From Alteromonadaceae bacterium (GTDB taxonomy: Bacteria > Pseudomonadota > Gammaproteobacteria > Enterobacterales > Alteromonadaceae): 45,363 nucleotides of DNA. Numbering within the stretch: position 1 is the stretch's first letter; the number at the start of each line of letters is the position of its first letter. Location: the NCBI GenBank assembly GCA_015487235.1, contig WFQC01000167.1:1-45363 (forward strand), in the 5' to 3' direction. The notes below the pieces were generated by a model that had not been told where the DNA came from, did no database searches, and worked only from the letters and a program-made list of their open reading frames with translations. The position numbers were made by a program, and so were the translations under genes. This document shows, in pieces, positions 1 through 45,363 of the stretch.

Positions 1-285
1 CTGCTCCTGAGTTTGCTTAATACCCTACATCCTGTAGGTAATAGTCTCTTGGGTTGCCCTTGGAAACTGGATGCGCATTTTAGACATTTTTGCCTTAGCG
101 TCAACTTCTTTTTGGATTTATTTTACTATTTTGAATCGTTTGCCTTGTTTTTGTACATTCTGCTGTTTTATTGGCTGTTATGCTTAAATTTAAGCATAAT
201 ATAGTGTTGCCTATTTAATAGCTTTTAATGAAACTTTTTTGCTAGTATTAAACATACACTACTGCCATATAACCTAGGTATTAAT
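1..285. other. AT-rich left-edge region without a supported gene
   Basis: No convincing gene is visible in this stretch. An open frame at 13-204 (+) encodes a Phe/Leu-rich peptide without a ribosome-binding site or family features, and I read it as chance. Positions 21-40 form a short imperfect hairpin (CTACA, TCC, TGTAG, extended by TACC/GGTA around a bulged C). This resembles small dispersed palindromes common in intergenic DNA of marine gammaproteobacteria, but only one copy was noticed here. The rest is T-rich, and any promoter for yrdA must lie within it, although no clear -35/-10 pair was found. Confidence 0.4.
21..40. repeat. Small imperfect palindrome (possible dispersed intergenic repeat)
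   Basis: CTACA and TGTAG flank a TCC loop. The arms continue as TACC and GGTA with one bulged C. No run of T follows closely, so it is a poor terminator. Its identity as a dispersed repeat is only suspected. Confidence 0.3.
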
Positions 286-825
286 ATGAAAACTTCAAGT
301 CTTAGAGCTTATCAAAACAAAGCACCTTCTTTAGGAAATAACATTTATGTTGATGAGTCTGCAGTGTTGGTTGGTGATATTAGTTTAGCCGATGATGTTA
401 GCATTTGGCCTTTAGTGGCTGCACGAGGTGATGTTAATACCATAAAAATAGGTGCTCGTACCAATATACAAGACGGTACGGTATTACATGTAACACGTAA
501 AAGTAATCAACATCCTAATGGTTATCCTTTAGTTATAGGTGATGATGTCACCGTGGGGCATAAGTGTATGTTACATGGTTGTATTTTAGGTGATCGTATT
601 TTAGTAGGTATGGGCGCTATTATTATGGATGGTGCAACAGTTGAAAGTGATGTGTTTATTGGTGCTGGTGCTTTAGTTCCACCCAATAAAACTTTAGCAA
701 GTGGTTACCTTTATGTCGGTAACCCTGTTAAGCAAATAAGGCCTTTAACTGAAGCTGAAAGTGCTTTTTTAAAACTATCAGCTCTTAATTATGTTGAATT
801 AAAAAATGATTACTTATCTACCTGA
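286..825 (+). CDS. yrdA: Gamma-carbonic anhydrase family hexapeptide-repeat protein (YrdA)
   Basis: This is a left-handed beta-helix protein of the gamma-carbonic anhydrase family, 179 residues, the usual length. Hexapeptide-type repeats run from about residue 15 to 130. His68, His92 and His97 lie where the three zinc-binding histidines of the family are expected, and the conserved Arg-Gly-Asp (47-49) and Gln-Asp (62-63) pairs are present. These features predict a trimeric metal-binding protein. Enzymatic activity is not established for most YrdA homologues, so carbonic anhydrase is a family label rather than a proven role. The gene is convergent with aroE and the two overlap by 12 bp, a neighbourhood that resembles the E. 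coli yrdA-yrdB-aroE-tsaC-yrdD cluster without yrdB. Confidence 0.9.
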   Translation: MKTSSLRAYQNKAPSLGNNIYVDESAVLVGDISLADDVSIWPLVAARGDVNTIKIGARTNIQDGTVLHVTRKSNQHPNGYPLVIGDDVTVGHKCMLHGCILGDRILVGMGAIIMDGATVESDVFIGAGALVPPNKTLASGYLYVGNPVKQIRPLTEAESAFLKLSALNYVELKNDYLST

Positions 826-1638
826 GTCTGTTAATGCTTTTCTCAATTGGGTTAACACCTCATCGGTTTGAGGTTTAACCCCTCGCCAAAGATAAAAACT
901 TTCAGCCGCCTGTTTTACTAACATACCTAAACCATCAATTATTTTACGAGCCCCTTGCTGTTTAGCCCATTGTAAAAATACAGTAGCTTCTTGTTGGTAC
1001 ACCATATCGTAACAAACCGTATTATTATGGATAACCTCAGCAGGAATAGCAGGAACAAAACCAGATAAGCTGGCTGAAGTAGCATTAATGATCAAATCAA
1101 AAGAGCTTGGTGATAGTTGAGTATAGCTTTTTGCACATAAGCGATCATTATTATGTTGAGCAATAATAGCTTCTGCTTTATTGAGTGTTCGATTTGCAAT
1201 AACCAAAACAGATGGTTTTTCTGCAAGTAATGGAAGTACAACCCCTTTCGCTGCGCCTCCCGCACCGATAAGTAATATACGCTGGTTATTTAAAGTAACC
1301 TGATGACTTTTTAAATCAGCAACCAGCCCAATACCATCAGTATTATCACCAATAATTTGATGATCAGAAAAAGATAAGGTATTTACTGCTCCGGCTTGCT
1401 TTGCACGTTCAGAAACTTGATCGCAAAGCTGTAATGCTTGCTCTTTAAAAGGAACCGTAACATTAGCACCTTTACCACCTTGTTGTATAAATGTTGTCAC
1501 GGCAGTTTCAAATTTATCAAGCGCAACGAGCTGTGCTTGGTAGCTTAGCTTCTGCCCTGTTTGTAAAGCAAATTGTTGATGTATAAAAGGTGAACGTGAT
1601 TGTTCTATAGGATTACCAAAAACACAGTATTGATCCAT
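814..1638 (-). CDS. aroE: Shikimate dehydrogenase (NADP+)
   Basis: AroE reduces 3-dehydroshikimate to shikimate with NADPH in the cytoplasmic chorismate pathway. The ATG at 1638 gives 274 residues and begins MDQYCVFGNP, the usual family start. A longer frame begins with TTG at 1656 but adds only six non-conserved residues. Visible motifs are the substrate-binding SRSP (Ser14 and Ser16), the catalytic Lys65 within NVTVPFK, the DNTDG segment with catalytic Asp101, the nucleotide-binding GAGGAAKG loop (125-132) and the downstream NRT motif for NADP. It is last in the minus-strand run after ompW, with a hairpin between the two. Its 3' end overlaps yrdA on the opposite strand. Confidence 0.95.
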   Translation of the reverse strand: MDQYCVFGNPIEQSRSPFIHQQFALQTGQKLSYQAQLVALDKFETAVTTFIQQGGKGANVTVPFKEQALQLCDQVSERAKQAGAVNTLSFSDHQIIGDNTDGIGLVADLKSHQVTLNNQRILLIGAGGAAKGVVLPLLAEKPSVLVIANRTLNKAEAIIAQHNNDRLCAKSYTQLSPSSFDLIINATSASLSGFVPAIPAEVIHNNTVCYDMVYQQEATVFLQWAKQQGARKIIDGLGMLVKQAAESFYLWRGVKPQTDEVLTQLRKALTDSGR

Positions 1639-1700
1639 AGCTATCTGTAGTTGCAAATTAAATTATTTACAGATTAACTGAACCATTAAAGTTTGCAAGT

Positions 1701-1726
1701 AGTAAAGCCGCACTTGCGGCTTTACT
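1701..1726. terminator. Hairpin between ompW-like gene and aroE
   Basis: A perfect 11-bp stem (AGTAAAGCCGC / GCGGCTTTACT) with an ACTT loop lies 14 bp beyond the stop of the ompW-like gene. A T-rich tail (TGTTTTTATT) follows on the + strand only. The minus-strand transcript would have an A-rich run before the hairpin and no clean U-run after it. It could still end or stabilise the ompW mRNA. Confidence 0.55.
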
Positions 1727-1740
1727 TGTTTTTATTAAGC

Positions 1741-2397
1741 TTAAAAGGTATAGCCAACCATTAAAGAAAAGACAATAGGGTCAACATCAACAGTAACGGT
1801 TCCTTTAGTGCTGCCTCCTACTTTAAAATCAGCATCTGTGCTGATATCAATATAACGTACAGAAGTGTTTAACGACCAGTGTTTATCTAGTTGATAATCA
1901 GCTCCTACTTGCAATGCATAGCCAAAAGAACCGCTTAAATCTAAATCACTAAAGCCTGCATCTTTATAGGTTTTTGTAAAACTATCATCAAAGAAAATAG
2001 TGTAATTTAAACCAACACCAACGTAGGGTTTAACAGCTGAATTAGTATCGAAATAGTATAATGCACTTAAGGTTGGAGGTAATTGATAAGTATCTGCTAA
2101 TTTGCTTTCACCTGCATCAGAATACAGGGTTATATCATGTTTAAAAGGGGTTGCGGCAAGTAATTCTACTGCCCAATTATCACTGTAAAAGTAAACAAAA
2201 TTGAGCCCTAATTGAGTATTGTCTTCAACCGAGGCTTTTAAACCAGAATCGGCTCCATCAACAACAACAGCAGCTTTACTGCTGTCTGGGTTTACGTTGG
2301 TAAGCCCACCACGGATCATAAAATCACCCGCTTGATTGGCAAAAGTGATGGTTGAAAAGCTAGATAATAATGCGAGAGTTAAGAGTGTTTTTTTCAT
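1741..2397 (-). CDS. OmpW-family outer membrane beta-barrel protein
   Basis: This is a small eight-stranded outer-membrane porin of the OmpW type, 218 residues from the ATG at 2397, which is preceded by AAGGA ten bases upstream. The frame stays open further upstream, but that part has no signal peptide at its start. Residues 1-20 are a classic signal peptide (MKK, hydrophobic core, cleavage after Phe-Ala). The mature part has alternating aromatic and hydrophobic strands, such as the GLNFVYFYSDNWAVEL region, and ends in an aromatic Phe (VGYTF), the BAM recognition signal. OmpW proteins form narrow channels for small hydrophobic molecules, and regulation by oxygen, iron or salt is common in the family. 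The gene is probably transcribed on its own, since spacers with possible signals lie on both sides. Confidence 0.88.
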   Translation of the reverse strand: MKKTLLTLALLSSFSTITFANQAGDFMIRGGLTNVNPDSSKAAVVVDGADSGLKASVEDNTQLGLNFVYFYSDNWAVELLAATPFKHDITLYSDAGESKLADTYQLPPTLSALYYFDTNSAVKPYVGVGLNYTIFFDDSFTKTYKDAGFSDLDLSGSFGYALQVGADYQLDKHWSLNTSVRYIDISTDADFKVGGSTKGTVTVDVDPIVFSLMVGYTF

Positions 2398-2425
2398 AAT
2401 ATTATTCCTTTTGAAAACTAAGGTT

Positions 2426-2431
2426 ATTATA
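2426..2431 (-). promoter_or_regulatory. Candidate -10 element for the ompW-like gene
   Basis: A perfect TATAAT on the minus strand lies about 29 bp before the ATG. No good -35 hexamer is seen 16-18 bp upstream, so it would need an activator or is fortuitous. Confidence 0.35.
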
Positions 2432-2520
2432 AAGAAAACCCTCTTTTTAAAAATTGACTTACCGCAATAAAAATACCTTATCTTGTTATTTTTATTAGCT
2501 TTTATCAATGTTATTTTGAC

Positions 2521-3450
2521 TTATATCACATTAAGCCAGTCTTGAGGAACCAGATATCGACTGAGCATTGCTTCGGGTGAATTAGCTTCAGCCTGATAGT
2601 TATATTGCCAGCGTGCTAAAGGAGGCATCGACATTAAAATAGATTCTGTTCTTCCCCCTGTTTGTAAACCAAATAAAGTACCGCGATCATAGACTAGATT
2701 AAATTCGACATAGCGGCCACGACGATAAAGCTGAAAATCTCGTTCTCTTTTTCCATACTCCATTGCTTTGCGATTAGCAACAATAGGTAAATAGGCTTGT
2801 AAAAAGTGATCACCAACCGCTTGGGTAAAAGCAAAACTTTTCTCAAAGCCCCAGTGGTTAAGATCATCAAAAAATAAACCGCCAACACCACGCGTTTCAT
2901 CACGATGTTTTAAGTAAAAATAACGATCACACCATGCTTTATAGTCTTTATATACCTTATTACCAAAGGGTTCACATAAGTTTTTAGCGGTTTGGTGCCA
3001 ATGAATAATATCATCATCAAAGGGATAAAATGGTGTTAAGTCAAAACCACCGCCAAACCACCAAACAGGATCTTCACCTGCTTTTTCTGCAATAAAAAAG
3101 CGAACGTTCGCATGTGTTGTTGGTATATAAGGGTTTTTAGGATGAATAACGAGTGAAACACCGCAAGCTTGAAAAGTGCGACCTTCAAGCTCTGGGCGAT
3201 GAGCTGTAGCAGAAGCAGGCATTTTATCCCCAAAAACATGAGAGAAGTTTACACCGGCTTGTTCAAAAATAGCGCCGTTAGTCAGTACTCGCGTACGGCC
3301 ACCGCCACCCTGCTCTCTTTGCCAATTATCTTCAAAGAAGTTCTTTTCACCATCGGCTTCAGCTAGGCCCGCACAAATTGTATCTTGTAAGTTTTTAAAG
3401 TATTCAATAACGTGAGCAATTGTAGGAATATTAGTCGTTTGACTACTCAT
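2521..3450 (-). CDS. hemF: Oxygen-dependent coproporphyrinogen III oxidase
   Basis: HemF oxidatively decarboxylates coproporphyrinogen III to protoporphyrinogen IX using O2, in cytoplasmic haem synthesis. At 309 residues it is the normal length. Conserved blocks are the Gly-rich GGGGRTRV near 48-55, HANVRFF (113-119) with a conserved His, [13 protein letters not shown] (130-142), [10 protein letters not shown] (188-197) and the C-terminal [12 protein letters not shown] segment. The start codon overlaps the tsaC stop as ATGA, so translation is probably coupled. The aerobic enzyme fits an oxygen-respiring bacterium. hemF is inserted here between tsaC and aroE, which are closer neighbours in E. 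coli. Confidence 0.97.
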
Positions 3451-3998
3451 GGGCGCAAAACCTCTCCAGTTAAGGCATTTATAATGGTAGATGGCTGAGT
3501 ATGCCCTAAAGTATTGCCTTGTAGCAAATAATCAATTTTTTCACCAAACTGTTGCTGTACTTGCTGCCAAGTAGTCGCCGCTGTTTGCCCTGATAAATTT
3601 GCACTGGTTGACACCAAAGGCTTATTAAAAGCATTACAAATTTTGATCACATCAGGATGTGTTGTTACCCGTACGGCAATAGTTTCAAAAGCACCAGTTA
3701 ATAAAGGCGAAATATTTTTATTCGCTGGTACTATTTGTGTTATAGCACCAGGCCAACGTGACATCACGGCAAAACGTTTATCTTGTGGAATGGCTAAATC
3801 ATCTACATAGGATAATAATTGCGAATAATTACCTGCTATAAGAATAAGCCCTTTACTGACTGAACGCTGTTTAAGTGAAAGTAATTTTTTAATAGCTTGT
3901 TCATTATCTGGATCACACCCTAAACCAAAAACGCCTTCGGTAGGATAAGCAAGAATACCGCCCTGATTTAAGGTGTTAACAATAGTAACGATTGACAC
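3447..3998 (-). CDS. tsaC: Threonylcarbamoyl-AMP synthase (TsaC/Sua5-YrdC family)
   Basis: TsaC makes L-threonylcarbamoyl-AMP from threonine, bicarbonate and ATP, the first step of t6A formation at position 37 of ANN-decoding tRNAs. At 183 residues it is the short TsaC form without the Sua5 C-terminal domain. The YrdC fold is marked by [11 protein letters not shown] (19-29), the basic KQR...K segment near 43-49, WPGAIT (82-87) and STSANLSG (130-137). The start is GTG at 3998, three bases after the purE stop. The gene overlaps hemF by 4 bp, so purE-tsaC-hemF looks like one transcription unit. Confidence 0.95.
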
Positions 3999-4001
3999 TA
4001 G

Positions 4002-4502
4002 TTATAACTTCGCCTGTAGTGCATCATCTTTGGCTAATAAGGCTTCAGCATTTGCTACACGCTCAGCTTTTACTTTATCGGCTATCGCTTGATCTGCTAC
4101 GCCTAAAATTTGTGCCGCTAAGTAACCCGCATTTTTAGCACCCGCTTTACCAATGGCAACAGTCGCAACAGGAATACCACCTGGCATCATCACTGTAGAC
4201 AATAATGCGTCATGTCCTTGTAGTGGACCACAATCAACAGGAACGCCAATAACAGGGCGCGTTGTCATTCCTGCAACAGCACCCGCCAAATGTGCAGCAA
4301 GACCAGCAGCACAAATAAAGACTTTACAACCACGTTCTTCAGCATCTTTGACATAAGCTTTTGCCGCATCAGGTGTGCGATGTGCAGAACGAACACGTAC
4401 TTCATAGTTAATATCAAACTTCTTAAGTACATCTAAGGTAGCTTGCATAACAGGTAGATCAGAGTCTGATCCCATCAATATAGCAACAAATGTTGAAGAC
4501 AT
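4002..4502 (-). CDS. purE: N5-carboxyaminoimidazole ribonucleotide mutase
   Basis: PurE converts N5-CAIR to CAIR in de novo purine synthesis. The 166-residue protein has GSDSDLP (11-17), the catalytic-site SAHRTP (39-44) with His41, [10 protein letters not shown] (65-74) and the [20 protein letters not shown] segment (107-126) typical of octameric class I PurE. The class I enzyme normally depends on PurK to make N5-CAIR, yet no purK lies beside it and tsaC follows after three bases. The ATG has a GAGAG element about 7 bp upstream. A PurR-type operator was not recognised. Confidence 0.95.
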
Positions 4503-4597
4503 AATTTTCTCTCTATTTAAGTTGGCTGAATAAAATTGCGGCTATTATATATGCAAATAAATTTGAAATGCAGCGCACAAAGAATAAAAAGCTGTAA

Positions 4598-5167
4598 TTA
4601 AATGTTAACTTTATAATTACACTGCTTTTGTGGGCAAACTAAGACCTCACCCATGGCCATGCTACGTTTAACTAAAATGCTCCATGAGCACTGAGGGCAT
4701 GTTTTAGCAACGGGAGGATAATTAACGATATACTTACATTGAGGGTATTGATCACAAGCATAGAAAACTTTACCAAAGCGATTAGTCTTTTTATTAAGCT
4801 CTCCTTTTTTACCCTGTTTTTTACATTGTGGGCAGGCTACACCAGCATCTTTTGGTTTTTCTTCTTCAATATAATGGCATTTGGGATAATTAGTACAGCC
4901 GATAAACATACCATAACGCCCTTGTTTTACTGCCAACAAGTGTTGACATAAAGGACATTCACTACCTTCTAATATTTTATCTTCAACACGTTCATGTTCA
5001 TACAGTGGCTTACTATAATGACACTGAGGATAAGCGCTACATCCCAAAAAAGCCCCTGACTTACCTCGTTTTATTTGCAATTCGCTGCCACATTCAGGGC
5101 AAGACTCATCCACTTTTTCTAAAGCATGTTCATGGCGCGTAAATAGAGGTTTTTCTGAATTAGACAT
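4598..5167 (-). CDS. Topoisomerase-type C4 zinc-finger protein (YrdD-like)
   Basis: This 189-residue protein is built almost entirely of four tandem zinc ribbons of the kind found at the C-terminus of topoisomerase I. Each has a CPxC-type knuckle and a second cysteine pair in a CxxYPxC context: CPECG with CSAYPQC, CPLC with CTNYPKC, CPQC with CDQYPQC, and CPQC with CPQKQC. There is no catalytic topoisomerase domain. The E. coli homologue YrdD occupies the same place next to tsaC and smg/dprA. DNA or RNA binding is the likely biochemical property, but the cellular role is not established. It sits upstream of purE with a 95-bp spacer. Confidence 0.88.
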   Translation of the reverse strand: MSNSEKPLFTRHEHALEKVDESCPECGSELQIKRGKSGAFLGCSAYPQCHYSKPLYEHERVEDKILEGSECPLCQHLLAVKQGRYGMFIGCTNYPKCHYIEEEKPKDAGVACPQCKKQGKKGELNKKTNRFGKVFYACDQYPQCKYIVNYPPVAKTCPQCSWSILVKRSMAMGEVLVCPQKQCNYKVNI

Positions 5168-5259
5168 AATCGTTTCTTTAGCAAATATTGCATGACATTA
5201 TGCCACAATTTTTTGCTTAACGTGTACGGCCTTTTATAAGGGTAAGCTAAAGCTCTCTA

Positions 5260-5733
5260 TTAATGCAATGGACCTTCAGGCTCTTCAAAAATAAGATCTT
5301 CCATCTGCGAATAAGCTTTTTCTTGCCCTGGAACATTAAACAGTACCATTAAAACAACCCACTTCATGTCATCTAAAGAAAACTCTTTAGTATCAAGCTC
5401 CATCACACGATCTATCACCATTTCTCGCGTAGTAAAATCAAGTACATTAACTTGTTCAAGAAACAATAAAAAGCCTCTACATTCGACATCTAAACGGGCA
5501 CACTCTTCTTGAGTGTAAATACGAATAGACTGACTAGAAACGCGTGTTAAATAAGGGTGTGTATCACTTTCTTGTAATGCTGCTAGTTTTTCAATCCACG
5601 TAAGTGCTTTGTATATTTCATCTTGATGAAAACCAGCACGTGACAGCTCATCAGTTAGACTGTCATGATCTACCATGATTTCAGCTTCAGAATGTATATA
5701 ATTTTCAAATAGGTACATCAAAATATCAAACAT
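5260..5733 (-). CDS. smg: Smg family protein (DUF494)
   Basis: This 157-residue acidic protein matches the Smg/DUF494 family in length and in its N-terminus ([18 protein letters not shown]). It is mostly helical, with no membrane segment or catalytic motif. Smg is conserved beside dprA in gammaproteobacteria, and its function is unknown to me beyond this linkage. The gene starts 8 bp after the dprA stop behind a strong GGGGGT ribosome-binding element, so dprA and smg are probably translated from one mRNA. Confidence 0.9.
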
Positions 5734-5741
5734 ATTACCCC

Positions 5742-6839
5742 CTATTTTAATCGAAGATAGCCACCGGGAACGGCTGTAATTAAACCTTTTAGCTCAAGTA
5801 TTGTTAATTGCGTTAAAACAATATCTATGGCTAAATTACTGCGTGCTGCAATCATCTCAATTGCGGTAGCCTCATAGTCAACACTAGCTAACAATGGATC
5901 GATAAACAAGTCTTGTGTGCTACTTTTTTCAATATTTTGCTGGTTATTACAATCGGGGCGCAAAAAAGATAAATCAAGCTCTTCCATTATATCGGCACAA
6001 TTTTCAATTAATTTAGCACCTTGTTTAATTAACCAATGACAGCCTTTGCTCATTGGATTATAAACAGAACCGGGTACAGCAAAAACATCCTTATTTTGTT
6101 CTAATGCACAGCGAGCTGTAATTAAAGAACCACTTTTTAATTCAGCTTCAACAACCACAACCCCTAAACTTAACGCACTGATCAAACGGTTACGACGAGG
6201 AAAATGCCCAGCTTTAGCTGGAGTATTTGGTAAAAATTCTGTGATAATAAGCCCGTGCTGTTGCACTATTTGATTAGCCAATGCTTTATGACGATAGGGA
6301 TAAATTTTATCTAATCCGGTTGCAATAACGGCAATTGTTTTAGCTTGTTCATCAATAAAAGCACCCTGATGGGCTGCGCCATCAACACCTAAAGCAAGGC
6401 CGCTCGTAATAATAATATGTTGCATTGCTAAGTCTTGAGCAAGTGTTTTAGTGAAACTTAGTGCTGCGTGTGTGGCACTTCTGCTACCTACAATAGCCAC
6501 TTGTGTTTGTGTTAACAGCGCCTGCTCACCTAACGTAAAAAGTACCAGAGGCGGATCATAAATTTCTTTCAGTTGTTCAGGATAATCACTATCACCATAG
6601 CACAATAATTGCCCGCCAATTGCCTGAGTTTTTTTGATAATGCCTTTTATCAAACACCAATCAGGGTTAGTTATTTGCGCAATTTGCTTAGGTGTTAAGG
6701 CCATTGTTTCAAGGGTTTCTTTCGGCAATAAAAAAAGTGCTTTTAAGCCAATAGATTCAGCTAAAAAGCACTTTTGTTTAATTGATAAGCGAGTAACAAG
6801 TTTTAAAGCTAACCAATACTCCGTTGTTGTTCTTGTCAT
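5742..6839 (-). CDS. dprA: DNA-processing protein DprA (Smf)
   Basis: DprA loads RecA on incoming single-stranded DNA during natural transformation. The ATG at 6839 is chosen because AAGGA lies 7 bp upstream. A TTG at 6860 would extend the frame by seven non-conserved residues. The resulting 365-residue protein has an N-terminal helical region and the Rossmann-like core with GSRSAT (118-123), [12 protein letters not shown] (146-157), PYRH and the signature FPRRNR (213-218), followed by LKSGSLITA. The last 60 or so residues form the DprA winged-helix domain. A full-length gene is consistent with at least vestigial DNA uptake or recombination, but conservation of dprA alone does not prove competence. 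Confidence 0.95.
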
Positions 6840-6875
6840 GGTCTTATCCTTAAGACGCAAGTTTTATGATAAATG

Positions 6876-7967
6876 TTAAGGTGCTGAAACCATATCTTGT
6901 AAACGAATAGGTTTATGTGTTGTTAAAATAAGCCCCATACTCACCTGATCGTACACTTTAAAAATCATTAATTTGCCTAATTTTTCTGAAGGCATCACAT
7001 AATCTGAACCTTCAGCACTGGCTAGCTTGTCCCAACGAGAAGCATCTTTGGTGTACATAGGACCATGACGAGTTTCAATCACACTAGGGCTTTGACGGCT
7101 TATTGCCATAATATCACCCAGTTTTACTTGATCTTGCTGCCCTTTGTTAATCATAACCACATCCAATTTAGCAAACTCACGGTTATCACTCGCCGCTTTA
7201 ATAATTTTACCTTTAATAGTTTCATCGGCAGCTTGCATGGTGTAATACGCGGGCAAAAGTTGATTATCATTAACTGGCACAACAAGTGCCCCTGAGCGCA
7301 CTTCTCGTTTAGCACTATTTAAATATAAAGTAGCTGGTATTTTGTTAGCAATATCGCCCGAGCGTAAAGCTTTACCTGTACCTACTAAAATAGCGTAATA
7401 TCCAATAAGCTCATTGGTTTCAGGATCTATTATTTTCTCACCCTTGTTGTAAATACCGTAGGTTTTCCCCTGCTCTAAATTACCTTTTATATACAATCTA
7501 AAGCTATCTATGCTTGATTTATGACCTTCATCACTGCCAAGCACATAAGGTAGGGTATCAACTTGCTCTTGAGTAAAAAGGTTTTCATAACGTAAATAAG
7601 CTGATATTTCACTTAACGGAATAATGCTAACTGGCGATTGATCTTTAAGCTGTTTTCTTATTTTAGGTGACCATTTGAGTTCAGGCTTACCTTTTACCAA
7701 CATTGGCTGACCATTTTTGTCAAAAACGAGTCTCAATTCATCACCGGGATAAATCAAATGAGGGTTGTTAATTTCAGGGTTTAATCGCCATAATTTAGGC
7801 CATAACCAAGGCTGTTTTAAGAACACCCCTGAAATATCCCATAAGGTATCACCTTTTTTAACAATATAGGTTTTAGGAGCATCTTTTTTTAGCGTCAATT
7901 CATCTGCAGCAACAAAAAATGCAGGTAGTATCAGACAAAAGAATGAAATTAGAATTTTCTTATACAT
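6876..7967 (-). CDS. Secreted LysM-domain protein
   Basis: This is an exported protein of 363 residues from the ATG at 7967. The frame could also start at a TTG three codons earlier. Residues 1-20 look like a signal peptide (MYKK, hydrophobic stretch, AA-DE). A single LysM domain spans about residues 33-80, with KKGDTLWDIS, the WPKLWRLNP segment and a closing YPGDELRL, and should bind peptidoglycan glycan chains. The remaining 280 residues have no motif I recognise. Similar LysM proteins lie upstream of dprA in other Alteromonadales, which suggests an envelope role conserved by position, but the specific function is unknown. It is divergent from def across a 226-bp AT-rich spacer. Confidence 0.85.
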   Translation of the reverse strand: MYKKILISFFCLILPAFFVAADELTLKKDAPKTYIVKKGDTLWDISGVFLKQPWLWPKLWRLNPEINNPHLIYPGDELRLVFDKNGQPMLVKGKPELKWSPKIRKQLKDQSPVSIIPLSEISAYLRYENLFTQEQVDTLPYVLGSDEGHKSSIDSFRLYIKGNLEQGKTYGIYNKGEKIIDPETNELIGYYAILVGTGKALRSGDIANKIPATLYLNSAKREVRSGALVVPVNDNQLLPAYYTMQAADETIKGKIIKAASDNREFAKLDVVMINKGQQDQVKLGDIMAISRQSPSVIETRHGPMYTKDASRWDKLASAEGSDYVMPSEKLGKLMIFKVYDQVSMGLILTTHKPIRLQDMVSAP

Positions 7968-8102
7968 GCTATTCAATCCATTTTAAAAAGCAATTAGTGC
8001 TATACAATTTATTAGTAAAACAATTAGTTAATTGTGTTTTAATTAAGCCTTTTGGTGCATATTACTTAATTATTTTACAATATCCCAATTATTCCAATAA
8101 GT

Positions 8103-8132
8103 TTGCGTATAAATCACTAGGATTAATATTAT
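8103..8132 (+). promoter_or_regulatory. Candidate promoter for def-fmt-rsmB
   Basis: TTGCGT at 8103-8108 and TATTAT at 8127-8132 are separated by 18 bp, 61 bp before the def start. It is the best sigma70-like pair in the LysM/def divergent spacer (7968-8193), but the AT-rich background makes chance matches likely. Confidence 0.35.
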
Positions 8133-8193
8133 TTAATGGCTAAAATTGAACATAACATTCTAATTCAATAATCGCTAATTTTTTTACCTAATT

Positions 8194-8706
8194 ATGACCA
8201 TTTTAACTGTTTTACGCTTTCCAGACGAAAGATTAAGAACCAAAGCCAAAGAAGTCACTGAAGTGAATGATGACATTCGTCAAATTGTTGATGACATGCT
8301 TGAAACAATGTACGACGAAAAAGGAGTTGGCTTAGCCGCCACGCAAGTAAATATTCATCAACGCATTGTCGTTATAGATGTCTCTGAAAACGGTGACCAG
8401 CCTATTGTATTAATTAACCCTGAAATTATTGAAAAAAGTGATGAAAAGGTCATTAATGAAGAAGGCTGTTTATCAGTGCCTCATTGTTATGCCAAAGTTG
8501 AACGTCATAGCCGAGTTACAGTAAAAGCATTAGATAGAGAAGGCAAAGCCTTCACCTTAGATGGTGAAGAGTTACTCGCGGTTTGTATTCAACATGAATT
8601 AGACCATCTAGCGGGTATATTATTTGTTGACTATTTATCACCGCTAAAACGACAACGCATTAAAACCAAACTTGAAAAAGAAGCTCGTCAAAAAGCCAAA
8701 GGCTAA
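8194..8706 (+). CDS. def: Peptide deformylase
   Basis: Def removes the N-formyl group from the initiator Met of nascent proteins. At 170 residues it has all three family motifs: GVGLAATQ (44-51), EGCLS (90-94) with metal-ligand Cys92, and QHELDH (133-138) with ligands His134 and His138 and catalytic Glu135. These are the features of a type I Fe2+ deformylase. The ATG at 8194 lacks a strong Shine-Dalgarno sequence. The fmt gene follows after 21 bp, the usual def-fmt-rsmB order, linking formylation of initiator tRNA to later removal of the formyl group. Confidence 0.97.
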
Positions 8707-8727
8707 TTTATTTTTAAGGAATAGACC

Positions 8728-9708
8728 TTGTCATCAGCATTAAATATTATTTTTGCCGGTACGCCTGATTTTGCGGCCAAACACTTAGCAGCATTAATTC
8801 ATTCTGAACATAATATTGTCGCTGTTTATTGCCCTCCTGATAAACCCGCAGGACGCGGCAAAAAAATAACGCCTTGCGCAACAAAAGCACTTGCCTTAGC
8901 GCATGGTTTAACCATAGAGCAACCTATTAATTTTAAAGAAGAAGCTGAGCAACAAAAATTAGCTCAATACAATGCTGACGTTATGGTAGTAGTTGCTTAT
9001 GGGTTATTATTACCTGAGGTTATTCTTAACACTCCACGTTTAGGCTGCATTAATGTACACGGTTCTTTATTACCTAAATGGCGCGGTGCAGCACCTATTC
9101 AACGTGCTTTAGAAGCTGGAGATAAAGAAACGGGCGTCACCATCATGCAAATGGACAAAGGCTTAGACACTGGTGATATGATTTTAAAAGCCAGTTGTCC
9201 AATTACCCCAACAGACACCAGTGCCACACTTTATGACAAATTAGCTGAATTAGGCCCCAAAGCATTGCTCACCACATTAACACAAATGGCTCAAGGTAAT
9301 TATCAGCGAGAACCGCAAGATTCAAGGTTAGCAACTTATGCCCATAAGCTTGATAAAGCAGAAGCAGAGTTAGATTGGCAGCTAACTGCTGAGGTATTAG
9401 CGCGAAAAATTAGAGCTTATATTCCTTGGCCCATAGCGCAATTTACCTTCAAAGAAACCCCTGATAAAAGCCACCGTATTCGTATTTGGCAAGCCCAAGT
9501 AATCGAAACAGAGGCAACAACAACTCAGGCTGGTACTATTATTAATGTTGATAAAAAAGGTATTACCGTTGTCACAGGTAAGGGTTGCTTATTATTAGAG
9601 AAATTACAACTACCCGGTAAAAAACCGCTTGCTGTTGCTGATATTTTAAATGCGCGCGCGCAGTGGTTTAAAAAAGGACAATTAATTACTCATCAAGGTA
9701 ATAACTAA
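8728..9708 (+). CDS. fmt: Methionyl-tRNA formyltransferase
   Basis: Fmt transfers a formyl group from 10-formyltetrahydrofolate to initiator Met-tRNA. The 326-residue protein starts at a TTG, chosen because AAGGA lies 7 bp upstream and the encoded N-terminus (ALNIIFAGTPDFAA) matches the family. The catalytic triad is visible as Asn109 and His111 in INVHGSLLPKWRG and Asp147 in KGLDTGDM. The C-terminal domain (about 210-320) is the tRNA-binding OB fold. The stop codon shares its last base with the rsmB start (TAATG), which indicates translational coupling. Confidence 0.97.
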   Translation: MSSALNIIFAGTPDFAAKHLAALIHSEHNIVAVYCPPDKPAGRGKKITPCATKALALAHGLTIEQPINFKEEAEQQKLAQYNADVMVVVAYGLLLPEVILNTPRLGCINVHGSLLPKWRGAAPIQRALEAGDKETGVTIMQMDKGLDTGDMILKASCPITPTDTSATLYDKLAELGPKALLTTLTQMAQGNYQREPQDSRLATYAHKLDKAEAELDWQLTAEVLARKIRAYIPWPIAQFTFKETPDKSHRIRIWQAQVIETEATTTQAGTIINVDKKGITVVTGKGCLLLEKLQLPGKKPLAVADILNARAQWFKKGQLITHQGNN

Positions 9709-11006
9709 TGGCTGCAAATGTAAGGGCTCTTGCTGCCCGTTGCCTGTATAGTGTTGTTGATCAAGGCAGAAGCCTTGCCGATGAGTTACCTAAACAGCAA
9801 ATAAAAGCCGCAACGCAAGACAAAGCCTTACTACAAGAGTTTTGCTACGGTGTTTTGCGCTATTTACCGGAACTAGAACATGATGTTCGCCAGTTAATTG
9901 ATAAACCGCTTACCGGCAAACAGCGACTTTTTCATTTTTTGCTACTAGTCGGCATATACCAATTTAAATATACGCGCATTCCTGATCATGCAACTGTTGG
10001 TGAAACAGTTGCTGCAGCGCAAGTACTAAAAGCAAAATACCTAAAAGGTTTGATCAACGCCATATTAAGAAACTTTCAGCGCCAGCAAAATACCACACCA
10101 ACTGAAAATAAACCGCCAAGTGATGCAATAACATATAACCACCCTAGCTGGTTTATTAAAAAGCTTCAGGCAAGTTATAATAACTGGCAAGATATTTTAG
10201 TGGCTAATCAACAAAAACCACCGATGTGGCTACGGGTTAATCAACAACATCACACAGTTGAAAGCTATCTGGCTTTACTGGCTAAAGCGAATATTGAGTA
10301 CACAAAAATCGATCCGCTTTCTGGTGCTATTGAGCTAAACCAAGCTCATGATGTCAGTAAATTACCAGGATTTGAACAGGGTTGGGTTTCTATTCAAGAC
10401 GGTGCAGCACAACAGGCCGCTATTTTATTAGACAGCCAAGCCGGCGATAATGTATTAGATTGCTGCGCAGCACCTGGTGGAAAAACCTGTCATATACTTG
10501 AACGTACCCCCAATATTGCGCGAATGACTGCCATTGATATTGAATCTCAACGTCTTGAACGAGTGAAAGAAAACTTAGCGCGATTGCAGCTTTCAGCCAA
10601 TGTTATTACGGGTGATGCTGCAACACCAAATAACTGGTGGAACAAACAAGGCTATGACCGAATATTGCTTGATGCACCTTGCTCTGGCACAGGAGTTATT
10701 CGTCGACACCCCGATATAAAATGGCTCAGAAAAGCGAGTGATATAGATAACTTAGTACAATTACAACAAAAAATACTCAATGCAATTTGGCCATTACTCA
10801 AGCCTCAAGGTATTTTATTGTATGCAACCTGTAGTGTTTTACCTGAAGAAAACAACGCACAGATAAAACAGTTTTTACATACCCATAAAAATGCTAGTTT
10901 AATTGCTATAACAGAGAATAGTGATGATATTGGCTGGCAGATATTACCGAATGAAAATAATATGGACGGCTTTTATTACGCTAAAATTCAGAAAATTGAT
11001 AGTTGA
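9708..11006 (+). CDS. rsmB: 16S rRNA (cytosine-967-C5)-methyltransferase
   Basis: RsmB methylates C967 of 16S rRNA using S-adenosylmethionine. The 432 residues comprise an N-terminal NusB-like RNA-binding domain (about 1-125), a linker and a Rossmann methyltransferase domain. The SAM-binding segment VLDCCAAPGGKT covers 249-260. The two cysteines of the m5C mechanism are Cys325 in DAPCSGTG and Cys375 in ATCSVLPEEN. It is coupled to fmt by the TAATG overlap, and trkA follows after 32 bp, as in E. coli. Confidence 0.97.
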   Translation: MAANVRALAARCLYSVVDQGRSLADELPKQQIKAATQDKALLQEFCYGVLRYLPELEHDVRQLIDKPLTGKQRLFHFLLLVGIYQFKYTRIPDHATVGETVAAAQVLKAKYLKGLINAILRNFQRQQNTTPTENKPPSDAITYNHPSWFIKKLQASYNNWQDILVANQQKPPMWLRVNQQHHTVESYLALLAKANIEYTKIDPLSGAIELNQAHDVSKLPGFEQGWVSIQDGAAQQAAILLDSQAGDNVLDCCAAPGGKTCHILERTPNIARMTAIDIESQRLERVKENLARLQLSANVITGDAATPNNWWNKQGYDRILLDAPCSGTGVIRRHPDIKWLRKASDIDNLVQLQQKILNAIWPLLKPQGILLYATCSVLPEENNAQIKQFLHTHKNASLIAITENSDDIGWQILPNENNMDGFYYAKIQKIDS

Positions 11007-11038
11007 TTTTTAACCCTTAATAAATATAAGAATAAGCA

Positions 11039-12415
11039 ATGAAAATTATAATCATAGGTGCAGGACAAGTTGGTGGAACGTTAGCTGAAAACATGGTAGG
11101 TGAGCTAAACGAGATTACCTTAATTGATACCAATGCTAAAATATTGCAAGACTTACAAGATAGAATGGACTTACAAGTTGTTGCTGGCCATGGTTCTCAT
11201 CCTGATATTTTAAAAAAAGCAGGCGCAGAAGATGCAGATATGATCATTGCGGTCACCAGTGATGATTCAACCAATATGATCTCTTGCCAAATTGCTTATT
11301 CTTTATTTCATACGCCAATAAAAATAGCCCGTATTCGCTCTGAGCATATTTTAAAATATCGAGAACAACTTTTTCATAATCAAGATGTACCTGTTGATCA
11401 TGTTATTGCTCCTGAACAATTAGTTACGCGAGATATTGCACGTTTAATCGACTACCCCGGTGCTTTACAGGTACTAGAATTTGCCAAAGGTAAAGTAAGC
11501 TTAGTTGCGGTAAAGGCCTATTATGGCGGTTTATTAGTGGGTCATGCGTTATCAACCATTAAAGAACATATTCCAAACGCTGACACTCGTGTGGCGGCAA
11601 TTTACCGTAATGGTCGCCCTATTCGTCCGTTAGGTACAACGGTGATCGAAGCTGATGATGAAATATTCTTTATTGCAGCCACCGTACACATTCGTGCGGT
11701 AATGAATGAATTACAAAAATTAGAACCTGCCTATAAGCGTATTATGATTGCTGGTGGTGGTAATATTGGTGCAGGTTTAGCTCGAATTTTAGAAGAAAAT
11801 CATCAAGTTAAATTAATAGAAAGATCACCTGAAAGAGCAGAATATTTGGCTTCTGAGCTTGATGAAACCATGGTTTTTGTAGGTGACTCATCTGATCAAG
11901 AATTACTGCTTGAAGAACATATAGATGATTTTGATGTTTTTATTGCAGTTACTAACGACGATGAAGCTAATATTATGTCTTCGCTGTTAGCAAAGCGTTT
12001 AGGTGTGCGTAAAACCATGGTACTTATTCAGCGCAGTGCCTACATAGACTTAATTGATGGCGGTGACATTGATATTGCCATTTCACCCCAACAAGCCACC
12101 ATTTCCGCCTTATTAACCCATGTACGCCGCGGTTCTATAGATAATGTTTACAGTTTACGACGTGGTGCAGCTGAAGCTATTGAAATAGTCGCTAAAGGTG
12201 ATGAAAATTCATCAAAAGTCGTTGGCAGAGAAATCAAAGCATTAAAATTACCACCTGGTACCACCATTGGCGCTATAGTACGAGGGAATGAAGTCATCAT
12301 AGCGCACTCAAATACGGTGATAATGGAAGAAGACCACGTTATTTTATTCTTAGTAAATAAGCGTTATATCTCTCATGTTGAAAAATTATTTCATGTTGAT
12401 GCTATTTACTTTTAG
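11039..12415 (+). CDS. trkA: Trk potassium uptake regulator TrkA (NAD-binding)
   Basis: TrkA is the peripheral cytoplasmic gating ring of the Trk K+ uptake system. The 458-residue protein consists of two tandem RCK modules, each a Rossmann NAD-binding half followed by a TrkA_C half. The nucleotide-binding loops are [13 protein letters not shown] near residue 7 and [13 protein letters not shown] near 240. Membrane segments are absent, as expected. The gene ends convergently with trkH, sharing 4 bp, so both components of the transporter are encoded side by side on opposite strands and cannot share an mRNA. Confidence 0.96.
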
Positions 12416-13863
12416 CTACGCCAAAAGGTAGGGGTAAATAGCACTAACAAGGTAAAGATTTCTAAACGACCAAAAAGCATTGCCACCACTAAAACCCACT
12501 TACTAAAGTCATTCAAATGGGCAAAATTAGCTGCAACCTCACCTAAACCTGGGCCTAAATTATTTAAACTAGCAGCAACGGCCGTAAAAGCGGTTATATC
12601 ATCAACCCCTGCTGCCATTAATAGCAACATACAAATAACAAAAACAGCCGCATAGGCAGAAAAGAACCCCCAAACAGCTTCAATGACTCTATCAGGTAAA
12701 GGCTTACGTCCTAATTTTATTGGAAAAACCGCTTTAGGGTGTACTAGCTTTTTCAACTCACGCAAGCCTTGTAAATATAAAAGTAATACTCGAACAACCT
12801 TCATACCACCACCAGTACTTCCAGCACAACCACCGATAAAACTAGAAAATATTAATAAAATAGGCAGTAATACTGGCCAATCGGCAAATGATGTGGTGGC
12901 AAACCCTGCTGTAGTACTAATAGAAACAGATTGAAACAAGGCCTGATTTAGCGCTTCATCAGCGTCTTGATAAGTGCCGTGGATCATCAAAAAAGTAAAA
13001 CAAATTAATGTCAGCACCACTTGAATAGCAATAAAAACCTTAAATTCAGGATCATAAAAATAATTTTTCACCGATTTACTTTGAATAACGGCATAATGCA
13101 GCGCAAAATTAACTCCTGCAATAATAAGAAAAAACACACAAATTAAATTAATTGTAGGGCTATTAAAATAACCCATACTTGCGTCATGTGTTGAAAAGCC
13201 TCCAATGGCAATAGTGGAATAAGCATGACAAAGCGCATCAAAAAATGACATACCAGCCAACCAATAGGCAATAGTACATAAAACCGTTAAAGACACATAA
13301 ATAAACCACAAATGTTTTGCAGTATCAGCTATTCGCGGGGTCATTTTAGAGTCTTTTACTGGGCCTGGTGTTTCTGCTCGATAGAGCTGCATACCACCAA
13401 TACCTAACATAGGTAAAATAGCAACAGCTAATACAATAATACCCATACCACCCAACCACTGTAGCTGCTGGCGATAATATAAAACCGCATGCGGTAATAC
13501 ATCAATATTAGTGAGAATGGTTGCCCCTGTTGTAGTTAACCCTGAAAAAGATTCAAAAAAAGCATCGGTTATACTTAAATGCGGGTGTTCAAGCAACATT
13601 AAAGGTATTGCTGAAAAGCTAGCTAATACCACCCAAAAAAGCACCACAATTAAAAAGCCTTCACGGGCTCTTAAATCACCTTTTTCATTGCGATTTGGAT
13701 ACCAAGCCAGCAAACCAAAGCCTAAACACCATAAGAAAGAGAGTAGAAAAGAAACACCACCACCATCTCGATAAATAAGCGAGACAAGTGCTGGCGGCAA
13801 CATGGTAACACTGAGTAGAGCAACAAGTAGCCCTAAAATTCGAATAATATTTTTATATTGCAC
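12412..13863 (-). CDS. trkH: Trk potassium uptake channel subunit TrkH
   Basis: TrkH is the K+-translocating membrane subunit. The 483-residue protein is highly hydrophobic with about ten membrane segments and four pore repeats whose glycine-containing filter regions are visible: [34 protein letters not shown] and [10 protein letters not shown]. The [15 protein letters not shown] stretch after the third filter is the intramembrane loop typical of the family. The start is GTG at 13863, supported by alignment of [13 protein letters not shown] and IYRDGGG to the E. coli protein, though no clear ribosome-binding site is seen. It follows yigZ after 20 bp, matching the E. coli pepQ-yigZ-trkH order. 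Confidence 0.96.
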
Positions 13864-13883
13864 TAGCGTATTTTATGATTAAG

Positions 13884-14504
13884 TTAGTCTTCTATTTTTT
13901 GTAAGACAATTTCACCAGCTGACAAGGTAAACAATTGCTGCTGTAACCGTTCACTTTGTGCCTCAGGTATTGCCACTTGTATAATAACTTGTTCTGTAAA
14001 ATCTTGTTTTATAATTTTAGCGTTAGCCTGTTCAATAAGGTGAACAACATCATTAACTTGGTTATATTGACACGCTAATGACTTATGCACCATAGGTATT
14101 TTAATTTTACTGGCTAAAAAGGTTAACGCATGGCGAACACTTGCCCCATAAGCACGTTGTAAACCGCCAGTACCTAATTTGGTACCGCCAAAATAACGCA
14201 CAACAACAGCACAAACTTCACCAATACCGCCCCCTTGTAATGCTGCTAACATGGGTCGCCCTGCTGTACCACTAGGTTCGCCATCATCAGAAAAACCATA
14301 ACCTTGGCTATCATCAGCGGCTCCAGTTAAAAAAGCATAACAATGATGTGTTGCTTGGGGATGCAAAGCCTGTACCTTTTTAATAAACGCTTTAGCTTGC
14401 TCACTACTTTGACAAGGGGCTAAGTAACAAATAAAGCGGCTGCGCGTTACAATAGTTTCTTCTATTACTTCGCTAGCCGCTATTTTATAAGGTTTTCGCG
14501 CCAT
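13884..14504 (-). CDS. yigZ: YigZ family protein (IMPACT/UPF0029)
   Basis: This 206-residue protein belongs to the IMPACT family, with an N-terminal UPF0029 domain marked by SRFICYLAP, HHCYAFLTG, the DDGEPSGTAGRPML signature and VVRYFGGTKLGTGGL, then a ferredoxin-like DUF1949 C-terminal domain from about residue 135. Eukaryotic IMPACT regulates GCN2, but the bacterial role is not established. The ATG lies 6 bp after the pepQ stop, so it is part of a pepQ-yigZ-trkH unit. Confidence 0.93.
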   Translation of the reverse strand: MARKPYKIAASEVIEETIVTRSRFICYLAPCQSSEQAKAFIKKVQALHPQATHHCYAFLTGAADDSQGYGFSDDGEPSGTAGRPMLAALQGGGIGEVCAVVVRYFGGTKLGTGGLQRAYGASVRHALTFLASKIKIPMVHKSLACQYNQVNDVVHLIEQANAKIIKQDFTEQVIIQVAIPEAQSERLQQQLFTLSAGEIVLQKIED

Positions 14505-14510
14505 TACCGC

Positions 14511-15851
<1,341 letters not shown>

Positions 15852-15945
15852 TTATATCCTCAATAAGACGGTTTAGTTTTATACACCCGAACCCTTAAAG
15901 AATATTTTCTTAAACACGATGCGAGTATAACAAAATTTTTGTTTA

Positions 15946-17862
15946 TCACTCACCTATTTCCATCGCAATTACTTGGTCAAATAAAGCAAATTGCTGCTGA
16001 TGTCGATGCTGATATATTTGCTGATAAGCCAAGACACTTTTAACATATTCACGCGTTTCTTTATAAGGGATTGTTTCTATCCAAATATCTGCTGGTAATT
16101 TTGCTTTATTTTTTAACCACGCTTTTACTCGATAAGGCCCAGCATTATATGAAGCTGTAGCTAAGACTAAATTATGATCTTGTTTGATCAGTAGCTTTTT
16201 TAAATATTTACTGCCTAATCGAATATTATTTTTAACATTAAACAAATGGCGGCGAGTGATGTTTTTTTCTCGCAATAGTTGTTTGGCAGTACTGGGCAGT
16301 ATTTGCATTAACCCAACCGCACCTGCGCTAGAATGCGCATCTACCATAAAAGAGCTTTCACGACGCGCGATGGCAAAAACCCAACTTGGCGCTATTTTTT
16401 CTCTTTTAGCAAAATAAGTAATTTCTTTGGCAAAAGCTTCAGGAAAACGTAAGTTCACATCATCTAAATACCCTTGTTCAGCCAAGGTAAATATTGCTCT
16501 ATCAAACCAACCCTTTTCATAAGCAATCGTTGCCGCAATAAGTTTTTGTTTTTTGTTTAGCTGTGATAGCCAGTATGACCATTCTCTTCTAGCTTGCTCA
16601 AACCTGTTTAAATGAAATAATTCAAATGCCCTTTGTGCCGCACTGTATTGCATAATGGCTTTTTTTTCTGCTGTTGAGAAGCTAAGCGGATCATGTTGAA
16701 TATTAATTGCTTTGTTTAAATGACTGGCCGCCATAAAGCCATAGTAATGACGCTCATTAGCCAAAAGTTTGAGTAAAAATTCACCACGCTCGCTATCTCC
16801 TTGTGCAACTAAACTGCGTGCATACCAATATTTCCATTGTAGTTTTTGGCGATATTTTTGCGGTAAACGATTAAGCTGTTGCATGATTTTAAACCAATTT
16901 TGCGTTTTTAATATGTCTGCTAATCGCCACTGCACAATATCATCATTGAGATCTTCATCAGCCACTTTATCTAACCAATAGCTCGCTTTTTTATGGTGTT
17001 TGCTGGCTAATGCTAAAGCAAATTTTTTAGTGATAGCTCGCTGTTGTTGTGCTGAAAAACTAAACTGCTTTTGGGCTTTTTTATAGGTTTGTAGTGCTTT
17101 ATTGGGCGATCGCCAAATTAGCCGCTTCAAACCATAAGTCATAATTTCAGCTTCTTCAGCATTTTTATTTTTAAAGTGTGATAATTTAGTGATATAGGCA
17201 GGATTACGACGTACTTTATGCCAAAGTTTTGCTAAAGGGCGTTGTGATTTAGGTAAGAGCTTAGTTAAATACGGAATGAGTGTGTGTTTTCCCCCTTGTG
17301 CCGCAAGCTTTATACGTTGCCAAATAATAGCTTCACTACGATAACCTGCTTTTTGCCAACGTTTAAAAAGCGGATCACACACTTTAGGTTGAGACTTTCC
17401 AACTAACCATAACTTAGTTACCTGTGGTAAAACTACTTGCTCAGGCATTCCCATATCAAGCTGAAATCGATAAAACTGACACGTTAATTCAGCACTACTA
17501 TTTGGACGATAAAAGGTTAAAAAAAGACTTTTTTGCTTACGTCTAGCTAAATATTTAAGCCATTTTTTGCGCAAAGGCCAATCAAGAGGAGTGCCTTTAT
17601 ATTGAGTTAAAAAAGCTGCAATTTCATCTTTATCTTTTATATTAATGCGGTGCAATAAACGCTTTTGATCAAGATACGGCTGTAAAGGATAATCGGTAAG
17701 TTTTTGATAAACTTGTTGGTAATCTCGTGCGTTTTCTTTCCATACTAGCTTTTCAGCTTTGAGATAAAGCTTACGTAACTTATTATCATTATTGTCAGCA
17801 TAAATAAACGTACTAAAAATAAAGAAAAAAACAGTTAAAATAAGGGGAAATTTTTTTAGCAA
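15946..17862 (-). CDS. slt: Soluble lytic murein transglycosylase
   Basis: Slt70-type enzymes cleave peptidoglycan between MurNAc and GlcNAc, forming 1,6-anhydro-MurNAc ends. The 638-residue protein begins with a signal peptide (about 1-22, ending IYA) for periplasmic export. A long alpha-superhelical U and L region, rich in basic and aromatic residues, occupies residues 25 to about 470. The C-terminal SLT domain has the catalytic Glu in ARRESSF, then GAVGLMQILPSTA and ATASYNAGPYRV. Translation starts at TTG 17862 with AGGA 8 bp upstream. The gene is divergent from tusA across 112 bp. Confidence 0.95.
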   Translation of the reverse strand: MLKKFPLILTVFFFIFSTFIYADNNDNKLRKLYLKAEKLVWKENARDYQQVYQKLTDYPLQPYLDQKRLLHRINIKDKDEIAAFLTQYKGTPLDWPLRKKWLKYLARRKQKSLFLTFYRPNSSAELTCQFYRFQLDMGMPEQVVLPQVTKLWLVGKSQPKVCDPLFKRWQKAGYRSEAIIWQRIKLAAQGGKHTLIPYLTKLLPKSQRPLAKLWHKVRRNPAYITKLSHFKNKNAEEAEIMTYGLKRLIWRSPNKALQTYKKAQKQFSFSAQQQRAITKKFALALASKHHKKASYWLDKVADEDLNDDIVQWRLADILKTQNWFKIMQQLNRLPQKYRQKLQWKYWYARSLVAQGDSERGEFLLKLLANERHYYGFMAASHLNKAINIQHDPLSFSTAEKKAIMQYSAAQRAFELFHLNRFEQARREWSYWLSQLNKKQKLIAATIAYEKGWFDRAIFTLAEQGYLDDVNLRFPEAFAKEITYFAKREKIAPSWVFAIARRESSFMVDAHSSAGAVGLMQILPSTAKQLLREKNITRRHLFNVKNNIRLGSKYLKKLLIKQDHNLVLATASYNAGPYRVKAWLKNKAKLPADIWIETIPYKETREYVKSVLAYQQIYQHRHQQQFALFDQVIAMEIGE

Positions 17863-17974
17863 TTGTTTATTCCTAAAACAAAAAGGCCAATAAATTCTAG
17901 CGATAATATATTATCTTAGCTAGCAAAACGGTAAACTACTCGTTAAGAATTATTGATAGTTATACTCGTATTTT

Positions 17975-18223
17975 ATGTCAGAAGAAATATTTACCCAAGC
18001 CGACCACCAATTAAATGCTTTAGGCTTACGTTGCCCAGAGCCTGTTATGATGGTACGTCTAAATATTCGTAAAATAGCCTGTGGTGAAACTTTACATATT
18101 ATAGCTGATGATCCTTCAACTAGACGTGATATTCCAAGTTTTTGCCGCTTTATGGAGCATGAATTAGTGGCAATGCAGGTAGAAAAAAGCCCCTTTCATT
18201 ATTTAATAAAAAAAGGGGCTTAA
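17975..18223 (+). CDS. tusA: Sulfur carrier protein TusA
   Basis: TusA relays sulfur from IscS persulfide towards TusBCD for 2-thiolation of the wobble uridine in mnm5s2U tRNAs. The 82-residue protein has the family signature [13 protein letters not shown] with the sulfur-accepting Cys20 in the CPxP motif. This modification acts at the same wobble uridine as MnmE/MnmG, both encoded in this window. The 3' end is convergent with glyS and the small ORF, and its last codons contain an inverted repeat that is a good minus-strand terminator. Confidence 0.94.
18183..18221 (-). terminator. Intrinsic terminator for glyQS located inside the tusA coding end
   Basis: AAGCCCCTTT and AAAGGGGCTT are perfect 10-bp arms at 18187-18196 and 18212-18221. 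Read on the minus strand, the stem is followed directly by a T-run (TTTTTTC). This is a textbook terminator for leftward transcription. On the + strand the following T-rich stretch is weaker and further away. Confidence 0.75.
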
Positions 18224-18226
18224 CGA

Positions 18227-18397
18227 TTAATTTCTTTTAAAGCGAAAACGTAGCAGAGACAAGAGCAAGAAGCTAAATAGCAAGGCAAAACTAAAACTAC
18301 CACCACTATAGCCTTTTCGGTGCTCAATTTTCGCTACTTTTTCATCTTTTACACGTTGTTTAAAACGAGATAGTTCATCATTTAAGTTTTTAGCCAT
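18227..18397 (-). CDS. Small protein with GlyGly-CTERM-like C-terminal tail
   Basis: This 56-residue ORF lies downstream of glyS, between its stop and the glyQS terminator. Residues 1-28 are charged and helical (MAKNLNDELSRFKQRVKDEK...). Residues 29-56 read GYSGGS, a hydrophobic segment of about 15 residues, then the basic end RFRFKRN. This tripartite arrangement matches the GlyGly-CTERM signal recognised by rhombosortase. Proteins carrying that signal normally have an N-terminal signal peptide, which is lacking here, and the ATG has no clear ribosome-binding site. The frame is also open for about 24 codons upstream, overlapping the end of glyS, without another usual start codon. It may be a tail-anchored small protein or the remnant C-terminus of a lost secreted protein. 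Confidence 0.5.
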   Translation of the reverse strand: MAKNLNDELSRFKQRVKDEKVAKIEHRKGYSGGSFSFALLFSFLLLSLLRFRFKRN

Positions 18398-18432
18398 ATC
18401 AGCTACGGCTAATTCAAAACCTTTGTTGGCAT

Positions 18433-20499
18433 TTACTGCAGTACTGATATATCGGCAATATTGTAAAAACTATTACGAATTTGGTTAAGTAAGGTTAAAC
18501 GATTAATTTTAACGCTTTCATCGTCTGCCATCACCATAACACTGTCGAAAAAGTTATCAATAGGCGTTTTTAATGACGCTAATTCAGCCAAAATAGCTTG
18601 ATAATTTTGCTCTGCTTGCAAAGGCGCTATTTTAGTCGTGAGTTCAGTAAAAACTTGCGCTAATCTAAGCTCCGCTTCTTCTGTTGCCAGTTTGCTGTCA
18701 AAATGTTCAGCCAGCTCACCTTTAAATTTAGCTAAAATATTACCCACTCTTTTGTTGGCAGCAGCTAAGGCTGAAGCTTCTGCTAAGGTTTTAAAGTGGC
18801 TAACAGCTTTTATACGTTTATCAAAATCTAATGGTGCTGTCGGCTTTTTCGCTAAAACAGCTTGTATTACGTCTTGACTAATACCTTGCTCTTGATAGTA
18901 AGCCGCAAAGCGCCCCATAATAAAATCAATAACTTCTTGCTTAACATTATCGTTAGATAATACATCACCGTAGGCGATAATGCCTTGTTCAATTAACTGA
19001 GCAATATCTAAGTTAAGTGATTTTTCAATAACAATACGAATCAAACCAATAGCGGCTCGTCGTAAGGCAAAAGGGTCTTTATCACCTTTAGGTGGTTGAT
19101 TTATACCAAATATGCCAACTAAGGTATCAATTTTGTCGGCAATAGCAACAGTACAACCTATTTCGCCTTCAGGTAATTTATCACCGGCAAAACGTGGACG
19201 ATATTGGTCTTCTAAAGCAATAGCCACGGCCTCAGGTTCACCATCATGTTGTGCGTAGTATTTACCCATGGTGCCCTGCACTTGTGGAAATTCAAGCACC
19301 ATTTCTGTCATCAAGTCTGTTTTACTTAATAAGCCCGCTCTGTAAGCATATTCACTATTAAGACCAAGCTGTTGCGCTATATTTTTGCTCAAATTAGCAA
19401 TACGCGTTGATTTAGCTTTTAAGGTACCTAATTGTTTTTGGAATAAAACTGATTCTAAACTCAATAATCTTGATTCAAGCGTTTGTTTTTTATCAGTTTT
19501 AAAGAAAAATTCAGCATCAGCTAAGCGTGGGCGAATCACTTTTTCATTACCAAAGATAACCTGTTGTGGGTCTTTACTTTCTATATTACTGATAAAGATA
19601 AATTTATTGAGTAAATTACCCTGTTGATCGGTTATAGGAAAATACTTTTGATGATCTTTCATTGAGTAAATTAAGGGTTCAGCAGGAACCTGTAAAAAGT
19701 CTTCATCAAAACTACCCACTAAGGCAACAGGCCATTCAACTAAACCAGTGACTTCTTCAAGTAAAGCTTCATCTATCAATACCTTGGCATTTAATTCAGC
19801 CGCTTTTTGATTAATTTGCTCAAGTATCAACTGCTTTCGTTCTGCAAAGCTAGCAATAACATAAGCTTGTTTTAGGGCTTGTTGATACTCATCAGCACTT
19901 TTTAGTACCACTAAACCTGAACTATGAAAACGATGACCTGTAATAATATTACTGGCTTTTGTTGCTAACACTTCACCAGTAATAACCTCGTTGCCGTACA
20001 TTAGTGTTAAGGTATGAATTGGACGAATAAATTGTGTACGACGACTACCCCAGCGCATAGGTTTGGGAATAGGTAACTTCGCCACCGCTGTTTGCACCAT
20101 AGCAGGTATTAATTCGGCAACCGTTTTGCCTTGCTGCTTGGCTTTATATAGTAACCATTCACCTTTTTCAGTAACTAATCTTTCAGCTTGTTCTACGCTT
20201 ATACCGTTAGAGCGTGCCCAACCTTGTGCCGCTTTACTTGGTTGCCCTTTTTCATCAAAAGCCACATTGATTGCCGGACCTCTTTTTTCAACAATTTTGT
20301 CGGCTTGGCATTGCACTAAATCTGTAACACTTACTGCCAATCGTCTTGGTGTAGCAAACCAAGTTATTTCATTAAAGCTAAGTTCAGCTTTTTCAAGCTG
20401 CTCTTTTATTTGTTGATAAAAGGTAATAGCAAGTTTTTGTAGTGATTTAGGCGGTAATTCTTCTGTACCTAATTCAATTAAAAGCGTTTCTTTGATCAT
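18433..20499 (-). CDS. glyS: Glycyl-tRNA synthetase beta subunit
   Basis: GlyS is the tRNA-binding partner in the alpha2beta2 glycyl-tRNA synthetase that charges tRNA-Gly. At 688 residues it is full length and begins with the family N-terminus ETLLIELGTEELPPKSL. Further conserved features include the MRWG segment, PEPLIYSMKDHQKYFP, an HD-type domain with the motif DLMTEMVLEFPQVQGTMG, and the C-terminal anticodon-binding-like DALR helices. The ATG at 20499 shares one base with the glyQ stop (TAATG), giving coupled 1:1 synthesis of the two subunits. Confidence 0.98.
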   Translation of the reverse strand: MIKETLLIELGTEELPPKSLQKLAITFYQQIKEQLEKAELSFNEITWFATPRRLAVSVTDLVQCQADKIVEKRGPAINVAFDEKGQPSKAAQGWARSNGISVEQAERLVTEKGEWLLYKAKQQGKTVAELIPAMVQTAVAKLPIPKPMRWGSRRTQFIRPIHTLTLMYGNEVITGEVLATKASNIITGHRFHSSGLVVLKSADEYQQALKQAYVIASFAERKQLILEQINQKAAELNAKVLIDEALLEEVTGLVEWPVALVGSFDEDFLQVPAEPLIYSMKDHQKYFPITDQQGNLLNKFIFISNIESKDPQQVIFGNEKVIRPRLADAEFFFKTDKKQTLESRLLSLESVLFQKQLGTLKAKSTRIANLSKNIAQQLGLNSEYAYRAGLLSKTDLMTEMVLEFPQVQGTMGKYYAQHDGEPEAVAIALEDQYRPRFAGDKLPEGEIGCTVAIADKIDTLVGIFGINQPPKGDKDPFALRRAAIGLIRIVIEKSLNLDIAQLIEQGIIAYGDVLSNDNVKQEVIDFIMGRFAAYYQEQGISQDVIQAVLAKKPTAPLDFDKRIKAVSHFKTLAEASALAAANKRVGNILAKFKGELAEHFDSKLATEEAELRLAQVFTELTTKIAPLQAEQNYQAILAELASLKTPIDNFFDSVMVMADDESVKINRLTLLNQIRNSFYNIADISVLQ

Positions 20500-21428
20500 T
20501 ATTTATTCTCCGCCACTACTTGCTCGTTATTATTTGCACATAAAGGAAACCCCAGCTTTTCTCGAGCTTGATAATAAGCTTCTGCACAAGCTTTAGATAA
20601 AGTTCTTACTCGCAAAATATAACGCTGACGTTCTGTAACAGAAATAGCATGGCGTGCATCAAGTAAATTAAAGGCATGAGAAGCTTTCATTACTTGTTCA
20701 TAAGCAGGTAAAGGCAAGCCAGCGGCTATTAGTTTTTCACTGTCTTTTTCACACTGATCAAATTGTTGAAATAAAGCCTCAACATCGGCATATTCAAAGT
20801 TATAGGTTGATTGTTCTACTTCATTTTGATGAAAAACATCACCATAAAGTACTTTTCCCATAGGTCCATCTGTCCAAACTAGATCATAGATGCTATCAAC
20901 ATTTTGAATATACATGGCCAAACGTTCTAAACCATAAGTAATTTCACCTGTTACAGGGCTACACTCTAAACCACCCACTTGTTGAAAATAGGTAAACTGG
21001 GTTATTTCCATACCATTTAACCATATTTCCCAACCTAACCCCCAAGCACCTAGTGTGGGAGATTCCCAATTATCTTCTACAAAGCGAATATCATGAACTA
21101 ATGGATCAATACCTAATTCTTTCAATGAGTTAAGATATAATTCTTGAATATTATCAGGTGAAGGCTTAAGCATGACTTGAAATTGATAGTAATGCTGTAA
21201 GCGGTTTGGATTTTCACCATAACGACCATCGGTTGGTCGACGACAAGGCTGAACATAGGCACTACTCATCGGCTCAGGACCGATAGAGCGTAAAAATGTC
21301 ATGGGATGAAAAGTACCTGCCCCAACTTCTAAATCGAGGGGTTGAACAATTACACAACCCTGTCTTGACCAATAATCTTGCAATTGCAAAATTAACCCTT
21401 GAAATGTATTTATATTAAACGCGCTCAT
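20499..21428 (-). CDS. glyQ: Glycyl-tRNA synthetase alpha subunit
   Basis: GlyQ is the class II catalytic subunit that activates glycine and transfers it to tRNA-Gly with GlyS. The 309-residue protein carries the family blocks [49 protein letters not shown], and [18 protein letters not shown]. Class II motif arginines are in [11 protein letters not shown] and [10 protein letters not shown]. It leads the operon behind a sigma70-like promoter at 21468-21495. The bacterial alpha2beta2 enzyme type is usual in gammaproteobacteria. Confidence 0.98.
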
Positions 21429-21467
21429 GAATTTCTAATATTTGTCAGTGTTAATGAAATGCTGCTA

Positions 21468-21495
21468 AGTATAACCTTGTCAGCAACTTATACAA
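21468..21495 (-). promoter_or_regulatory. Candidate glyQS promoter
   Basis: On the minus strand TTGTAT (21490-21495) and TATACT (21468-21473) are 16 bp apart, 40 bp before the glyQ ATG. Both hexamers match sigma70 consensus at five or four of six positions. Confidence 0.55.
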
Positions 21496-21551
21496 TCGTG
21501 TAATACGACTTTCTATCGACAAAAATACACAATGCCAGCATAGAAAGGAAA

Positions 21552-21575
21552 ATGCCCGATTTGATTACCGGGCAT
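21552..21575 (-). terminator. Terminator downstream of gyrB
   Basis: ATGCCCG and CGGGCAT form a 7-bp stem with a 10-base loop. On the minus strand the stem is followed by TTTTCCTTT, so it fits termination of the dnaA-dnaN-recF-gyrB transcript 38 bp after the gyrB stop. Confidence 0.65.
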
Positions 21576-21612
21576 AATAATTTAATTATAATATAACTTA
21601 TTGATTTATATA

Positions 21613-25153
<3,541 letters not shown>

Positions 25154-26257
25154 TTATAAACGCATTGGCATTACAACATAGATTGCTTGTGGTGATTCAC
25201 ACCCTTCTATTACTACACTACTCTGTGCATCGGCTAAGGTGAATTTTACATTTTCATCTTTTATCGCATTTAAAACATCAAGCACGTAACTAACATTAAA
25301 ACCTATTTCTAAAGGCTCGTAAGGAAAGTTAATTTCTATTATTTCTTCAGCTTCTTCTTGCTCTGGGTTGTTCGCTGTAATTTTTAATTCATTATTTAAA
25401 AAGTTAAGGCGAACTCCTTTAAATTTTTCATTTGATAAAATTGATGCACGTGAAAGCACTTGTCTTAATTGTTCTTTATTTGCCTCTAAAACTTTATCAC
25501 CGTTTCGTGGTAATACACGGCGATAATCAGGAAAACGACCATCAACTAATTTACTGGTAAAAGAAAAAAGATTATCAATAATACGAATATGGTTTGAACC
25601 TAAATATATTTGTACTTCTTCTTCAACAGGGCTAAGTAAGCGAATAATTTCTAAAATACCCTTTCTTGGAACAATAACTTGTCGCGTAGGTAAATTTAAG
25701 TTTTCTTTAGCAATTTTACAGATAGCTAAACGGTGTCCGTCTGTGGCAACTGAACGAATTTCATTACCTTCGGTTTCAATAGACATACCATTTAAATAAT
25801 AGCGAACATCTTGATTCGCCATAGAAAAGTGTGTACTTTCAATAAGTTGTAAAAAATCAGATTTAAGTAATTTAAATTCTACATCACCTTTCCACTTTTC
25901 AATATTAGGAAAATCACTCGCAGGCAATGTTGAAAGTGAGTATTTACTTCTACCAGTACTTATTTTTATTGTTTCATTAACTAATTCGAAGGTTAACATT
26001 GAACCTTCAGGTAGACTTTTACAAATATCTAATAATTTTTTTGCTGGAATGGTAATTTTTCCATCTTCACCTTGGTTTTCGACTGCTGTTGCAGAAACCA
26101 TTTCAAGTTCTAAATCAGTGGCAGTAAGTGTTAAGGTTTGACCTTGAATATCAAAAAGAACGTTACCTAATATAGGCAAAGTACTTTTACGCTCAACCGC
26201 ACCAGAAACCAACAACAATGGTTTCAACAATGATTCCCTATTTAGTGAAAACTTCAT
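25154..26257 (-). CDS. dnaN: DNA polymerase III beta subunit (sliding clamp)
   Basis: DnaN is the ring-shaped clamp that tethers DNA polymerase III and many repair proteins to DNA. The 367-residue protein shows three consecutive clamp domains of about 120 residues each. It starts MKFSLNRESLLKPLL, continues through RKSTLPILGNVL and ATDGHRLA, and ends with the clamp-typical VMPMRL. It follows dnaA by 26 bp and is contiguous with recF, and is expected to be cotranscribed with dnaA. Confidence 0.98.
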   Translation of the reverse strand: MKFSLNRESLLKPLLLVSGAVERKSTLPILGNVLFDIQGQTLTLTATDLELEMVSATAVENQGEDGKITIPAKKLLDICKSLPEGSMLTFELVNETIKISTGRSKYSLSTLPASDFPNIEKWKGDVEFKLLKSDFLQLIESTHFSMANQDVRYYLNGMSIETEGNEIRSVATDGHRLAICKIAKENLNLPTRQVIVPRKGILEIIRLLSPVEEEVQIYLGSNHIRIIDNLFSFTSKLVDGRFPDYRRVLPRNGDKVLEANKEQLRQVLSRASILSNEKFKGVRLNFLNNELKITANNPEQEEAEEIIEINFPYEPLEIGFNVSYVLDVLNAIKDENVKFTLADAQSSVVIEGCESPQAIYVVMPMRL

Positions 26258-26283
26258 TCTATTTACCTGTTTAGCTATTTAAT

Positions 26284-27639
26284 TTAAGAGGATAATGTTC
26301 TTATTAAATTTGTATAATCCGCTTTTATGTCGTGATTTTCTTCTTTTAAAGCAACAACTTTTCTACACGCATGTAATACTGTTGTATGATCTCTACCACC
26401 AAAGGCATTACCTATTTCAGGTAAACTATGGTTTGTTAATTCTTTAGATAATGCCATTGCTATCTGTCGAGGTCTAGCAACAGATCGACTTCTGCGCTTA
26501 GAAAGTAGATCAGCAACTTTAATTTTATAATATTCAGCTACTGTACGTTGAATATTATCAATAGTCACCAGTTTGTCTTGTAAAGCGAGTAAATCACGTA
26601 ATGCTTCACGAACAAAATCTATTGTTATTGGTCGTCCAGTGAAATTAGCATTGGCAATAACACGATTTAATGCCCCTTCAAGTTCACGTACATTTGATCG
26701 TAAGCGCTTAGCAATAAAAAAAGCGACTTCATCAGCTAAATTAACATTATGCTCTTGTGCCTTACGTTTTAAAATAGCAACACGTGTTTCCAGCTCAGGT
26801 GGATCAATGGCTATTGTTAAGCCCCAGCCAAATCGAGATTTAAGCCTATCTTCAACACCGTCTATTTCTTTTGGATAACGATCGCTGGTTAAGATAATTT
26901 GTTGATTTCCTTCAAGTAATGCATTAAAAGTATGAAAAAATTCTTCTTGTGTACGCTCTTTTTTAGCAAAAAATTGAATATCATCAATTAATAATGCATC
27001 GACACTACGGTAATGCTGTTTAAATTTTTCAATCGCATTATTTTGTAAAGCGCGCACCATATCTTGAACAAAACGTTCAGAATGCATATAAGCGATTTTT
27101 GCCTTAGGATTATTGAGCAAAATAGCATTACCTACTGCATGTAACAGATGGGTTTTACCTAAGCCTGTACCACCATAAATAAATAAAGGATTATAAGCTT
27201 TACCAGGATTATCAGCAACTTGAGAAGCAGCAGCTCGAGCTAATTGATTAGACTTACCTTCAACGAAATTTTCAAAGGTATAATTTAACCTAACATTAGT
27301 TGTTTTAGGTAAATGAGGATCGGTATCTTGAGTTTTAGCATTATTATTGGTTGCTTTTGCTGAATTACCATTAGGCAACACTTTATTTGGTACGGCTTTA
27401 CTGCCAACATCAAAACGTAGCAAAGGAGGATCATCTTGATCATGCAAAGAGACTAGCTCGTTGATCCTATCAACATATTTCTCACGCACCCAATCTAAGA
27501 CAAAACGATTAGGTGCATATAATGTCATTATATTATCTTCAACAACACACTGTAATGGACGGATCCACATACTAAATTGTTGTGCTGGCAATTCTTCTTG
27601 GAGGACAGACAAGCAACGCTGCCAAACAGAATTCTCCAC
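26284..27639 (-). CDS. dnaA: Chromosomal replication initiator protein DnaA
   Basis: DnaA binds DnaA boxes and melts the origin. The 451-residue protein has domain I at the N-terminus ([24 protein letters not shown]), a low-complexity Asn/Lys/Thr linker (about 85-110), the AAA+ domain with Walker [11 protein letters not shown] and Walker [10 protein letters not shown], and domain IV with the DnaA-box-binding signature [14 protein letters not shown]. The start is GTG with GGGAG 6 bp upstream, and [10 protein letters not shown] fits the family. The leader to 28034 holds a perfect DnaA box (27776-27784), consistent with autoregulation. Confidence 0.98.
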
Positions 27640-27654
27640 GTGAAGCTCCCTAAG

Positions 27655-27678
27655 CTAATTTTTATTTTTAAAAATTAG
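27655..27678. repeat. Perfect AT inverted repeat in the dnaA leader
   Basis: CTAATTTTTA and TAAAAATTAG are 10-bp perfect arms around TTTT, 16 bp upstream of the dnaA GTG. It could form an mRNA hairpin just ahead of the ribosome-binding site or a protein-binding site. No specific function is known to me. Confidence 0.45.
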
Positions 27679-27775
27679 AGTAACCTACTAGCCTAGAAAA
27701 TTAAGGACAATGGACTCAAATTAACAAGAATAAAATAAAATCATTAAAATTGTAATAAGGCCATTATCTCTATAG

Positions 27776-27784
27776 TTATCCACA
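27776..27784 (+). promoter_or_regulatory. DnaA box upstream of dnaA
   Basis: TTATCCACA is an exact high-affinity DnaA box, 137 bp upstream of the dnaA start codon. In related bacteria a box here mediates repression of dnaA by its own product. Confidence 0.75.
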
Positions 27785-28034
27785 AGTGCAATATTGACTT
27801 TTAAAATAAGTTGAAATTTATCAACCGTATTTTTGTAACTACATATTTTTACTGAAAATTATACTTTATTTAATATTATTTTATTGTTAAAAAAAATTGC
27901 TTATATTATTTAGATATTTAGTGATTTTTTCTACCTTTGATTAATTATTAGCTATTTTTGTTTATAACATTGTGGATATTTTAACGATCACATCGATCTT
28001 TAAGGATCTTTTAATAAATAGCTGATAAATATCA

Positions 28035-28063
28035 TTGACAAAATATTACAGGCGCTATAGAAT
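28035..28063 (+). promoter_or_regulatory. Strong sigma70 promoter for rpmH-rnpA-yidD-yidC
   Basis: TTGACA (28035-28040) and TAGAAT (28058-28063) are separated by exactly 17 bp. The -35 is a perfect consensus and the -10 differs at one position. It lies 74 bp before the rpmH start. Confidence 0.82.
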
Positions 28064-28136
28064 TCGGCCTCATTTTTTATTCAGTGTGCTCTTAACGGCG
28101 GTTTGCCAGGGCAACATTAACCGACGGATTAGCGTA

Positions 28137-28271
28137 ATGAAAAGAACATTTCAACCAAGTAATTTAAAACGTAAACGTAACCACGGTTTCCGTGCACGTA
28201 TGGCAACTAAGAATGGCCGTGCAGTAATTGCACGTCGTCGTGCTAAAGGCCGCGCTAAGCTTACAGCTTAA
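28137..28271 (+). CDS. rpmH: Large ribosomal subunit protein bL34
   Basis: L34 is a small 23S rRNA-binding protein of the 50S subunit. The 44-residue product starts [19 protein letters not shown] and ends GRAKLTA, and matches the family over its entire length. The frame is open upstream to 28035, but the additional N-terminal residues are not L34-like and include the promoter, so the ATG at 28137 is the start. rnpA follows after 42 bp, the near-universal order. Confidence 0.98.
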
Positions 28272-28313
28272 TCTCTTTGCTATTTCTTTTTAGTTAAGAG
28301 CTAGAGTAGCCAC

Positions 28314-28670
28314 ATGGTTACTTACCAATATAATCGGGAGTCACGCTTGTTGACTCCTGATCATTTCAAAGTGGTTTTTTCTAAACCAATTCGATTTCAT
28401 TCTCAACATTTTACTGTACTTATTCGTCATAATAACCTTGATCATCCTCGGTTAGGCTTTGCTATTGCGAAAAAAAGAGTTAAACATGCAGTACAACGAA
28501 ATCGTATCAAACGACTCGTAAGAGAAAGTTTTAGATTAAATCAGCATAATTTACCTACTGTTGACTTGGTAATTATGGCAAAATCAGGTATTGATCAATT
28601 AGATAACCAAGCTATTAAACAACAGATTGAAAAAATATGGCGAAAAATAATTCAACGCCAAAAAAATTAG
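28314..28670 (+). CDS. rnpA: Ribonuclease P protein component
   Basis: RnpA is the protein cofactor of RNase P, which trims tRNA 5' leaders. It is a 118-residue basic protein with the family signature [16 protein letters not shown] near residues 59-74 and the [11 protein letters not shown] strand before it. The last 34 bp overlap the start of yidD in another frame, which is usual in this operon. Confidence 0.97.
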
Positions 28671-28885
28671 CTGTTGCTTTTATTAAAGCCTATCAGCGCT
28701 GGCTTAGCCCACTACTTGGCAATAACTGTCGCTTTCATCCAACATGCTCTGGCTATGCGATTGAAGCGATAAATCGCTTTGGTGTGATAAAAGGGTGTTG
28801 GTTAGCAGGCAAACGTATATTAAAATGTCATCCTTTACATGCGGGTGGTGAAGATCCCGTACCTCAATCGAAAAAAGAGAAGTAA
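28637..28885 (+). CDS. yidD: Membrane protein insertion efficiency factor YidD
   Basis: YidD is a small inner-membrane-associated protein thought to assist YidC-dependent insertion. The 82 residues include the Cys-rich core [26 protein letters not shown], followed by [18 protein letters not shown], the family hallmark. It overlaps rnpA by 34 bp and yidC follows 6 bp later, so translation of the three is probably linked. Confidence 0.96.
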
Positions 28886-28891
28886 TAGACT

Positions 28892-30541
28892 ATGGAATCC
28901 CAACGCAATTTGCTCCTTATAGCGTTATTAGTGGTAAGTTATTTGTTATTTGAACAATGGCAAGTAGATCATGCTCCAGCAGCTCCACAAACAACGACGG
29001 TAAGTACAACCAAGCAAGAAAGCAGTAACAATGCTGGTTCATCTGATTTTATTCCAACATCAGATGATAAAGTAGCGAGCCCAGTAACAGAAGAAGTAAC
29101 CGCCTCTGCAACAATTATTGAAGTTAAAACTGATGTTTTAGCTATAAAAATTAATACGCAAGGTGGTGATATTGTTGAAGCACAATTATTAAAATACAAC
29201 ACAGAATTAAATAATGGTGTGCCATTTAAGTTACTGCAAAATGGTCAATTTAAACATATTGCTCAAAGTGGCTTAACGGGTGCAAATGGCTTAGACAACC
29301 AAAAATCTCGCCCTATTTATCAAACAGAACGTAAACTTTATCAAGTGGTAAATGATCAACAAGAACTGGTTGTCGATTTAGTTTACAACGATGATAATGC
29401 TTTAACTGTTACTAAGCGCTTTACCTTTTCTCGCGATAGTTACGATATAAAAGTTAACTATATTATTAAAAATAATATGGCAACCAATGCCAGCGTGCAA
29501 TTTTATGCTCAATTAAGACAAACCGTTGATATTCCAAAATCAAGTAGCATGATGCCTACCTCTGCTTATCGTGGTGCAGCTTACTCGACCAGTGAAGATC
29601 TTTATGAAAAGTATGATTTTGATGATATTAAAGAACAGCCTTTAAACATGGTGACTAAAGGTGGTTGGGTTGCGATGATCCAACATTATTTTGTTTCTGC
29701 TTGGGTTCCTGAGCAAGAAAGTGAAAATAAACTTTATTCATCTTACACAAGAAGCGGTGATGCCATTATAGGGTTTAAAGCGCCGCTTATTATTATTAAA
29801 CCTCATGAAGAAAAAATGACAACGGCAACCTTGTACGTAGGTCCTAAAGATCAAGATGAAATGGCTAAATTAGCAGAAGGCTTAGATCTAACCATAGATT
29901 ATGGATTTTTATGGATGATCAGCCAGCCACTATTTTGGTTACTTGTACAAATTCACTCACTTGTTGGAAATTGGGGGATTGCAATTATTGTGATCACCTT
30001 AATTGTTAAAGGCGGTATGTATCCTTTAACCAAAGCACAATATACCTCAATGGCTAAAATGCGTGAGCTACAGCCTAAAATTGCAGCACTAAAAGATCGC
30101 TTTGGTGACGATAGACAAAAAATGTCTAAAGCAATGATGGATATGTACAAAAAAGAAAAAGTTAATCCAGCAGGAGGCTGTTTCCCATTATTATTACAAA
30201 TGCCTATTTTCTTAGCTCTTTATTGGGTATTTTTAGAAAGTGTAGAACTTAGACATGCGCCATTTATGTTATGGATACAAGATTTATCGGCTAAAGACCC
30301 TTATTATATTTTACCAATACTAATGGGTATTAGTATGTATGTAATGCAAAAAATGCAGCCGATGACAATACAAGATCCAATGCAACAAAAAATGATGCAG
30401 TATATGCCAGTATTCTTTACTATTTTCTTCTTCTGGTTCCCTTCAGGGCTTGTATTATATTGGTTGGTTAGTAATATTATTTCTATTGTGCAAATGAAAA
30501 TAATCTTTGCAGGTATAGAAAAACAAAAAGCAAAAACTTAA
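28892..30541 (+). CDS. yidC: Membrane protein insertase YidC
   Basis: YidC inserts and folds inner-membrane proteins, alone or with Sec. ATP synthase subunit c is a well-known substrate, and its gene lies at 38618 here. The 549-residue protein has an N-terminal membrane anchor (about 5-20), a Ser/Thr-rich linker, a large periplasmic beta-supersandwich domain (about 60-340) and the conserved five-segment C-terminal insertase core from about 350. That core includes the charged cytoplasmic hairpin MAKMRELQPKIAALKDRF and NPAGGCFPLLLQMPIFLALYW, whose groove Arg equivalent precedes it. A terminator follows at 30566. Confidence 0.97.
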   Translation: MESQRNLLLIALLVVSYLLFEQWQVDHAPAAPQTTTVSTTKQESSNNAGSSDFIPTSDDKVASPVTEEVTASATIIEVKTDVLAIKINTQGGDIVEAQLLKYNTELNNGVPFKLLQNGQFKHIAQSGLTGANGLDNQKSRPIYQTERKLYQVVNDQQELVVDLVYNDDNALTVTKRFTFSRDSYDIKVNYIIKNNMATNASVQFYAQLRQTVDIPKSSSMMPTSAYRGAAYSTSEDLYEKYDFDDIKEQPLNMVTKGGWVAMIQHYFVSAWVPEQESENKLYSSYTRSGDAIIGFKAPLIIIKPHEEKMTTATLYVGPKDQDEMAKLAEGLDLTIDYGFLWMISQPLFWLLVQIHSLVGNWGIAIIVITLIVKGGMYPLTKAQYTSMAKMRELQPKIAALKDRFGDDRQKMSKAMMDMYKKEKVNPAGGCFPLLLQMPIFLALYWVFLESVELRHAPFMLWIQDLSAKDPYYILPILMGISMYVMQKMQPMTIQDPMQQKMMQYMPVFFTIFFFWFPSGLVLYWLVSNIISIVQMKIIFAGIEKQKAKT

Positions 30542-30565
30542 CTAGTAGTTTATCGTTAGGTATTT

Positions 30566-30593
30566 AAAGCGGCTCTATGAGTCGCTTTTTTTA
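30566..30593 (+). terminator. Intrinsic terminator after yidC
   Basis: AAAGCGGCTC and GAGTCGCTTT form a 10-bp stem with one G-U pair and a TAT loop, followed by an unbroken T-run. It closes the rpmH-yidC unit 25 bp after the yidC stop. Confidence 0.85.
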
Positions 30594-30650
30594 TTTCTAG
30601 TGAATAATAAAGTAAAATAGATTTATTAATCGCTAGTAGAATTTAACCGA

Positions 30651-32045
30651 ATGTCTCAAACTTCTTTAAGTACACAGCACCAAGACACTATTACAGCACA
30701 AGCCACACCACCCGGCAGAGGTGGTGTGGGTATTATCAGAGTATCAGGACCTAAAGCAAAAGAGGTAGCAAAAGCTATTTTAGGTAAGGTTCCAGAGGTA
30801 AGAAAAGCAGAATACCTTGCATTTAAAGATCGCCATCAACACACCTTAGATCAAGGTATTGCCTTATATTTTAAGGCGCCACACTCTTTTACTGGCGAAG
30901 ATGTTTTAGAGTTACAGGCACACGGGGGCCCAATAATTTTAGATATGCTATTAAAAGAAATTACCGCGCTACCAAATATTCGCTTAGCAAACCCTGGTGA
31001 ATTTAGTGAACAGGCTTTTTTAAATGATAAGCTTGATTTAACACAAGCTGAGGCTATTGCCGATTTAATTAACTCAAGTTCAGAGCAAGCTGCCCGTTGT
31101 GCCTTACACTCACTACAAGGTGATTTTTCAAAACTTATTCACCAACTCGTTGAACAGGTTATTCACTTACGCATGTATGTTGAAGCTGCTATTGATTTTC
31201 CCGAAGAAGAAATAGATTTTCTAGCAGATAAAAAAATAGTTTCTGATTTAAAAGCCATCATCACGCAAATAAGCCAAGTAAGAGAAAAAGCAAGGCAAGG
31301 TAGTATTATAAGAGAAGGTATGCGTGTGGTGATTGCTGGTCGCCCTAATGCAGGTAAATCAAGCCTACTTAACGCGCTAAGTGGTCGAGAAAGTGCCATT
31401 GTTACTGATATAGCGGGAACAACTCGAGACGTACTGAGTGAACAAATACATATTGATGGTATGCCATTACATATTATAGATACCGCAGGGCTAAGAGAAA
31501 GTGCTGATAAGGTTGAGCAAATAGGCATAGCGCGCGCGTGGCAAGAAATTAATCAAGCTGATCGTGTACTACTTATGATCGATGCCAGCGAATACCAAAA
31601 TAATGCTTATTTTAATGCAAAACAACAATGGCCTGATTTTTTTGACAAACTTCCCCCAAATATTGGCTTAACCATCATTAAAAATAAAGCTGATATCAGC
31701 CAAGATCCTGTTGCCATAACTCAAGAAAATAATAATACAGTTATCACACTTTCAGCAAAAACGGGTGCAGGTATCACACTATTAAAAGATCATTTAAAAA
31801 CAATTATGGGTTATCAAGGCAGTACTGAAGGTGGTTTTATGGCAAGGCGTCGCCACTTAATAGCGTTAGAAAAAGCCCATCAACACCTTGAAACGGGGTT
31901 AACTCAACTAGAGTCTTTTATGGCAGGTGAAATATTAGCAGAAGAGTTACGCTTAACACAGCAAGAACTCAACCAAATCACCGGTGAATTCACCAGTGAT
32001 GATCTACTTGGCAAAATATTTTCATCCTTTTGTATCGGAAAATAA
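30651..32045 (+). CDS. mnmE: tRNA uridine-5-carboxymethylaminomethyl GTPase MnmE
   Basis: MnmE works with MnmG to place the (carboxymethyl)aminomethyl group on wobble uridine 34 of certain tRNAs. The 464-residue protein has the N-terminal tetrahydrofolate-binding domain (about 12-130, starting [22 protein letters not shown]), a helical domain and a G domain inserted from about residue 220. G motifs are [24 protein letters not shown] and NKAD. The C-terminus FCIGK carries the invariant catalytic-site cysteine. mioC follows after 22 bp. Confidence 0.98.
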
Positions 32046-32067
32046 ACACAAAATAATAGGAATAAAA

Positions 32068-32514
32068 ATGGCATCAATACAAATAATTGTTGGCAGTATG
32101 CTAGGTGGTACAGAATATGTTGCCGAAGCTTGTGAGCAAACTCTGAATGATCTAGGGCATCAAACAACGCTGCATTTTCAACCCCAATTAGCACAAATAC
32201 CCACCGAAAAACAAATTTGGCTTATTTGTACTTCAACACATGGTGCTGGCGATTACCCTGACAATATTAAACATTTTGTTGATGATCTCACTCACAGTGA
32301 TCAAGATCTATCAACAAGCAAGTTTTTGGTGATTGGTGTTGGTGACTCAAGTTATGACACTTTTTGTTTGGCTGCTAAAAATATAGAAAAATTAATAGAA
32401 ACAAAAAGTTGTAAAAAAATAATTTCATTATTAACGCTCGATATGCAACAAGATATCGATCCTGAAGATCTTGCTCAGCAATGGATCCTTAAACATCAAG
32501 ATCTTTTATACTAG
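32068..32514 (+). CDS. mioC: Flavodoxin-like protein MioC
   Basis: MioC is an FMN-binding flavodoxin-fold protein encoded next to oriC in E. coli. The ATG at 32068 has AGGA upstream and gives 148 residues. The open frame extends back into mnmE, but that part is not flavodoxin-like. FMN-binding loops are visible as GSMLGGTEYVAE near residue 9, STHGAGDYPDN near 54 and GVGDSSYDTFC near 84. Its position directly beside the DnaA-box cluster supports both the gene call and the origin. Transcription probably reads through from mnmE towards the origin. Confidence 0.93.
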   Translation: MASIQIIVGSMLGGTEYVAEACEQTLNDLGHQTTLHFQPQLAQIPTEKQIWLICTSTHGAGDYPDNIKHFVDDLTHSDQDLSTSKFLVIGVGDSSYDTFCLAAKNIEKLIETKSCKKIISLLTLDMQQDIDPEDLAQQWILKHQDLLY

Positions 32515-32526
32515 CTTATACAAAAC

Positions 32527-32860
32527 TTATTCACAAAAATATGGTTAATTTACACTCAATGTGAATAACTTATGTAAAAACCATTGAATTTAACTTTATT
32601 ATTCAGTGTATAAAAATAAATTTAATAACACCTGTGGATAAACAACCCTTTTGATCAGAGCTTATAAATGATTAGATCGTTATTTGATCACAAGCTAGCA
32701 GATCACTTATTTTATTGTTTTATATAAAGTAAAAAGCTTTATCCACAGAAAAGTGCTTCAGTAGTAGTAATAGTAATAAGATCTTTATAAAGATCTTTAT
32801 ATATTATTAAAGGATCTTTACCGCGATCTTTTTGATCAAATGATCGTTTCACTTCCGCTA
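32527..32860. other. oriC: Chromosomal replication origin oriC
   Basis: Between mioC and mnmG lie DnaA boxes at 32527-32535 (TTATTCACA, +), 32560-32568 (TTATTCACA, -), 32633-32641 (TTATCCACA, -) and 32739-32747 (TTATCCACA, +), plus a one-mismatch box at 32605-32613. Ten GATC sites occur between 32653 and 32845. An AT-rich unwinding region carries four GATCTTTA-like 13-mer starts at 32780, 32792, 32813 and 32825, next to the last perfect box. This reproduces E. coli oriC, with the unwinding element on the mnmG side. The GATC density implies Dam/SeqA control. Confidence 0.9.
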
Positions 32861-32875
32861 AAAAAACGGTAAAAT
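32847..32875 (+). promoter_or_regulatory. Candidate mnmG promoter at the origin edge
   Basis: TTTCAC (32847-32852) and TAAAAT (32870-32875) have 17-bp spacing, 32 bp before the mnmG ATG and just beyond the last GATC site. E. coli also has an mnmG (gidA) promoter here that activates the origin. Confidence 0.45.
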
Positions 32876-32907
32876 ACGCTCCCTTTTTCAAACGTGGTAA
32901 ATTTTTA

Positions 32908-34797
32908 ATGTGGTATCAAGAGTCTTTTGACGTAATTGTTGTTGGTGGTGGTCATGCAGGAACTGAAGCTGCATTGGCAGCAGCTCGTATGGGCTGTAAA
33001 ACATTACTATTGACACATAATATTGATACCTTAGGGCAAATGTCTTGTAATCCTGCCATTGGCGGTATTGGCAAAGGCCATTTAGTAAAAGAAATTGATG
33101 CTCTAGGTGGTTTAATGGCACACGCCATTGATCATAGTGCTATTCAATTTAGAACATTAAATGCCAGTAAAGGCCCAGCTGTTAGAGCCACAAGAGCCCA
33201 AGCAGACAGACTCTTATACAAAGCCTATGTAAGAAAATACCTTGAAAGCCAAGAAAACCTCACCCTATTTCAACAACCTTGTGATGATCTTATTTTAGAA
33301 AACGATCAAATCATTGGGGTTAAAACCCAAATGGGTCTTAAATTTAAAGGAAAAACTGTCGTTTTAACGGTAGGAACTTTCCTTGCAGGGCAAATACATA
33401 TTGGTTTAAATAATTATCAAGGTGGTCGAGCTGGTGATCCTGCTAGTCTGAATTTAGCCAATAAATTACAAGATCTTCCCTTTAGAATAGATCGTTTAAA
33501 AACAGGTACACCACCACGTTTAGATGCGCGTAGCCTAGATTTTTCTCAAATGATAGAACAACCAGGTGATACCCCAAGACCCGTATTTTCGTTTATGGGA
33601 TCTTTAGCCGATCATCCACAACAAATTTCATGTTATATCACCCATACCAATGATCAAACTCACGATATTATTCGCAATGGTTTAGATAGATCGCCAATGT
33701 ACACTGGTGTTATTGAAGGTGTTGGCCCGCGTTATTGCCCTTCAATTGAAGATAAAATAATGCGTTTTGCAGATAAAAATAGTCATCAAATATTTGTTGA
33801 ACCTGAAGGGTTAACTACCCATGAAGTTTATCCTAATGGTATTTCTACAAGCCTACCTTTTGATGTACAAATGAATTTAGTGCGCTCAATTAAAGGTTTT
33901 GAAAATGCTCACATTACTCGACCTGGTTATGCCATAGAATATGATTATTTTGATCCCCGCGATTTAAAACAAACACTAGAAAGTAAATTTATTAAAAACC
34001 TTTATTTTGCTGGACAAATTAATGGAACCACAGGCTATGAAGAAGCGGGAGCTCAAGGATTAATTGCAGGGGCTAATGCGGCTTGTAAAGTAAAAGAGCT
34101 GGGTGAGTTAACCTTAGGTCGAGACCAAGCCTACATGGGAGTTTTAATTGATGATCTTTCAACATTAGGCACTAAAGAGCCTTATCGCATGTTCACTTCT
34201 CGGGCAGAATACCGTTTATTACTACGTGAAGATAATGCTGATATTCGCTTAACAGAGCTGGGTAGAAAAATAGGGCTTGTTGATGATGCGCGTTGGCAAC
34301 GATTCAACGAAAAAATGGAAAATATTGCACATGAACAAGCACGCTTAAAAAATATTTGGATCCAAAAAGATCATCCTGCAGTAGCACAAGTTAATAAGCT
34401 TTTAAAATCGCCAATTAGTCGAGAAAACTCATTAGAAGATTTGATCAGACGCCCTGAAACGCGTTATCAAGATCTTATGGCCATAGATGGTTTGGGCCCT
34501 GCTATTGCTGACACTCAAGCGGCTGAACAAGTTGAAATTCAAATTAAATATGCAGGTTATATTGAAAGACAACTTGAAGATATTGCGAAAAAGAAACGTC
34601 ACGAAGATACGCTTATTCCTCAAGATTTTGATTTTAGCCAAATATCAGGTTTATCCAATGAAGTGGTCGCAAAATTAAGCGATGCTCGTCCTGAAACTAT
34701 TGGCCAAGCTTCACGTATGTCAGGTATTACACCTGCGGCAATATCATTATTGCTTGTTTATCTCAAAAAACACGGCTTATTGCGTAAATCAGCCTAA
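32908..34797 (+). CDS. mnmG: tRNA uridine-5-carboxymethylaminomethyl synthesis enzyme MnmG
   Basis: MnmG (GidA) is the FAD- and NADH-dependent partner of MnmE in wobble uridine modification. The 629-residue protein begins with the dinucleotide-binding motif [19 protein letters not shown] (about 11-29), then [16 protein letters not shown], the [13 protein letters not shown] segment, and [16 protein letters not shown] near 370-385. The C-terminal helical domain binds MnmE and tRNA. It is the first gene rightward of oriC and is co-directional with the rightward fork. rsmG follows after 16 bp. Confidence 0.98.
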
Positions 34798-34813
34798 ATT
34801 TAAGAACTTATCA

Positions 34814-35431
34814 ATGCTTACTGAAAACTTAAAAGAATTAGTTAAACAAGCTGACATAACGTTAACCGATCAACAAATTAGTCAATTAATACACTATGTT
34901 GAATTATTAACTAAGTGGAATAAAGCTTATAACTTAACCTCTATTCGTGACCCACAAGAAATGCTAGTAAAGCATATTTTAGATAGCTTAGTTATTGGTG
35001 ATAAATTAAAAGGTGAGCACTTTATTGATGTAGGTACAGGGCCTGGTTTACCCGGGATCCCTTTAGCTATTTTATATCCTCAACATCAATTTGTATTACT
35101 TGATAGTTTGGGTAAACGTATCACTTTTTTGCGCCAAGTTGTTTATCAATTAAAACTAAACAATGTAAAACCTGTGCAATCACGCGTAGAAAATTACCAT
35201 GCTGAACAAGTTTTTGATGGGGTATTAAGTCGTGCTTTTGCTTCTTTAACAGATATGGTAACTTGGTGTAATCATCTTATTGATGACAATGGACGATTTT
35301 ATGCACTAAAAGGGCAATTTCCGCAAGATGAAATTGCGCAATTACCCGATCATGTTAATATTGATACAAGCTATCAATTAGTCGTGCCACAATTAACGGG
35401 TGAACGTCATCTAATTGTTTTAAAAAAATAA
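34814..35431 (+). CDS. rsmG: 16S rRNA (guanine-527-N7)-methyltransferase
   Basis: RsmG (GidB) makes m7G527 in 16S rRNA, and its loss gives low-level streptomycin resistance in several bacteria. The frame is open from 34682 within mnmG, but the family start is the ATG at 34814 ([14 protein letters not shown]), giving 205 residues. Key features are the YNLTSIRDP block, the SAM-binding [14 protein letters not shown] near 75-88, and LSRAFASL. It stands between mnmG and parA, as is common near oriC. Confidence 0.96.
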
Positions 35432-35449
35432 AAATAATCTGAGGTTTTT

Positions 35450-36253
35450 GTGGGTAAAATTATTGCTATAGCAAATCAAAAAGGTGGAGTAGGTAAAACA
35501 ACTACCTCGGTCAATTTAGCCGCCTCTTTAGCCGCGACAAAACGTAAAGTATTATTAATCGATTTAGATCCTCAAGGTAATGCTACCATGGGTAGTGGGG
35601 TTGATAAATATGAAGTTCCCGCCACTTGCTATGAGTTACTCATTGAAGAACAACCACTTGAACAAGTTGTAGTAAAAAATACTGTTGGTTTATATGATCT
35701 TATTGCTGCAAACAGTGATGTTACCGCTGCTGAAATAAAATTAATGGAAGTTTATGCGCGTGAGTTACGACTACGTAAAGCATTGGCACCTTATAAAAAC
35801 CAATACGATTTTATCATTATAGATTGTCCACCATCACTTAACATGTTAACGGTTAATGCTATGGCTGCGGCTGACTCTGTTTTAGTACCAATGCAATGTG
35901 AATACTATGCTTTAGAAGGGTTAACCGCATTACTTGATACCATTTCAAAATTAACTTCTGTTGTGAATGATAAATTAGAAATTGAAGGGATTTTACGCAC
36001 TATGTACGATCCTCGAAATAGACTTGCCAATGATGTTTCAGAACAATTAAAGCGTCATTTTGGTGATAAAGTTTATCGTACCGTTATCCCACGTAATGTT
36101 CGCTTGGCTGAAGCCCCTAGTTTTGGAGCTCCAGCAATGTATTACGATAAATCTGCAACAGGTTCAAAAGCTTATTTAGCATTAGCGGGAGAAATACTGC
36201 GCCGTGCTGAAAAAGCTAAAAATAAACAGAATAATGAAGAAATAAAACTATGA
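35450..36253 (+). CDS. parA: Chromosome partitioning ATPase ParA (Soj family)
   Basis: ParA binds the nucleoid non-specifically in its ATP form and moves ParB-parS complexes. The 267-residue protein has the deviant Walker A KGGVGKTTT near residue 11, LLIDLDPQGN, and the Walker B region FIIIDCPPSL near 120. The start is GTG with GAGG 5 bp upstream. It lacks the N-terminal helix-turn-helix extension of plasmid P1-type ParA, so it is the chromosomal type. It overlaps parB by 4 bp. Confidence 0.97.
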   Translation: MGKIIAIANQKGGVGKTTTSVNLAASLAATKRKVLLIDLDPQGNATMGSGVDKYEVPATCYELLIEEQPLEQVVVKNTVGLYDLIAANSDVTAAEIKLMEVYARELRLRKALAPYKNQYDFIIIDCPPSLNMLTVNAMAAADSVLVPMQCEYYALEGLTALLDTISKLTSVVNDKLEIEGILRTMYDPRNRLANDVSEQLKRHFGDKVYRTVIPRNVRLAEAPSFGAPAMYYDKSATGSKAYLALAGEILRRAEKAKNKQNNEEIKL

Positions 36254-37131
36254 ATGCATCAAAGCGTAGAGGATTAGGTCGTGGCCTTGATGCCCTACTT
36301 ACCTCTAATCCTAAAAAAGCATCACAAGATGATAATACCGATACAACAAATCAACAGAGTGAATTACAAAAACTTCCGATAGAGCAATTGCAACCTGGTA
36401 AGTACCAACCACGTAAAGATATGTCACCGCAAGCATTGGAAGATTTGTCAAATTCAATAAAATCTCAAGGAATTATTCAACCGATTGTGGTGCGTCCATT
36501 AAGTGATAGCCGTTATGAAATTATTGCTGGTGAACGCCGTTGGCGAGCAGCGCAATTAGCTGAAATTGATTTAGTGCCTTGTATTATTAAAGATGTACCT
36601 GATGAATCAGCCGTTGCTATTGCCTTAATCGAAAATATTCAACGTGAAGATCTTAATGCTATGGAAGAAGCCATTGCTCTTGATCGTTTATTGACTGAAT
36701 TTGAATTAACGCACCAAGAAGTCGCCGATGCGGTTGGTAAATCTCGTACCACAGTAACTAATTTATTGCGTTTAAATAGCTTAAATGATGAAGTAAAAAC
36801 CTTATTAGAACATGGCGATATTGAAATGGGTCATGCCCGAGCTTTATTAGCGCTTGAAAGTGACCTGCAAACCACTACTGCGCGAACGGTAGCGGCAAAA
36901 GAATTAACGGTTAGAGAAACGGAAGCTTTAGTTAAAAAAGTACTGAGCCCAAGTAAAGAAAAAACAACGCCAAGCAAAGATGCTGATACTTGTGCTTTAG
37001 AACAAACATTATCGGAAAAAATAGGCTCTCCAGTTACAATTAAATACAATAAAAAAGGCAAGGGAAAATTAGTCATTTCATACAATAATCTTGATGAACT
37101 TGACGGAATTTTAACAAGAATAAACTCATAG
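36250..37131 (+). CDS. parB: Chromosome partitioning protein ParB (Spo0J family)
   Basis: ParB binds parS, hydrolyses CTP and slides along flanking DNA. The 293-residue protein has an N-terminal ParA-interacting segment (RRGLGRGLDALL), the CTP-binding motifs with PIVVRPL, GERRWRAAQLA and ENIQREDLNAMEEA, a helix-turn-helix (TEFELTHQEVADAVGKSRTTVTN in two helices near residue 160), and a C-terminal dimerisation domain. The two parS sites at 24093 and 24726 are the obvious local targets. A terminator follows at 37239. Confidence 0.97.
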   Translation: MNASKRRGLGRGLDALLTSNPKKASQDDNTDTTNQQSELQKLPIEQLQPGKYQPRKDMSPQALEDLSNSIKSQGIIQPIVVRPLSDSRYEIIAGERRWRAAQLAEIDLVPCIIKDVPDESAVAIALIENIQREDLNAMEEAIALDRLLTEFELTHQEVADAVGKSRTTVTNLLRLNSLNDEVKTLLEHGDIEMGHARALLALESDLQTTTARTVAAKELTVRETEALVKKVLSPSKEKTTPSKDADTCALEQTLSEKIGSPVTIKYNKKGKGKLVISYNNLDELDGILTRINS

Positions 37132-37238
37132 TATTGATTAGATATTTTAATGAAAGTGAGAAAATATAGGCCTTTGCTCCACTGTTAAGCATTTTATACA
37201 GTATTTTCATCATAAATAATAACTATTCGCACAAATAA

Positions 37239-37262
37239 AGGGCGTAGATAGCCCTCTTTTGT
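37239..37262 (+). terminator. Terminator after parB
   Basis: AGGGC and GCCCT form a short 5-bp stem with a 7-base loop, followed by CTTTTGTT. It lies about 108 bp after the parB stop and directly before the atp promoter. Confidence 0.6.
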
Positions 37263-37289
37263 TGCAAAAAAAGCGTAAATCAGTATACT
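37262..37289 (+). promoter_or_regulatory. Candidate promoter of the atp operon
   Basis: TTGCAA (37262-37267) and TATACT (37284-37289) are 16 bp apart, 76 bp before the atpI start. The -35 starts in the T-rich tail of the preceding terminator. It is the best promoter match between parB and atpI. Confidence 0.6.
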
Positions 37290-37365
37290 TGCGCAAACTT
37301 TTTACCGATAAATTTGTTATTAAAAAGTAGTTATTAATTACGAAATATTTCGTTTGAGGTCATCA

Positions 37366-38543
<1,178 letters not shown>

Positions 38544-38545
38544 CA

Positions 38546-38839
<294 letters not shown>

Positions 38840-38870
38840 TTTAAGTCCTTTGTTTAACCGCGAATTTAAT

Positions 38871-38877
38871 AGGAGGT
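38871..38877 (+). promoter_or_regulatory. Consensus Shine-Dalgarno of atpF
   Basis: AGGAGGT is complementary to the 16S rRNA 3' end and lies 6 bp before the atpF ATG, unusually strong for this window. Confidence 0.85.
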
Positions 38878-38883
38878 ACACAA

Positions 38884-39354
38884 ATGAATCTTAATGCCAC
38901 GTTAATAGGTGAATTAATTGCATTTGTCGTATTCGTAATGTTCTGTATGAAGTATGTTTGGCCACCCATTATTGGTGCCATTGAAGAACGTCAGAAAACT
39001 ATTGCTGACGGACTTGCTGCTTCAGACCGTGCTGCTAAAGACTTGGAATTAGCCCAAGAAAAAGCAACCGCCCAACTAAAAGAAGCGAAAGCTCAAGCTG
39101 CTGCAATTATTGAAGCTGCTAAAAAGCATGAAGCTAAAATAGTTGAAGAAGCTGCGGATAAAGCACAAGCTGAGAAAGAAAAAATCTTAGCTGCAGGTCA
39201 TGCAGAAATTGAAACTGAACGTAACCGAGCTAAAGAAGAATTGCGCCAACAAGTCGCAGCGCTTGCCATTGTCGGTGCCGAGAAAATTCTTGAACGTTCA
39301 ATTGATGCCGCTGCACATAGCGACATCTTAGATAAACTCGTCGCTGAGCTTTAA
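38884..39354 (+). CDS. atpF: ATP synthase Fo subunit b
   Basis: Subunit b is the peripheral stalk that holds F1 stationary. The 156-residue protein has one N-terminal membrane helix (about 5-24, [18 protein letters not shown]), then a long Ala/Lys/Glu-rich coiled coil to the C-terminus, which binds delta. This matches the 156-residue E. coli protein. A perfect Shine-Dalgarno element precedes it, and atpH begins 13 bp later. Confidence 0.97.
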
Positions 39355-39367
39355 GAGGAAAAGAGCT

Positions 39368-39901
39368 ATGTCTGAATTGACAACTGTCGCTCGTCCTTAC
39401 GCAAAAGCTGCGTTTGATTATGCTGTTGAAGGTAATAATATTGATCATTGGTTATCAATGTTAACTTTTGCTGCACAGGTTGCCGAAGATGAAACAATTC
39501 AAAATGTTATCTCTGGTGGTGCATCTGTTGAGCAAGCACAAACCTTATTTTTAAGTGTTTGTGGTGAACAAGTAGACAGCAATGGCCAAAACTTTTTAAA
39601 AGTTATGGCTGAAAATCATCGTTTGCTAGCGCTACCACAGGTATTGAAATTATTTTGCGATTTAAAAGCAGAATATGAAAAAGAAATAGCTGTTGATGTA
39701 ACGTCTGCTGTTGAATTATCAGCAGAACAACTATCTACATTAAGCGCTGCGCTTGAAAAGCGCTTGGCACGTAAAGTAAAGCTCAATTGTAAAGTTGATG
39801 CGAGTATTATTTCTGGCTTAGTAATTAAAGCTGGCGATACCGTTATTGATGGTTCAATTCAAGGTAAATTGAATCGTTTAGCAACAACTATGCAATCCTA
39901 G
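39368..39901 (+). CDS. atpH: ATP synthase F1 subunit delta
   Basis: Delta caps the alpha3beta3 hexamer and joins it to the b stalk. The 177-residue protein has the N-terminal helical bundle beginning [14 protein letters not shown], and the conserved C-terminal segment that includes [22 protein letters not shown]. The length equals the E. coli protein. It lies between atpF and atpA with 25 bp before the latter. Confidence 0.97.
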
Positions 39902-39926
39902 CACTTATGAAATAAGGGAACAGAGC

Positions 39927-41468
39927 ATGCAACTGAATTCCACTGAAATCGCCGAACTGATCAAAAAACGTATTGAACAGTTTGACGTTGTCAGCGAAGC
40001 TCGTAACGAAGGTACTATCGTTTCTGTAACAGACGGTATCATTCGTATTCATGGCCTTGCCGATGTAATGCAAGGTGAAATGATCGAACTTCCTGGTAGT
40101 CGTTATGCTATCGCATTGAACTTAGACCGTGATTCGGTCGGTGCGGTAGTTATGGGTCCTTATGCGGATCTAGCCGAAGGGCAAAAAGTTAAAGGTACTG
40201 GCCGTATTCTTGAAGTACCAGTAGGTCGAGGCTTATTAGGCCGTGTAGTGAACACCTTAGGTGAACCAATTGATGGCAAAGGCCCAATTGAACATGATGG
40301 CTTCTCTCCTGTAGAAGTTGTTGCACCAGGTGTTATCGATCGTAAATCGGTTGATCAACCAGTACAAACGGGTATTAAGTCAATTGACTCAATGATCCCA
40401 ATTGGTCGTGGTCAACGTGAATTAATTATTGGTGACCGTCAAATCGGTAAATCGGCTATCGCTTTAGATGCCATTATTAACCAAAAGAACACGGGTATTA
40501 AGTGTGTTTATGTTGCTATTGGTCAAAAAGCTTCTACTGTTGCGAACGTAGTACGCAGCTTAGAAGAACATGGCGCATTAGAAAACACTATTGTGGTTGT
40601 TGCCTCTGCTTCAGAAGCGGCCGCATTACAATATTTAGCACCTTATTCAGGTTGTTCTATGGGTGAATACTTCCGTGACCGTGGTGAAGATGCACTAATC
40701 GTATATGATGATTTGTCTAAGCAAGCTGTTGCTTATCGTCAAATTTCATTACTTTTACGCCGTCCGCCAGGTCGTGAAGCTTACCCAGGTGACGTTTTCT
40801 ATCTTCACAGTCGTTTATTAGAACGTGCTGCTCGTGTAAATGAGCAATATGTTGAACGTTTTACTAACGGTGAAGTTAAAGGTAAAACAGGGTCTTTAAC
40901 CGCATTACCTATTATTGAAACACAAGCGGGCGATGTATCTGCATTCGTTCCTACTAACGTGATCTCGATTACTGATGGTCAAATTTTCCTTGAAACGGAT
41001 TTATTTAACTCAGGTATTCGTCCAGCGGTAAATGCTGGTTTATCAGTATCTCGTGTTGGTGGTGCAGCGCAAACGAAAATCATCAAAAAACTAGGTGGTG
41101 GTATTCGTTTAGCCTTAGCACAATATCGTGAATTAGCGGCATTTGCTCAGTTTGCTTCTGATCTTGACGATGCGACTCGTGCTCAATTAGAACATGGTCA
41201 ACGCGTTACTGAATTGATGAAGCAAAAACAATACAGCCCATTATCAGTTGCTGAAACTGCAGTGTCTTTATTTGCTGCAGAAAAAGGTTATTTAAATGAT
41301 ATTGCTATCAACAAAATTAATGATTTTGAAGAAGCATTACTAACCTATGCCAATAATGAGAATGCTGAATTGATGGCTAAAATCAACGAAACTGGTAACT
41401 ACGATAAAGAGATCGAAGCTGGTTTAGCTAAATTACTTGAGTCATTCAAGTCAACGCAAACTTGGTAG
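39927..41468 (+). CDS. atpA: ATP synthase F1 subunit alpha
   Basis: Alpha subunits carry non-catalytic nucleotide sites in the F1 hexamer. The 513-residue protein has an N-terminal beta barrel, the Walker [10 protein letters not shown] near residue 170, a Walker B ending [11 protein letters not shown] near 265, and the family signature [14 protein letters not shown] near 367. The length is identical to E. coli AtpA. The ATG follows a purine-rich AAGGGAA element. Confidence 0.99.
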
Positions 41469-41503
41469 TTCGATTAACGTAATAAGTTTCGGAGAGAAGA
41501 GTC

Positions 41504-42367
41504 ATGGCCGTTGGTAAAGAAATAAAAACCAAGATCGCGAGTGTTCAAAACACTCAGAAGATCACTAATGCGATGGAAATGGTTGCAGCCAGTAAAATGC
41601 GTAAAGCGCAAGATAGCATGGCAGCATCACGTCCTTACGCTGAAAATATACGAAATGTGATCGGCCATATTGCGCTTGGTAATTTAGAATATCGCCATCC
41701 TTATATGGAAGAGCGTGAAGTTAAGCGCATTGGCTATATCGTCGTATCAACCGACCGTGGCTTGTGTGGTGGTTTAAATATTAATTTATTTAAACAAGTA
41801 CTTGCTGATGCCGCAAACTGGCAACAGCAAGGCGCTGAAGTTGATTTTGCAGTAATAGGCTCAAAAGCTACTGCATTTTTTAACAACATGGGCGCAAAAA
41901 TAGTCGCACAAGTATCAGGCTTAGGCGATAACCCGTCAGTTACCGATTTAGTTGGTAATGTGAAGGTTATGCTAAAAGCTTATGATGATGGTGAAATTGA
42001 TAAGTTGTTCATTGTATATAACAAGTTTGTTAATACCATGACGCAACAACCGACAATAGATCAATTGTTACCTTTACCTAAATCTGACGATGATGAAATA
42101 AAGCATCGCTGGGACTACATTTATGAACCTGATGCTAACGTATTGTTAGATCAATTATTGGTTCGTTATATTGAGTCGCAAGTATATCAAGGTGTAGTTG
42201 AAAACTTAGCCTGTGAACAAGCCGCACGTATGATTGCTATGAAAGCAGCTACAGATAACGCGGGTGAGCTTATTGATGATTTACAATTGGTATATAACAA
42301 AGCACGTCAAGCAGCTATTACTCAAGAATTGGGTGAGATTGTTGCAGGTGCTGCGGCGGTAGGGTAA
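41504..42367 (+). CDS. atpG: ATP synthase F1 subunit gamma
   Basis: Gamma is the central rotor shaft within alpha3beta3. The 287-residue protein has the conserved N-terminal coiled-coil helix ([27 protein letters not shown]), the [11 protein letters not shown] motif near residue 85, and the C-terminal helix with [15 protein letters not shown] near 250. GGAGAG lies 8 bp before the start. A 70-bp spacer, without anything clear in it, separates it from atpD. Confidence 0.98.
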
Positions 42368-42392
42368 TTTTTCGTAATTTAATCATAGGTAA

Positions 42393-43823
<1,431 letters not shown>

Positions 43824-43874
43824 GGTAACGGGTAGGTTTAATTAACGTTAAGTCTACCGTATTGGAGGTCTAAA

Positions 43875-44300
43875 ATGGCACTATTTACTGTAAATCTGAA
43901 CGTGGTTAGCGCAGAAGAAAGCTTATTTTCTGGCAGCATTAAATCGCTACAGATCACAGGTAGTGAAGGTGAATTAGGCATTATGCCGGGTCATGCACCT
44001 TTACTGACCTCACTAAAACCTGGTATGGCACGTATCGTAAAAGATAATGACGAAGAAGAAGTTATTTATCTTTCTGGCGGTATGTTAGAAGTTCAGCCTA
44101 ATCATGTAACGGTATTGGCAGATGTTGCCTTACGTGCAGATGATATAGATGAACAAGCAGCTATAGAAGCAAAAGAGCGCGCTGAGCAACATCTTAACAA
44201 TCACGGCAGTGATGTTGATTTTGCAGAAGTCGCCAGTGAATTAGCTCGGGCTATTGCACAATTACGCGCAATTCAAGTCGCTAAAAAGAAAGTACAATAA
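43875..44300 (+). CDS. atpC: ATP synthase F1 subunit epsilon (operon copy)
   Basis: Epsilon binds gamma and the c-ring and regulates ATP hydrolysis by a movable C-terminal helix pair. The 141-residue protein has the N-terminal beta sandwich ([40 protein letters not shown]) and two C-terminal helices from about residue 88. A GGAGGT element is 7 bp before the ATG. It is the last gene before a strong terminator, and a second epsilon gene follows that terminator. Confidence 0.97.
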
Positions 44301-44324
44301 CATACTAAGTTTCAGTGTATTATT

Positions 44325-44360
44325 AAGCGGTTATTACTAAGAGGTAATAACCGCTTTTTT
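44325..44360 (+). terminator. Strong terminator closing the atp operon
   Basis: AAGCGGTTATTA and TAATAACCGCTT are perfect 12-bp arms around an 8-base loop, and the stem runs straight into a T-run. It lies 25 bp after atpC and only 27 bp before the second epsilon gene. Confidence 0.9.
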
Positions 44361-44386
44361 ATGGCTAAATTTTAAGGTTTATTGAC

Positions 44387-44806
44387 ATGTTATATACCAT
44401 GCGTTTAAACATTGTTAGTGCCGAAGAAGAACTTTTTTCGGGCTATATCAAATCATTACAGATCACAGCAAGCGAAGGTGAATTAGGTATTATGCCAGGT
44501 CATGCCCCTTTATTAGCAGCGCTTACACCTGGTATGGCACGTATTGTTAAAGAAAATGGCAAAGAAGAAGTTATTTATATTTCAGGAGGTATGTTAGAAG
44601 TGCAGCCTAATTGTATTACTGTGCTAGCTGATGTAGCCAAGCGAGCTAAAGATTTAGATGAAAAAGCAGCTTTAGCAGCAAAACGTTGTGCGGAAGAAAA
44701 TATTCATCTTCATCAAATGGATGTTGATTATGCGCGACTTGCCATAGAATTATCTCGAGCTATTGCTCAGCTGCGTGTTATTCAAGCAAGTAAAAGAAAA
44801 AGATAA
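44387..44806 (+). CDS. Second ATP synthase epsilon subunit (atpC paralogue)
   Basis: This 139-residue protein aligns with the operon-encoded epsilon along its whole length, at roughly two-thirds identity by eye. The shared beta-sandwich blocks include [27 protein letters not shown] and GGMLEVQPN. The C-terminal helical part is more diverged ([32 protein letters not shown]), and this is the regulatory portion. The frame is intact and key residues are kept, so it is unlikely to be a dead copy. The ATG at 44387 aligns with the start of copy 1, while a second ATG at 44399 is possible. AAGG is about 9 bp upstream. No room for a full promoter exists between the terminator and the start, so expression may depend on read-through. 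Confidence 0.9.
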
Positions 44807-44899
44807 AATTCAATTAACTCATCAATTTTTATTGCCAGTAAGGCGTATTTAATAAGAATTAAATGGAAAAATAAAAACAGCAGACTATAGTTATAAAAC

Positions 44900-45363
44900 A
44901 TGGAGTTATCACAGGTTGAAAAAGATTTTCATATGTCAGAGCAAACCTATAACTATTTTGTTGCTGCCGCTGTTATTGCAGCACGATTAGATCAAGCCAC
45001 CTATATTGCTAAACAGCTTTCATTGACCGCAAGTAATGCTAGAGCTGTAGCCCTTAGAGCAGGCGAAAGAGCCGCAGGATTTAGGCCATTAACTGATTTT
45101 ATAGATCGATTAGCCGAAATAACCATAACCTCATCACGAAAAATAAATAATCTTGCGGCAAAATTAAGCCAAACCTCTGCGATAAAAGTACGTGCCGATA
45201 ATGCAATTAAACATTTTAATAATGTTTATAAAAAATCGACAGACTCACCCTTTATTAACAGCCTTGACCAAGTGTTTAACCAATGCCGAAAAAAACAAGA
45301 ATTTTTAGAAAAAGAATATCGCCGGCAAATTGAAGAATTAAGTGATGAACTTGCTATGTTAAG
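44900..45363 (+). CDS. Divergent chemoreceptor-like (MCP hairpin-like) protein, partial
   Basis: An open frame runs from the ATG at 44900 past the right edge, with 154 codons visible. An internal ATG at 44933 (MSEQTYNYF) could be the true start. No signal peptide or membrane segment is seen in the visible part. Residues about 39-85 resemble the hairpin tip of methyl-accepting chemotaxis proteins, with IAKQ, a central ASNARA, RAGER, GF, then D and RLAE at matching positions. The MCP Glu in AIEAARAGE is replaced (RAVALRAGE). The rest is Gln/Lys/Glu-rich and probably coiled coil. It may be a cytoplasmic signalling or structural coiled-coil protein derived from an MCP domain. The missing end prevents firmer classification. 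Confidence 0.55.
   Translation, partial: MELSQVEKDFHMSEQTYNYFVAAAVIAARLDQATYIAKQLSLTASNARAVALRAGERAAGFRPLTDFIDRLAEITITSSRKINNLAAKLSQTSAIKVRADNAIKHFNNVYKKSTDSPFINSLDQVFNQCRKKQEFLEKEYRRQIEELSDELAML

Follow-up and report, generated by a model that had tools for sequence, protein, structure and literature searches.

The DNA stretch analyzed here (the window; 45,363 nucleotides, contig WFQC01000167.1 of an Alteromonadaceae bacterium) closes with an atp operon, two intact atpC genes in tandem, and the beginning of one further gene, as read from the open reading frames and their translations (Table 1). The two epsilon proteins share 71% identity in a gap-free alignment of 137 amino acids, and their genes match at 76% over 300 nucleotides. 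An earlier note on this DNA had claimed that a second intact epsilon paralogue follows a complete atp operon; reading frame, domain scores, and conservation within the genus confirmed this.

Table 1. Coordinates of the atp region and its downstream neighbors in the window.
Feature	Position	Strand	Description
atpI-B-E-F-H-A-G-D	37354-43823		recognizable genes, upstream of both epsilon genes
atpC copy 1 (epsilon-1)	43875-44300	+	141 amino acids; last gene of the atp operon; strong ribosome-binding site GGAGG
Intrinsic terminator of the atp operon	44325-44362	+	between the epsilon genes; 14-pair stem, 4-base loop, T-run
atpC copy 2 (epsilon-2)	44387-44806	+	139 amino acids; intact; both epsilon domains
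MCP-like gene	44900-45363	+	truncated by the contig end; weak PF00015 match; without recognized sensor or full MCP domain

The protein encoded by copy 2 resembles the epsilon subunit (AtpC) of E. coli and other proteobacteria in being full-length, two-domain (PF02823 plus PF00401), and above the curated cut-offs. Specifically, it scored 103 bits with the N-terminal beta-sandwich PF02823 (cut-off 27), 40.6 bits with the C-terminal helical hairpin PF00401 over the full model length (cut-off 24.6), 172.6 bits with the housekeeping epsilon equivalog NF001847 (cut-off 135), and 132.9 bits with TIGR01216 (cut-off 67.25). The model of the alternate N-type F1F0 ATPase epsilon, TIGR03166, gave 33.9 bits, below its cut-off of 100.1. 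The corresponding scores of copy 1 were 105 bits (PF02823), 54.6 bits (PF00401), and 188 bits (NF001847). An end-to-end alignment was also obtained between copy 2 and the E. coli epsilon chain from solved structures of F1Fo (5t4o_H, 168 bits). It differs from an ordinary AtpC in that it is a second tandem gene lying past the operon terminator, evolves faster, and is found in one genus only among those sampled.

A search of the whole genome retrieved these two epsilon N-domains and no others, together with one gamma gene. As the genome encodes only these two epsilons and a single gamma, we ruled out that copy 2 is part of another operon or of another ATP synthase. Each genome of the genus likewise has one gamma gene, the extra one in G002 being located on a duplicated contig stretch. 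In that draft, the atp region occurs on both C1 and C17 with equal gamma and epsilon-1 scores. An overlap of the assembly at the end of a contig is the probable cause, and the repeat was therefore left out of the copy count.

The tandem pair was found in all four genomes of the genus, which comprises Colwellia-like marine bacteria, at the same place and intact. About 110 loci from relatives outside the genus, analyzed with their flanks, carry a single epsilon and no second one nearby. Among the other genomes of the order sample (296), no tandem pair was detected, second epsilons being on another contig or far away. The phylum sample (249 genomes) revealed no other tandem pair among the matches listed; it was searched with the helical domain, which matches in about half of the genomes. 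Taken together, presence in 4/4 genomes and absence from relatives, order, and phylum samples mark the pair as a trait that, within what was sampled, appears restricted to this genus. Searches of open-access papers brought up no description of tandem atpC genes in a bacterium, only unrelated or plant matches. We regard the pair as a rare variation, specific to this lineage, on a known subunit arrangement, notable but modest.

With the window forming the end of a contig in a draft genome of 195 contigs, one might suspect a misassembly, a binning error, or a pseudogene in decay. However, the same arrangement is present in each of four independent drafts, and 41% of third codon positions are different between the copies. 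As the third positions agree at only 59% and the pair occurs in 4/4 genomes, chance and assembly error are excluded; copy 2 has no internal stops, neutral evolution was rejected (see below), and we attach practically no credence to an artefact or pseudogene. Recent gene conversion in the genome of the window was likewise considered and found to be unsupported, third-position agreement being only 49–59% across the four genomes.

Selection was assessed by fitting a GY94-type codon model (F3x4) to 19 sequences on a fixed topology in which each copy was constrained to form a clade. The resulting omega values, which are approximate because dS is saturated, were 0.043 (copy 2), 0.059 (copy 1), and 0.076 (single copies). 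Fixing omega of copy 2 at 1 lowered lnL by 164 and was rejected, which ruled out relaxed selection or pseudogenization. Summed over the four species, dN amounted to 0.45 for copy 2 versus 0.18 for copy 1 (about 2.5-fold), and the likewise saturated dS of copy 2 was 3.5 times that of copy 1. Purifying selection on copy 2 is strong, yet the gene is freer to change at both classes of sites; its faster change, with omega not elevated, tends to speak for weaker constraint, and its persistence in four divergent species for a use of the gene. The earlier note had advised a search for copy 2 in related genomes and had named frameshifted copies in close relatives as evidence against a role. All four genus members carry copy 2 and none shows a frameshift; with the gene intact, conserved, and under strong purifying selection, the sequences gave no such evidence.

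In a protein tree of 110 rows, the copy 1 group received a support of 98/82 and the copy 2 group of 87/86, which fits a single duplication at the base of the genus. A tree of 25 rows (140 protein columns) rejected neither copy 2 as one clade (p 0.34) nor a pairing of the window's two copies (p 0.14), so a separate origin in the lineage of the window would also be compatible with it. As either topology fits the smaller tree, the single origin of copy 2 rests on its shared position.

That position is unusual with respect to transcription. Epsilon is usually encoded by the last gene inside the atp operon, a position that does not define the protein; copy 2 lies behind an intrinsic terminator instead. 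A terminator separates the two copies in 4/4 genus genomes, with differing stem sequences and at the same place in G001–G003, and 107 of 108 relatives have one behind their single atpC. After copy 2, no terminator was found in any of the four genomes. Given the terminator between the copies, copy 2 is outside the operon proper and not its ordinary last gene, and an equal supply of both subunits is unlikely. The ATG of copy 2 is located approximately 25 bases past the T-run of the terminator. No promoter-like sites above chance were detected in the region, and none in the short gap between terminator and copy 2; low-level read-through would be the simplest route to expression.

Codon adaptation was lower in copy 2 than in copy 1 in three of the four genus genomes, which lends weak support to a lower expression of copy 2 there. 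A clearly lower codon adaptation as a general trait was rejected, since it fails in the genome of the window (0.627 for copy 2 versus 0.604 for copy 1).

Small elements were also seen around the epsilon genes. A short palindrome, CACTAAGTTTTAGTG, occurs between the atpC stop codon and the terminator in several Colwelliaceae (loci L033, L034, L062, and L085), and a degenerate form of it is present in the window near 44304–44317. A small dispersed inverted repeat of the TGTAGGTTGGGCTTTAGCCCA type precedes copies 1 and 2 in G002 (L083:3949-3978 and 4693-4718) and copy 1 in G001 (upstream in L032); it looks like a MITE-like or REP-like element.

The faster change of copy 2 at replacement and silent sites without raised omega, which speaks for weaker constraint or lower expression rather than a new function, together with the retention of nearly all invariant residues, fits a redundant dosage copy. 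Such a gene would do the same job as copy 1, be kept for a little extra epsilon, and drift faster owing to lower expression. We consider this quite possible, although a place beyond a strong terminator is a poor one for a dosage gene, and the lack of any loss across four divergent species suggests more than simple redundancy.

The MCP-like gene after copy 2 is followed by an ODP-family gene in G001–G003 (PF19583, 250 bits). Six further loci of Colwelliaceae have MCP-like and ODP genes downstream of a single atpC; this arrangement is therefore older than the duplication, and the MCP-like gene is a boundary marker outside the epsilon pair. Copy 2 is thus an insertion into the older arrangement, between the terminator and the MCP-like/ODP genes. 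The MCP-like gene was seen at L032:5166-6573 as well, and MCP-like/ODP genes are located between atpC and glmU in several Colwelliaceae.

The MCP-like/ODP genes have a similar counterpart in Treponema denticola, an MCP/ODP pair that senses oxygen (PMC7666581); in the genus, no terminator separates copy 2 from the MCP-like/ODP genes. A role of copy 2 outside the ATP synthase, for example as an ATP-binding helper of this adjacent module, was therefore weighed and is judged very improbable. Six loci have the MCP-like/ODP pair after a single atpC, a position that predates the duplication; the invariant epsilon residues would be needless outside F1Fo; and neither copy, as judged by alignment, has retained Arg92, a residue of the ATP site in Bacillus PS3.

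Upstream of the MCP-like gene in L083 (G002), an exact FNR-box consensus, TTGATTTAGATCAA, overlaps the stop codon of copy 2. Partial matches occur at a like place in G001, L033, L034, and L062, as expected by chance in AT-rich DNA, and none was seen in the window. An FNR box could place the MCP-like/ODP genes under low-oxygen control.

Concerning individual residues, 39 columns are near-invariant among 102 single-copy epsilons. Copy 1 keeps all of them (39/39), while copy 2 misses one to three, and the segment EGELGI.PGHAPLL is kept in copy 2. The earlier note had described the beta sandwich as conserved and the C-terminal regulatory helices as diverged. Numerically, this is correct for the window, where the two copies are 79% identical in the N-domain and 55% in the C-domain, but a similar contrast (means of 76% and 63%, respectively) is seen among single-copy orthologues when pairs of comparable overall identity are taken. 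The difference between N- and C-domain identity of the window pair falls on the 94th percentile of such pairs, and those of the other three genomes on the 58th, 16th, and 26th. As these percentiles are within the ordinary single-copy range, the C-terminus is not specially diverged as a rule, and this part of the note's reading was not borne out.

Two positions distinguish the copies to different degrees. At position 97 (E. coli numbering including Met), all copy 1 proteins have E or D versus A in all copy 2 proteins. Position 115 is the counterpart of Tyr114 in the mature E. coli subunit; every copy 1 protein has F there, 88 of 102 relatives have Y, and copy 2 has Y in two genomes (G000 and G003). 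Replacement of Tyr114 by alanine reduces inhibition by E. coli epsilon (PMC5990651).

These residues bear on the possibility of a regulatory switch, in which copy 2 would replace copy 1 under particular conditions and alter the inhibition of ATP hydrolysis by epsilon. The consistent exchange at position 97, the F/Y pattern at position 115, and the separate transcription context of copy 2 beyond the terminator point in this direction, and PMC6692558 describes physiological effects of truncating the epsilon C-terminus in Bacillus subtilis. On the other hand, the C-terminal divergence is no greater than in ordinary orthologue pairs, no C-terminal replacement at a near-invariant position is common to all four copy 2 proteins, and the pattern at position 115 is not uniform. 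Temperature and energy state, which the earlier note had suggested as cues, are without support. We consider a switch of this kind rather unlikely.

On balance, we think it fairly probable that copy 2 is a functional second epsilon which arose by duplication in place, is supplied in small or conditional amounts, and shares the single F1Fo with epsilon-1. Gene order and sequence comparison suggest the following course. The atpC gene was probably duplicated in the common ancestor of the genus, which would have placed the second copy behind the operon terminator and ahead of the MCP-like/ODP genes that were already downstream. Transcription of copy 2 would proceed via terminator read-through or from a weak promoter near the terminator, and its product would be present in smaller or conditional amounts. 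Both epsilons may then compete for the one gamma/c-ring site that the single F1Fo offers, resulting in a mixed population of ATP synthases. A single duplication, low expression, and incorporation into F1Fo are what we infer for copy 2. The dosage copy and the regulatory switch are both versions of a functional second epsilon, and neither they nor the shared use of one F1Fo are mutually exclusive.

Some relatives also possess a second epsilon gene (e.g., G050, G078, G141, and G286). There, it is located on another contig or far off and is assumed to belong to a whole second operon, whereas here epsilon alone is duplicated, adjacent, and accompanied by one gamma. Alternative versions of a single subunit within one ATP synthase are likewise represented by the paralogous c-subunit genes of Podospora anserina, as described in PMC4956034; that case concerns a fungal mitochondrial c subunit and was shown by experiment, while the bacterial epsilon pair is known from sequence. 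The zeta inhibitor of Paracoccus denitrificans (PMC8039183) is similarly a protein additional to epsilon that bears on the control of ATP hydrolysis; copy 2 differs from it in being a plain epsilon.

Zeta is not known to be homologous to epsilon, and the cellular purpose of inhibition by epsilon itself is debated and has mostly been studied via epsilon truncation. That the two epsilon versions inhibit ATP hydrolysis to different extents is speculative. If they did, one F1Fo could exist in two populations differing only in the epsilon brake, the second brake being supplied through read-through or a separate signal and the shares of strong and weak inhibition being set by transcription; we hold this scenario to be improbable. 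A natural epsilon pair kept apart by selection would provide two versions to compare within one enzyme.
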